From Saitoella complicata NRRL Y-17804 (Eukaryota; Ascomycota; Saitoellomycetes; Saitoellales; Saitoellaceae), in contig NW_017566992.1 of assembly GCF_001661265.1 (NCBI RefSeq), positions 465,514 through 529,513 on the forward strand: a DNA stretch of 64,000 nt. Direction: 5' to 3'. A model generated the notes under the pieces. It saw only the letters and a program-made list of their open reading frames with translations, made no database searches and was not told where the DNA came from. This document shows positions 1-64,000 of the stretch, piece by piece; position 1 is the stretch's first letter, and each line of letters starts with the position of its first letter. The position numbers and the translations under genes are program-made.

Positions 1-3000
1 CGCAGCAAGTACAACTTCACCAACGTGCCCTTGTCCTACATCCGTCGCGCTAAGCAGATGGGTTTCTCCGACAAGCAGCTTGCTTCCATGCTTAACTCCA
101 ACGAGCAGCAGATCCGCCGCATGCGTGTTGAGGCCGGTATTACGCCTTTCGTCAAGCAGATCGACACTGTCGCTGCCGAGTTCCCTGCCTACACCAACTA
201 CTTGTACGTGACCTACAACGCTAGTGAGCACGACATCACCTTCGAGGACCGTGGTGTTATGGTCCTTGGTTCCGGTGTGTACCGTATTGGTTCCTCCGTC
301 GAGTTCGACTGGTGTGCTGTCCGCACTGTCCGTACTCTCCGCGAGCATGGTGTCAAGACCATCATGGTTAACTACAACCCTGAGACCGTCTCCACCGATT
401 ACGACGAGGCTGACCGTCTCTACTTCGAGAACATTGACATTGAGCGTGTCCTTGATATCTACGAGTTGGAGCAGTCTGCTGGTGTTGTTGGATCCATGGG
501 TGGTCAGACTCCTAACAACATTGCCTTGGCTCTTCACCGTTTGAACGTCAAGATGCTCGGTACCTCTCCCGAGAACATCGACACCGCCGAGAACCGTTTC
601 AAGTTCTCTCGCATGCTTGACCGCATCGGTGTCGACCAGCCTTTGTGGAAGGAGCTTACCTCTTTCGAGGAGGCTCGCGAGTTCGCCAACAGGGTTACGT
701 ACCCCGTCTTGGTCCGTCCTTCCTACGTGTTGTCTGGTGCTGCCATGAACACCGTCTGGTCCGAGGATGACCTCGAGAACTACTTGAAGCAGGCTGCTGC
801 CGTCTCTAAGGAGTACCCTGTTGTTATCACCAAGTACATTGAGAACGCTAAGGAGATTGAGATGGATGCCGTCGCTAAGGACGGTAAGATGATCTTCCAC
901 GTCATCTCCGAGCACATTGAGAACGCTGGTGTCCACTCTGGTGACGCTACCCTTGTCTTGCCTCCTCAGGACTTGGACCCTGTTACCATGCAGCGTATTA
1001 CTGAGGCTACTGCCAAGATCGGATATGCTCTCAACATCACCGGTCCCTACAACATCCAGTTCATCGCCAAGGACAATGACATCAAGGTCATCGAGTGTAA
1101 CGTCCGTGCCTCTCGTTCCTTCCCCTTCGTCTCGAAGGTGATGGGTGTTGACCTTATCGAAATGGCTACTAAGGCTATGATGGGCTTGCCCGTCTCTCCT
1201 TACCCCAAGGTTGAGTTGCCCAAGAAGTACGTCGCCGTTAAGGTGCCTCAGTTCTCTTTCAGCCGTTTGGCTGGTGCTGACCCCGTTCTCGGTGTCGAGA
1301 TGGCCTCCACTGGTGAGGTTGCTTGTTTCGGTGCGGACAAGTACGAGGCTTACTTGAAGGGTTTGATCTCCACTGGATTCAAGCTCCCCAAGAAGAAGAA
1401 CGTTCTTCTTTCTATCGGTTCCTTCCGCGAGAAGATGGAGATGCTTCCTTCCATCAAGACCCTTCACAAGCTCGGCTTCACCTTGCACGCTACGGCTGGT
1501 ACTGCTGACTTCATCAAGGAGCACGGTCTTCCCGTCCGTTACCTCGAGGCTTTGCCCGACTCTGCTGAGCAGAACGCTGAGTACTCCTTGAACGAGCACT
1601 TGGCTAACAACTTGATCGACCTCTACATCAACTTGCCTTCCTCCAACCGCTTCCGTCGTCCTGCCTCCTACACTTCGACTGGTTACCGTACCCGTCGTAT
1701 GGCCGTTGACTTCTCCATTCCTTTGGTGACCAACGTCAAGAACGCCAAGATCTTAATCGAGGCTTTCGCTCGCAGGACCGACTTCGACGTCTCCGTTGTT
1801 GACTTCCAGTCCAGCCACCAGACCTTGACTTTTCCTGGTCTGATCAACTTGGCTGCCTTCGTCCCCGGACTCGTCGAGGAGGGTACTAAGGACTTCGAGC
1901 AGATGACCAAGGCTTCTGTTACTGCCGGCTTCACCATGGCTCGTGTCATGCCTCTTGGTGCCGCTGGCTCCATCGAGGATGCCAAGTCGCTTGCTATTGC
2001 TCAACGCAACGCTCAGGGTGCCGCTCACTGTGACTTCAACTTCTCTGTTGCTGCCACTTCCAGCAACACTGACGAAGTTGACAAGCTTGCTGGTGATGTT
2101 GGATCTCTCTTCATCCCCTTCAATCACCTCTCTGGTAATGTCAACAAGGTTGCTGCCGTCGCTTCCCACTTCGGTGTTTGGCCCGAGTCCAAGCCTATCG
2201 TTTCTGACGCTAAGGCCACTGACCTGGCCTCCATCTTGTTATTGGCCAGCTTGCAGTCCCGCCCCGTTCACATCACTAACGTGACCACCAAGGACGACAT
2301 GGCTCTCATCTCTCTCGCTAAGAGCAAGGGATTGAACGTCACTTGCGACGTCTCCGTTTACGCTTTGTTCCTTTCCCAGAAGGACTACCCTGAGGTTGCC
2401 TGTTTGCCTACTGTGGAGGACCAGGAGGCTTTGTGGAAGAACATCGCCGATGTTGACTGCTTCTCTATTGGTTCTTTGCCTTACCACGTTGCTCACGCTC
2501 TCAACAAGCCTTTGTCTGCTGACCTTGGTATTGCTGAGGCTTTGCCTTTGTTGCTCGGTGCCGTTGCTGAGGGTAAGTTGTCTATGGACGATGTCACCTC
2601 CCGCTTCTACTACAAGCCTAAGGAGATCTTCGATTTGCACGACCAGCCCGACTCTTCCGTCACTGTTGAGGCTGACCGCAAGTACGAGTTCAAGTCTGCT
2701 GGTGCGTGGTCTCCTTTCGAGGGCCGCAAGGTTGCTGGTAAGATCCTCAACGTCCAGTTCGAGTCCAAGGCCGTCTTCCAGGATGGTTCTTTCACCTCTG
2801 CTGGTACCGACGGAAAGGACATGTCTGCTTCCGTCTTGAGCAAGCCTACCGTTGGTACTCCTGCTCGTGCTCGCAAGTCTGTCTCCCGTGAGGCGCTCGG
2901 TGCTTCCCCCATCCTCGCTGCCCAGAGCCACCTCGAGGCGATCCCCTCCATCTCCTCCGCCTTGTCTGGCACTTCTTCCTTGAAGGACATGGTTTCCAAC

Positions 3001-3936
3001 ACCCCCTTCTTCCGCAAGAACGTCATCTCGGTGAAGCAGTTCAACCGCGAGGCTTTGCACCTTCTCTTCAGTGTCGCTCAGGAGATCCGCATCCAGGTTG
3101 AGCGTTACGGTGTCTTGGACTTGTTGCAGGGACGTGTCTTGGCTACCATGTTCTACGAGCCCTCTACTCGCACCTCGGCTTCCTTCGATGCCGCTATGCA
3201 GAGGCTCGGTGGTAAGACCCTTGCCATCACTGCCAGCGCCTCGAGCGTTGCAAAGGGCGAGTCGCTCGCCGACACCATCCGTACGTTGTCTTCGTACTCT
3301 GATGCTATTGTCTTGCGACACCCGTCGGCCGAATCGGCGGCTACGGCGGCTAAGTCCTCCCCGGTACCGATCATCAACGCTGGCAACGGCAGCGTCGAGC
3401 ACCCTACTCAGGCGTTTACTGACCTCTTCACCATCCGTGAGGAGCTCGGTACCGTCAACGGATTGACCATCACCTTCGTCGGTGATCTCCGTTACGGCCG
3501 TACCATCCATAGCCTTATCCGCTTGCTCAGCTTCTACCACGTCAACGTCAACTTGGTTTCGCCTCCTGCTCTTAGGCTCCCTGCTGACTTGGTCGCTGAG
3601 TTGAACACCGAGACCATGACCATCAAGGAGCACATTGCTCTCTCCCCTGAGCTCGTGGCTTCTACCGACGTTCTCTACGTTACCCGCGTCCAGGGCGAGC
3701 GCTTCGAGTCCCCTGAGGAGTACGAGACCTTGAAGGATACCTTCATCGTTGACAACGCGGTGTTGAAGAACGCTAAGCAGCACATGATCGTGATGCACCC
3801 TCTCCCCCGCAACGCTGAGATCAGCGGTGAGGTCGACGGTGACCACCGTGCTGCTTACTTCAGGCAGATGAGGTACGGAATGTACACCCGCATGGCTTTG
3901 TTGGCATGTGTCTTGGGTCCCATGGAGAACAACTAG
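1..3936 (+). CDS. URA2: URA2: carbamoyl-phosphate synthase/aspartate transcarbamylase, 3' part
   Basis: First enzyme complex of de novo pyrimidine synthesis; it makes carbamoyl phosphate and condenses it with aspartate. The frame is open from base 1, so the start, the glutaminase domain and the first ATP-grasp half lie upstream; 1,311 residues are visible without an intron. In order: the CPSase oligomerisation region ([14 protein letters not shown]), the second ATP-grasp domain, an MGS-like allosteric region (about residues 460-590), a dihydroorotase-like region (about 600-920), a linker, and ATCase (about 1000-1311) with [25 protein letters not shown] and HPLPR. The dihydroorotase-like region reads [11 protein letters not shown] where active enzymes carry the metal-binding HxH, so it is vestigial, as is known for fungal URA2. 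Codon choice is strongly biased (TTG Leu, AAG Lys), suggesting high expression. Confidence 0.97.
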
Positions 3937-4411
3937 AGATGGTGTGATGTAGTCATGATAGAGAGAAAGTTTACGACGCGTAGGATGTCATTGGCCTTTG
4001 GTTTTTTCTCGTTTGTTTAGCATTTTTGGCACTTTTTTTATTTGGATAAAAATGATCTCCTATTAGAACGTCGTTTTGTATATTAGAAGACTTGGTTATA
4101 AAAATGTCTGCATTTCCAAAAAAATTTGTCCCGTCTATATGTTTCCTGCTTTCGTTCGTTTGGTGTTCCAGTTGAGAGCGTCATGAAGTAGTATTCAAAC
4201 AGCTACGATAGCTATTGGATGAAGCTGGGACTTCAGATGTCTTTTCTCTTACAATAGACAAAACCTTTCCACACATACATCCCGTCAAAGTCAGACGAAC
4301 CCGGTTGCCGGGCAAACGTCCACTGATCGATACCGGTACAGTATGCAGAGCGATAACCTTAATTGCGCTCTCAACCGACACTCATCCATCTTCAATCCAC
4401 AACCATCCAAG
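3937..4411. other. URA2 3' flank and SDR promoter
   Basis: 475 bp between two plus-strand genes. The first part is AT-rich with long T runs, as expected of a 3' UTR and polyadenylation region. I see no further gene. In the second half the frame of the next gene stays open back to an ATG at 4343, so the exact start of that gene is ambiguous. Confidence 0.6.
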
Positions 4412-5705
4412 ATGTCTACAATCTCAAAGAAAGACCCTTCAGCTCGCGACTCAACATCTCACCCAGCCTCCTACAACCCTCAAACACCTACCACCCAATC
4501 CCGCAACACCTACTCCCCCTTCACCACCTTCCCCTTCCGTACATGGCACGCCATACCCGGTCTACCTCAATTGATCGTGAACTTGGTCTTTAGCATCGCT
4601 GCAGTCTTCTATAGCGTTCTTGGGCTGGTTACGCTGTTCAGTCTGATTCCGTTGGGTGTTTTCAAGAGTGTGTGGAGTACGCTGATCCACATCTTCGGGA
4701 ACAAAAAGGCCACAGCCGCTGGCCGCGGAAGACGCTGCGTCATCATCAACGGTGCAAAGCAAGTCCACACTCCTTCCAGCTTGCCTAATACAAGCCATCT
4801 AACGCCTATCCCCCAGCTCTGGCATCGGCGCCGCCCTTGTCCAAGAATACGCCAACGAACACACCCACCTCATCCTCCTCGCCCGCTCAAAGGACCGCCT
4901 TTCCGAAGTCTCATCCACAGCCCACAAACTCGGCGCGACTGTCAACACCCACTCCCTCGAATTCCTCGAACACGACCAGATTGTCGCCCTTAAGGAGTTA
5001 CTCGTGAAGGTTGATAGAGAGTATGGCGGGATCGATATCGCGATCTCCGTTACGGGAATCACGGGACACCGCGAAGACGTCGTAGGACGTCGAGGACCCA
5101 CGAAGAGCGCAGATGAGTCCGAACCTTTGTTGAGAGAGAGCTACGCCCACATCACACAAGGCTCAGAATGGGGCGCGACAACCGCCGAACGCATGATCCG
5201 CGTCAACGTCGAAGCCTGCTCCGCATTCATCCTAACCTGCTACGACCTCATGAAATTACGACAAGCCAAGCACCTCCCCCACAACAAAAAGAGAACGACG
5301 AGGAAGATCGTTATCGTGGCGAGTAGTGCGGCGTATTTCGCTCCGGCCAATTTTGCGCTCTACGCAGCGAGTAAGGCATTCTTGTACTCGTTGGGGGTGT
5401 CACTCGTGTCTATTGCCGCGCCGTTCGATATCCAGGTCACTACGGTCACGCCGGGGTTCATCGAGTCGGGTATGACGCAGACAATGCTCGCGACGGGTAT
5501 GACGACGCCTCATCCCACGCTCGGACATCCTCAAAAGATGGCACGCGCAATCAGGAGGGGGGAAGAGAGGGGTGATGTTATGGTTGCTTGGCCTGTCATC
5601 GAAGTCGCGGGGTTGTTTGGAGCGAGGGCGTTGAGTCCGTTGGTTGAAGTTTTGGGAAGGTGGATTGGAATGGCGACGGGCAGTGCGGGTTGGGTGTTGT
5701 CATGA
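4412..5705 (+). CDS. membrane-anchored short-chain dehydrogenase/reductase
   Basis: NAD(P)-dependent oxidoreductase of the classical SDR superfamily; substrate unknown. Exons 4412-4758 and 4817-5705 give 411 aa. The start is the ATG of MSTISKK; an in-frame ATG at 4343 is the alternative. Residues about 50-95 are strongly hydrophobic and probably anchor the protein in a membrane (ER likely, inference). The Rossmann motif NGANSGIG is split by the intron; the catalytic pair is YAASK, after the serine of SSAAYF. The usual NNAG motif is replaced by SVTG. The 58-nt intron starts with GCAAGT and ends with CAG. It is a rare GC-AG intron, and only this junction restores NSGIGAALVQEY. Lipid or sterol reductases such as 3-ketosphinganine reductase are possible, but no motif fixes the substrate. 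Confidence 0.85.
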
Positions 5706-5893
5706 ACTGCCATAGTCGTTCTTGGACGGCGGAGGAAATGAGTTATGATGCAGTAAGTCCATTCGTATAGCTAGCATACATAGCAAAACATTGGGTATCC
5801 CTATCTTCAACACATATTCCGAAACCGTTAATTCTCGATATCACCCTCCACGCGACAATATCTATCCCCAAAAACAATTCCACAATCAGATAG

Positions 5894-8381
5894 TCACCTG
5901 TCCTCACACATCCCCACCCCCAACCTCAAACTCGGAATCGCATTCTCCTCTTTATCCTCCAACACCGCCAACCACGTACTGGCATACATGTTCGTACGAT
6001 CGATACACCGTCCTTTACTCCTCACCTCGACCGGACGACACCTGAACCCGGCACGTTCGTATTCTTCGACATACCACGGCTGCATAGCCGCAGAGCGGAA
6101 AAGAACTTCACCCCCGACTTTCATGGCACGGCGGAGCACCGACAACTCACCACGAATCTCAGCACGATCACCTCCCTCTTCGAACCAATCCGCATGATCC
6201 ATCAACACCGCCTTCGTCACTGTTCCGGGGGTGAGAGTACGGAGAACATCACCGATATAATCCGTATGCAAACGGAACATATCCAACGCACCCGGCTGAC
6301 CCAACTTCTCATGACTCTCCTCATCAAGATAATGAGGATGACACTCCTTCGTAAACCTCCCCGTCAAACACAACAAATAAAAGTAATTGTCATCCCTCAA
6401 CAACGTACTCTCAATGACTGGATCGAACGTGTTGGCGACATACTCAAACATCGTCTGTTCCGCCAAAATCATCTTCCACTGATTGATCGGCACGCCGAGC
6501 GCTTTCCAGAGGAAGACCGGGTTAGCGTATAAGACCTTGTTGACCCACCCACTCAACAACACGGGCCTAATTCTCTCCTTCCAAACCCTTCTCTGCTCCT
6601 CCAACGTCTTCGTCTGACACATCTCCCTCACCGCACCCCCCAACCCAAAGATCCGGAGCAACCACCTCGCAGCCTTGATAGCCACACCAGAATGCCCCGA
6701 ATCATACAACCCCCCGACCTTCGCGAAACTCCCCGCATTCCTAACCCAAAACTCAAGCGCGGGAGCACTGAGATGCGGCGCCAACCTCTTCAACAACAAC
6801 CCCCTAAAATCCACATGCCACCCCTCCCCAAACAACCTCCAAAACTCCTCATACCCACACACCGTAAACGCCGCCAACTTGAGTTCAACGAGATGATTCT
6901 GACAAGGATTCAAATCAACACAATGAATCCTCTTCGGTTTCTTCGCGCCGAGGGCGTAGGCGAGGGCGTTGTCGCCTCCGGAGGTGATACAGACAATCAC
7001 GTCATCCTCCCTGACCTTGAGGACGTTTAAATCCTCCCTCGGATCCTCCCACGTAAACGCATAGATATACGTATCGAACTGGGTATGTTTCTCCTTTTCC
7101 TGCTCATACGGAATCCGCCACAAATGACTCTGATAATAAAAACTCGGCAACGGCAACCCAGCCGCCAGATTCACGATCGCGGCATCGTAGGCTTTGGTGT
7201 GAACGATCGCCGTGGTTGAGGATGCATCGTGCTCCACCAAACCCTTGGGGCGGAGATACGGCGATTCAGTAGCGATCTCGTCGACGCGCCCGATGTTGCC
7301 GTATCCCCTCTCTCTCTTACACCCAACCCAAACCCAATACGGGATCCCTCCCAAGCCCCTATTCCTCCCATTCAAAACCTTCACGGTCCCGAATACGTGC
7401 TCCAGGTACGCTCTACGTCCGGGCTCGAGATGGACGTTGTCCGCTTCAAACCATAATCGCCAAAACGTACGTGCGAGCCAGGAGACGTGGTGACCGGGGG
7501 TGGAGCGGGAGGGGTGGGTGTAGGGTAAGGAGGAGGAGGTCCCGGTGTAGAAATCCGCGAGAGCGATGAGTCCGTCTGCGCTCAACAGTCGATTCGCTTT
7601 CTCGATCACGCTTAGGTATGGCGGGATCATACTCAATGAATAGGAGAAGGTGATCAACTCCACGCTCCCATCTGGAACGGACGTATCGGTCCATTGTGCC
7701 GCATCAGCGCATACGACCTCGACGTTCGTGAATCCGAGGGAATCGAAGCGTTCACGCGCGATGGCGCAGAGGGAAGGGGAAAAGTCGACCAAGTAGATCC
7801 TGTCGAAGAATTGGGTGATGGGCATCGAGAGGTGTTTGGACATCTGCTCGATATTCCAGCCCGTACCGCCGCCAACCTACACCTCATCTCATTAGCATGT
7901 CACCCACACCAAACTGCCGACAGGGAACAAAACTCACATCAATCCAAACCTTCTTCTCGGAACTGTGGGAAGCAACACGCTTCGCCAAAACCTCACCACT
8001 AACCAATCTCAACATCGTCTCGCGTCCCCTCAACAACCGTCCCCTCGTCAAATCATAAACATCCGCCTGTCCCTTGTAGAAACCCTCCAAACTCGCTTGT
8101 TGCCCCATCATCACGCCACCCTCGACATCCTTGGCATGAGGCTTGATGAAGCAGTTGTACGCGAATTTCATGTATGGTTTCGTTGCGGGGATGGAGCAGA
8201 GCACAATGAAAACCAGGAGGGCAAGGGGGAGGATGAGCGGGATGCGGATTGCGAGGGAACCGGATTCGGTGGCCATGGGGAGGGGAATTGCGAAGCCGTT
8301 GTTGTTGAAGGGTTTTGTGATTGCGTGTTTGAATGCGAGGAGCTTCGGGAGGGGAAGCATCCCCTTCATGATATCAGTCAT
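5894..8381 (-). CDS. BTA1: betaine lipid synthase (DGTS synthase)
   Basis: Makes the phosphorus-free membrane lipid diacylglyceryl-trimethylhomoserine from diacylglycerol and S-adenosylmethionine. Exons (minus strand) 8381-7938 and 7876-5894, intron 7877-7937 (GTGAGT...TAG), 808 aa. A membrane segment lies at about residues 40-65. Next comes the BtaB-like N-methyltransferase, with SAM motif DVGGGTGWN spanning the splice junction exactly, then the BtaA-like DUF3419 aminocarboxypropyl transferase from about residue 370 (DDVIVCITSGGDNALAY, CVDLNPCQNHL). This methyltransferase-first order is the known fungal one; algal BTA1 is reversed. The ATG at 8381 was chosen because the frame upstream has no ATG. 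In fungi BTA1 is typically induced by phosphate starvation (established); I did not identify a PHO4-type site. Confidence 0.93.
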
Positions 8382-8692
8382 GTCGTCGTTTTTGTTCTTG
8401 TCGTCGTTCTGCCCTCCATCCTGAGCCCGAGGCACCACAAGTTATATCCATCCCCCATGATCCCTCTGAGTCAATTGAGCGATTAATTGGCGAGGCCCTT
8501 CACAATGTCAGGAGAGTGAGGTGTTTGTCGTTGAGCGCTTTACCCACTGTTGAACGGTGACGGGGTGCGGGACCCTGCGCTCCGGATGTACCGCGGAAGG
8601 AAGACTTACCCCCGACAGTTGCAGATACCCCGCTCACCGCAAAACACCATAAATACACCTACCATGACCAACTTCACCTCCTCGCAACGACC
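8382..8692. promoter_or_regulatory. divergent promoter, BTA1 / beta-mannosidase
   Basis: 311 bp separate the two divergent start codons, so both genes must be driven from here. A TATA-like string CATAAATA lies at 8648-8655, about 40 bp before the beta-mannosidase ATG. No regulatory site could be assigned with confidence. Confidence 0.5.
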
Positions 8693-11278
8693 ATGTACAC
8701 ACAAACCCTCGACCTAAAGTCCGCTTCCTGGTCCTTCAACTACGAAGATCAATGGCTCCCCTGCGCTCACTCTCCCTCGCAGATCCACCTGGAGCTGTTG
8801 TCGGCCGGAAAGATCCCTGATCCGTTTGAAGGGATGAATGAGAAAGATCTACAGTGGATTGGGGAGAGGTGTTGGACTTATCGCTGCGAATTCGAGATTC
8901 CGGAACTTGATCATGACGATCTGAAGACAGTGTTGGTGTTTGAGGGACTTGATACGTTCGCGACAGTCCGGCTGGATGGAAAACAGATTCTCAAATCCGA
9001 AAATCAATTTCACACACATCGCATCCCAACCAACCTCACCCCCGGCCGCACCCACACCCTCACGCTAACCTTCTCCTCCGCCCTCCACCACGGCCACGCC
9101 CTCCTCCACACGCACGGCAACCGCGCCCTCTGGAACGGCGATGCATCCCGCCTCTACGTCCGAAAAGCGCCCTACCACTACGGCTGGGATTGGGGGCCCG
9201 TGTTGATGACGTGTGGACCGTGGAGGGAGGTCAGGGTTGAGAGGTACGAGGGCAGGTTGGTGGACGTGGTTGCGAAGGTGGAGGTTACCGATAATCTCAG
9301 TACTGCGACTCTTGATGTTGAGGTCGAGACGGAGGGTGGGGATGTTGTTACGATTCAGTTGTTTAGCCCTGAGGGGGATTTGGTTGTGGATGGGCAAGAT
9401 GTTAGGGTTGGGAAGGATGGGAAGGGAAGGACGGAAATCACGCTGAAGGATCCGGAGTTGTGGTATCCGCACTCACTCGGCGTACAACCCCTCTACGAAC
9501 TCCGCGCCGTCCTCACATCCCCCACTTCCCCATCCACCACACACACCCTAACCCGCCCCCTCGGCCTCCGCCGCGCAAAGCTGATTCAGCGCCCACTCAA
9601 ACACGACGCGCCCGGCACGACCTTTCATTTCGAAATTAATGGTGTTCCGATGTTCGTTCCCGGTGCGGATTGGATCCCGGCTGATTCGTTTACGTGTCGT
9701 CTCACCGACAAAGATTACGAGGACTGGGTTGATTTGGCGGTTAGGGGTGGGCATGCCATGCTCCGAGTCTGGGGTGGCGGAATCTACGAATCCGAGGCGT
9801 TTTATCGGGCCTGTGATGAGAAGGGTGTCTTGGTGTGGCAAGACATCTTGTTCGCATGCGGGCAGTACCCAACCCACCCCGAGTTCTTGTCGAGTGTGGA
9901 GAGGGAGGTGAAGGAGGAATTGGGAAGGTTAAGACATCATCCGTCCATCGTCTTGGTGTGTGGGAATAATGAGGATTACATGCTTGCGGAACAACTCAAA
10001 CTCGAGTATGATCCCGAGGACACGAATCCCGAGAATTGGCTCAAGACGAGTTTTCCGGCAAGGTGGATATACGAGAAGTTGTTACCGGAATGCGTTGAGG
10101 ATGTCGCGCCGCATATCGATTACCACCCCGGTTCGCCGTGGGGTGGGAAAGATACGATGGATCCAAACGGAGGCGATCTACATCAGTGGAACGTCTGGCA
10201 CGGATCGCAGGCACCGTATCAAACCTATCCAGCCCTAGGCGGAAGATTTGTCTCCGAATTCGGAATGCAAGCAGCCCCACACCCACGTACCATCAAATCC
10301 TTCACACACGGCATGAGTGAGGGAGAGGTATACCCCCAAAGCGCAGTGATGGACCACCACAACAAAGCCGATGGCCACGAAAAGCGGCTCGGGGGGTACC
10401 TCGTCGAGAATTTCCGTTGGAAGGACGATATACCCGGATGGTCCTACGCAACTCAGTTGTTGCAGTCTGAGGCATTGTCAACGGCATACCGACATTGGCG
10501 CCGTGCGTGGAGGGGGGAGGGGAGGGAGGAGTGTGGTGGGGTTTTGGTGTGGCAGTTGAATGATTGTTGGCCGTGTACGTCGTGGGCTGTCGTTGATTAT
10601 GAGAAGAGGGCGAAGATGGCATGGTTCACAATCCGGCGTGAGCTCGCCACGATTTCTGTTGGGGTCGAGCGGGTGGAGAAGAGGGATGGGCCAGAGGGTG
10701 AGAAGGTGGTGAAGGGTGCGGTGGATGGGCAACCGGGTCAACCGTTTGATTATGCGGAGAAGAAGGTTGTGTTGAATGCGTGGGCGTGCAATGCCTCGCT
10801 CAAGTCCGTTTCTGCCATCTTACAGCTTCGCGCGTACGAAATCAAGAGCGGCGAAGAACTCCCCGCACTACGTCTCCGGAAAGAAGTCACGCTCGCACCA
10901 AACTCCTCTACCGAAATCCTGACAGAAATCGACGCGGAAGACACAGACGTCGTCTACAACGCCTGTCTCCTCGCCCCCGAAGACGATGCCGCGTTCGCAT
11001 GTACCTCTTCCTGGCCCCAACCTTTCAAACACAGCCTCTTCCCCGCCCGGAACGTCCAGCTCACCATCTCTCCCGACCGCACCTCCGTCACCGTCACCGC
11101 CGATCGTCCGACGAAGGGCGTTTGGCTCGATGTGGTGGGTGATGATGATAGGGGTGTGAACTGGGGTGATAATTGTTTAGATGTGTTTCCGGGGGATGAG
11201 AGGGTTGTGGAGGTTGAGGGGTTAGAGGAGAGGGAGGTTTGTGTTAGGTGGTATGGGAGTGATTTTGAGAAGGAGTGA
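8693..11278 (+). CDS. beta-mannosidase, GH2, cytosolic type
   Basis: Removes non-reducing-end beta-mannose from manno-oligosaccharides and from N-glycan breakdown products. The single exon encodes 861 aa. The domains are the sugar-binding jelly roll (about 10-190, with YHYGWDWGP), an immunoglobulin-like domain (about 190-300), the TIM barrel (about 300-620) and C-terminal beta domains. The expected acid/base is Glu427 in CGNNEDYM and the nucleophile is Glu522 in VSEFGMQ. There is no signal peptide, and the length is that of the intracellular (MndB-like) clade rather than the secreted one. The gene is convergent with the chitin synthase-like gene, 240 bp away. Confidence 0.95.
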   Translation: MYTQTLDLKSASWSFNYEDQWLPCAHSPSQIHLELLSAGKIPDPFEGMNEKDLQWIGERCWTYRCEFEIPELDHDDLKTVLVFEGLDTFATVRLDGKQILKSENQFHTHRIPTNLTPGRTHTLTLTFSSALHHGHALLHTHGNRALWNGDASRLYVRKAPYHYGWDWGPVLMTCGPWREVRVERYEGRLVDVVAKVEVTDNLSTATLDVEVETEGGDVVTIQLFSPEGDLVVDGQDVRVGKDGKGRTEITLKDPELWYPHSLGVQPLYELRAVLTSPTSPSTTHTLTRPLGLRRAKLIQRPLKHDAPGTTFHFEINGVPMFVPGADWIPADSFTCRLTDKDYEDWVDLAVRGGHAMLRVWGGGIYESEAFYRACDEKGVLVWQDILFACGQYPTHPEFLSSVEREVKEELGRLRHHPSIVLVCGNNEDYMLAEQLKLEYDPEDTNPENWLKTSFPARWIYEKLLPECVEDVAPHIDYHPGSPWGGKDTMDPNGGDLHQWNVWHGSQAPYQTYPALGGRFVSEFGMQAAPHPRTIKSFTHGMSEGEVYPQSAVMDHHNKADGHEKRLGGYLVENFRWKDDIPGWSYATQLLQSEALSTAYRHWRRAWRGEGREECGGVLVWQLNDCWPCTSWAVVDYEKRAKMAWFTIRRELATISVGVERVEKRDGPEGEKVVKGAVDGQPGQPFDYAEKKVVLNAWACNASLKSVSAILQLRAYEIKSGEELPALRLRKEVTLAPNSSTEILTEIDAEDTDVVYNACLLAPEDDAAFACTSSWPQPFKHSLFPARNVQLTISPDRTSVTVTADRPTKGVWLDVVGDDDRGVNWGDNCLDVFPGDERVVEVEGLEEREVCVRWYGSDFEKE

Positions 11279-11518
11279 GAGGATGTGGGTGATGAGAGGG
11301 GAGGTTATGTAGTAGATATTATGTGAGATATGTTGTAGAATACTGATACCTTTTATACCCTCTGCGTCGGTCATTCTTGATGTACGCATACTGAGCTTGG
11401 AAGATTGTGCTCAAACAATGATTGTATGATCCATGATATTAGCAAGATATTCGATGTATATGATGTTCCCAAAAATCTGCCAGAAAATTCTCCAGAGAAA
11501 AACTAACCTGGTATAATC

Positions 11519-13624
11519 CTACATAACAATGCAATTCTTTCCCATTTTGAACTTGCTGCCGCGACGTCCTCCACCACTACCGGTAATACTGTCGACGTCG
11601 GCGTCCTGATTCGAGTCCACCCTCGCCACCATCGGCGAATTCGAATCAGCACTGGCAATAGATCCCGTCTCCGCCTTTGCATTCCCATACGCATCATTGA
11701 CGCACGCCTCTTCAGGCATCGTGATACCCAATCCCATACCCATCATCGCCGGCAAACTATCTGTGGAGATAATGGAGATCCCATCAATCTCGCCCGTCAA
11801 GACCTGCGTCTCCTTTCTCGGCGACGGTGGCTCACTGTTGAGAGCTGAGACTTGAGCAGTCGCTGGACTACTACCGTAAGCCGAGTCGGTTGGGGAGCGA
11901 AGCTCGACGACGGTAGAAATGATATCGTCGCCATCCTTCTTCTCGACCTCATCCGTACCAGCTTCAGATACGGCGCTGCTGTCAGAAGCAGCTGCGCTCC
12001 TCGCTCCTCCCCAGGCGATCTTAGTGAAGGTGAACGTCGTGTAAACATCAATCACAAGCTGATAAAACTGCCCAAACAACAGGAAGAAAGGCCAGATAAA
12101 CGGAACCTTATAATGCTTGATTCGGATCGAGATAATCGTAATCCCAATCCACCCGATAGCATAAGGCACAAACGTCGCGGGAATGGTCTTCGGAATTGAA
12201 GATGACGGCATGACAAAGTACGCGTAGATACACCCGAACGCCATGAGACCTTGCGAGATAATCGATGACCTCCATCCGAAGATCATCAACTTCACCGCCA
12301 ACAACAGCGGCATCTTCCTCCACATGCCAGGGTTGATCAGCATATACGACTCATTCGAAATTGCACCCAACAACCACCGACGCCGTTGACGAACAAGAGA
12401 CTGTAACGTCGCACAAGGCTCCGTCTTTGCCCTCGCAGCCGGTGCGAACCCAATCGATCTCACCGGATAATACTGCTGAATCAAATGCGTCAAGTATCGA
12501 TCCTCACCGAGCACCCGACGATGCGCATCAATCAAGTTCGTCTCCTCCCTCCCCCCAAAGTAAATCGGCCCCAACCTTTGCAAGACCTCGTACTTGAGAA
12601 AGGTCATTGCTCCCGGAAGACAGTTTACATCGCCAAGCATGACTTCCAATGTACGACAGATCTCCCCGACAACGTACTCAGTATCCTGCAACACCCTCAT
12701 CGGATTCCACCTCCCACTCCCGGACGAGATACAAGTCATATACCCTGCCAACGCAACCTTCGTGTTGCCCGACCTCGGAATCAACTCGCGGTTCATCGTA
12801 ACGACATAGTTATGAATGGCAGTTGAATAAACATCGTTGTCCGAATCACACAACATAAGACACATATCCTCCGGATCATGCATCGCATGAAGCGTCGAGA
12901 TATACCCCCAAGTCTTACCTTGCGTCTCGCGCTTCCCACCATGTGCCCAACGGTGAACATAGAACTGTTTGCCGCTGAACTGCAAGTCGGTATGCTTCAG
13001 ATAGTCATCCCTCTTCTCCTGTCGAGCACCAAGGGCATCCATCACGATCTCAAACTCCTGTGTAATCGACTCCTCATCAAATGCGATATGAAACTCAATC
13101 ATATCTTCGGGATAGTCGATGGCCGCCAAACTCCGAATCAACCCTCTGAGAAGTTTCTCAGACTCGCGGTAGACAGGAACGACAACTATCACTTTGTACC
13201 ACTTGAACTTCTCCGGATCCCCAATTTCCAACTTCTTCGACCCCAACCCATACCTCCACCAATAGTACATCGTCAACGTCGGCGGAATACTCAACACCGC
13301 AATCGCCCAAACGACCAAAATCCAAAGCGTAACCTCAAACACGATACTCGCATGGTGTTCCCTGCCATTCGAAAATAACGGGTTGTACTGAAGATACGTC
13401 GGAATGAACATAGACCGAATAACGATAAACATCCCCAACATCACGAAACCCAAAATCCGCGACGACCCAGGCTCCGGATAACGAATGGCGAGGATCATCT
13501 CATAACCGTACGTCGCAAGGAAAACCGCAAACTCCGCAAGCGACAACACGATCACCACACCCAAGATCAACTTCGCCGTATGCGAGTCGAGGTTGTGCCG
13601 ATACTCTGACTGTGCCTCTGCCAT
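11519..13624 (-). CDS. chitin synthase-like GT2 membrane protein with CaaX tail
   Basis: Processive family-2 glycosyltransferase, probably polymerising GlcNAc at the plasma membrane. The first ATG (MAEAQSEY, 13624) gives 701 aa in one exon. Membrane segments lie at about 18-40, 57-80 and 95-120. A cytosolic GT2 domain follows, with VVVPVYRESE, CDSDND (near residue 260), GEDRYLT and QRRRW, the hallmark set of chitin synthases. Two or more membrane helices follow, then a long acidic, Ser-rich tail of about 140 residues. The protein is shorter than typical class IV-VII chitin synthases and has no myosin or cytochrome-b5 part; I cannot assign a class. It ends in KNCIVM, a textbook CaaX box favouring farnesylation. 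Hyaluronan-synthase-like GT2 enzymes are the main alternative. Confidence 0.8.
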   Translation of the reverse strand: MAEAQSEYRHNLDSHTAKLILGVVIVLSLAEFAVFLATYGYEMILAIRYPEPGSSRILGFVMLGMFIVIRSMFIPTYLQYNPLFSNGREHHASIVFEVTLWILVVWAIAVLSIPPTLTMYYWWRYGLGSKKLEIGDPEKFKWYKVIVVVPVYRESEKLLRGLIRSLAAIDYPEDMIEFHIAFDEESITQEFEIVMDALGARQEKRDDYLKHTDLQFSGKQFYVHRWAHGGKRETQGKTWGYISTLHAMHDPEDMCLMLCDSDNDVYSTAIHNYVVTMNRELIPRSGNTKVALAGYMTCISSGSGRWNPMRVLQDTEYVVGEICRTLEVMLGDVNCLPGAMTFLKYEVLQRLGPIYFGGREETNLIDAHRRVLGEDRYLTHLIQQYYPVRSIGFAPAARAKTEPCATLQSLVRQRRRWLLGAISNESYMLINPGMWRKMPLLLAVKLMIFGWRSSIISQGLMAFGCIYAYFVMPSSSIPKTIPATFVPYAIGWIGITIISIRIKHYKVPFIWPFFLLFGQFYQLVIDVYTTFTFTKIAWGGARSAAASDSSAVSEAGTDEVEKKDGDDIISTVVELRSPTDSAYGSSPATAQVSALNSEPPSPRKETQVLTGEIDGISIISTDSLPAMMGMGLGITMPEEACVNDAYGNAKAETGSIASADSNSPMVARVDSNQDADVDSITGSGGGRRGSKFKMGKNCIVM

Positions 13625-14230
13625 CGTTGCTTTCGTATCGAGAAGATGCTGAACATCTCGAAAAGAGAAGCAAGCGAACACTTCATATACTGAAGCGAAC
13701 GAGAGGCGAATTCAACACCAACATCCTCGAGAATAAGGACTCGAAGTCATCTATTGCACGCGGATCCTCGTAAAGTGCGGCTCAAGGACCTCTTGGCCGT
13801 AGCACCTCGGCGAGGGCGATGGTCAAAGTGTTCAAACCGGAATAACTGGGACGGCATATCTCCTCCTTTACCGCATTGCCCGGAACACTAAGGAAGGCTC
13901 ATTGTAGCATAGGATGCCTCCCGTCTCTTTGCCTTAACCTTCGTTGCCGCGTACAACATTAAGAGTTTTCAAGGAACCCACGTCCCCCACTCTCAGATCT
14001 ACCGTGCCCCATAATCACACACATACCCTCCAACACGAACTTTGAATACACCTTGAACCCCGCATCCCCATGGAGGTCCATAATTATTGGACCCGATGAC
14101 ACCAACCTCGAGAACCCGCCTTGTCCATCGCAATCGCGATGCCAAGTAAGAGTAAGAGCTTCAAGGTAACATCGAACTTTCCCCGATCGATACTCGACCC
14201 GAGACATTCCCTTAACATTCGGATGACGCC
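13625..14230. other. chitin synthase promoter side, no gene seen
   Basis: About 600 bp upstream of the chitin synthase-like start. ORFs here are short and carry no recognisable motif. The minus-strand frame at 13959-14273 shows a few dozen sensible residues but overlaps the phosphotransferase-like remnant in another frame. I assign nothing. Confidence 0.5.
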
Positions 14231-14440
14231 TCACACCATCAACGGATGCCCCTCCCGCGGGTGAATCTTGCACATCACACGTGCAAGGTTTCGACTCTCC
14301 TCATCCGCAATTGCTCCCTCTCGGAAACGACGATATAGCCGGTCCCGAAGATCAAACCTCGTATCGATTCCACGCGCGAAACTCGAAGTATAATCCCAGT
14401 CAATCAGTGCGACAAGCTGATCTGATTCTGATCTGTTGTC
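14231..14440 (-). pseudogene. possible remnant of an aminoglycoside-phosphotransferase-like gene
   Basis: A minus-strand stretch of about 70 codons begins after a good acceptor site (TTGTCTTGCAG) and reads VALIDWDYTSSFARGID. This resembles the [IL]IDW[ED] metal-binding segment (DFG equivalent) of the APH/choline-kinase-like family, which is very expanded in fungi. Upstream on the same strand (about 14740-14500) another open stretch exists, but I cannot find the HxDxxxxN catalytic loop, and no start codon or full domain can be assembled. Most likely a decayed gene fragment; it could be chance. Confidence 0.22.
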
Positions 14441-15334
14441 CTGCAAGACAAGCGCCGGGGATCGAACATACCAAAGGTGCACGAGTCCTCATCCTCCATC
14501 CATCATCTAATGCAGCCAGACGTGCCGCACGGACTCTCGGCACAGCTTCCCATCTCGCAAACAAGACGGGAAATCGGCTTCATACTCGCCGAGCCGCCCT
14601 TCGTATTGCCAAGAGATGCTCCAAAATAGGTGGTCGTCGTCGTCTGCCCCACACGGCCCGACAGGCAGAGACACAGCCACGCCGCTCCCTAGCCGCGAGA
14701 CAGCATCTCCAATTCCAATCTCACAACGAACCTCATTTTTAATCTGTATCTGTCAAATGTTTGAGATCTCGTCTCATCTGCACTGCTCGGGTTTCTCTTC
14801 AACCAATTGACACTGCGGCTGCTCAGGCGACGGCCCGCGGGGTAAGTAATGGTCATTTCATCGAGTAGCCCGAGCTCCTCATTCTTATCCTTAAAGCTTG
14901 TGTGAGGTCTTCCATCACCACTCTAGCAGTCACGTTTCAAGACCTGCGACAAGGTGATACCCGTCCTGGAACAGTGAACGGGAAGCTCTCTAACCTGCGA
15001 GTCTCACCGAAAGACAAGGAGACAAACCGCCATCTTACTCCAACCTTAGAAAGTCTTAAATTTGCAGTGGCGATCCCATAACTGAGGAGAACGGGATACT
15101 TCATCGCCGGTTGCACACGTCTTACGGTGCAATCTTGAGTCTCCAGTGCAAGGGAGAGTGTTGAGTATTCTTGCATGGCGAGGTATTAGATCATTACTAC
15201 ACCGTTCTTGCCACGTTCAGTCCATTCCCTTCTGACCAGCTTGGGAATCAAGGATATCTTGGCTGCAAAGGTTGTCGATATCCGTGTGTTAGGACAAGCC
15301 TACCATTCGTCCACATCTCACAAAACCCCCCGCA
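14441..15334. other. intergenic, promoter of the GH18-like gene
   Basis: About 900 bp. Apart from the weak open stretch at about 14500-14740 I see no gene. The last 200 bp before the ATG at 15335 are pyrimidine-rich on the plus strand, as in many fungal promoters. Confidence 0.5.
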
Positions 15335-16333
15335 ATGCCTCCCAACCATCTCGAAACCCATGCCTTCATCTACCCCGGCCGCCCCTGCACCTCCCCCGAA
15401 TCCACCTACACCTCTCACTCCATCTCCATCCTCCACCTCGAATACTTCAAACTCCTCCCCACCGGCCGCCTCCAACTCCTCACCTACGACCCCCACAACC
15501 ATAGCGATACCCAAAACGCATTTGACCCCTCTCACCACCCTCACGCTCAACAAGGAATCTTGGTGACCGTTTCGGCGGGATACGACGCGATCACCACCCT
15601 CTTCGATAATATGAACGGGGAATACTGGGGTTGCATCAACACCCTCACAACCTTCGTCACCACCCACTCGAGCTCCATCCTCGGCATCGACCTCGATTTC
15701 GAAATATACCCCGCCTGGCCCCGCGAACTCTTCACCTCCTTCGTAGGGTTCTGCACAGACCTCGGCCACCACCTCCACGCACACAAAAAGCTCCTATCGA
15801 TCTGCGCCCCATCATGGGGTGGCCCGCCCTTCCACCCCTCACCCCGGAACTTTGATTTGAGCGTATTGGGAGCGTTGGAGTGTGTCGATATGCTCGTTTT
15901 AATGACCTACGACGCACAAGACCTCACATCCCTCACCCCCGAGAACGGTGAACCAACCCCGGTGACGCCCAGGAGTTGGTTGAGGGGTTTTGTGGGGTAT
16001 GCTTTGACACAACTCCCACCGCACAAAATCCTTGTCGGGATTCCGTCGTATGGATACCATCGTAAGGGTGATAAGACGCGGCTTCTCACGCGTGATCAGA
16101 TACTTGAGATTGCGCCGGGGGTGGTGGAGGAGAGTGTACGTGAGCTGGATGGGATGGAACTCGTGCTTCGTATGAATAAGCACCAAAAGTGGAGATTTGG
16201 GCGGGGAGCGGATGAGGCGATTGTGATGAACGATGAGCGTAGTGTGAGGGCGAAGGTTGATGCGTTGGTTGGGCTTCCGGTGCGAGGTATTGCTGTGTGG
16301 CATCTCGGTGGTGGGAATCCGTGGATCGAATGA
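15335..16333 (+). CDS. GH18-like glycoside hydrolase family protein
   Basis: Single exon, 332 aa. The family motif DxxDxDxE appears as LGIDLDFEIYP, with the expected catalytic acid at Glu123 and the preceding Asp residues at 119 and 121. Other barrel strands are visible: VTVSAGY (strand 3), LVLMTYD (strand 6), LVGIPSYGY (strand 7) and GIAVWHLGGG (strand 8). The fold therefore looks complete, although the N-terminus is short and lacks a signal peptide, so the protein is probably cytosolic. Chitin is the default substrate of the family, but substrate-poor GH18 members and endo-beta-N-acetylglucosaminidases exist, so the substrate is open. The gene is convergent with the SPT small-subunit gene. 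Confidence 0.75.
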   Translation: MPPNHLETHAFIYPGRPCTSPESTYTSHSISILHLEYFKLLPTGRLQLLTYDPHNHSDTQNAFDPSHHPHAQQGILVTVSAGYDAITTLFDNMNGEYWGCINTLTTFVTTHSSSILGIDLDFEIYPAWPRELFTSFVGFCTDLGHHLHAHKKLLSICAPSWGGPPFHPSPRNFDLSVLGALECVDMLVLMTYDAQDLTSLTPENGEPTPVTPRSWLRGFVGYALTQLPPHKILVGIPSYGYHRKGDKTRLLTRDQILEIAPGVVEESVRELDGMELVLRMNKHQKWRFGRGADEAIVMNDERSVRAKVDALVGLPVRGIAVWHLGGGNPWIE

Positions 16334-16750
16334 GCCGACGACGACGCTGAAAGGGTGAAGGAAGGAGGAGGACGACTGTATAACAATACCATCTATAACC
16401 ACCTAAAGGATACCATTCACCGGATACTTCTATACTAAGAGAAAGGAAAAGAATCCCAGGCTGAATGCAAAACGCTGAATAACAAGTTACAAACCCAATC
16501 AATCCAAAACAGCCCACGCAGTAAAAGGATCGCCATGTGTTGGCAGTTGCAGATGTTGCCGTTGTCGTGAGTGGTACAGCATACAATGCTCGGCTCGACC
16601 AAAATCAAGATGAGAACCTCCTCCATTACCCTTCTATCCTTTCCTTCCTCCGAATTTATCGCGTGTTGTAGTCGTTATCATTTCCTCCCCATTCGTCGTT
16701 TTCGTGTATCGTACAATCCCAAACTTCGTGTGAAATCGTCTTCAGACTCC
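16334..16750. other. intergenic between convergent genes
   Basis: 417 bp between the stop codons of the GH18-like gene and the SPT small-subunit gene. It holds only short ORFs and AT-rich 3' flank; nothing else seen. Confidence 0.6.
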
Positions 16751-17185
16751 CTACTTCATCAACGCGAGCAAAAGCCGGCCGTTCTTATACAAGCTTAACG
16801 CAAGCTTCCAGCATCCGAAACCGAGCATGACGATAATCAATCCAATCAGGACATCTACACCAGGAATTAGTACCCGCGGATTCATTCAGCATATACCTCA
16901 CCCCTCTCCTCTCCTCCCCTCATCTTCCCCTACCCGCAATCGCGGAAAAGAACGAGAAGAGAGACGAGAAGGAGTGGAAAGAGACAGAGACGACTTACTA
17001 GCAACGATCTTCTCAACCGAATCCAACACATATAACCCCAACATGACATTCCACCGATACACGGCGCGATCAACACCTTTTTGCAGCCTGCTTATGGGTT
17101 TTGGTTTTGCGGTGCTTAGCGTTTGGGCGTCGGAGATGTAGCTGTATGGGGAGGAGGGGGAGCTGGGGGAGAGCGTGGTGGGCAT
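16751..17185 (-). CDS. small subunit of serine palmitoyltransferase (ssSPT-like)
   Basis: Small ER-membrane activator of serine palmitoyltransferase, the first enzyme of sphingolipid synthesis. Exons 17185-16999 and 16854-16751 (minus strand), intron 16855-16998 (GTAAGT...GTGTAG, 144 nt), 96 aa. About 35 residues of Ser/Pro/Thr-rich N-terminus lead into YRWNVMLGLYVLDSVEKIV, then NVLIGLIIVMLGFGCWKL. This repeats the ssSPT pattern YYQYLLVTALYMLEPWERTVFN plus hydrophobic helix: aromatic start, L-Y-x-L-[DE] turn, E-[RK]-x-V, N, then a transmembrane run. The identification rests on this pattern; no other family I know fits. Such short two-exon genes are easily missed. The frame is open upstream of the chosen ATG, so an earlier in-frame start cannot be excluded. 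Confidence 0.72.
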
Positions 17186-19536
17186 TGTTGTGATTTGGGG
17201 GTGTATGCGGTTTTTTTGTTGTTGTTTGCCAGCAAGAGGGGCAGTCGAGGACGGGTGAGGAGCGAGATATTGGAATATATGTGGGGGTTGTGTAGCAATT
17301 AGCAACGGTGTGCGTTTTGTTGACTGCACGAGCACAGTTGGGGTTAGCATACGCTTCCAAGGCGTCAATTGAGGCATTGACATTGACTGACCTTCCGAGG
17401 AGAACGACCAAGAAGTCTCTGTGTGTTGCGGGTTGTATGCGTGACGAATACTTTCTGACACCAACCATTGTCAGCTTTCATCCCCTCCTCCTTCATCCTC
17501 AGTCACATTCACCTTTCGCAATAGCCTATGATCTATGACCCCTATGACCTAGGGTGTTTAGGCCCCCCTCCCTCCATATCATAGAAGAGACGAGAACCTG
17601 TGCGGCGGCGGGCATGGCGGCTACATAAGTACATATGGCGAATGTCAGGATGACGTCTAACAAACGGAGTTCGAGACTCAGAGTATCTAGAACAGATAGA
17701 AGCTTTGAGGAAGCATCCACGACACAGTCTTCACATTATCCATATTTACGCCCGGATTGAGCTGGTTTCCCACGCTTATTCCCACGAGTACCTGGGCACC
17801 TCACTCATGGCGCTTGAACGACTTCACGAATGACAGACCATAGCGATAGAGATATCGACATTTGTCCACTATAACAACGCGCACGATCCGCAACAGAAGG
17901 TCTAATCATCACCCTCCATTTTACTTATGCACGAGCATGCGCCTGCACGTCATACATCCACGTGGCGTCCTCCCATCCATCCAACTTTGACGCGTAGCTT
18001 TGCCCTCTGTCAAAATTATTGCTATGACGATCTCCCTCTCATTTCTACCCGTACAAGTTCCAGAACCTGCCCTACCCGCGAGCGAGCGAGGCTCGTCATT
18101 TGGATTTGAGTTGCGCCATATGATCTAATCTTCACGCACGGAAACGTGCGTGCGGATGTGGATGTAACGCGTACTCCGCTCGAGCTCTTTCCCCGCCTTT
18201 TCCGCAGCGTGGGCCTTACTTGGGGTTCTAGGGTGATTCACGGTGATGTTTGGTCGGGGTACAGTATTGATGAGAAGTTAGACTGACTGTGAAGGTCGGG
18301 AGGTTCGACATCATAACGACGGAGCAGGAGGAGCTCGTCATACGTTTCCCATGAAGCTGGGCCTGGGATTTGCGGGCTCGGAAAGAGCTGGTTGCGTTCG
18401 AGTGAAATCTTTCTCGGTTGCGTGAACAGGATCGGATCAACCCCTGCCGCCGCGCAAATGATGACGTGGCTCGAGGGAGATAGGCTCAAGGCTCGAGCTT
18501 GTGTGAGTAGGGTTAACGTTACTACGGCCCGTTTATCTCGTCGTCGGCGGATGATAGGTGAGAGTTATTCTTTCAACGTTGTATGCATGTACGCAATGTC
18601 ACACTATCTATAATAACAGCACGTACGGTACGATGGGCGGTCCGGTGTGTTCATCTCTTCCTCGCAATTGCTCCTCGAGCTGTAAACAAACACGAACCTC
18701 GGAAATTGCCAGTCGTTCCACTCACCGATCCTAACTCTCCTTTCTTTTCCGGCCCTCGGATGACAGGAAAACCCCAACCCTCGTGCAATGTCGTGTAAGG
18801 GTAACAAATCCCGAGCACGAACCCTAATGCCCGCAATCACAAGGGACTGCAGATCGAGTTCAGCCCATGGCCCAAATATATCCGATCGGCTCTCATGTAA
18901 CATAGACTACAATTTCCCAGCGGAATTTGCGGCCAAGCAATTTCCCCAAATTTGAACGGAGCCACCTTCATTCCTGCAGTGCGCCTCAGCCGCATTGCCG
19001 TGCTTTCCGAACTGTTTTCACGTGACTGCACTCGTCAACCCTCTGTCCCTCCTCGTCTGTCCGTTTGAGCTCGGCAAGACAGCAGAAACAGGCTCACCAC
19101 AGCCTGGACTCGCACAGGCTCCATCGGGCTCTTCCCCGCGACGCTTGTACGCGTCGTGGCAAGAGAGTCACGCACGCCCTCATCATCTCCGCGCGCTACA
19201 GCTATCGGTGATAGACACGATTGGCACATGCAATTTCCCGTGAAGTACGCCTTTTGCCCCAAACACACCACACCCAGAGACTACGACAACGCTGTGCAAA
19301 ACAACAAGCAGCATACATCCCCGACAGGCAGAGCATATAGAACGAACAGAAGGACAAGGACCATACAGTGGTTCATGCACATATCTGTTACAGCGACCGA
19401 TATCACGATTGTTAGAGACGTTACTGAGAAAACACAACTCTCTTTTCCTGAGAAGCAGTTGGGATAATTGTCTCCATCGACACTACACCTTTTTTCAACT
19501 ATTACATCAACGTCAACGAACAGTTTCTCGGACAAG
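17186..19536. other. 2.35-kb region without a convincing gene
   Basis: ORFs on both strands are all under about 105 codons and give low-complexity or unrecognisable translations. The right end (about 19240-19536) is probably the promoter and leader of the next gene. I saw no tRNA, no long repeat and no transposon motif. Confidence 0.55.
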
Positions 19537-21252
19537 ATGACCACGCACGCACCGATGTACGCCCCCGGGCCCATGATGGCAACGACCTACCACCACCCCT
19601 CCGGCACCGGTCCCACACGAAACCCACCCCCCTTCGGTCCCTCCACCACCACCACCGCAACCACCACAACCACCCCTCCCCTCCTCGCCCCAACCGTCCC
19701 AACCCAAGCTCAAGCAACCTTCATCCCAGCAGTCACGGCCGGCCGCCACTTCCGTCGCACAACAGACTGCCCAACCCCCCGTCTCCTCATGCAACACGGT
19801 ATCCGTCTCCCGACACACACATCTTCCAACTCACTTTCTGCACAACTTTCCTTTTTGGGGTTGTCGAATAGCGCTACACAGTCTTTTACGCGGCTTCAGA
19901 GGGAGAGTGGGAGGGAGGGTCAGATGGACGAGCATGCGTTTGAGTTGACGTGGAGGGCGTTTGTCGCACTCAGGTCGGGAATGGTGGGGGAGAGGACACG
20001 GGGGTTGGGGGTTGGCGAGAGGGAGTTTTGGGCGATTGGGATGGAGGGGTATGGGTTGAATCAACGCACTATCCAACGCGTTCTCACGCCCTTCGAGCCG
20101 GAGATACTTGGGCTCACCACGCCCCTCGGTCTCGCGCATGGCATTCTTGCGTTGAGGTTGAGGGAGTTTTGGTGGTCGCTCACCGGTGCCCCGATTCCGA
20201 ATTCGAGTGTGTGGTTGGGGGTCGGGGTTGAGCAGGCGTATACGGATCGCCTCTATGCCCTCCCCGAACGCGACGAACACGGACCGCTTCCGGCGCTAGA
20301 ACGCACGAAACTCCAAAACAAACATTTCGTGGAACGCATGAAAGTCCGTGATCGCGTCATTAACAAAAATGGAGGCGAGGACATGGTACTCTACGCTCCT
20401 ACCACGTTGGCCGATTTACATACGTATTTTACGGCGAGTCCCCCGAGGGGTGGGGTTGGGAGTGTGGGGGCTTGTGGGGGGGATTTGACGAGTAGGATGG
20501 GAATGGTGACGTATCCTGACCTCGAGTTTGCGCGTCAGGAGCAGATGAGGTTGGGGAGGGTTACCAATACCCGCGTGTACCTCTTCGCCGTGGTGGTGGG
20601 GAAGGATAAATGGGAGGGATGGTGTAGGGATGGGTATGTCAAGGATACAGCAACACAGGGGATGGAGTGGAAGACGAGGGTTGGGAAAGCGAGGAGCGGG
20701 GGTAGGATGGGGAGTGAGTGTGTTGATGAGAAGATCCTTGTTGGTCCTGTCGCACGTGCACGGATTCCGTCGGCTGCTAAGGAGGCGTCAGATGATGAGG
20801 GGTATGGAGCCTCTACGTCGCTTTCTCGTGCTTCCCCTGAGAACGCGCAGGCTTTGGGATTGGATTTAACGGCCGTCAGCGCCCTGTTGGGAAGAAGTGG
20901 TGGTTCTGAGGGCGGTCAGGGGGTTACTGCGCCCGTTCCGAAGAGGCAGAATAGTATGGATTCGGGACTTGGCACGGGTGAGTGTACGCCGATGGTGAGG
21001 AGTCGTGCTGCGTCCCTTTTTGGGGTTGTGCCTACGCTCTCGACTATTGCGTCTTCCGCGCTCGTCGACATCACTGAAGGGAAGAAAGATGAGCAAAAGG
21101 GGGATGGGGAGGAGGGAGTGGAGTATCATCCCTTGGTCTCCGTCGAGGAGGATGGTGGTGAGAGAGTTGTGGAGCAGGTTGTGTTTGTGGGGGGCAGGGG
21201 GGGTGGGTTGGAGGGGGTTTGGAGGGAGGGGGGTGGGGTTGTTATTGAATAG
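19537..21252 (+). CDS. protein of unknown function, 571 aa
   Basis: Not recognised. Single exon; the ATG (MTTHAPMY) is the first in frame. Residues 1-80 are low complexity, with Thr/Pro runs. A central block of about residues 90-300 looks folded (AFELTWRAFVALRSGM, GEREFWAIGMEGYGLNQ, LRLREFWWSL). A Gly/Arg-rich stretch follows, then a Ser-rich part with possible phosphorylation or degradation sequences (RRQ-like basic sites, DSGLGTGE) and an acidic, glycine-rich C-terminus. There is no signal peptide or membrane segment. The architecture, a structured core between disordered arms, suits a regulatory or scaffold protein (inference only). Confidence 0.7.
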   Translation: MTTHAPMYAPGPMMATTYHHPSGTGPTRNPPPFGPSTTTTATTTTTPPLLAPTVPTQAQATFIPAVTAGRHFRRTTDCPTPRLLMQHGIRLPTHTSSNSLSAQLSFLGLSNSATQSFTRLQRESGREGQMDEHAFELTWRAFVALRSGMVGERTRGLGVGEREFWAIGMEGYGLNQRTIQRVLTPFEPEILGLTTPLGLAHGILALRLREFWWSLTGAPIPNSSVWLGVGVEQAYTDRLYALPERDEHGPLPALERTKLQNKHFVERMKVRDRVINKNGGEDMVLYAPTTLADLHTYFTASPPRGGVGSVGACGGDLTSRMGMVTYPDLEFARQEQMRLGRVTNTRVYLFAVVVGKDKWEGWCRDGYVKDTATQGMEWKTRVGKARSGGRMGSECVDEKILVGPVARARIPSAAKEASDDEGYGASTSLSRASPENAQALGLDLTAVSALLGRSGGSEGGQGVTAPVPKRQNSMDSGLGTGECTPMVRSRAASLFGVVPTLSTIASSALVDITEGKKDEQKGDGEEGVEYHPLVSVEEDGGERVVEQVVFVGGRGGGLEGVWREGGGVVIE

Positions 21253-21592
21253 AGGTATAGATGCGTGAGTGCAAGTGCATGGTTAGAGATAGATGATGGA
21301 TTTGCGCTGGGAGCATTTGCATCGATTGCTGGGTTACAACTGGCCATGGGTTTCTTTGGTATTGCTATAGACTTGTTTTTTTCGTGTACCCAAAGTAATT
21401 TCGACAAATAAGGATGCCGAAGCGAGGCGAACCTCGGATTTGTGTGGCTCAGTCGATCGAGCGGGTCCATGCATGTGCGGCATTTCAGCGAGCGTACGGC
21501 CATGGGAAAGCTGTGTGGCTGTGCTCTCCATATAAACCACCAGCTGGGCATCATGGATCTCCTTCCTCCTTTGATCCATCGCCATCGCCAGC
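21253..21592. promoter_or_regulatory. promoter region of the chromate transporter gene
   Basis: 340 bp between two plus-strand genes. It includes the 3' end of the upstream unit and the leader of the CHR gene. No specific site was assigned. Confidence 0.4.
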
Positions 21593-23218
21593 ATGGAGAC
21601 GGTCGCGAATCATGAGCTGGGTTCCGTCGAGGAGGAACCACGCAAACCCCTCCTCCACCGCCTCGTCGAAGTAACCCGTGCCTATGCTCCCCTCGGATTC
21701 ACCTCCTTCGGTGGTCCAGGCGTACACGTTATCCTCCTTCGCCGCCTCTTCGTCGACAAACTCCAATGGGTTGACGAGACGATCTTTAACGATCTCTATG
21801 GTTTGGGGAATGCGTTGCCTGGGCCTGGGTCGACGCAGTTGGCGTTTTCGATCGCCCTTGTCCGAGCGGGGATTCTGGGTGGTTTATTGGCGTTTTTGAT
21901 CTGGAGTTTACCTGGAGCTTTAGGGATGTTGGCTCTGGGTTTCGGCGTGAGGCAGATTCCGGAGAAGTTGCCGGGGATCGTGTTGGCGTTGTTTACGGGA
22001 CTCAATGCGGCTGCTGTCGGGTTGATTGCGCTTGCGGCGTATAATTTGAGTGCGTCGACGATTACGGATTATGTTACGCGGGTTACGCTGTTTGTTGCTG
22101 CTGCTATTTCGTGTTGTTTTGAGGCGCAGTGGTTGTTTCCGACTATGATGGTTGGGGGAGGTTTGACGACCTTCATCTGGGACAACGAGCGTGTTCAGAA
22201 GGTTTTGCGCTCCATCCGTCGCAAGAACGCACCCGTGGAAGAGGCGACGTCCGTATCGGCTTCCTCTGTCTTGTCGCGCGGGGAGGGACGCAAGTCGGGT
22301 GTTTATGAGAGGGATGAGGAGGTCGAGCTCGATACGTTCGCACCCAATGCTTCCCACCCAGACGCCATCACCACCGTCCCAGACAACCTCATCGCCTCCG
22401 ATCCGGCAACCGTAACCCCTCACAACACCCTCCGCAACCGCTCCGTCCCCCTCTCCCGCCCCATGACTCCTCCCCCCGAATCTCATCCATCCTCCTCCGT
22501 CAAGCAGGCTACACCAACGACAGCGATCAACACTTACTTCACCCTGTCCATTTTCGGCGGTTTGGCCTTCCTCGCGTTGTTTGTGGTGTCGCTGACGCTG
22601 TTTCTGACGCTTCGATCACACCTTCCACACCCACCCCACACATTCGACTTCTTCACCTCGCTCTACCTCGCCGGCACCATCATCTTCGGTGGAGGACCTG
22701 TCGTGATTCCGCTCCTACGTTCGTACACCGTTGATCCCGGATGGGTTGCCCCACGAGATTTCTTATTGGGTTTCGCGATCTTGCAGGCGTTCCCGGGTCC
22801 TAACTTCAACTTTGGCGTTTACCTCGGTGTCCTGGCCGTCCCATCCAACCCAGTTCTCGGCGCATTCCTCGGATACCTCGGTATCTTTGCCCCAGGGATC
22901 ATCCTCAAACTTGCGATCCTCCCCGTCTACGCCCGAATCAACAAACACCCCATCTTCCGCTCCATCCTCCGCGGTGTCAACGCCGCCGCTGTAGGACTGC
23001 TCTGGACCGCAGTATGGCGATTATGGCGGGTGGGATGGTTGGTGGATGCGCCGGGGGGTGTGGGGACTGTTGGGGTTAGTTTGGATGGGGACGGGTGGTG
23101 GGGGGTTGTTGCTGCGGGGACGTTTGTGGGGTGTGAGTGGTTTAAGGTGCCGCCTGCTATTGCGGTTGTGGGAGGGAGCGTGATGGGGTTGGTTTGGTAT
23201 GGGGTTAGGGCGGCGTAG
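21593..23218 (+). CDS. chromate transporter family (CHR/ChrA) membrane protein
   Basis: Two-domain long-chain CHR protein; bacterial and fungal relatives export chromate, and the native substrate may be another oxyanion such as sulfate. Single exon, 541 aa. The N-terminal half (about 20-200) has the family signature FGGPGVHVILLRR followed by NALPGPGSTQLAF. The C-terminal half (about 310-530) repeats it in weaker form (FGGGPVVIPLL, FPGPNFNFGVYLG). The halves are joined by a hydrophilic Ser/Thr/Pro-rich loop of about 90 residues. About ten membrane helices can be seen. The inverted two-half layout and length fit the long CHR subfamily present in many fungi, so recent transfer from bacteria need not be invoked. 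Confidence 0.92.
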   Translation: METVANHELGSVEEEPRKPLLHRLVEVTRAYAPLGFTSFGGPGVHVILLRRLFVDKLQWVDETIFNDLYGLGNALPGPGSTQLAFSIALVRAGILGGLLAFLIWSLPGALGMLALGFGVRQIPEKLPGIVLALFTGLNAAAVGLIALAAYNLSASTITDYVTRVTLFVAAAISCCFEAQWLFPTMMVGGGLTTFIWDNERVQKVLRSIRRKNAPVEEATSVSASSVLSRGEGRKSGVYERDEEVELDTFAPNASHPDAITTVPDNLIASDPATVTPHNTLRNRSVPLSRPMTPPPESHPSSSVKQATPTTAINTYFTLSIFGGLAFLALFVVSLTLFLTLRSHLPHPPHTFDFFTSLYLAGTIIFGGGPVVIPLLRSYTVDPGWVAPRDFLLGFAILQAFPGPNFNFGVYLGVLAVPSNPVLGAFLGYLGIFAPGIILKLAILPVYARINKHPIFRSILRGVNAAAVGLLWTAVWRLWRVGWLVDAPGGVGTVGVSLDGDGWWGVVAAGTFVGCEWFKVPPAIAVVGGSVMGLVWYGVRAA

Positions 23219-23356
23219 TCATGTATTCAGAATAGCTTGGTAAAACCACCTAATGTACGAGCGGTGTTGCTCTAAACTTCCCCGTCGGGAGACATTATTG
23301 AGCAGGTTCACGGGGAGCTTCACATGGTTGGTCATCGGTACCCTACATAGGCAGCA

Positions 23357-24733
23357 CTACATAACAATACACGTCCCCTTCTTCTCCTCCCCCTCCTGCC
23401 CCCACTTCTCCAAATATCTCTGCGCATCCTCCGCAACCTGTCCCCCACTTCGCTTCGCAGCCGCCAACCATACACTCGCTTTCTTCCCCTCCCCATTATC
23501 TTTGAGCATCATGGCAAGGTTGACCATACTAATCTGAAATCCAGCGCGTGCGGCAACTTCGTACCACTCCTGTGCTAACGCTCGGTTTCCTTGGAGGCGG
23601 TGGCGTTCACCGAGGTTGTGTGCAGCTTCGGGGATTCCCTTCGTGGCGGCGGCTTCGAGGTGGGTCATTGATTCGGGTGCGGAAGGGTCCGCGATGGCGA
23701 GCATGAAGTGGCCGTAGGGATGGTTCATGTCGGCTGCTTTTCTGAAAGCGGATAGCGCGTCGTCGTGGTTTCCGTTTGCGCGTTGGATACGGCCGAGGCC
23801 GAGCCAGCCTTCCGCATTACCGGCTTCTGCGCCGATTTTGTAGAGGGCGGAGGCTTTTGTGAGGTCGCCGTGGGATTGGAGGACGCCGCCGAGGATTACG
23901 GCTGCGTCGGGATGCTTTTGCTGGGCAAGTTTGGAGAGTGTTGCGATTGCTTCTTCTGTCTCCTCCTTAGTGGCTGTCGGTGATCGTAGAATGGAGCGGG
24001 AGATAAAGATTGTTGCTTCGGGGGTATTGGCGGATCGAAGCAAGAGGTACCCAAGTTTTTTCCGTTCTGAGGCTGTTTCTGGGGTGTCGACTGCAGATTT
24101 TGCCCGGAGGAGGATCTTGCCGAGGATAGAGAGCGTGGAGGGATCAGTGGCGCTCCCCTTCGTGTTCAAGAGAGGTTGTGCAGTTAGACCAGCTGCTCGT
24201 GCTTGGCGTAAAATATCGTAGATACCTTCGATACCAATGTCTTTCAACACCCCAGCTTTTATTGCTGATGCGAAATATTGTTGGGCGGGGAAGATGTCTT
24301 CGTCTTCTGGCACGTATGGTGTTGATTCATCTGCTGTGTTGGTAGGGGATTCGGAGGAGGAGATGTCGTCGAAGAGGGAGCTGACTGGTTGGGTGCTTTG
24401 GTATCGTTGTTGACACGTTGGTCGTAGGCGGGAGGCTCGTAGGATAGATCTTTGTGAGTGCATTCCAAAATTGTTCGTCGAGGAAACCGTGTAACGTAGA
24501 CGTGCACGGTTCCCCATGCCCGCGGCTGGACGAACATGCGCCACAGAGTCCGACGCGCCGGTACCCAAAGGGTAAAGGTAACCACTGCAACCAGCACAAC
24601 CGAGTGCGAAAGGAGCAGCTGAAGGTCCCATAGCTAAGGAAAGGATAGATCGCAGTGTTCTCTTTGCAGAGGTTCTCGCTCCTGCCCCTTCTGTATAACG
24701 AGCGCGAATCGTCACGATGAGCGCATGTCGCAT
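23357..24733 (-). CDS. Sel1/TPR-repeat protein with CaaX tail
   Basis: Single frame, 458 aa from the ATG at 24733. The repeats run from about residue 220 to 440 and show the Sel1 pattern: ALYKIGAEAGNAEGWLGLGRIQ, AFRKAADMNHPYGHFMLA, EAAATKGIPEAAHNLGERH, EWYEVAARAGFQISMVNLA. The first 90 residues are Arg/Ala-rich; an internal ATG at 24463 would give MHSQRSILRASRLRPT, a good mitochondrial presequence, so the true start is uncertain. The last residues are GTCIVM, a CaaX farnesylation box. Sel1 plus CaaX is the arrangement of the chitin synthase activator Skt5/Chs4 (established in yeast), but the Arg-rich, mitochondrial-like N-terminus differs. Function is therefore open. It is divergent from the lipase-like gene (133 bp). 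Confidence 0.72.
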   Translation of the reverse strand: MRHALIVTIRARYTEGAGARTSAKRTLRSILSLAMGPSAAPFALGCAGCSGYLYPLGTGASDSVAHVRPAAGMGNRARLRYTVSSTNNFGMHSQRSILRASRLRPTCQQRYQSTQPVSSLFDDISSSESPTNTADESTPYVPEDEDIFPAQQYFASAIKAGVLKDIGIEGIYDILRQARAAGLTAQPLLNTKGSATDPSTLSILGKILLRAKSAVDTPETASERKKLGYLLLRSANTPEATIFISRSILRSPTATKEETEEAIATLSKLAQQKHPDAAVILGGVLQSHGDLTKASALYKIGAEAGNAEGWLGLGRIQRANGNHDDALSAFRKAADMNHPYGHFMLAIADPSAPESMTHLEAAATKGIPEAAHNLGERHRLQGNRALAQEWYEVAARAGFQISMVNLAMMLKDNGEGKKASVWLAAAKRSGGQVAEDAQRYLEKWGQEGEEKKGTCIVM

Positions 24734-24866
24734 GAAGCCCTCAGCTGTCCAAACAGGGTCCGCACAACCGAAACCTTATTCCCTCATCAACCAACTGTGA
24801 ATTGTAACTCCGAATAACCCCAGATAACCCTATATACCCACCACGATCATCAATTGTTCAATCACA

Positions 24867-26177
24867 ATGGATACAGACCTCAATCGCCGTCTTCTTCTCT
24901 CCTCTAGACTCCTCCACGCCGCAGCCGCGGATTCGCGCACCTTCGAGTTAGAGACTCAGCGGGCGCTTGCTGGGTATGACTCCTCTGCTACCACCCATCT
25001 CGTTTCGGCTGCGGGTCCGTTCTACAATTCGAGGATCTGGCAGATTCCGAAGCAGTATGGAATTGGCGCGACGGGTGTTGGGGGTGAGCACGCGGTCAAA
25101 GCCATTATCGCGAAGGATTCAGCGGATCGGATCTTCGTTATCTTTCGTGGGCAGCTGTCGTTTGCGGATTTCGCGCCCGACGGAATCCTCACCAAGATTA
25201 ACCCCGACACAGCGCCTTTGCCGCCATTCCCGTCGACTGCGTTGCCGTATGCGAGGATCGTTGCGAAAGCGCAGAAGGAAGATGTTAGTCAAGGAACGAA
25301 TAAGTATACGAGTGGGGGTACGTATGTACATTTAGGTTTCTGGGCGTTGTGGTATGCGGCGGAGGGGTTGGAGACGAGGATCATGAGGGAGTTGAGTATT
25401 ATGCTCGCTTCGATGAAAACGGATGCGAAGCCTGAGATTTGGATCTTGGGATATGGGATTGGTGGTGCGATTGCGAGGTAAGTCCAAACAGTCTGATGCC
25501 CCTTGCGGGATGCGACTAACAAATGGGTCTACAGTTTCGCAACACAGTCCATTCTAACACTCCTCTCCCCACCCCACGTCTTCTCCACCCTCTTCCCCAA
25601 CACCCAAACCCAAATCCATCACCACACCTTTTCATCCCCACCCATCGGAAACTACGCCTTCCGCACTCACTACGACAAACAAGTCACCTCCAACATCGAC
25701 TCAATTTCCCTCCGCTTCGACAACGACCCCCTCCCCACCATCTTCGACTATCTCGTCGCGGACGCCGAAGCCGCGGGCCGACACGGCGACGGCAGCGGAC
25801 AACGCGTCCCACCCGCCGAAGCAAACGCATACGGACTCAAAATTGGAGCAGGGTGGCACGTCCTTAACACCCTCCGCACCTGTTCCCTCTTCAACGCGTT
25901 CGGGACGTCCTCGACGCGTGGAGCACTCATTCTTGCCGGATTGCCGAAGTGGGAGAAAGTTGGGAGGGGGGTGCCGTTGCAGAGGTATTTTGTGGATTGG
26001 GAGAGGGTTGGGAGGGAGTTTGTTTGGAGTGATGGGAAGGGGAGAGATGGGGTGTGGAAAGGGGATGAGGGGAGTATGGAGAGGTACGTGGATTATGCTA
26101 GGGCGAGGGTCGGGAGGTTCATTGGGGGTGGGTTAGTCAGGAATGGTGGAGAGCAATATTCTGATGCGAACGAGTAG
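24867..26177 (+). CDS. lipase class-3-like protein lacking the nucleophile serine
   Basis: Alpha/beta-hydrolase of the fungal lipase-3 type. Exons 24867-25477 and 25535-26177, intron 25478-25534 (GTAAGT, branch GACTAAC, CAG), 417 aa. The oxyanion-side motif IFVIFRGQLSFADF corresponds to the family pattern VxFRGT...DW. The nucleophile elbow, normally GHSLGGA, reads GYGIGGA: the serine is glycine at residue 197 (codon GGG), so classical catalysis should be lost. After the elbow the expected strand and THYDKQVTSNIDSISLRF (ND-D region) remain. The shared frame and clean intron argue against a pseudogene; a non-catalytic or binding role is possible (inference). There is no signal peptide. Confidence 0.75.
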
Positions 26178-26311
26178 GTGTTTGTGGAAGGCGAGAAGTC
26201 GATGTGGTGTACAATGAACGATTGAGCAACCGCGTGGGATGAAACGGACGATCACTCGAGGTGTACGATAGCAATAGTTTTTAATCCATTGTATTGTAAT
26301 GGTCATTCTTC

Positions 26312-26611
26312 ATGTATCGTGCTTTGCAAGAAAATCTATCGAGGATAGCAACCACTGACCTGGACCAGTTTCGCGTCCTCGTATGCCGGCTCTGTCGATG
26401 TGGAACCACTCTTAACATCGCACGCCACTTCAGGGACAAGCACGAGAGAGTCGTCGACCCATCCACTCGCAGGCGTCTCGCTGCCGAAGCTCGCAAAAGA
26501 TGGCCGGATCGGATCGGATCGGATCGGATCGAAGGGTTAGGGTTAGGGTTAGGGTACCCTAACCCTAACCCTAACGGAGCGGACAGTACGATGAGCAAAC
26601 GTGCAATCTGA
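26312..26611 (+). CDS. zinc-finger (DUF3505-like) ORF, probably a fragment
   Basis: 99 codons from an ATG. Residues about 19-50 read DQFRVLVCRLCRCGT...ARHFRDKH. This is a CxxC...HxxxxH finger with the FRVLVC lead-in seen in fungal DUF3505 proteins, a domain found in hypothetical proteins and some helicase-bearing elements. After KRWPDRIG the frame enters a CGGAT simple repeat and then the telomere palindrome, giving GLGLG...PNPNPN, which is not plausible protein. I read it as the first domain of a gene cut off or fused to telomeric DNA. Family recognition is from memory of the motif and is moderately sure. Confidence 0.4.
   Translation: MYRALQENLSRIATTDLDQFRVLVCRLCRCGTTLNIARHFRDKHERVVDPSTRRRLAAEARKRWPDRIGSDRIEGLGLGLGYPNPNPNGADSTMSKRAI
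26516..26534. repeat. CGGAT pentamer repeat
   Basis: About four tandem copies of the pentamer GGATC/CGGAT abut the telomere palindrome. They may mark an illegitimate join. Confidence 0.8.
26536..26575. repeat. interstitial telomere repeats in head-to-head palindrome
   Basis: Three TTAGGG units run into three CCCTAA units across a GGTACC centre, forming a perfect 40-bp palindrome. TTAGGG followed by CCCTAA is the orientation produced when two chromosome ends join. Each arm has only three units, much shorter than a living telomere. See findings. Confidence 0.97.
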
Positions 26612-27448
26612 ACCGACTCGAGCAAACTGTATCGGAGCGGCGTTCGAACGTTCAAGCTGGTTGTCCGAGCAAGTGGTTCAGACGCCGGTCATGGTGAGTT
26701 TCGCATTTTCTGCAGTCACATGACTTAGACCAAGAATGGATGGGAGGGGGGAGTAATGTAGAGTGTGTCGCACTCCTTTATATCAACTATATATAAATAT
26801 GGGACTTCCTCCCATCCATAATCATCAGCAAGATACTACTCTTATTCTGGTATGACACTCGCTACACATGTCGCGATACAGCTTGACGGTGAACATTCCC
26901 GTCGATGTACTAGTAATAGATCACCTCGGCTACCATACGTCCACCTGACGTTACGTTACCGATCCCATCACGCGGCCGGACGGGGCTCCACTCAGCAGCA
27001 CCATTTCCCCGCACGGCCGCGACCGGGGCTTCACGCGCGGAGTCCGGGTTAATCGGCTAAATCGGACTTGGACATGTGCCGTCCCTTTGATCTGACGACA
27101 AATTCGAACGGAACGGCTTGACAGGTCAATCCTACTTCGTCCATGAAACGTCTCTCCTTGCTCCACCACCGCGATCGCTTCGATGCGCTCTCGCCTGTGT
27201 GAGCTTACCCGCTTGAACCGCCGCACTCCCCGCACAAGGTCCGATGACGGACACGGAGAACGAAGCAGGCCGGCCACCTATGCATCGTACATACGTCGGC
27301 AGCCACGCGCCCCCCGCTGCTTCCCCAGACCGCTCTACGTTGCCTTCCCCGTCGCCCCGCCATTTAGCCTCGGCCAGTCCTTCCTCCCTATAAAGTAGCT
27401 GATCCGTCGGCTGTCCCTTCGTCGCTCAACGCGATTGATCTGCACACC
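26612..27448. other. promoter region of the MFS gene, with an isolated TATA box
   Basis: 837 bp. An excellent TATA element (ATATATAAATAT, 26789-26800) lies 650 bp before the next ATG and directly precedes a short ORF at 26852 (66 codons, unrecognised). It may serve a distant start of the MFS transcript or belong to a lost gene. Nothing else seen. Confidence 0.45.
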
Positions 27449-28984
27449 ATGTCAGACTTCGACAAACATCAAATCACCCACCTCGAAAACCTCGACCACG
27501 AGAAAGGCACCTACGCCACCTCCCCCGACCGCGACTCCTCCTCCCTCAAAGACCATGGCCACTTCGAACTCCCCATCGACCCTGCCCTCGCCGACCCGGC
27601 CGCAGACCGCGCCCTCCTCCGCAAAATCGATTTCCGCCTCATCCCCTACCTCTCCTTCCTCTACCTCCTCTCCTTCCTCGACCGCGCAAACATCGGAAAC
27701 GCGAAAATCGAAGGTCTGGATAAAGACCTCAACATGACGGACCAACAATACCTCTGGACACTCACCGCGTTCTTTTTCCCATACGCACTGTTCGAGGTCC
27801 CGTCCAATATCCTCTTGAAGCGGTTGAGACCGAGTATCTGGATCCCCGGAATTATGCTGTGTTGGGGAACGTGCATGACACTCATGGGCCTCGTCGAAAA
27901 CTTCTCCGGACTCCTCGCTGCTCGATTCTTCCTCGGTGTAGCCGAAGCTGGTCTCTTCCCCGGCGTAACATTCTACCTCTCCTGCTGGTACAAACGCCGT
28001 GAGTACGGCCTCCGCGCCGCAATCTTCTTCTCCGCCGCTACCGTCTCCGGCGCATTCGGCGGCCTTCTCGCAGCCGCCATCGCAAAAATGGACGGAATCG
28101 GGAATAAACCAGGATGGGCATGGATCTTCATCCTCGAAGGTCTCTTGACCGTGGTCGCGGGTGTCGCTTCATTCTGGATCGTACCCGATTTCCCAGACAC
28201 CGCAAAATTCCTCTCTCCAACCGAACGCACAATGACAATCGCCCGTCTCCAAGCCGACGCGCAATACTCCGCCGGCGTCCACGAACCATTCCGAATGTCC
28301 CGCCTCTGGGACGCACTACGCGATTGGAAAACATGGATGGCGATGGTGATTTACATGGGTATCGACGGACCCTTGTACGCATTCTCACTCTTCCTCCCCT
28401 CCATCATCAAAGAACTCGGATACACAAATACCCGCGCACAACTCCTCTCCGTACCCCCATACGTCGTCGCATGCGTCGTTACCGTCGGTGTCGGGTTCGC
28501 AGCGGACCGTACCCAACGTCGCGGAATCTACAACATCGTCTGTGTATCCTTAGCCATTATCGGCTACATCATGAACATCGTCCCTTCCTCGACAGCCAAC
28601 GTCCGCTACGCAGGCGTCTTCCTCGCCGCCGCCGGTGTATATCCCTGCATCTCCAACACCGTCTCCTGGATCTCCAACAACACCGAAGGCTCCTACAAAC
28701 GCGGCATCGTCATGGCCCTCGCCATATCCTGGGGTAACCTCAACGGGGTCGTTTCCTCAAATATCTATCGCGCGCGGGATGCGCCACATTATGAGCTTGG
28801 ACATGGGGTTGTGTTGGGGTATTTGGTTTGTGCGTTGGTTGGGAGTGTGGTGTTGAGTTGGATGTTGGGAAGGGAGAATGGGAGGAGGGAGGAGAGGGTT
28901 AGGAATGGGGAGAGGCAGGTTGGGGGGGCGGTTGAGAGGGCGGAGAGGGGGGATAAGGATTTGATGTTCCGGTATGTTGTGTGA
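27449..28984 (+). CDS. MFS transporter, anion:cation symporter (Dal5/Tna1-like) family
   Basis: Plasma-membrane proton symporter for an organic anion; relatives carry allantoate, nicotinate, biotin or pantothenate. Single exon, 511 aa. An acidic cytosolic N-terminus of 70 residues precedes DFRLIPYLSFLYLLSFLDRANIGNAKIEGL, the usual ACS-family TM1 and loop (R-x-N-[IV]-G-x-A). Then come VPSNILLKRLRPS, the TM4-5 region ARFFLGVAEAGLFPG, and a central loop with DALRDWKTW typical of the family. Twelve helices can be counted. The C-terminus is long, Arg/Glu-rich and hydrophilic. Substrate cannot be read from sequence, and neighbouring genes give no pathway clue. Confidence 0.92.
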   Translation: MSDFDKHQITHLENLDHEKGTYATSPDRDSSSLKDHGHFELPIDPALADPAADRALLRKIDFRLIPYLSFLYLLSFLDRANIGNAKIEGLDKDLNMTDQQYLWTLTAFFFPYALFEVPSNILLKRLRPSIWIPGIMLCWGTCMTLMGLVENFSGLLAARFFLGVAEAGLFPGVTFYLSCWYKRREYGLRAAIFFSAATVSGAFGGLLAAAIAKMDGIGNKPGWAWIFILEGLLTVVAGVASFWIVPDFPDTAKFLSPTERTMTIARLQADAQYSAGVHEPFRMSRLWDALRDWKTWMAMVIYMGIDGPLYAFSLFLPSIIKELGYTNTRAQLLSVPPYVVACVVTVGVGFAADRTQRRGIYNIVCVSLAIIGYIMNIVPSSTANVRYAGVFLAAAGVYPCISNTVSWISNNTEGSYKRGIVMALAISWGNLNGVVSSNIYRARDAPHYELGHGVVLGYLVCALVGSVVLSWMLGRENGRREERVRNGERQVGGAVERAERGDKDLMFRYVV

Positions 28985-29593
28985 GACGGTGACGTTATGC
29001 GGAAAGCGGGTGGGATGGCGAGGATGTTGACGGTGATGTTCTGAGGTTTGTGGCACGGAAGGTTTTGCATGTACGACTACGTGACTCGCTACGATACGAT
29101 ATACCTAGAGAAGAATATTAACACCATTTGCTTACCGCTTCATGCCTTCCATACGAGGTTCCGCTAGACCATATACCTAGAAAAAGCATATTGATACCAT
29201 TTACTTGCTAGATTACTTCACTCACGCACAGATATGCTATACCCTTTTCTCATCTTCTCGTCACATCCCGTACTCGTACAATTCGTATCGTACAACCTTC
29301 GTCACCCCACCTGATCCCTATCACCGTCTCCTATATGATGCTGTAGCTATCGCCGTTTGGAAGAATACCTTTTTCTGTCTTTGTTTTCTTCATTCGATAC
29401 TCATGCGAATATAAATAATCATCGTCGATATTGACATAGCAATACAGTGTCGTGTACCCTCTCGCAGAACTCCTTGTCCGCGAACATCGAGCTTACTGAT
29501 GGGTGTCCATTGATGATGCTTGTGGATCTTGTTGGTAGTGACCGGTGAGTGATGTAAGAACTCTTGGCCAAGTACAAACTCCGACATATGATA
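28985..29593. other. intergenic; possible 3' exon of the next minus-strand gene
   Basis: 609 bp. The minus-strand frame near 29390-29587 is open, and the upstream gene ends beside a usable donor (GTTAGT), so a further exon is possible. It also contains the imperfect direct repeat listed separately. Confidence 0.35.
29099..29209. repeat. imperfect direct repeat, two copies 72 bp apart
   Basis: About 38 bp starting ATATACCTAGA and continuing ...ATATT.A.ACCATTT.CTT occur at 29099-29136 and again at 29171-29209, differing at about eight positions. Probably an old local duplication in the 3' flank of the MFS gene. Confidence 0.7.
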
Positions 29594-30390
29594 CTAACCG
29601 CCACGTCTTCGTTTGTGGCGAGCCCGGGGTCCCTCGAGCTCATCGCTGTCGGACTCGGCATTTTGTGCAGCGGGTGGTGCTTCTGGTGCTTGCTCTTCCG
29701 CCTGCTGGGCAATGTCGGGGTGAGGAGCATTACCTGCTTGCTGGTTTTGGGCTTCCGGTGTCCCTTGATCTTCGGGTACTTCCATGCCCGGCTGTCGCTG
29801 CGTCAGTGCGTCTTGCGAGTAAAACACCGGTACCCAAGCAATGGGGGCCGGTTCAGTAATGGGACCGGGTGGTCCCCACAATGGCTTCGACGCGGGCGCA
29901 AGATTAGGTATGGTAGGGTACGAAGTTACAGCTGCCCTGGGGCGGCGCTCCTTCATGTCGAGCATCATGGGGCTAGTGCCGTATAACGTAAAATCATGAA
30001 CTTCCGCCCCGAAGTCAGAATTCCGGAAACAGAGAGAAGAAGTATGCCTGAATACCGTCACCTCCATCTGACCAAGAACGATCAGTTCTGAGCTCAAGAT
30101 ATCATAGGAAGGCATACATTGAACGGGTTAGGAGACAGACGCCATCGCACAAAGCGCAGCATCTCCTTCTCACGCCTTACCAGGGGACGAATGTCGCTCA
30201 ACTTTATGAGATATCCCTTCGTTTCGTTCAATTCATAGATGTAAGCGCCTTTGAGATCTTCGAGTGATTTCCAGGATTCACCAGCACAAATAAATGCGAA
30301 AAAGCTCAACGACATCTCCGTCCAACCTCTGCCCGCGGCCGGGTCGAGATTCGAAAGCAACCAAGTCGTTGGCGGTTGCAAATCCGCCAT
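29594..30390 (-). CDS. unknown family 1, member A (apparently intact)
   Basis: Not recognised. Exons 30390-30118 (91 codons) and 30067-29594, intron 30068-30117 (50 nt, GTATGC...GTCAG), 248 aa. The first exon has W, EMSLSFFAFICA, W, LEDL, YL, REKEMLRFVRWRLSP. The second begins MEVTVFRHTSSLCFRN, then LDMKERRP, then a Pro/Gln/Glu-rich stretch and a tail of SDSDE followed by RARHKRRRGG, like a nuclear-localisation sequence. Two relatives lie upstream on the same strand at 31.1-31.75 and 32.4-33.1 kb. A third exon downstream is possible because GTTAGT sits at the stop. There is no signal peptide, membrane segment or known motif; an acidic-basic disordered tail after a compact N-domain suggests a nuclear protein (inference). 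Confidence 0.55.
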
Positions 30391-30594
30391 TGTACCTCAG
30401 GCTCTTTTTTCGGATCGTTTTACTTCTCGTTTACTTCTCTTGTCGGACCTTGATCGGACACGTCACTCAAACAGGATTCTTCCCATGTACCGCATGGGCC
30501 TGCTGGGATTTGAGTCGGGGTTGTCAGCTATCTCTGGACAAACTCATGGATTTCACGGGTATCATCTGGTATGTTACATAAAACCAGGCACCTG

Positions 30595-30707
30595 GGGTTT
30601 GTTATAGTGGTTAGGTTGTGGGCATGTTTTAGCCGGTCGCGAGAAATCGCCTCCACGTCTTGACGGATGTAATCTCTGGATCGAACCCCAGTGGCCCTGT
30701 TTCTTTT
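30595..30707 (+). ncRNA. tRNA-like pol III element 1
   Basis: Box-A-like TATAGTGGTTAGG (30603-30615) and box-B-like GGATCGAACC (30678-30687), followed by a T-rich stretch TTTCTTTT. The boxes are about 62 bp apart, longer than in most tRNAs, and the ends do not pair as an acceptor stem. It is therefore not a working tRNA but probably a tRNA-derived SINE or a relic. Confidence 0.35.
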
Positions 30708-30739
30708 CGTCTTTATGCGGGGATAAAGCCTCTGCGTTA

Positions 30740-30811
30740 ACGCGCTCTCGTCATACCGCCCAGACGAGTCGCTGGATCGAATCCCCCGTGGCTGCTGTTA
30801 TTATTTTCTTT
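30740..30811 (+). ncRNA. tRNA-like pol III element 2 (T-arm half)
   Basis: GCTGGATCGAATCCCCCGTGGC at about 30771-30792 gives a box B and T-arm like that of element 1, followed by TTATTATTTTCTTTT, a pol III-type terminator. I find no convincing box A. Probably a truncated copy. Confidence 0.3.
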
Positions 30812-31102
30812 TAAGATTTCAGGCCTAAAGATAGGCAATGAACCCATTCAGCTACAATTGTGAATTTTACCGCCATACGCTCTCGACATACCCATAAACA
30901 ACGTATGAATGCAATTCACTTATTACAACTCCCACCCCCCTTACGTGCTCTCATATACGATTTGTATCGCTCGAATCTCGCTTACACTCTCATATCTTCA
31001 CTATCGTTCAACCATCCTTGTTCTCAACCTGATCATAGCTCGGTACCGATACCCTAAACGGAAGCGTTGGATCTCAGATGTGTCCTCAAATGCGATGGTG
31101 CC

Positions 31103-31752
31103 TCATTGTTGCCCATTAGATCCATTTGGCGGGAATGCTTGTGAAACAGGCTGCTCCTGGGGTTCTTGCGGTTGTTCAACTTGGGTAGCCTGTGCAATCT
31201 GTTCTGGGTGTTGAGCGTGCGCGGCGGCCTGTTTGGGCACCCAGGTGTTGAAATACTGTTCAGGCTGGAGCGTGGCCGTTATATAGGATCATCAGGAGAA
31301 CTCTCTGCGTTTAACAAACCCTGCTGCTGGTTCGTTCCCGCAACAGCTGCCTCGCTCTCGATGTATCCGTTCAGCTGTGCGAAGTTACGGAAGTCGGCGG
31401 CAACACCCGGGTGACGCTCGGCGAGGATCTCAACGACGCGAGCACCCTCGTTGACCTGATATATCTCGCGCTGAGTATCAACAGTAAGTCTTAACCTTAT
31501 AGACGTACAAGGTGGAGATGACACTACCGTGGTGACAAACGATTCGACACAGGATCTAGCATATCCCTTTCAACGGGACGCAGTTCACGCATCGTCGCAA
31601 GTTCTGTCAAGTAATCCTTCGTGGTATGCAACTCCCCCGTGTATGCCACGAGCCATTCAGCAAACCTTGCCCACTTATGACCCAAACAGAGTCACGCATA
31701 TAATATCAGCGACATACGCTGCCACATCCTTGGATTGTCGAGCAATCTGTGT
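31103..31752 (-). pseudogene. unknown family 1, member C (broken)
   Basis: Gap-free similarity to the first exon of members A and B: LLDNPRMWQRMSL, then GHKWARFAEWLVAYTGELHTT and KDYLTELATMREL, ERDMLDPVSNRLSP. The reading frame is interrupted inside the conserved MSL..FAF segment and the start codon region has drifted. Beyond the likely intron comes a well-formed stretch (REIYQVNEGARVVEILAERH...ADFRNFAQLNGYIESEAA). A 64-nt intron-like gap (GTTTGT...AACAG) then leads to a Gln/Pro-rich tail ending SNGQQ, as in the siblings. The order of parts matches A and B, so this is a decayed tandem copy. Confidence 0.5.
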
Positions 31753-32389
31753 TTTCCTTGGGCTTTGTTTCGATCGACTTCTTGGGCTTGCAATAGAAGC
31801 GTTCATACATGAGCGGTGTACGTGACAGGTATCGCGGCCGTGGGCCCCTGTCGCGGAAGGCGCATGTCCTCAAGTGAGGTGGAGTGGACCCAAATATTGA
31901 TCAGCTAACTCTCCTGGGGTTACGGGTCTCACTTGCAGTTGTGGCGGCTGTACGTTTGTGTTCCTTTGGGGTTCTACAACTCCCACGCGGGAGGTCGCTT
32001 TGTGCTATCATATACACTTCGACAAACTCATATTCCGCGCATACTTTCTTGTTTTTCAGTATCGCACAGCCGTCGTCGATCTTCCATCGTTATCCACTAA
32101 TCACTTGAAGCGTATCACTCCACCTGAACATACGCGTACTGGACTTTGAGATCTTGCAGGAGTTTTCGCCCATACCTGTCCTAACAATGCGGATCCTCCT
32201 CACCCTAAACGAGCGGGATACGAAGTCATTCGTGCGTTTCGAGAGGTCCGCCTCAGCGAACGTTAACCCTGATCATTGATCATACAAGTCTTTTCGAAGT
32301 TTCTGTAGATATACTGCTGCTCGTTGTGCCGATAATTGTATACTTGTACCTTAATCTGAGTTGTGCTGTCTTAATCGCCGGCTCAAAAG
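31753..32389. other. intergenic between family-1 members C and B
   Basis: About 640 bp of lower GC than the flanks. Only short unrecognised ORFs; nothing assigned. Confidence 0.5.
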
Positions 32390-33140
32390 TCAACCGCGTA
32401 TGTGCCTTAGTATTGCACGCCAAGCTGACCCTGACAGACCAGGCCTTCGGCGAAGCCCTGAACCCTCGTCGTCAGAATTGTGGAGGTCAGCAGGGGCAGT
32501 TTGTTCAGCAGGTTGCGGGTGTTGTTGCTGTTGCTGCTGTTGCTGCTGTTGTTGCTGTTCGTGTGGTTGTTGTTGAGGTAGCGGCTGCGCCGCCTGCTGA
32601 CCGTTCACGCCTGTCGCCAGATGTAACCCCCAGTACGGCATCGATGTTTGAGATGTAGGCGGGACGGGAATTCTCTCCGCCCTCGGCAGCGGCGGTTGGG
32701 ACGTTTCGTCTATATCCATCTGACTGAGAATTCCATATTGGAAAACTGAAGGGTATCAGCACCAATGCCCTGAAAGCGTGCTGGGAGACTGATAACATGG
32801 TAGAACTGGAGTGCCTCATTCTGGAGAAATAATAAGCTTCAGTCCGGAGAGAGATACGGCACACACTGGCCTGAATAGAATAAGGCGAGAGACGCCTTGA
32901 AACGAACGACAACATGCTTGCTTCGACCCGTCCCAGCTCTCTTTGATTACCAAGTGCCGTCAGGTAAAGTTCGGTTGTTTCCAAGTCCCACACATAACAT
33001 CGGACAAGGTCGTCTACGCTAGTCCAAAACTGCCCGGACGCGCAAACGAAAGCGAACGATGGGAGTGACATGCCTTGCCACAACCTTTCGTCGTCCATAT
33101 GGCTGAGCATCCAGGTATCCGGACGAGGCGGTTGTGCCAT
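32390..33140 (-). pseudogene. unknown family 1, member B (probably damaged)
   Basis: The ATG at 33140 opens a first exon of about 92 codons, equal in length and pattern to member A: DTWML, WQGMSLPSFAFVCA, FWTSVDDL, YLTAL, QREL, MLSFVSRRLSP. A donor GTGTGC and acceptor TCTCCAG remove about 45 nt. The second exon reads NEALQFYHVISLPARFQGIGAD, aligned with MEVTVFRHTSSLCFRNSDFGAE of member A. After that point the similarity continues in a different frame (YGILSQMDIDE), leading to a poly-Gln run, HPQPAEQ and a SDDEGSG plus RRR tail. This indicates one frame break, unless an unusual splice is used. A 211-codon unspliced ORF exists but ends in Thr/Ala repeats and matches A less well. Confidence 0.45.
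32519..32559. repeat. CTG/CAG trinucleotide microsatellite
   Basis: About 13 consecutive triplets of TTG/CTG type. On the minus strand it encodes the poly-Gln run of family-1 member B; in another frame it encodes Thr/Ala. Confidence 0.9.
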
Positions 33141-33324
33141 TTCTCTGTATTTTTTATTCTGGAATTGGTGACCTTCCTGATTGCTGTCGTTGCGATCGCG
33201 ATCGCTCACACGACATGCGTTGTCAGGTACCTACCTGTCAGGTGGAGCGGGGAGGGAGATCAATGCCTGATCTGGCACGGTTTCCTGGTTTATTTATGTC
33301 GGTTTTACCATATATCTCAGTACA

Positions 33325-33447
33325 GGCGATGTGGTGTAGTGGTAGCGCTGCCGCCTTTGGCCTGTGGGGGGGACACCTCCTGCCGCCTCTGGCCTGTGGC
33401 AAAGTCACTGGGTCAATTCCCCCGTGCTTCACCTTTTATTTCCTTTT
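33325..33447 (+). ncRNA. tRNA-like pol III element 3 with internal duplication
   Basis: Box-A-like GTGTAGTGGTAGCGC (from about 33333) and box-B-like GGGTCAATTCCC (near 33410), followed by TTTTATTTCCTTTT. The 20-bp unit CTGCCGCCT[TC]TGGCCTGTGG occurs at 33348-33367 and 33380-33399; each copy can fold as GCCGC/GTGGC with a 9-nt loop where the anticodon arm would be. The ends do not pair as an acceptor stem, so this is a tRNA-derived element or relic, not a functional tRNA. Confidence 0.4.
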
Positions 33448-33643
33448 GACCTGATTGGTGGGTGATAAGTGCGCAATCTATTCGCACGGGCCTCTTCCGT
33501 AGCCGGGCGCGAACGCGTGGGAAACAGGAGCCGCTGAATTTGTGAGGAGCTGAACAGGTGAAGTAACCAAAGATGCTTGCAAATAAGTATTGGATAGGAG
33601 AATGATGCTGTCTCAAAATGCTGTTGCCCAAACACGCTCCCCG

Positions 33644-35107
33644 TCACACCTTCCCCAACACCCTCCACCCCGCCTCCTTCCCCAAAACCTCCCTCTGCTT
33701 CCATACTTTAACCCACCATAACACCACCGCCGCCAACACGAACGTCCCGCCCGCAAACCCAATCGCGCCCAAATACGAATCCGCCCCAATCTTCCCATCA
33801 TCTTTCATCCGCTGAACGAGTGCTAAGGCGATTGGTTCTGCGAATGTTGTGGGTAGGACGATGTTGATCCATTGCATCGAGAGTCCTGCGCCGAGGTTCG
33901 AGACACCGACGACTTCCGCGGTGATGGGGGTGCAGAGGACCCAGAATACTCCCGAGACGGCGCCGTGGAGGATACAGAAGAATATCATCACACCATATGA
34001 CCTGCCAAACATCCAGATGACTAAACATGTCAAGCCAGCGAAGAACGTCGCTCCGATGCCCATGTTGATGCGCCCCGTACGGTCCCCGTAGTATCCCGTC
34101 AGTGGTCGTCCAACCGCCATCGCCGCCGTTACGATTGCACTGAGGTGTGATGCTTGAGATTGTGTCATCCCCGTAGCCACAGCATACGACGAGATCGAGA
34201 ACAAAGCAACAATGTACCCCAACATCGACAAGAACCCCCATGCCAACACAGCGACATACCCAGTATTCCTCAACAACCCTAAATCCCACGGCCGCATCTT
34301 ATCCCCTACCAGCTTCGCCCGACTCCTCAACAACAGAATTGCAGTCCCAAGTACCACCCCAGCTACGATCGCTGATATGCGGAATGCCCACGGTAAAGAG
34401 ATTTGCTGAATCATCGCATTTGTCCCCAAACTAAACGCCATACCTCCAAACCCGCTCCCCGCAGCCATGATCCCCGACGCGAGCGCTCGTCGTGTCGAGA
34501 ACCACTGCCCCGGTAGCCCGATGGCGGGAACGAAGAGAAATCCCATACCCCAACCAAACATGACACCTTGCCCGAGGAAAAGCATCCACAACCGAGGTGG
34601 GGCGAAGGAACTCAGGATTAACCCACCGACCTCCAACACCAACCCTATCGTCATCACGACCTTGAAGTGCCATACGCCTGAGAGGTATGTAGCGAGTGGT
34701 GCGATTAGCATTGCTTGTGATACGGATAGTCCACCGACGAAAGCGAAGTCCATGGAGGAGGCGCCGGGGAAGTAGTCGTTTGCGAGGTAATGTGAGAGGT
34801 AGACTCCGAATGACGAGTTGATACCCCATGAACTCGCCGTAACGCCGAACGCTGCGGCGACTACGACCCACCCATATCCGCCGTTTGGTGGCACGTCTTG
34901 TACGGTTGCTTTGATTTCGGTAGATCCGGAGGCGGTGGTTGTCAGTACTGGATGCTGTACTTTCTCTGAACGCGTGTTGGGGAGGACGGGGGTATCCTCG
35001 TGCGCCGGCTGCGGCAACGGATCGAGCTCCAAATCTCGTAAATCTTTGTCGTTCATGCCCACTGACAGCGTCGAAGCTGATCCCGTATCGTGTTCATGCT
35101 TCGCCAT
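33644..35107 (-). CDS. MFS transporter, monocarboxylate-transporter (MCH/SLC16-like) family
   Basis: Single exon, 487 aa from an ATG. A hydrophilic N-terminus of about 70 residues is followed by PPNGGYGWVVVAAAF, the signature [DP]-G-G-[WY]-GW-V of the monocarboxylate porter family. Next come NSSFGVYLSHYL (TM1-2 loop) and GWGMGFLFVPAIGLPGQWFSTRRALASGI (TM4-5). A charged central loop follows, then MAVGRPLTGYYGDRTGRINMG (R-P-x-x-G-x-x-x-D-R, typical of TM8). Twelve helices can be counted. In fungi this family includes riboflavin (Mch5) and other carriers; not all carry monocarboxylates, so the substrate is open. The gene is divergent from Argonaute. Confidence 0.92.
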   Translation of the reverse strand: MAKHEHDTGSASTLSVGMNDKDLRDLELDPLPQPAHEDTPVLPNTRSEKVQHPVLTTTASGSTEIKATVQDVPPNGGYGWVVVAAAFGVTASSWGINSSFGVYLSHYLANDYFPGASSMDFAFVGGLSVSQAMLIAPLATYLSGVWHFKVVMTIGLVLEVGGLILSSFAPPRLWMLFLGQGVMFGWGMGFLFVPAIGLPGQWFSTRRALASGIMAAGSGFGGMAFSLGTNAMIQQISLPWAFRISAIVAGVVLGTAILLLRSRAKLVGDKMRPWDLGLLRNTGYVAVLAWGFLSMLGYIVALFSISSYAVATGMTQSQASHLSAIVTAAMAVGRPLTGYYGDRTGRINMGIGATFFAGLTCLVIWMFGRSYGVMIFFCILHGAVSGVFWVLCTPITAEVVGVSNLGAGLSMQWINIVLPTTFAEPIALALVQRMKDDGKIGADSYLGAIGFAGGTFVLAAVVLWWVKVWKQREVLGKEAGWRVLGKV

Positions 35108-35538
35108 CCTAATAATCAGAGGAGATGGAAGAGGTAGAGCTTGGGGACCCCAGATTTTCGCTACGAGGAAGAGCGGGGGACATCTAGTCCGGCGTTAAAG
35201 TTTCGAACCGCCGACTGCGCATCTCGGCACGGGCCTTCCGAGATGCTGGTTGCTATGGGGATGAGATGGACGAGCGGGACCATGCATCCGGATTGCTGAA
35301 AAATAAAGATGGAAGGGAGTTCGAGAGGGTGGAGGTTGTCGTTCGTGTTCGTAGCAGATTGCCTCTCCCTTCCCGTCGGCAGCGTCATGCACATCATACG
35401 ACATCCCCAACACGCAGCCGGGCACGGGCCGTTCTTCGACAATGGAGGAGAGCAAGGGTTGGAGAGACGGGCAGTGCCGTCACGCCCTCGTCGTCTCCCG
35501 TCCCACTCCACCGACCGTCCATCCATCTTCACGTCAAG
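35108..35538. promoter_or_regulatory. divergent promoter, MCT-type transporter / Argonaute
   Basis: 431 bp between two divergent ATGs. An ORF in frame with Argonaute runs back through this region but gives Arg/Ser-rich nonsense, so I place the Argonaute start at 35539. No specific site was assigned. Confidence 0.5.
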
Positions 35539-38470
35539 ATGCCAGCCCGCGGCGAAGCTCCCATCCAAGTAACCGGATTCTACCGCCGTCCCGGATTCAG
35601 CACAGCCGGAGCCGCGGCTCAAGTCAAGTTGAATCACTACAAGGTCACGAAGTTACCTACCGGGACGATTTATCAGTATGATGTACGTATTCCTCATTCG
35701 TCCTCCACTCCTCTGTACGCGTGTTCCTCTGGTGTTCGGTTGAGCTTTCTCGCTGCATCGCACACGGCATCAGAGTACGTGGACGTTCTACGAGGACGGA
35801 GAGGTCAATGCAATTCACGCTCGAACAAGCTCGCTAATGCTTCGCTTTGCCAGGTTACCATCGGCTCCGACGACGCCTCCCCCGCCGTCCGCCGTAAAGT
35901 CTGGTCGGCCCCCTCCGTCCAAGAAGAATTCGGCGAAAAAAAAGTCATCTTCGATGGTCGTAAGATCGCATACTCCCTCGGTCCCCTCCCCTTCGGTAAC
36001 GATTTCACCAAAGACGTCGACCTCTCCGCCGGCGCCGAAAAGGCGGGAGGAGACGCGAAGGGCAAGGATAGGAAAAACGTGTTCAAGGTCAGGGTCAAGT
36101 ACACCAACCAAATCAACCTCGAGGTTTTACAAAGGTTCGTGGAGAATAAGTGGGGGAAGGATGAGAGTGTGTTGCAGGCTATCAATTTGCTTGATAATCT
36201 TTTGCGTCAGACGCCTGCGCGATTGTTCAAATCCGTTGGCCGTAACTTCTTCCAAGGTGGTCGTGCGAGGCCTTTGGCGGGTGGTGTTGAGGCTTGGAAG
36301 GGGATTTTCCAGAGTGTGCGTCCCACGCTTGGGTGTTTGACCGTCAACGTCGATACCGCCACGACTGTCTTCTGGTCCGGCGGGATCACCCTCGTCGATT
36401 TGTCCGTCCTCATCCTTGGCCGTAGAGGCCCCCAGGATCTACAGAGGATGAGCGATAGGGATATGAAGTTGTTGAATCGGGAGTTAAAGGGCGTAGGGTT
36501 TTTCGTGAAGCATAGGGGTGAGAAGGCGGAGGGGATAAGCCAGAAAATCAAGCGTGTCCTCCCGACGAACTCGCAAACAACCAAATTCCAACTCGGTGCC
36601 GATCGCGATACCGGTGCCGGCGGGACAGAATCAACCCTCTCCGCCTACTTTCTCCAAAAATACAACAAACGCCTCGCACACCCAACCCTCCCAATTCTCG
36701 AAACAATGCGCAAAGAGAAAATCCCAATGGAGTTGTGCTTCACCACCCCCAGCCAAAAATACCTCCGCAAATTAAATGAGAGGCAGACATCCGACATGAT
36801 CAAAATCACGTGTACGCGTCCCAACGAACGCGGTTCCGAGATTAGGCAGAATGTACAGGATTTGGGGTGGGAGAGGGATGGGTATTTGAAGGAGTATGGG
36901 ATGGGGATTGCGGGGGAGATGATGGTTAGTGAGGCGAGGGTGTTGCCCGCGCCGAAGATCGTGTATGGGAAGGCGAGTCGGGAGGCGGTTGTCCAGCCTC
37001 GTGACGGGAAATGGAACCTCCAGGGAAAAAAGATGTTTGAGGCGAAGTTGACGAAGGGGTGGGGTGTCCTCGTGTTTGATTCGCCGAATCGGTTGCCGCA
37101 ACAGGCCGTGCAGAATTTTTGTCGGCAGTTTGTGACGGTGGCTGTTGATATGGGTCTCACCTTCGGCAACAAAACCCCGCCGATCGCGTACGCGAACCCA
37201 CAAGGCTCCATCCAACAGGAAATCACGAATATCTGGCGCGCGGCCGGGAATGCCGTCAACGCTCGCCCGGATATGTTGGTGTTTGTCGTTCCCTCTGCAG
37301 GGGCGGAGTTGTATGGTGAGATTAAACGGGTTTGTGATATTGAGTTGGGGGTGGCGAGTCAGGTTTTGCAGGGGAAACACGTCATGCAGGCGAAACCGCA
37401 GTATTGTGCGAATGTTGTGATGAAGTGGAATTGTAAGTTGGGTGGGGTTAATGTTGTGCTTGGGCCGGGAGGGTTGCCGCTTGATGCGAAGGAGCCGACG
37501 GTACGTTCTCTCCACCCCCGGAGACTATGTTTTTGGTGACAGTGACTAATGGGAACGTAGATCTTGCTGGGTGCGGATGTCTCGCATCCCTCTCCTGGGT
37601 CCTCCAAGCCGTCGTTTGCTACGGTTACCGGAAGCACAGATTTGCAGGCTACCAAGTACGCCGCTGTCTCCCGTACCCAGGCTCGTCGTCAGGAATTGGT
37701 CGGTGAGATGAAGGCAATGGTCACCTCCCTTCTCCGCTCATTTTATAAAAACACGAAGCAGAAGCCGAAGAGGGTCTTGTATTTCCGTGATGGTGTCAGT
37801 GAGGGGCAGTTCAAGCAGGTTATGGATACAGAGATTCAGGATATCATTGGTATATCATGGAATTATCTTCTGGCTAGCTGAAGCTAACTCCGCGGTATAG
37901 AGGCTTGCAATGGATTGGAAGCTGGGTATAGGCCCAAGATTACGGTTTGTATCGTGCAGAAGAGGCATCATACCCGTTTCTTCCCGAGCAGCCAGAATGC
38001 GACGGATAGGAACGGCAATGCCGTTCCCGGGACTTTGGTCGACAGGACCGTCACTCACCCGAGCGAATTTGATTTCTGTAAGATATAAGAGTGATATGTC
38101 TCTCGAATTGAGCTAACTCCGTGTCCTCACAGTCCTCGTCGCCCATACCGCTCTCCAAGGAACCGCCCGCCCGACTCACTACCACGTCATCCACGACGAA
38201 AACAAATTCTCTGTCAACCACTTCCAGACGTTGGTTTACAACATGTCCTACGTCTACGCTCGTTCCACTACCAGCGTGTCCCTCGTTCCCGTCGTTTACT
38301 ACGCCCATTTGGCGTCTGCTAGGGTTAGGTACCATGATACGTCCTCGGATTACAGCGAGACGGAGACGACGGTTAGTAGTGGGCATGGATCTGGAGAGAA
38401 GGAGGATGCGGAGGTGACGGCTTTGCCGCCTATTAAGGGTGATTTGGCGCAAGTTATGTACTTTATGTAA
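35539..38470 (+). CDS. Argonaute (RNA interference effector)
   Basis: Binds small RNAs and slices or silences complementary transcripts. Exons 35539-35682, 35854-37500, 37561-37849, 37901-38077 and 38133-38470, 864 aa. Introns are GTACGT-CAG, GTACGT-TAG, GTATAT-TAG and GTAAGA-CAG, with CTAAT/CTAAC branch sites. The N domain is followed by ArgoL1 (LLDNLLRQTPARLFKSVGRNFF), PAZ (about 215-330), ArgoL2 and the MID/PIWI domain. Catalytic residues are visible: Asp in LLGADVSHPSPG, Asp in RDGVSEGQF and His in ARPTHYHVIHDEN, so slicing is likely retained. The long G-rich N-terminus of some Argonautes is absent. Intron 1 is 171 nt, divisible by three and free of stops, so retention would add 57 residues. 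Confidence 0.96.
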
Positions 38471-39161
38471 CCTGGCTTTCGTCACGGAGGTAGGTGTGCG
38501 ATTAGTTAGGAGTGTATGAGATTCGAGAGAGTGTTTGTGTCTTGTTTTTTATTTTTCGATGTGTGACCGATGGATCTCGACTAAACATGAAGGGCGATGA
38601 AAATCTGTGGTGGTACAGAGATTCATGTCGGTCTTGTTTATTTGCTGCTGTTGAGATCTGGGCGTGCGCTACGGTGGTTGCCGGAATATTAGTTTTTGCG
38701 TGGATTTGAGTTGTGGGAAGAGTACGGTACCATGCTGAGATCGCACGAATCGTATACTATTTATACTGCTTATCCCTATTGCTTGGGTTCTGTTTCAAAG
38801 CCCTTTAGCAGGTCATCATATCATATACACGTGTTACCATTCACGTTCTCACGCTGTGCTCATATGGAAAAGTAGCTTACGTGCGAGGATCCGGAGTTGG
38901 TAATGGAAGTATAAACCCTTGTTGGACCGGAGCTCGAGTGCGATTCTTGGAAAACATGGCATGCATCAAAATAGTGACAAGAGAGATCCAATCGACTACA
39001 TTCCTTCGTCGCTATGAAATGATGTACAACCCAACCCATCCCTCCCCGTACCAATAAACTCCAGTTAAAAAACAAAACATAAGTCCGTAAGAAAAATTCC
39101 CACACCATATGCGCGCGCATCCACTCATTTATCGTACACTGAAGGAAGGGGAGACAGTTGG
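38471..39161. other. intergenic between convergent genes
   Basis: 691 bp between the Argonaute stop and the next gene's stop. AT-rich, only short ORFs; nothing seen. Confidence 0.6.
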
Positions 39162-39914
39162 TTACCCAACACTCAACCTCCTCCTCCTCTTCCCCAACCC
39201 ATCAATCTCAACCTTCAACACCTCCTCCTCCGTCGCCCACGCGATCCACATAGCCTGAATCAAGACCCACTCCCTCTCCCTGCCTTGCTGTGTACTCGCA
39301 TCCGCCGCCCCACTCGCTGCGGCTACGCCTGGTACTGCGTCCGGTTCCCGAACAATGAGGTACGGGACTTTGGGGTCGAGGGACGGGTTTGATGGATCTG
39401 GATGGATTTCCTCGAGAGAGAGTTGAGTGTTTCCGTTTGCGCCGGTCCAAGTATGCTGTCCTGACGACTTCCACTCCGAACCCACCCCACCCAAGATGAA
39501 TGATAGCGTGTGCGGCCGCTCCATCCCGACAGATGCTCGACGCGTCTCAGCGCCTTGTAGCTCGACATATTTCTGAGAAAACTTGGCGATGATTTTGTTT
39601 GTGAGCACGTCCCTAACCTTCGTATGTCTCAATATAGAGTGGTATTCCATATTCAACACAGGAACATGTTTCGCGGCTCCTCCGCCCTCGGGAAGGACGA
39701 GGCGCTGTAACTGCAGATCATGGAAATGTCGAGATGAAGCACGGATGGCTGGTCGAGTTAAGAGGTAATGCGTGGTGGGCGCCGGCGCATGCGTGATGGT
39801 GACAGCGTCGGCGGTGGTTTGGACGATGGGGATGAGGAGGGGTGGTGGGACTGGAACGGAGGCGAGCAAAGGCGACAACGGCGGCTCGCGTTGTGGGGTC
39901 TGGTGGGTAGTCAT
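39162..39914 (-). CDS. protein of unknown function, 250 aa
   Basis: Not recognised. Single exon from an ATG, ending KRRRRLSVG. The N-terminal 45 residues are Pro-rich. Residues about 60-200 look like a beta-rich folded domain (HYLLTRPAIR, VLNMEYHSILRHTKVRDVLTNKIIAKF, HTLSFILGG, HTWTGANGNTQLSL, VPYLIVREPD). The end is helical and basic (EREWVLIQAMWIAWATEEEV, GLGKRRRR). The alternating strands and W-x-G motifs remind me of tubby/LURP-like beta barrels, but I would not assign that. Cytosolic or nuclear; no signal peptide. Confidence 0.65.
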   Translation of the reverse strand: MTTHQTPQREPPLSPLLASVPVPPPLLIPIVQTTADAVTITHAPAPTTHYLLTRPAIRASSRHFHDLQLQRLVLPEGGGAAKHVPVLNMEYHSILRHTKVRDVLTNKIIAKFSQKYVELQGAETRRASVGMERPHTLSFILGGVGSEWKSSGQHTWTGANGNTQLSLEEIHPDPSNPSLDPKVPYLIVREPDAVPGVAAASGAADASTQQGREREWVLIQAMWIAWATEEEVLKVEIDGLGKRRRRLSVG

Positions 39915-40622
39915 GCTGGTATTCGTCGAAGGGGTACTTGTGATTATTTTGGAGGAGAGAAGAGGAGGAGGAGGAGGAGGAGGAGTTTTATGGAGTGCAA
40001 GGTTTCTGGGGTGCTGACGTCATGCGTATGGCAGGTATCGCGTATACGCAGAGCACGACGGAGATTAACTTTGGAAGGGAGAGTCGTTCGAAATATTAAT
40101 TCGAGAAGATTGTTTATATTCGTCCGGGTTCGAATCGCCTCTCTTGATCCGCAGTAGCTACTGTGCCGTATGGTCATGATGGAGGGAAGCAGGAGAGGGA
40201 TGAGGAGCTCATCTTTCGCGCCCGTATCGGAGTCGGAGTCTCTCCAAATCCGGCGACCGGCTCGGCGGTAAGCTTGGCTGTCGATCTTCCAAGCTTTGCC
40301 CTGCTGCTTGTCGACCACAGCCGGCTCATGGCCAGTCGGTGTAACCGAGCATGTGCCCGATGACTCGACCATTGTGATAAGATTTTGGAAGGAGCCGAGG
40401 AAAATACCGGTTTAGGGTTGTAGTTGTAAAGAAATCACCAGTCATAGGAAGTCTACTGTGCACCATTGCCCGCGTTGGTAGTAAACTCACTCCACATGCC
40501 CATGTCCACGCCCGGATCAAGTCATGTCCACGTCGTATGGGTACCGGTGCAGGCGCACTACCCAAACCATCAACCCCCATCCTCCAACCCTCCCCGTCTC
40601 TACTCTCCTCTCCTCTATCCCT
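39915..40622. other. promoter of the 250-aa protein; GGA microsatellite
   Basis: 708 bp between two minus-strand genes. A run of about seven GGA triplets lies at 39964-39985, about 50 bp upstream of the start codon. A 142-codon minus-strand ORF covers it but gives poly-Leu and no motif. A string GGTTCGAATC near 40128 resembles a box B but has no partner box A. Confidence 0.5.
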
Positions 40623-42187
40623 CTAATGCCCCCTAACCCCACTCCCCCCAACCTTCCTCGCACTCTCCACGAACCCCCCCGCACCCCCCTCCTCCCCTAT
40701 AACCCTCTCCACAGCCACAGCCCCCTCCTCTCCCACATCCAATTCTTTTCTCCACCGCCGTCGTCCAACCAACGCAATATTCCTCGTACTCGGAATCCTC
40801 AACGCCTCCCTCTCGACCTCCCACCCCGCCCTCGTAGCTACATCCTCGACCCAGTCGACATAGGCATGGTATCTTCCTCCCTCACCGACTTTGAGGGTAG
40901 CGTGTTTGGCGCCGGAGAGGGCGTGTGGGCAACAGGGAATAACCACCCACGCACACGACGAGGTAGCCCCGAGGAGTGGAATCCACGGCGTGAGCTCATC
41001 GGCATGGTTCCCGATGATGAACGTATCCCCCTCCCACCGCCCATCCTCGACCTCGAATCCTTCTCCCTCGACTTCGGAGGCACCGGGGATGAGGTGTGGG
41101 ATGAGGATCGCTTCGCGTAAGTTCGCCTGCGCAGTCTCTCCCAGGACAGCCCAAGTCTTCCTCCGCCGTGCGTCAAATCCATATCCCCTCCATCCCTCCT
41201 CCAACAAAATGTGCGTCAAAACCCCATTCCCACACCCAACATCAACGAACCTAACCCTCTCCTTCGCACTCGCCAAATCACCCCTCCCATAAATCTCCGT
41301 CCACAACCCACCCAAAAAGGCCGCGATACCTAAATCCTCAAACACGTGTTTCTTGGGATCCGTCCGCTCGACCCAATTCTCGAAAAGATGTTTTGCGTGT
41401 CGGGATTTGAGGGTGAGGTAGGTATCTTGGAAGAGGGAGCGGGGGACGAGAAGGTCGTGATGCACCCGTTTTTGGTAGCCGTTTTGGCGGCCGAGGGAAT
41501 GTTTGTGGATTGTTCGTAGTAGGGCATCAGCGGTTCTCGTCAGTCGTGTGGGAAGGGGGTTGGTGGGGGTGTCGGGGAGGAGGAGGAGGGAGAGTGAGAT
41601 CGTGCGTGAAGAGGGGGTGTAGAGGAATCCGAGACCGGCGACGGGGGGGTGGTAGAATGGGACATCTTCTGCGCGATTGACGTGTGGGAGGTAGATTACG
41701 AGCGATGCTGGATCTTGGTCATCGTCGGCGGCGGCGGCGGCGGAGGGGATGGAGCGGTAGAAGAGACATGTTTGGGCGAGAGGTTTGTCGATATTTGGGT
41801 TTCGCGGTAAGAGAAGCCGCTCGACACGTCGTACCAATTGGTAATCCTCGACTTCGTAGGTCTTTGATTGGGATGGGATTGGGGTGTCGGCATTGTCGTC
41901 GTCGTCGTCGTCGCTGGTGGATGAGTCGTAGAGGATGTCGGCTCGTAAGATCGAAGTTGAGTTCCTTTCTCAATGGCTGCACGTTAGTTACACTTGCGGA
42001 TATAGGATGAGAAGGGGGACCAACCTGGGTGGTAAACGAGTTCACCGAGAATCAACTCGAAGATCTCTACGGGGTAATTCGCTTCGTGCTTGATGATCGG
42101 GAGCCATCCTTCCTCTATCTTAACAGGCGTGAATGGAGCACCCTGCCCATCGAGGGGCTCCGGCTTCCATTGAAAGGCAGAAGGCAT
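40623..42187 (-). CDS. TRM44: tRNA (uracil-O2-)-methyltransferase
   Basis: Methylates the 2'-O of U44 in tRNA-Ser, using SAM (established for yeast Trm44). Exons 42187-42025 and 41968-40623, intron 41969-42024 (GTTGGT, branch AACTAAC, ...TTGAG), 502 aa. The exon join gives LVYHPERNSTSILRADILYD, the conserved N-terminal family motif. Further on are PRNPNIDKPLAQTC, KHVFEDLGIAAFL, the SAM motif VDVGCGNGVLTHILL, GYGFDARRRKTW, GNHADELTPWIPLL and a Cys-His motif VVIPCCPHALSG, all typical. An earlier AG (GTGCAG) is passed over: it lies only 9 nt from the branch point and would break the frame. The gene is divergent from TYW3 by 199 bp, both acting in tRNA modification. Confidence 0.93.
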
Positions 42188-42386
42188 TTGTTATGGAGGG
42201 GGATCACGGGAGTGACCGAGAAAGGAAATTGTGGGATGTAACGTCGACGTGCATTTTCGGAGATTTCGAGACCAAGTGCCTGAATTCCGTACACAAAATC
42301 CAAAAGCTTTATTTTTCGGACCTTCGAACATCAGGAGATACGTCGAGGTTCGTTAACAACTGCTTCAGCATATTACCGCTATCATT

Positions 42387-43138
42387 ATGTCAACCCCCGC
42401 GGCCGAGCCAACCCCCTTCTCCTCCCGCAGATCCTACACCCTCACCGCCCTCTCCTCCCACCTCCCCAACGCCTTCCCAAAAGGCCACGGCCACGGCCAC
42501 CCGACGCCCCGATCTTTCCTTTACTCGATGTAATCCATGAACACGAGGATTTAGCAACCACAAGCTCCTGCTCAGGACGTGTCGTGGTCTATGTTGAGGG
42601 CGAGGGCAGCGGAGGGAATGGTGGTGGATTCTGATTATTGTGTTCGCATCAGTCGGTCGCTATCCCGGAATCCAACTCGGCTCTCGAAAATTTTCTATTA
42701 AGCGACAAACAGGAATCCATCGAGGTTGCAAAGGATGAGACATGTGAAGGAGGGAGGGTGGCGGCACATCCCATGATCCTCCACCTCACCGCATTCTTCC
42801 TCCCCGCCGCACCCACAATCCCCGACCTCGCTCTCGCATCCGGCGCGCCGGTTCCGCAAGAGGTGTATCACGATCTCGCACCCCTCCACCCCCAAGTCGC
42901 GGTTTGGTGTGGTGGACTCCGATTGGACGCCCCAATCGGCTCGGTCACCGACGCGGAGGCAGAGGGAGAGGAAGGGAAGAAGAAGATGACGTTGAAGTTG
43001 AGGTTGAGGGTGAGTATACCGTATATTAGACCCCTCCTCTCGACCTCGGAACGGTACTTCATTTCTATCGCGCAGCGTATGCGTCATTTCACCGCTGCCG
43101 TACGCGAATTCGTCCATCCCCCCAGAAAACAAGCTTAA
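42387..43138 (+). pseudogene. TYW3: TYW3-like wybutosine-synthesis methyltransferase, frame disrupted
   Basis: TYW3 N4-methylates the tricyclic wybutosine intermediate on tRNA-Phe. From ATG 42387 the first 44 codons read FSSRRSYTLTALSSHLPNAFPKGHG. The signature LLDVIHEHEDLATTSSCSGRVVVYVEG lies in another frame, entered near the CACCCGACG string at about 42497. The expected GGxGGGxW segment reads GGNGGGF followed by TGA (42632-42634) where tryptophan is conserved. The open frame then continues to 43138 with AAHPMILHL, VAVWCGGLRLDAPIG and a C-terminal helix, as in TYW3. Two disruptions plus loss of the SHDPV motif (SHQSV) suggest a decaying gene. Sequencing error or an unrecognised intron cannot be excluded for the first break. 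Confidence 0.6.
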
Positions 43139-43832
43139 GGGAAGAAGGGAGGAGGGGAGTGGCCATGGGAGGATAAGGATGTCCGCATAGCTCGGTTGAG
43201 GGAGGAGTGGGTGGGTTCGGCCCAAGAAACCTACTGAGGAGGGAAAAGTCGGGGGTGAGGGTGAGTGATTGGGATGCCCACGAGAATCGAGATCCCACAA
43301 GCGAAAAAAGGCATTTCTATCCGGAAGGAACAAGGGCATTGAGTGACTCAACATGCATGGGACGCGTACGGCCCACTGTACGAGGAAGATCACGGATCCC
43401 GATGCACACGGCCGGGCAGCGGGCTCGACGACACGACACGAATACTCCCTGGGAACTCGCGGATCCCTTGACTGTGAGCTTCTTTGACAAGCGCTGCAGG
43501 ACAGCGTCGCAAAGTACGACGTACTGGGAGTGAAGGAAGCGGATCACGGAGGTGAGAGGAACAGTATCGGGATTGTGGATGAAGACATGCATATGGCCAG
43601 GGAGTGTGCGTGGGTTTGCCGTGGGTACTGGCAAGGGCTGCAGCTGCGATATTTCTCTTCTCTTACAGTTACGCAAACAAGATGATAATATTGTCCATCG
43701 AAAATCCCATCTATACCCAGCTCAACCCTTGAACGCGACAGGTATATTCGCTCCTCAGAAAAAATGCAGGAATCAAATCATCCCAACTCGAAACCTCCCA
43801 AAAATAGTCCTCACACATCCGGCTCCATCCAC
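43139..43832. other. intergenic; one weak small ORF
   Basis: 694 bp. On the minus strand an ORF from ATG 43592 to 43317 (91 codons, MHVFIHNPDTVPLTSVIRFL...) has protein-like composition for its first 50 residues, but I recognise no family. Otherwise nothing. Confidence 0.3.
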
Positions 43833-44282
43833 TTACTTCTTGATGTCCTCAAGAGCCTGGATAACGGCAGGTTTCTTCGCCTCCTCTTGCCTGCTCATGA
43901 AAATACGAGCAAGCTGGATCGAACCGACAGTAGCCAAAAGACAATTCACAGACGCCAACCTAAATGACCATCATTAGCCTTATCCCACCTTCCTATTTCC
44001 GATCTCCAAGAGCACGTCTCAGATCAAGATCACAGGAAACACTCACATCATATTCTTCGGCTTGATAATCATACTCCATCTCGTCCAAATCGTACCCGTC
44101 GCGACCAACGCCGCATTCTGACTCAATGACAACTGCTCAGCCGGACGTGCAAAATCACTCGCACCGGCGATAACCAATCCCCACTTCATCACCGGAGCCC
44201 AGAAATGGACAGTTCTAGGGCCAGTGGGGCCATTCCAGAAGGAGGAGAAAGCGGAGCGGGAGGCACCTGATGCTGCGGCCAT
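43833..44282 (-). CDS. MPC2: mitochondrial pyruvate carrier subunit (MPC2/MPC3 type)
   Basis: Subunit of the inner-membrane heterodimer that imports pyruvate into the matrix. Exons 44282-44047 and 43959-43833, intron 43960-44046 (GTGAGT...TTTAG, 87 nt), 120 aa. The pattern is complete: FWNGPTGPRTVHFWAPVMKWGLVIAG, DFARPAEQLSLSQNAALVATG, WTRWSMIIKPKN, then LASVNCLLATVGSIQLARI. It has the three-helix MPC2-like layout and ends LEDIKK. The start is the ATG of MAAASGAS; the frame is open further upstream but without support. It is divergent from NDUFA2. Confidence 0.95.
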
Positions 44283-44489
44283 TATGTTGGATAGGAGGGA
44301 TGGATCTGAACGCAGAATGTTTGGAGGTCTCCGTCCAGGTCGCGGCGCCAGGCACAGAGGGGCGCACAAATCCCGACGGCAGTTGCTCTGTAATACTCCA
44401 CCACGAAAACAATCCAGAGCATCAAGGTGTGTTGAACGCGTTGAAGCCTGCTCCTTTTCTGGTTCCGGTGATTGACAGTGTTTCGACAG
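44283..44489. promoter_or_regulatory. divergent promoter, MPC2 / NDUFA2
   Basis: 207 bp between the start codons of two nuclear genes for mitochondrial inner-membrane proteins, which suggests co-expression (inference). No TATA box is obvious. Confidence 0.5.
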
Positions 44490-44827
44490 ATGTCCGCCAA
44501 GTACGCCTTCTCACAAGCTATCAAAGAAGTCCGCTTCCACTTCTGCCAAACCTCCGAAACCTCCAACGGGGTCCGGTACGTCTTCTTCCCTCCTCCTTAT
44601 GGTACACCTCCGCTAACGTCACGGTGCCACTCAGAGAATTCCTCCAAAAATCCTACCCAGTCATGAAAAAGCACAACCCCACAACCCCAATCCTGATACG
44701 CGAGGCATTCGGTGTCCCGGCAAAGATGTACGTCAGATACGAGATGGGACGTGAGGAGAAGAAGAGTTTGGATGGGTTGGGGAAGGCGAATGTTGAGAAG
44801 GAGGTTTCGGCTGTGTTGAAGGCGTAA
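44490..44827 (+). CDS. NDUFA2: NADH dehydrogenase (complex I) accessory subunit NDUFA2/B8
   Basis: Thioredoxin-fold accessory subunit of the complex I matrix arm. Exons 44490-44575 and 44635-44827, intron 44576-44634 (GTACGT, branch GCTAAC, CAG), 92 aa. MSAKYAFSQAIKEVRFHFCQTSETSNGVREFLQ... then YPVMKKHNPTTPILIREA and YVRYEMGREEKKSLDGL match the family (KELRIHLCQ...S..R.F....Y..LK..NP..PILIREC). The exon junction falls in NGVR|EFLQK and is exactly in frame. An unspliced frame covering the gene from 44270 is an artefact. Confidence 0.93.
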
Positions 44828-45277
44828 GTTCGCCGACACGGCGACTCGGGAGTGGAGTCGGAGGCAGTGAAGCTTGGGGAGTCAAATGCACTGTGGATGA
44901 ACAAGACTTGAGAGCGAAAAGATGAAGGAGCGAGGATATGTATGAATAAGCCCACATCATAAACGGCGCGACGAGAATGAAGATCTTAAATTTATATCAC
45001 GACAGCATACCATTGGTAGGGAGACAAATGGACATGATTTCACATACACAACCTCACCTGAATGTTTGGTCCATAGCCTACTTTGAGACTCTTACTTTGC
45101 TGTACTGGAGCGCAACCTCCGGTTCACAATTATTACATCGCGTCACATCACGAAACCGCTCAAGCGAAACGAACAACATACGAAAAATGAAATTACTTTA
45201 TACCAAACACCACATACATCCCACGTCCGTGCTCCTACATACTTACACACACAAATCTCATGGTCACTTTTCCCAGC
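44828..45277. other. intergenic between convergent genes
   Basis: 450 bp, AT-rich, between the stop codons of NDUFA2 and the glucokinase gene. No gene or repeat seen. Confidence 0.6.
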
Positions 45278-46811
45278 TCAAATCTCCCCCTTCTCCTTCA
45301 ACAACTCATCCGCCGAATACCTAATCCCCATCTCCTGCTGCTTCCTCGCCATCAACGCACAAAGCGCAGCCCCAACCCCACTCCCATCCTTCGCCAACCC
45401 AAACGTCAGACGTCCCTCTTTCTCCTCGCCCAGAACCTCGCGGATCGCTTCTCTAACCATTTCCTCGAAGTTAGGGTAGAATTCGACAACGGACCCATCG
45501 ACGCCGATGTCGACCTTGGAGGTGGGGGATGAGGAAAGGCGGCCGGAGGCGGAGATGATTGCGCAGAGTGCGATGGCGGAGAGTCGGGCTGCGCGGCGTC
45601 CAATTGCTCGGGAAACGAGTTGGACGGCTTGGAGGGTTTCGATGGCTTCAAGCCCAGCAGAGACACCGAGTTGTTCCTGTACCACCTTCTTAACCGTCGC
45701 GAGATCGGGGCTCTCGTCTTCCGAAATAGCGGAGAGAACGGATGTATCGAGCGAGAACGGCAGATTGAGTTGTTTGGAGGCTTCGCCGTTGAAGAGGGAC
45801 GCACCGCCCATACCAGGGTCCGAGGCGGTAGTGAGCGAAATAATCGCCTGTCTGAAGATCTCGCCAAGGAACATCCCCGAAATGCGTTTTTCGTACATTT
45901 GGTACCCGGGGTTAACAGACGCGTGGTCGAGCGCGTTATCGTAGGGTGTAGCAGGGAGAACACGCATAGCGTTATCGAAGGCTCCCCATTCAGTGTTGAT
46001 GACCATCGTCGGGGTTTGGTGTTCTGCTTTTTCGAGTTTGTGGACGTTTTCCATGTTCTCTACGTAGGCACCATTCGTGCCCGTGCCGAAGATTGCGCCG
46101 ATGAGGGATTCGGTTCCTTTGGGGGCGGCGTAGGCACGGGCCATGAGGGCGCCGACGGTGTCGTTGACGAGGGCTGCGACCTTGACGGGGAGAGATTTTG
46201 CGTCGATGGCGCGTTGGAGGAGGTCGACGACGTCCACGCCGACCGCATCGGGGATGTTGAATCCTTTCGTCCAGCGGAGGACTACGCCCTTGTTCACGGC
46301 GGTTTGGTTAACGGGGAACGAGAATGTGAACCCGAGTTGGAGCATATGCTCAGGCTCCGTACAATCGAATTTATCTTCATGGTGTTCGCGAATGAAGGAC
46401 TCGATCCGCTCTGCGATGAAGGAGAAGAGATCGTGGGAGGAGCCAATCATCATGGCTTTTGGGATCGCGGATTTGGATTGGACGAGGTGGAAGGTTCCGT
46501 CGCCTTGGAGGTGGATGGAGCAGACGCGGAGGTTGGTACCACCGATGTCAAGGGCGAGGAAAGTGCCTTTTTCGGTGCCGGTTGGGACGTCGGAGACGAA
46601 GGTTGGGATCATGGTCATGGCTTCGTCGTTGTTCTTCAAACCGAGATCTACGGCCACGACATGTCAACACCTGCACCTTTGTATCCGGGAGTAGGATAGA
46701 GGAAGAAGACGAACCCATGAGTCGTCTAAACTCGACGACGGCAGTCTTCAACTGCTCACTCGTAAACTCAAACTCATCCGCGACGCGCTGAGCTTCTTCG
46801 AGCAAAGTCAT
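45278..46811 (-). CDS. glucokinase (hexokinase family)
   Basis: ATP-dependent glucose phosphorylation, first step of glycolysis. Exons 46811-46715 and 46647-45278, intron 46648-46714 (GTTCGT...CGTAG), 488 aa. The short first exon encodes the N-terminal helix (MTLLEEAQRVADEF). Then come the phosphate-1 loop LALDIGGTNLRV, sugar-binding FTFSFPVNQ, the catalytic Asp in LVNDTVGAL, phosphate-2 IFGTGTNGAYVE, NTEWGAFDN, and adenosine-site residues near GVDGSVVEFYPNF and DGSGVGAALCAL. The glucokinase-like (GlkA/Glk1) subtype is suggested by the N-terminus and by TKGFNIPDAVGVDVVDLL. I cannot fully exclude the hexokinase subtype. Confidence 0.93.
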
Positions 46812-48012
46812 CTTGTTTCCTCCTGTGAGATAAATGTGTGATAAATGAATCTGACAAGCTGGATCAGAACGAGGGGAAGATGAATCTTTTTACTTGGGGG
46901 TTCCGCTGGCGGTTTAGCGTCGAAGATTCGTGCTGCAGCCGCGTGAGTGAGCTGGACATGAGAGCAATGACGTACATCTCACAACCAACCCGGACATCTG
47001 CTCGACACTTCGACCGTCATAAAGTTTACGTTCGTTACACTCAAGGACACCAGAAATACCCTTTCTTCACCTTTTCTCTTCTTCTTCCGGAGATCAACTC
47101 GCGGGACAGCAGCTGCGTCGGATCAACGTTAACCCACTGCCGGCCCTTCAGCCTCGCGCCAAAACCCGAAATCGCTCCGGAGGCAGAAAAGCTAACTCAC
47201 TCGAAAAAAGCCCCGTTTGGTCCTCTTGACCAATCGTAAGTAATCCTCGAACGAAATGGGGGCATAGAACGGGAGGGAATGGGTCTAGAGGGTATAGGCA
47301 GTCAGGGTCTCTGATGGGGAGAGGGTGGGGGGACAGAGCGGAATGACGATCGCGGAGTGCAGTGGGGGATCCCCTCAGTGGCACTGCTCCACATTTGTCA
47401 TGTGGAGGCTCATCTCCATTCCAATTCATTGCAAGCGACGCACTGGAAACGATCAGAACGAACCTGCACCGGGAATGAGAGGATGATGAAATGACCGCTT
47501 CAAGCTCCTGTATGCCTCATTCCGGCGCTCGGCAACGGAGCCGAAGGCGGGAAGCCACGCCGGCTGTAAATGGGGCTTAGGGAGATGAAGTCTGCATCCT
47601 TGTGCTTGCATGGCCGAAGTCCTTCCTGCTCCGCGGAGTCGGAGGGATTTGGTTGGTTAGGATGGACATTTTTGCAGGGTTTGCAGTGGACGATGCAGGG
47701 TCGACAGGATATTCTCGGGAATTAAACGTAGACGTGAGAGTAAGCGGTAAGGGAAGGCTGCGTGAACGGATAGGTTGATATCTTCTATTGTGCTTTGTAC
47801 TCTACTACGCTCACATCGGGCTCTGGGGTCCTGGAGTGGCCACTACAGTACCAGCTGGCATGTGATACTGTACAGAAAGCCAAAACAAATAGAGTTTGTA
47901 TAACTTCATATCAAGTAACTACCTGGTAGGTGTTGCGAATGCCAAGATGCTTATCCGCCCTTCTCGTCCCCAACACGTTGTCTCACGCGTTCATATCATT
48001 CATGCCCACCGT
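46812..48012. other. glucokinase promoter and 1.2-kb intergenic
   Basis: No convincing ORF (all under 135 codons and unrecognised). It contains the glucokinase promoter on its left side and the 3' flank of the DUF262 gene on its right. Confidence 0.55.
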
Positions 48013-49605
48013 CTACATCTGCATTCTTCTCCTGCTCGCTGGACCCCATTCTCCATCCCCATCCGCCTTCCTCTTCCCAGCAGATCCCGCACTCCCCATA
48101 TTGAACGCCTCCTCCTCCGTCATCCCAATCACCATCTCCTCCTCATCCTCATCCCCATCAGCAACAACCTCCGAGCGGACATCACCAGGATGAACCCCCC
48201 GCTCAACACACCTCTGCCACCTCTCCCCCGCTTCAGTGATATACTGCGACAATTTGTTCCACGTCTGGGTATTTGATCTCAAATCAAGCGCCTTCTCACG
48301 GATCCATTGGCGCATGGAATTGACTTCGCGGGAGAGTGCGTTGATCGTCTCTACGCTCACCGAACCTACTCCATGACCCTTCCCGGGAGCAGAGGCGCGG
48401 GGTGTCTTGATTTCTTTCATCTTGTCGATAAGAATCCCAGTCGCATAAAGTTCGATCGGCGAAAACCTCCTCGCGTGCGTAACCTCCGCCTTCTCCTTTT
48501 TACTCCCTTTCCCCGACCCCACAACCTGATTCGACCAGAACGTATATTGGTGTGTGAAGACATCGGGACTGTTCTCGATCATCTTGTCGAAGATACCAAA
48601 TACGGCGCGAGCGCGGGCCCGGAATTCGAGGGTTGGCTCCGGTGTGTCTTTGATGAATGACATAAGGCGGGAGGGGGTGTTTGTCCAGGGGGCGGGACGA
48701 AGGTCGGTTGGTTTTGTGCAGTGGAGGACGAAGAGGATGATTGCGAAAGCTTGGAAATCTCTTGCGCTCTTGTCTTCACAGACTATCACATCGACAGTTA
48801 GCATTCATCTACAATTACAACGTACTCCCGCAGCCCGCGCGACGAACGCGCACGGCGGGGGAACAGGGTGGAGAACTCACGGTCGTTGACACGAGTATAC
48901 TCCGCCTGCAACTCCTTAATGAAGCTCTTCCACTTCCCACTTACAGCCTGCAACTTCTCCGCGCTCGTCAACGGAATTCCCATCTGTACCCTCTGAAACA
49001 GATCCTCCTCCTGCTCAGCCTTCAAATCCTTATACTCAATACACAACAAACTCTGCTCCTTGAATTTTTGTCTCGCATTCTCTGGTAAGAGCTTGGCACC
49101 GCGTTCTCTGACGTTTTCAAGAGTGTAGAAGTATTTCGTCTCGTTGCGGCCGAGGTAGGGGATTTGACCGAGCATGAAGGCTTTGATGGAGGAGAGACGT
49201 TGTTTTCCGTCGACGACGGTGCGGGTGATGCGGGGCTTTGAGTTGTTTTGGTTGAGAATTCTCGAGAGGGAGAAGATGATCGGTGGGACGTAGAACTCAT
49301 GCAACATAGAATGAATCAACCCGGACATACGCAGTTTCGTCCATACGACATCTGTACAACTGTCAGCATTCATCCCCACACTCGCGGCTGACAGACGTAC
49401 CTCGCTGATATGGCGGATCAAGAATCAAATAAGGTCCTTGCATCATTTCGAATAGATCAATGGTCCTATATCTGATCGCACTTGGATGAGGCAGCGCACC
49501 CTTGAATAGGTCGAAGTCCTCATCCCCTTCAGATGGTGAATGGGAATATTCACCATCCTCGTAATCCTCTGTAGGTTCAGGTTTGATAATGGGTTGGCGG
49601 GGCAT
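48013..49605 (-). CDS. DUF262-domain protein
   Basis: Fungal relative of the GmrS/DndB-like DUF262 fold, which in bacteria senses or cleaves modified DNA using NTP; the fungal role is unknown. Exons 49605-49401, 49351-48881 and 48782-48013, introns 49352-49400 (GTACGT-CAG, 49 nt) and 48783-48880 (GTGAGT, branch GCTAAC, TAG), 481 aa. An acidic N-terminus of about 40 residues precedes LDPPYQRDVVW. Then the hallmark VVDGKQRLSSI (DGQQR-type motif) appears, followed by LENVRERGAKLLPEN and IPLTSAEKLQA. A helical second half follows, ending in an acidic DEDEEE stretch and basic KRK/RRR residues, a likely nuclear signal. Confidence 0.88.
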
Positions 49606-49838
49606 ATCTGGTGTTTCGCGTCAGACTGCGTGGGTAGCGTGACTTGACGGTTACGCGGAGAGCTCGCGTTTGGGTTGCAAGACCGCGATTTATTGCAGGA
49701 GAAACTCAGGCAAGTTCTCCCTCGATCTCAGAGAAAGCCTCGGGTTTTTAAGGCCTTCAAATGGGACTCCTTGCAGAGCCCGGTGCGCGATGGCCTGACT
49801 GAAAAGCTGCTGAAAGCGCTGCTGAACACGGACCCTTT

Positions 49839-49901
49839 TCAATGAATCAACCAGGAACTCAGCACTTGAGCTGCCTGGGTTTTATAAAGTTGGTTGATTG
49901 A
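49839..49901. repeat. imperfect inverted repeat
   Basis: TCAATGAATCAACCA on the left and TTGGTTGATTGA on the right are inverted copies. A nested pair (AACCAGG...CCTGGGTT and CTCA...TGAG) lies inside, so the 63 bp could form a branched hairpin. Confidence 0.7.
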
Positions 49902-50330
49902 ACGACACATGCTGAGGCCTCCCCTGCGTCGATACTCCACTCCACCTAAGAGTTATTGAAGCCACCAAGAACATAAACGCACCGATGACTCTCCAAAGAA
50001 TGTTGGAAGACATTTTACAGCAGCTGCAGTGATGAAGCAGGAAGTGCTTCACTTTTGTGATTCTGTATTCTAAAGTTGCTAGCAGCTCATGATGTGCTGC
50101 TGCAAATTAAATGATTTCACTGCTTCCAAGTCAGAGAGTCAAGAGGTTCCCGAGCTTGAACGGTATACAATTGATAGACAAAAACTCGGACATATATTCT
50201 CATATCCCAAGTCCACACATGCACGACCATCATCGTCAAAAGCTATAGGTATACCGCACCCCCTCACAACTCCAACTCCCCTCTTTCCTCGCTCTTCCCA
50301 TTCCTGGACAAGTAAACGCCGGCGCCAGGA

Positions 50331-50352
50331 CACACACACGCACACGCACACC
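50331..50352. repeat. CA/CG-rich dinucleotide microsatellite
   Basis: An interrupted CACACACACG run of about 22 bp in the 3' flank of the cyclin gene. Confidence 0.85.
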
Positions 50353-50498
50353 CGGTATCCCGAGGAACAACCAACCAAAAGCAAACGCCCAAAAGCGCCA
50401 AAGTAAAGTATAAGTATGGATATCATCTCGTCACGTCACGTCGCTTCCGTCCGAGACCGCTCTCACACACACAAACCCTCCAAATCTTGCTTCGATCT

Positions 50499-51641
50499 CT
50501 AGATTCTCATACGTTTTGAGGAGTCATCGGATCCGGAATAAGTCTCCTCAGAAACGTCCGAAGCCACCCGTTTTCTGGATGACCTAGGCAAGGACCACGG
50601 ACTCAATGGTACCTTCTGCTGTACCATCTGCAACATCTCAGAATCACTCCGACTCGAAGGGGAAGACGAGGTAGAAGTCAACGTGGGGGTAAGGAGTCCA
50701 TTTCCCTTATCCACCGCGCCTCCCTCATTCTTCTTCTCTTCTCCCACATCCTCATGCTGCTGTTGCTCATCGTGATTCTCCATCTGGATATACGACCAAA
50801 CATCATCCTGTGAACTCGGTGGGGTAGGAAGGCCATAAGTCGCCGACGCGATTGAGGCGACTTGACGCATACTTTTCTGACTCTCGTAGGCTTCGACTTT
50901 GGCTTCCATGATCCGGACAGCTTCCAACTCAGCCGGTGAGAGTGGCTTGACATCAACCCCATCGTGCTTAATTCTAGCCGCCCAGGACGAGCGCCCAACG
51001 ACGCCGCTGGTCCGTTCGGCGAGGACGGAGGCCCAGACGCTGAATGTCTCGACGCTGACGAAGAGTGTCCACGAAACGCGCTTGAGGAACTCCATCTCAT
51101 TCGCATTGATCTCACTCGTCGAGAGGCCGGAGATACGGGACCATGCGCGGTTAGAGTAATTCCGATCCTGCAAGAACTTACTCGCCAAAATCAACGCACT
51201 CAGGAAACTCCTCCTCCCACACGGTGGAAGTCCATCCCCTTTCTTCCCGACGACATTCACCTCGCATCTATCCCTCAATAAAATCAGGTACCATAACGCC
51301 AACTGCAACGTCGAATAACTCGTCCTTGACCTCCTCAGCGTTTCCTGGATAAATGTTCTCAGGGGTAACACCAATCCACACGGATGTTGTTTGTCCACAC
51401 TTCTGGGGTCGATGGGGTGGATGTGAGGGGAGGCGGTGGTGGACCAGATGGTTTCGATGATGAGGGCGGCGGAGTCGACGAGATTGTCGACGAAGGAGGC
51501 GCGGCGGTCGGTGTCGCGTTGGAGGGGTGGAGGGTTTTGGGAATTGGAGGTGCGGGGGCGGACGGGAACAGTGGGGGCGTAGTAGGTGGTGGTGGTAGCG
51601 GAGGGAGGGTAGGTGGTAGTGGTGGTAGTTGTGTATGACAT
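50499..51641 (-). CDS. PHO80/PCL-type cyclin
   Basis: Cyclin-box protein expected to activate a Pho85-like kinase in nutrient or cell-cycle control. Single exon, 380 aa, from the ATG of MSYTTTTT; the open frame upstream has no ATG. A Thr/Tyr/Pro-rich N-terminus of about 45 residues precedes the cyclin box (about 50-220): FVDNLVDSAALIIETIW, LRTFIQETLRRSRTSYSTLQLALWYL, RRSFLSALILASKFLQDRNYSNRAWSRISGLS, INANEMEFLKRVSWTLFVSVETFSVW. This is the PCL1/2 or Clg1-like pattern. The C-terminal 150 residues are Ser/Glu-rich and end in KRMRI, typical of unstable cyclins. The exact PCL member cannot be named. Confidence 0.85.
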   Translation of the reverse strand: MSYTTTTTTTYPPSATTTTYYAPTVPVRPRTSNSQNPPPLQRDTDRRASFVDNLVDSAALIIETIWSTTASPHIHPIDPRSVDKQHPCGLVLPLRTFIQETLRRSRTSYSTLQLALWYLILLRDRCEVNVVGKKGDGLPPCGRRSFLSALILASKFLQDRNYSNRAWSRISGLSTSEINANEMEFLKRVSWTLFVSVETFSVWASVLAERTSGVVGRSSWAARIKHDGVDVKPLSPAELEAVRIMEAKVEAYESQKSMRQVASIASATYGLPTPPSSQDDVWSYIQMENHDEQQQHEDVGEEKKNEGGAVDKGNGLLTPTLTSTSSSPSSRSDSEMLQMVQQKVPLSPWSLPRSSRKRVASDVSEETYSGSDDSSKRMRI

Positions 51642-53855
51642 ATAGCTTGCTGTTCTTCGTCGTACACGCCGTATAAAAAAGGTAAAAAGTCTCAACCTCT
51701 CTCAATCAGATAGAGGCAAAAAGTAAAATAGATCGATCTCCTCAAACACAGAACCGAATCGTAATTGTTGTATGAATTTCTCGACAAAGCACTCGCTTCA
51801 GCAGTTCCCTTTCTCGCAGAGTCCGGAATCCGAAACGTTATTTCGTTTGTCGATGGCTAGTTCAAAAATGGCGATGATTGTCTCCTTCTGTTGCTTAGAA
51901 GCGGACAACGACGACCTTGTTGACGACCATGGTGATAGAGTTGTAGCGGGCCATAGCGGCTGTATAGATAAAAGAAAAAGTACTGAGTGGGGAGGTTGAA
52001 TGGAGAGACTTGCTACGACAGCTTCTTCAAGTAGCTGCGCAGATCAAGATGTGTGGCGAATGGAGTGGTGGGTTTGTTGGTCGAGTGAGGCAAAGGGGAT
52101 GCGACGGCGTAAATAAAGAACCCTCGACGTCCGTTCAGGTGGCAAGGAAAGCGAACGAAGTGTTGATCCCTGTTTGAAAATGGAGAAGGGGAGGCGGAGG
52201 GCGCAACCTTAAGAGGGATATTTCTTGCGGGTTCGGTGTGCTGATCGGAGCAGTGACTGATTTGGAGTGGCGGGGAGGCGATAGCTGGGTGACTCCTAAT
52301 TAACCGGCGCACGGGGATTAGAACTCTGATTTTGTGCGGTGTGATTGGCGGGTTGGACCAACCAGTCAAAATCCCGAAATCCTGCCGCGTTAAAGTTGAT
52401 CAAGTTATCTATTCTATCCCATTCTTGCTACCCTGGTTTCTTTGCTCGTCACAGATCTGCTCCATCTCGATTGGCCACTGACTCATTGCCCAGACCCTGC
52501 AGGCGGGCGGGGCACTCACACACTCGAGCGCTGCTCCCCTCGCCCAGAAGACGTACTAGAACCCACCTGCAGCTGTGACTCCAACGGCACATACGAGTAC
52601 CCATCAGCCGCGTTATTCTGGCTACAGATGACGATTGCGTGGACATGGGTGATGACGGATCTGGAGTATGCTTAGGCTGTAACGATAGCGATAGGTTCAG
52701 GCGGCCGCGCGGCACGAAAGGGTAGATGTTGGGGTACCGGTGACCTGTGCTTTCCCGGGGCCTAGGTTCGGGACAGGCCGAGGGTCTCAAGGGAGTCATA
52801 CTCCCCGGCTATGATCATGACTTGTAACGAGAATGTCGCAATGCTCCGGGCGTACTGATCGAACTTACCCGGCTCGTCGTACGAGCGTATGCTTCTCTAC
52901 CCGTTATACTGTATCATGTCTATGCTTTCCGCAATCTTCACACGCATTACAATGCTCCCCCCTTCCTGTGGACGTTCTCTCACTCCCACAATCCGATTTC
53001 TCCCGACCAATATCTCACATCTGTCAGAACTGTCTCAACTGACTCGCAGTTATCTTGTTGGTTCATGTACATTGCCTTAGGGAAATGTACTTCACCGAAC
53101 GATCTGCCCCATCTCGGATATTGAGCCGCCGGGCCGGGTTTCACGAACCTAGGTCTGGGTATACAGTTGCCGGAGTTCGGTAGTTGTGCAAGACGACCAG
53201 AGTTGGAGTAAGAACGATTTACGTGTGAGAATGGGAGGATCTTGAGTCCGCGGCCGAGGAGTAGGTCCTTGGCAGCTCGGAAGGTCAAGACCGTGGGAAC
53301 TTCCGGATCACAGCACAAACTCCAACACCTACCTCTAACCCTCACTACGTCCCAGCTGCAGTCTCTTCAGCTGACTCACCCAACACCCCACACGCAACAG
53401 CTGGAACAACGTTCCTCCGCTCACCCACCCAATCACGTGCAGCACGTGATATCCGTTTCATGCGCGGACAATCGGAGAGGCTCTTGGTTATCAACGGTGT
53501 CCGGCGCTAAACCCAAAGTGTGCAAAATCTTTTGTGGGGTAGAGAGTGAGGTCATTGACGTGAAGGGCGAACCCCGTCAGCGACTCGCCGTAAAGGAGGT
53601 AGCAGAAGGAGGGTAGAATGGGTTGTTCGTGTAGCATTTATGGCCGAGTAATGCGCACCTGATCTGTCACTTGATCGAGCTGCTGTGACGTTCCGGGGAA
53701 GGTCTCCACCGAGTCGCAGGCGGGCTCTTCCGCTCCCCCGCGTTCTCCACTCCACCATTCCGATTTCTCGAGATACCCAACCACACCTATAAGTACCAAC
53801 CATCCTGCACCCTGACAACAACCTAAACACCATTACACACTACACAAAATCAAAA
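51642..53855. other. 2.2-kb region, promoter of malate synthase; no clear gene
   Basis: All ORFs are short. On the minus strand near 51880-51945 a tiny ORF follows a good acceptor (CTATACAG), but no gene can be built. A TATA-like CCTATAAGTA lies at about 53786-53795, about 65 bp before the malate synthase ATG. Glyoxylate genes are usually carbon-source regulated, but I could not identify a binding site with confidence. Confidence 0.45.
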
Positions 53856-55496
53856 ATGGAACCACCCGCAACTGCTCACCCCAACACCCAGGGCATCCAG
53901 GTCTTGGGTCGTTTGTCCGAAGCCCATCGCGAGGTTTTGACGCCTGCTGCGTTGTCGTTCTTGGCTTCGTTGCACCGTTCGTTCAATAAGACACGTCTTT
54001 CCCTCCTTGCTCGTCGTGTGGAGAGACAGAAGCGTCTTGACGCTGGAGAGTTGCCCAACTTCCTTCCCGAAACTCGTCATATCCGCGAAGACCCAACCTG
54101 GCAAGGTGCCCACCCCGCCCCCGGCCTTGTCGACCGCCGTGTCGAGATTACTGGTCCTGTTGATAGGAAGATGGTCATCAATGCGCTCAACTCCGATGTC
54201 GCGACATACATGGCAGATTTCGAGGATTCGACCGCGCCGACGTGGGAGAACGTCATTGGTGGACAGATTAACTTGAGGGATGCGATTAAGAAGGATATCC
54301 AGTTTTCCTCGAACGGGAAGGAGTACAAGTTGAGGACGGATAAACGCTTGCCTACTTTGCTCGTTCGTCCCCGTGGATGGCATTTGGAGGAGAAACACGT
54401 CCTCGTTGATGGGGAGCCCATGTCCGGATCCCTCTTTGATTTCGGTCTCTACTTCTTCCATAACGCCAAGGGCCTTGTCGCGTCCGGTACTGGACCCTAC
54501 TTCTACCTTCCCAAGATGGAATCCCACCTCGAAGCCCGCCTCTGGAACGACGTCTTCAAACTCGCTCAAGATACTCTCGAAATCCCGCGCGGTACAATCC
54601 GCGGCACAGTCCTCATCGAAACCATCATGGCCGCCTTCGAGATGGAAGAAATCATCTACGAACTTCGCGAGCACTCTGCCGGTCTCAACTGTGGTCGCTG
54701 GGATTACATCTTCTCCGTCATTAAGCGTCTGAGGAACCACAAGGCATATGTCTTGCCCGACCGTGATGATGTCAAGATGACAGTGCCGTTCATGGATGCG
54801 TATGTGAGGTTGTTGATCAAGACGTGTCATAAGCGTGGAGTTCACGCAATGGGAGGTATGGCAGCCCAAATCCCCATCAAGAACGACGAGGAGAAGAACA
54901 AGGCAGCGATGGATAAAGTCTACCAGGACAAACTCCGCGAAGTCAAGGCCGGACACGACGGTACTTGGATCGCACACCCCGTTCTCGGCAAGATCGCGAT
55001 GGAGGTGTTTAACCAACACATGCCCACCCCTAACCAACTCCACGTCCGCCGCGAGGACGTTCATGTCACGCAAGCTGATTTGTTGAATACGGCTGCTACG
55101 CCCGGTCAAGTCACCGAAGGCGGAATCCGCCACAATATCGGTGTCGCGCTCGGGTATATGGAGGCTTGGCTCCGCGGGACGGGATGTGTTCCCCTCCACC
55201 ACCTCATGGAAGATGCCGCGACGGCCGAGTTGTCGCGTGTCTCTCTCTGGCAACTCGCGCGTCATAAGGTCAAGACCGCTGATGGTCAGACCGTCGATAA
55301 GGAGTTTAATTTGAGGTTGTTGAAGGAGGAGACGGAGAAGTTGAAGAAAGAGGCGGGAGGACAGGGAAGGAAGTGGGATGAGGCGTCGAAGTATTTGGCG
55401 GGGCAGGTTGGTGGGGAGGAGGGATTCGAGGAGTTCTTGACGACTATGATTTACGATGAGATTACCAGTGTTCAGGGGGAGGCTGCGAAGCTCTAA
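53856..55496 (+). CDS. malate synthase, peroxisomal (glyoxylate cycle)
   Basis: Condenses glyoxylate with acetyl-CoA to malate, needed for growth on acetate and fatty acids. Single exon, 546 aa (family A length about 540-560). Visible are [13 protein letters not shown] (Mg-binding acidic pair region), [12 protein letters not shown] (glyoxylate-binding Arg), [62 protein letters not shown] and [18 protein letters not shown] with the catalytic Asp. The C-terminus AAKL carries AKL, an accepted variant of the PTS1 peroxisomal signal. Codon use is biased, suggesting strong expression. Confidence 0.97.
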
Positions 55497-56045
55497 GTGA
55501 AACGGCTGAGATGTGAAAGGGAGATGGAGGAAGGGAATGTTGGAAATGTATTCTAAAGGCGTTCTTTTAGTGTTATGGATTGTACGATAGGGTGATGCCT
55601 ATACCTACTGCACCGGGAATTTGATTTGTATTTCAATTTGTTACACATTTGCCTCGAGTTCTTTGTTTTGTAGGTTGGTATTTTGTATGAGGAGCGCGAC
55701 CTTAACACGATCATTACCACGGACTGGAGCTGCTATTTCTTATTCGCACGGTCTTTGACTCTACGACAGACATATCGAGAGTCGTTTGCTCTTGCAATTG
55801 ATCTTTCACAACCCTCCGTTACCTGCCGCAGTGACCGGCTCGTTGTCCCTCGGACTCAGCACGTTGTTTCGGCCCGCGCAAGCCTCCCCCAGGGCCCAGC
55901 TTCTTGAAGGCTTCACGACGCGATCTTCCCGTTACGCAGAGGTATCATCCTTTCAATTACAAACCGCACATATCACAGTCATCAACTGGAGCTCTTAGAC
56001 ACCGCCCTTTACAAACTATTCATTGCGTCAACGTCAACGTCAACC
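55497..56045. other. intergenic, malate synthase 3' flank and family-2 promoter
   Basis: 549 bp. Three tandem GTCAAC hexamers (about 56027-56044) directly precede the next ATG. No further gene seen. Confidence 0.55.
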
Positions 56046-56504
56046 ATGCCTCGCAACTGGGGCAATCAGCCTACCAACGCCCAGCAGCCAACTCCAATCG
56101 CCAACCCGGTTTACGTCTGCACCTCCTCTCCAACAGATTACTACGTAACTGCTGTTACGTATGGCGCTTTGCGTATTCCCGTCACCGCCGTTCCCGCGCG
56201 CGATGTCCCTCGTCTTCTTGATCTTGGATCATCATCCAGCGATGGGGATGCGTTGGCAAAGGAGTTGAAAGAGTTGAAGGAGGAGGTGGGCCGTCTTCAG
56301 ATGAAGGTTTTGGATTTGGAAATGGATAAGTCGATGAAGAGTAGGAGGCAGATGCAGGGAGCTGGAAGCGGTGGGAGGAGCGAGAGCGTGAGTGGGGAAT
56401 CGATGGCGACCACAGAGGAGGGTGTGTTGACGCCGAGGAGTGTGGGTGCTGGAGCGGTTGGTAATGGAGGGGAGGTAATGGGCATGCCCCCGGGGTATTC
56501 GTAA
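56046..56504 (+). CDS. unknown family 2, member 1 (short coiled-coil protein)
   Basis: Not recognised. 152 aa, single exon. The N-terminal block YYVTAVTYGALRIPV matches LYVTSVSDPSMRIYV and FYVTSVSNPSLRIYV in the next two copies. A coiled coil follows (LAKELKELKEEVGRLQMKVLDLEMDK). A Ser/Gly-rich tail contains EEGVLTPRS, matching GVTTPARS and GVTTPTRS in the siblings; this is a possible proline-directed phosphorylation site. No signal peptide or membrane segment. Confidence 0.55.
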   Translation: MPRNWGNQPTNAQQPTPIANPVYVCTSSPTDYYVTAVTYGALRIPVTAVPARDVPRLLDLGSSSSDGDALAKELKELKEEVGRLQMKVLDLEMDKSMKSRRQMQGAGSGGRSESVSGESMATTEEGVLTPRSVGAGAVGNGGEVMGMPPGYS

Positions 56505-56759
56505 CGTCCTGCCGACATGTTCAAGGAGAGAAGATAGCGAAGAGACTCGAGCGTAGTAATCTACTGGTGATAAGAATCTCCTAAGTTTGGTACGAAATGT
56601 GTGCGCCTGGGCCAGAATTTCCCACGGTGCCCCTCATATTACACACGCACCGGTCCGTACGCATGTCACATGTCGCAACAGTGCTTTTGCCAACACTGAC
56701 AAGCTACCATTTCCAAGACTAAACCTCACGAGCCGCCGACACATTCTCAAACTTAGATC

Positions 56760-57671
56760 ATGTCGCATTCGCCTGTTTCCGGTTACGTCCCCACCGCCGT
56801 GGTGTCCGATCTTTACGTGACCTCCGTGTCCGACCCTTCGATGCGCATTTACGTTCAGAAGTCCAAGGATAGCGCTTCCAAGCGTTCTGTCGGGGATCAT
56901 GATCTGCCTGAAGAGGCCCTGCGTAGGGTATCGGAAGAGATGGAGAAAAGCAAGGCTTACTCGCGCCAACAAGGGAAGGTGCCTAGCAAGGAGAAAGCCG
57001 AGGGTAGAGAAGGGAAAGGCACCAGTGGGACTGTACTTGTTGATAAGGCAGTGTTCCAAGGTGATCAAGCGTACATTTCATCCTGTTCGTCAGATGACGG
57101 TGTCACCACGCCTGCCCGTTCAACGTTCAGCGACGGAGCGAAAGAATCTACAACCACGTCTCCGTTCAGCCGCACGAGCACAGTCGAAGGTATAGCTGCC
57201 CAGCTCGAAGTATCTACGCAGAAGAATGGCGCGAAAACGAGCTGCGTCAAACAGGATATGCAACAGGCGGAAATTTTGGCATGCCACGCTGAGCGACTTC
57301 GACGCCTGGAGACACATTCGCTGAGCCATCGGATGGCAACGGACGGTGCCAACGTTAATGGTAAGGAGCGAAACATCCTTTTGGAGTTTTCTATGAAGAC
57401 GATCATTGAGACGCTAGAGGCGACTGTCTCAGGATTGAGCAAAAGGTTCGAAAAGCTTGAGTCAAAGGGGTTTGAGCATCAAATCAAAACGACTCGATCC
57501 GACTTAGCAGCCGAAATTGCCTCGCTCAGGAAGAAATTAGCAGCGTTGCAAGCTCCGAACAAAACCCCCAAAGATCAGCATGCGCAGTTGAGTGCGGGAA
57601 TGAAGAAGGTGGAGAAGGAGACGCGTGATCTGAAGAAGAAGATACACGAGTTCAACAAGAAGGTTACATAG
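56760..57671 (+). CDS. unknown family 2, member 2 (coiled-coil protein)
   Basis: Not recognised. 303 aa, single exon, 255 bp after member 1 in the same direction. It starts MSHSPVSGYVPTAVVSDLYVTSVSDPSMRIYV. A charged, Ser-rich middle contains DDGVTTPARSTFSDG. The C-terminal 110 residues are heptad-rich coiled coil (METLEATVSGLSKRFEKLE-type spacing, LAAEIASLRKKLAAL, MKKVEKETRDLKKKIHEF). Longest of the three tandem copies and the only one with an intact long frame, so possibly the functional member. Confidence 0.6.
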   Translation: MSHSPVSGYVPTAVVSDLYVTSVSDPSMRIYVQKSKDSASKRSVGDHDLPEEALRRVSEEMEKSKAYSRQQGKVPSKEKAEGREGKGTSGTVLVDKAVFQGDQAYISSCSSDDGVTTPARSTFSDGAKESTTTSPFSRTSTVEGIAAQLEVSTQKNGAKTSCVKQDMQQAEILACHAERLRRLETHSLSHRMATDGANVNGKERNILLEFSMKTIIETLEATVSGLSKRFEKLESKGFEHQIKTTRSDLAAEIASLRKKLAALQAPNKTPKDQHAQLSAGMKKVEKETRDLKKKIHEFNKKVT

Positions 57672-57968
57672 GACAACCAGCGATCGTGTATGTTAGGTTA
57701 GGAGAGGAGGAATGCGGTGGGGCCCGCCGACAGATATATAGGAAGGGGAAGCCATAGGGATAACAGGAAGTAATTAGGAAATGTTCACGTATCGTTTCAG
57801 TAGTGCTTCGTCCTATGAGTTGAGATTGGTGGTACAAAATGGGTGCTCTTGGGCCATTACTAGTATTTCTCACGGCTCTTCTAGGCCTGTTTCAACACAC
57901 GCGTTGTGACTGTCCTCTCAGCTCTATCAACGACAACGAAACTCAATTAATTGTATTCAGAGGTCACA

Positions 57969-59605
57969 ATGTCGCATGCACTCACTCGCCGGTAGGTCTC
58001 CACCGCAATGGCCTCCGACTTTTACGTGACTTCGGTCTCAAACCCATCCCTACGTATATACGTCGAAGAAACCGGTCGTCCGTCGGACCCCTCCTCCGTC
58101 GATACCAACGCTTCATTGAAGGTGGAAGTACTCACGGGGAAGCTACTTGAGTCGGAGAGGAGGCATGGGTTGCAACATGGTCACCCATTTTACTACCACA
58201 AGTACAGAATTCAACTATACATTCAGCGAGGAGTCAGATTCACCGTTACTACATCTGTTTGGGAAGATCTGTAGCCGTATGACGCGGATGGACCCTAACC
58301 CTAAGATAGCAACGAGGTCTCAATCCTAGGTCTTGGTCCTCCTGTCTGTAGATTAGGTACGTTGGGCGGTTAACGTGAGTGCGCTTGAAGCATCTTCCCA
58401 CGGCACGTCTGCTTCACCGAACCCGTGGAAGTACGGCGTAGGTATGTTTGCACCCCGGGCCGTCTTGTCAACCTCTGATCAAGTGCAATCGTAGTTGGAA
58501 GATTACACCGCTGTGTTGAGCTTACTCAAGGAACATGGAACGCAACCGCATCAACGCAGTTGCGGCGAAGATGAAGTTGAAACAGTAGAAAAAAGAGGAT
58601 CTGAATGCGGTGCTTCAATCGAGACTGATCAGGAGGACGCTCAGTTTTCTTCTTTCGGGTCTGGTGTAACGACACCTACCCGTTCAGCCGTGAGCGAGGA
58701 ATCCGGAGACCGATTACAGTTCTGTACTCCAACCCCGTCCTGTGACCACATTAATAGTCCTTCATCAGCCTGAGAGATGCGGTCCATAGTGTGCCAGGTG
58801 ACTGGGCCCAGGAAAAGGGTCTTTTGAAGGAGTCGTTGGAGTCGCTCCAAACCAAAATGGAGGTCCTTGTGGAGCGATGTGACACTCATTCGAAAACCAC
58901 GATGTCCAGATCAAGGAAAATAAGAAGTCGTGTCACTTCTTCTCCGTGGCTCTTATGGAATCGGTTCGCGATACTTCTGAACTCGAACACAAGATTGATT
59001 GCTTGGAGAAACACCACGTACTCCTGACTCAGCTCAACAACAATGACGACGTGAACGATGGCATGAATGTCATAGCCGGAGAGATCAATGCTTTACTGGA
59101 AGTGTTCACGGCTTTTTGCATGACTTTGTGACAGTCCCCAGACACGTTGACGCAGTATGAGAGACGTCTTTCGTCGTTGGAAGGTGAGGTCAACCGTCGT
59201 TGTTCATCCTCAGAAAATGCGATCTCGAATGGTGATCGTAAGATTGGTGATTTGAGGAGCGAGCTGAAGAAAGACATTGACGTAGAGTTCAACAAAGCAA
59301 CTCAATTGGTCACAGCGAAGGACAATGCCAGAGGACAGGAACTGAGTTCGTTGCGTACATCAACGGAGGCCAAATTCATCCAACTGAACAAGATATATAG
59401 CGCAGACACTCCTATGATATGCGACATAATCGGCAAACTGGACAAATTGCAAGTCGCGATACGTGCATTGCAGACTTCAAACGAGACGTTGAAGAACGAC
59501 AAGTTGCATCCCAAACATGAGGGTCCTGTGAAGAAGACACCAGTGAGAGTGGTAAAATGCCCTTCCTCTCTGATGGAGCTCAAACACAACCAGAGCGGAG
59601 ATTGA
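57969..59605 (+). pseudogene. unknown family 2, member 3 (degenerate copy)
   Basis: Third tandem copy. The leader ATGTCGCATGC... resembles member 2's start, but the frame is lost before FYVTSVSNPSLRIYVEE, which can only be read from a second ATG at 58008. Later segments lie in separate frames: a middle with FGSGVTTPTRSAVSEES (58495-58773), a helical piece (58946-59131) and a coiled-coil C-terminus (59147-59605, YERRLSSLEGEVNRR). The order of parts matches member 2, so this is most simply an old duplicate with several interruptions; unrecognised introns could account for some. Confidence 0.5.
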
Positions 59606-59727
59606 GACCGAGGATTACATATACCTTTACTAACCCAATCCATTTACTCAGATCGTTAGTTTAACACATTCCTCTATGTTGACAAGTATCGCTACCAGCC
59701 GCAATGCATCAAAACAAATCCGCTCTC

Positions 59728-60756
59728 TCAAAAGCCTCCCTTCTGCGCCGCTACCCTCTCCGCCTTCCTCCCACTCTGTCCCTTCCCTTTCTTCTTCACT
59801 AACAAACTCCTCCTCACTCCACCCCCCTCCACCCTCTCCTCCACAACAACGGCCTTCAAATCCAACTTCTCCGCACCCCTCTCCAATAACACTCTCAACC
59901 TTCCCTCCTCTTTCCCGTTCCCGGCTATCTCACTCGTCGGAAACACGATAGCTTTCACATCATGTTTCGTGTCGGAAGCGAAGGAGAGGAGAACGCGGAG
60001 GTAGTCGTCGGTGTCCCAGGCTGTGTTTGGTCGGTTGTTGTTGTAGTGTTCGGGGCGGACTGCGCTTGTTGCGGCTTCGGTCCGGGCTTTTGCCAGTGCA
60101 GACATCTTCACCTTGCCGTGTTTCGTGAACGGAGTACCGTATCCTACACCCCACACAAACCCAGCATACCGCAACCATTCAAGACGCCTGCGGTCGCGAT
60201 CCCAACGCCAGAGTCTATGGCGCCTGGATTCCATAGGTTTGCTGCTTTTGCGTCGAAGGGTATCGAATTCGAGTTGTTGTTCATCGACCGGCCGGTCGGA
60301 GTCGTACCCCTCCCAATCCTCCGTACGTCGTGCTTCATACGTTGGTTCCCACTCCAATCCCACCACTTCTGCATTATTCAGACAAGTCTCCAGCATATCT
60401 CGTAGTCCATTAAAATTGTGTAATGTGTCATTATCGATCAGATTGAATGGGTATGGCAGGGATTGTGACAAGACGAGTGATTGTACCCAGTTTGAGGCTG
60501 TCGATCGGAGGTGGGGGTGCGTGAGGTGGAGGGAGTAGATTGATGTTGGATCTGCGTAGTCGAAAATTTTGGAATATATCTCATATGGCAAATTCAAGAT
60601 CGGAGCGGAACATTGGGGAGGCGGCAAGTGTGTATCTGAGAGATCAACGTCATCGGTCTGAGGCGGTGTTGCAGGAGGAGTCTTGAGACGGAGCTTCTCG
60701 GTAGGAAAATCGAGGTCATCGAGGTCGTTGCCGGTTCTTCTGCTCTTCCTACCCAT
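59728..60756 (-). CDS. F-box-like protein
   Basis: Single exon, 342 aa. Residues about 53-95 read ILNLPYEIYSKIFDYADPTSIYSLHLTHPHLRS. This is the F-box pattern (LP.E[IL]...I..Y.....L..L....), so a substrate adaptor for an SCF ubiquitin ligase is the likely role. The remainder has no LRR or WD repeats: an acidic-aromatic middle (WEPTYEARRTEDWEGYDSDR), a basic helix, and a Gly/Val/Lys-rich C-terminus (KKKGKGQSGRK). The substrate is unknown. Confidence 0.6.
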   Translation of the reverse strand: MGRKSRRTGNDLDDLDFPTEKLRLKTPPATPPQTDDVDLSDTHLPPPQCSAPILNLPYEIYSKIFDYADPTSIYSLHLTHPHLRSTASNWVQSLVLSQSLPYPFNLIDNDTLHNFNGLRDMLETCLNNAEVVGLEWEPTYEARRTEDWEGYDSDRPVDEQQLEFDTLRRKSSKPMESRRHRLWRWDRDRRRLEWLRYAGFVWGVGYGTPFTKHGKVKMSALAKARTEAATSAVRPEHYNNNRPNTAWDTDDYLRVLLSFASDTKHDVKAIVFPTSEIAGNGKEEGRLRVLLERGAEKLDLKAVVVEERVEGGGVRRSLLVKKKGKGQSGRKAERVAAQKGGF

Positions 60757-63353
60757 GATTGCCTATAAGTTGGTCTTGATGCAGGTCGTTGTTCTCAAGT
60801 TTGCCGACGGCTGTTTCGCGGCCGGCTCTTGAAGGACGGGTAGGTGCAGCTGGAGCTGCGCAATGATGCAATACAAATCGCTGCAGCATCTTTATGTGTT
60901 TGTTTGCATGAGAGCCTTTATTCGAGCATATTGTGCTGTTTCGACGCTCTGGCACGCTTCGACTTTGTGTGATCCCCCGATCAGATCTGAATGTATGATA
61001 ACTCCACATGATCTGACACACAATCCCTGTCCTCATACCGTAGCTGGTCGACAGGAATTTTACATCAAATCATGCGTGGTTCGGTCCTATGAAGACTGTT
61101 CTGGGGGCTTACTTACTCGCCGGCGGAGAAGAAAACCGCATGAAGAAATCGCAGTTGGTGAATCCAGATGGAAGACGCGTCCACGGTGGGAACGTTCATT
61201 CTTAACCATTTCTCAGACGAACAGAGGGCCAGATTTGGTATCCCGGTCGACTCTCTGACTGCAATGCCGTGTCCCAGGATATCATCAGCTCGAGAGAAAC
61301 TTCCGAGTAGGGTACCGGGCCTGGTCGTTCCGTACATGTAGTATTGACTCTGTGCGGACTTTACGCCAAGGCTTCTTGCGAAGCAACGTCCGTGGTGATG
61401 CCCTGCTGGTTTCGTTGCAGTCGCAGATACTAGGGGATGTGCGGCGTGTATCAGCTGTCAGACAAGTGCCTTAAATGTAGTTTGATGTCTACAGCTTCTC
61501 AGCTGCTGATGCGGTCAGACAGGCCTTGCCTCCTCTCGGTTTCGAGCCCGCTGATTCACATCTTGATCCATCGTGCGCGCAACTCCTCCATGAATTCAGT
61601 GTCGTGTTTGACGACATGCTCGCAGGCGTCCTGTTGCTCACATCGTCGTTCGCATCGTACTGACGAGCCTGTCCTGACATTTCACCTCCGATTGCAATTG
61701 CTCGCCGCATCGGCACCAGAATCTCTCAAAGGGTATCGACTTACGCCGTCATTATGAAGATGAAGATGGGCACAGAGATGGTCTGTCTGCGACACGAAGA
61801 AACGTCAACCAGCCTCGCCCATCGGCAAAATGTTACATGAACGATGGTCTCAGCTCATGGCGCATAACCAATTCCAGGTAGTGATGATCGTGGACCGCAA
61901 TTCTCGCTTCTCGGTGATTGGAATAACATATGCGGTAGCCACCATGTAGCCCTGATGCCAGGCCAAGTAAGCGAGGTGCAATTGCTTGCAAATAAGCGAG
62001 GAATGTTGACCGAAATGCAATTCGGCGCTTTCAATTGGTGACTTAGACCAGCCGTCGCAGTCACCTTCAGCAGCTGCACACACCTGAACAGGCATCGAAA
62101 ACTTCATTGACATGTACATGAACTGTCGCAAATCTTGTACTGACATTTTCATCGACGCACGACATACCCAGCGGCTCGCATTCATTCCCGCCGTCTCGGG
62201 TTACGTCCAGAGCCTCCTCACGAGATCCGAAGTAGAGCCCTTTCACATGAAATCTCCTATCGCTGCATGACCCGAATGCTCGGTACGATGTCAATGTACA
62301 AATTTTGAGACTGCCGTTGTATATATCCAGCGACCACGATGTCCCCGGGCAAACTGTTCGCATGAATCCCATGGCCACGTGCAGGTGTAACCTAAACGAA
62401 CCCTGAAGTCATACGATATATCACTTAAGGGATCGCCGGCCTCATCAACATCGCTAACCTCCGAACTCGTCAGGCCGTCCGAGACCCGTCCGATCCCACG
62501 GCCCGCTCGTAGCCAAATGTAAAGTCCAATCTCGGAGATACCTTCAGCTCATCTCGCGATCAACTTCCGACGGGAGCGTAAGATGAGCATCTGAATAAGA
62601 TTATGGAAGATTACATTCTCATCTGATATAGCGGAATGAGATTACCTCGGTTGCGATAGTAATTGCGTGATTCAATTGCAATCTCGGAGCCCCGCACGCT
62701 ATATGGCCGGGTGCAAATGTCGCCAATGGCTTCGTCGGTTGTACCTTTCATGAGACAAAAGGAAACTGTAAGTGACTGAATGTCGGGTAAACCATCTAGA
62801 AATTAGCTGTCATGAACGTCTCCTGGGTTAATCCGAGGTTGAAATGGGATGGGATGAAGAAACAATTGCCAAAGTGATACTTGTTCAATTTCTTAAGCGC
62901 TTTCCCTCGTCGCTCCTCCTATAGAGCTAAGCAAATAAACTTCTAGAGGATATATCTGGTCAAAACGGATATCCTTCAAACTGCTGCTCGTCGTCGTCCC
63001 TCTTCGTCCTCCTCAAAAGATCCAAAAACATAAGATATAGGTATACGTCCATAGCCATAGCGATAGCAACAAATAAACAATAGCAAATACTGCGTGAACA
63101 CGAAATCCTCCCGGCCATACGCAAAACCCGCAAGTATGGAACTGACGAAACCCATGTACAGCCCGCTGCTGTGGTTTCCCGTTCGCTGAGATCTGTCCTT
63201 ACAATTCAAGATTGCTTCCCGTCGTCCCAACCCAAAAATATATGCCGCCCTTTTGTTTCCAACTCCATAATAAATGATGTGCGATGCTCCAAAAATTCTC
63301 TTCTCATCTCATCTTGTTTCTCTTCGATGCGGGGTATCGTTGAGATCAGATCT
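60757..63353. other. 2.6-kb region without a convincing gene
   Basis: On the minus strand, an ORF from ATG 62372 to about 62080 (MGFMRTVCPGTSWSLDIYNG...) and an overlapping one to 61850 (HFGQHSSLICKQLHLAYLAWHQGY) have protein-like composition. They might be exons of a gene or pseudogene, but no family or start-to-stop model emerges. The right part is AT-rich 3' flank of the homeobox gene. Confidence 0.4.
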
Positions 63354-64000
63354 CTACATGACCGAGTACCTCCGGTCGTTGCCGTGGTACTGTCCCTGAT
63401 GATGCTGCTGCTGGCCATTCCACTGACCACCACGGGGTCCACCCATCTGGTCATGGCCAGGATGGCGTCTCTGCTGGTGACCATACCCATCATCCATATA
63501 CTCACCACCACCTCCCATCTGCGGCGGCGGCGGCGGAGGCGGTGGTCCCCAACTCCCACTCGAATGATGCCCATGCCCATGTCCCGATTCCTGCGACGAG
63601 ATGCCATGTTGCCCAATCAACTCTCCACGTTGCTGAACCTCCCTCAACACCTCCCACCCACCCTTCTCATCATCCATAGCCCCCGGCCTCCCCCTCCCCT
63701 CCTCAACTTCCCGATCCGCATCCGACATCGGCGGTGGCGTCCCCGACCCCGGCGTAAGTCCCGCATCAACCCTCAACCTCGCCCTCCACCCCTGCCTCCG
63801 ATTCTGGAACCAAATCTGTACGGTCCGCGGGGACATACACAGCTGTTTCCCGAGCGCGATACGGAGTTCGGTGGAGGGGAAGAATGTCTTTGCGAAGACT
63901 TTGTTGAGGACGGAGAGTTGGGTTGTTGTAGCGCGTTTGCGTTTGGGTTTTACGCTTTGGATGGCCGGGGTTGAGGAGGTTGAGATGTGGGGGGATGCAG
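63354..64000 (-). CDS. homeodomain transcription factor, 3' part
   Basis: Partial: the frame stays open to the window edge, so the start is outside. The visible 215 codons begin just before a homeodomain (about the first 75 residues). It has KPKRKRATTTQLSVLNKVFAK (helix 1), FFPSTELRIALGKQLCMS (helix 2) and RTVQIWFQNRRQGWRAR (recognition helix 3 with the invariant WFxNRR). The long C-terminal tail is Gly/Gln/His/Pro-rich with an eight-proline run, ending RRYSVM, and is presumably disordered. Fungal relatives include Pho2- and Yox1-like regulators; I cannot choose between them. Confidence 0.9.
   Translation of the reverse strand, partial: ASPHISTSSTPAIQSVKPKRKRATTTQLSVLNKVFAKTFFPSTELRIALGKQLCMSPRTVQIWFQNRRQGWRARLRVDAGLTPGSGTPPPMSDADREVEEGRGRPGAMDDEKGGWEVLREVQQRGELIGQHGISSQESGHGHGHHSSGSWGPPPPPPPPQMGGGGEYMDDGYGHQQRRHPGHDQMGGPRGGQWNGQQQHHQGQYHGNDRRYSVM

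Follow-up and report, generated by a model that had tools for sequence, protein, structure and literature searches.

An apparently old tandem family of three related gene copies with a predicted helical domain in Saitoella complicata

Results

The locus and its neighbourhood

The window, a stretch of 64,000 nucleotides of Saitoella complicata NRRL Y-17804 (contig NW_017566992.1), contains three copies of one protein family, A, C and B, all on the minus strand. The cluster is flanked by two frames with MFS transporter domains (27368-28981, plus strand, and 33647-35194, minus strand). An Argonaute frame (35188-37536, plus strand) begins about 2 kb away from the start codon of this last copy; its best matches among the PDB sequences were entries named argonaute 10, 1, 4, 2 and 3. 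Further frames in the window are a chitin synthase-like frame, a frame with a GmrSD_N domain (48801-49424, minus strand, E 9.3e-12), the name of this domain being derived from a bacterial restriction endonuclease, and a frame with methyltransferase and DUF3419 domains (5897-7876, minus strand, E 1.5e-143), which presumably resembles betaine-lipid synthase.

A tblastn search of the 64-kb window with seven query pieces (rows with E below 0.05) yielded no convincing fourth copy of the domain; for the exon-1 pieces, the sole additional row covered 36 residues at 12343-12236 (E 0.03). On alignment, no long block common to the regions upstream of A, B and C was seen, and repeats of at least 40 nt involving the cluster were not found within the window. 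Three tRNA-like units were observed on the plus strand. Those at 30600-30690 and 33318-33425 consist of boxes A and B with a T run after them and are located approximately 180-300 nt upstream of the start codons of A and B, the second of them containing copies of a 20-nt repeat at a spacing of 32 nt. In the middle unit (30767-30790), 380-400 nt upstream, just box B and a stretch rich in T were seen. These units near A and B resemble degenerate tRNAs or relics of SINEs; no tRNA genes were called by ARAGORN or Rfam, the tRNA-like units included.

Structure of the three copies

Copy A (30390-29594, minus strand) was modelled as a protein of 248 aa with one intron. Exon 1 (30118..30390) comprises 91 codons from an ATG start, reads MADLQ...NPFN and encodes the conserved helical domain with 47 % identity to B; its frame had the top coding score among the six frames. 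The intron (30068..30117) has a length of 50 nt, GT-AG borders (GTATGC...GGTCAG) and a CTRAY branch site at -18. It was picked among 14 one-intron models of at least 200 aa on donor, acceptor, branch site and position, and these signals support the predicted intron directly after the exon-1 domain. Exon 2 (29594..30067), an open frame of 157 codons plus stop, encodes a tail rich in P, A, Q and E (20 P, 18 A, 11 E and 11 Q among the last 118 residues) that ends ESDSDE...RARHKRRRGG, an acidic patch followed by a basic one. Judged by its sequence, A looks intact and would be a working copy.

Copy B (33140-32393, minus strand) combines an intact exon 1 with a Q/P-rich tail frame. Exon 1 (32871..33140) has an ATG start and 90 codons encoding the intact conserved domain, for which a five-helix model was obtained. 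The head of the second exon in the frame homologous to A (32713..32820) runs for 36 codons into a stop, the consequence of splicing B at the place where A is spliced. The unspliced exon-1 frame remains open for 211 codons. An inferred alternative intron of 121 nt (32746..32866; GTGTGT...CTTCAG, CTRAY at -14) would link exon 1 with the Q/P-rich tail frame (32393..32755), which ends NSDDEGSGLRRRPG..., giving a protein of 209 aa; the donor 32857 with the same acceptor 32746 results in a 212-aa model. In total, B allowed 19 one-intron models of at least 180 aa, and the existence of an open model by itself therefore says little. A CTRAY site at most 25 nt from the acceptor was present in 3 of these 19 models, all using the acceptor 32746 (donors 32857, 32866 and 32893). 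Several frames are simultaneously open at 32505-33230 (minus strand) over the glutamine-codon repeat of B, thus a gene predictor might call B a single-exon gene of 211 aa. With an intact exon 1, an open frame of 211 codons and a GT-AG option with branch site, B was not accepted as a clear pseudogene. The copy probably works, either with its splice acceptor shifted or as a gene without introns.

Copy C (about 31742-31106, minus strand) is a remnant. The N-terminus and the start codon are lost; the alignable part of exon 1 (31530..31742) has 71 codons with one in-frame stop and no usable start codon. A probable second-exon remnant (31282..31470) had the top codon score among the eight pieces scored and contains a 15-residue core common to A and B, recognized post hoc. 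A remnant of a Q-rich tail follows in another frame (31106..31285); it is open, and its similarity to the A tail was not significant (P 0.082). By eye, no in-frame pair of donor and acceptor was found at the homologous place in the sequence of C. The in-frame stop and the missing start codon mark C as a pseudogene. An earlier note on this DNA, made from the letters alone, had counted two damaged copies: this is confirmed for C, with its in-frame stop and lost start, but not for B, for which open models exist. The damage perceived in B may have been the stop after 36 codons on A-like splicing.

Homology among the copies

In BLASTP, exon 1 of A and B shared 41 of 88 residues (E 2e-22). The identities for A-C and B-C were 41.8 % over 67 and 44.4 % over 72 residues, so that protein identity across the pairs ranged from 42 to 47 %, with a DNA identity over exon 1 of 48-52 %. 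The real local scores were 174 (A-B), 120 (A-C) and 137 (B-C) versus maxima of 58, 52 and 56 in shuffled sequences; in none of the three pairs did any of 5000 shuffles reach the real score. The alignments and shuffles bear out the claim that the three minus-strand units are related. The exon-1 homology had been described as a shared, ungapped stretch of 90 residues; the homology stands, but the A-B alignment contains 3 gap positions and C contributes just 71 codons.

For the head of the second exon, A and B were identical in 9 of 27 residues, a score reached by 3 of 100000 shuffles. C was best placed in one and the same register relative to A and to B. Its joint score was reached by 580 of 20000 shuffles over all 27 residues, and by 2 of 20000 over the 15-residue core, which was picked after inspection. 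A second-exon motif in all three copies, as earlier proposed, is hence clear for A-B and only suggestive for C. The tails gave P values (500 shuffles each) of 0.01 for A-B, 0.082 for A-C and 0.572 for B-C, and their low complexity weakens even the A-B value. The acidic-then-basic ending occurs in A and B only; the Gln/Pro-rich tail with this ending, attributed before to the whole family, holds for these two copies but not for C.

Constraint, age and coding signal

The family was constrained at the protein level for much of its history. Mismatches at the three codon positions numbered 43/30/66 over 89 codons for A-B (P 3e-7), 30/23/49 over 71 for B-C (P 4e-5) and 32/31/46 over 71 for A-C (P 0.02). 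Nei-Gojobori dN was 0.60 for A-B, 0.51 for B-C and 0.70 for A-C; a dS value was obtained for A-C only (2.1). The changes unique to one copy were distributed over the codon positions (71 codons) as 14/14/14 in A, 12/6/17 in B and 11/12/10 in C. With its even distribution, A may be evolving fast or relaxed. In the codon score over six frames, the named frame was best in seven of eight pieces, the B tail being the exception. The scores were low: values no higher than that of A exon 2 occur in only 4.2 % of true coding pieces, the corresponding shares being 3.2 % for B exon 1 and 0.9 % for the B tail.

Third positions between A and B are near saturation (66 of 89 differ), thus the duplications look old and not freshly born. 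With this near-saturation and 48-52 % DNA identity over exon 1, a recent duplication was rejected. The rapid birth and decay of copies suggested by the earlier note is not supported in that form: with near-saturated third positions the copies look old, and clear decay is seen in C only.

Predicted structure of the exon-1 domain

Exon 1 of A, modelled alone, folded poorly (pLDDT 49.2). For exon 1 of B in a three-row alignment with A and the C piece, the best AlphaFold2 model reached a pLDDT of 85.5 and a pTM of 0.77; the other four models of this run had pLDDT values of 82.9, 61.8, 59.9 and 52.1. Helices in the best model span residues 10-13, 18-22, 26-33, 42-66 and 71-84. The exon-1 domain of about 85 residues is accordingly predicted as a compact five-helix bundle. 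With Foldseek, neither the PDB (best E 2.1 among the 50 listed of 78 matches with E up to 10) nor the viral structures of BFVD (best E 1.9 among the 50 listed of 116 matches) yielded a match reaching E 0.001. Among the 50 of 78 PDB matches listed, the GAT domain of GGA3 (1wr6_C) had the highest query TM-score, 0.51 both ways. This domain is likewise helical and has 90 residues, but the match was not significant (E 3.9, 14 % identity, rmsd 6.7).

Searches for known relatives

Pfam, searched up to E 10, matched neither whole A nor the exact exon 1 of A or B nor the C piece past the stop. Longer exon-1 pieces gave weak matches to two families only (E 0.086 and 0.2). NCBIfam had no match up to E 10 for exon 1 of A or B. 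In PHROGs two families appeared, each matching one member without significance (E 0.085 and 0.19). Among the PDB sequences B exon 1 alone gave one match (E 0.33, not significant), and the three-row exon-1 profile none up to E 10. The exon-1 domain was thus assigned to no named family in Pfam, NCBIfam or PHROGs. The B tail frame produced weak Pfam matches over its glutamine run, the best to TFIIA alpha/beta (PF03153, E 0.0043). This candidate was rejected: its 17.5 bits stand against a curated gathering cut-off of 36.2, and it was present in the B tail only, at residues 48-98 of the frame and not in the common domain.

No exon-1 relative was detected in viral contigs or prokaryote genomes, searched with a few short peptide patterns that reach only close relatives, and no relative of B exon 1, the only exon-1 piece searched there, in plasmids. 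These collections of viral, prokaryote and plasmid sequences have no bearing on the spread of the family in fungi. In the part of the literature reached by a search with general terms, no related paper was found. The view that the family is undescribed is supported as far as testable: for exon 1, the searches of Pfam, NCBIfam, PHROGs and the PDB sequences brought no significant match, and the best fold matches listed (PDB and viral) were not significant either.

Discussion

Proposed function

Twenty-six residues are invariant in A, B and C; 16 of them are hydrophobic or aromatic, with A and C counted in this class, and the charged ones are D16, R21, R68, E74 and R84. This share of hydrophobic and aromatic residues suggests that the exon-1 domain is a module for binding or self-association rather than an enzyme, and the invariant pattern would be better explained by a packing core and a surface for docking than by a catalytic site. 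The 19-residue Kyte-Doolittle mean reached maxima of 0.86 in whole A and 0.96 in B exon 1. The usual membrane threshold is not reached by any stretch of A or B exon 1, so hydropathy indicated neither a hydrophobic N-terminus nor a transmembrane stretch as expected of secreted or membrane proteins. Invariant residues, tail composition and the lack of a membrane-grade stretch together favour an intracellular adaptor or co-regulator.

The best explanation of the locus is an old, small tandem family encoding intracellular proteins of approximately 200-250 residues. The five-helix bundle of exon 1 would act as the binding or self-association module, and the Q/P/A-rich tail of A and B would be disordered, a low-complexity segment for interactions. 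The KRRR at the end of A may be a nuclear signal; together with the acidic patch it might direct the protein to the nucleus, as in co-regulators of transcription or RNA. A would be working, B probably working and C a pseudogene. We give this reading as a whole, an old tandem family with a binding domain and a disordered Q/P-rich tail and with its function inferred, a probability of roughly 0.45. Against it count the low codon scores, the even spread of the changes unique to A, the poor fold of A exon 1 alone, the range of the five models of the three-row run (pLDDT 52.1 to 85.5) and the missing in-frame splice pair of C. Introns keeping the frame are, moreover, easily found (14 models in A, 19 in B), and neither the fold searches nor those for relatives lend the proposed function support.

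Alternative explanations

The low codon scores, the unique changes of A spread evenly over the codon positions and the clearly broken C would also fit a cluster decaying as a whole, in which A and B, too, have lost their function and retain open frames only as remains of an old family. However, canonical splice signals accompany the 248-aa model of A, the frame of B is open unspliced or by the alternative intron, and A and B were under strong past constraint; we regard decay of all copies as unlikely. The family may instead belong to a known domain family from which it has diverged beyond recognition by sequence profiles. The profiles were built on three sequences only and small helical bundles are difficult to match, yet the exact exon pieces had no Pfam match at E up to 10, the longer pieces none better than 0.086 and 0.2, and the best Foldseek E values among the matches listed were 2.1 (PDB) and 1.9 (viral). 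This explanation is doubtful and still deserves some weight.

A helical domain followed by a low-complexity Q/P-rich tail resembles the layout of Gag proteins, and there are tRNA-like units upstream of both A and B. A domesticated or decayed protein of a mobile element, spread locally by duplication, is nevertheless quite improbable: the exon-1 pieces matched no Gag family in Pfam, no repeat of at least 40 nt in the window involves the cluster, and no viral fold matched with an E of 0.001 or less. Lowest in our estimate, and hardly to be expected, is a new fungal family of helical domains acting as nuclear co-regulators, possibly tied to the adjacent Argonaute, with copies diverging by shifts of the splice acceptor.

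Comparison with known systems

If the family has relatives in other fungi, it would establish a small, as yet unnamed helical domain for which a usable predicted model and a list of invariant residues are available, and it would be an example of old tandem paralogues of which one is dying and another perhaps has moved its splice acceptor. If there are no relatives, the cluster is one among many orphan gene clusters. The copies are homologous, arranged in tandem and were under protein constraint, as expected of a tandem orphan family. Lineage-specific tandem orphan families of fungi, as a general kind, share with the cluster the tandem copies, the high divergence, one pseudogene, a low-complexity tail and the lack of a named domain in the libraries searched. 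Unlike in such families, the present copies look old and not recent. Altogether, this appears to be an orphan gene family of an ordinary sort, albeit one without a name.
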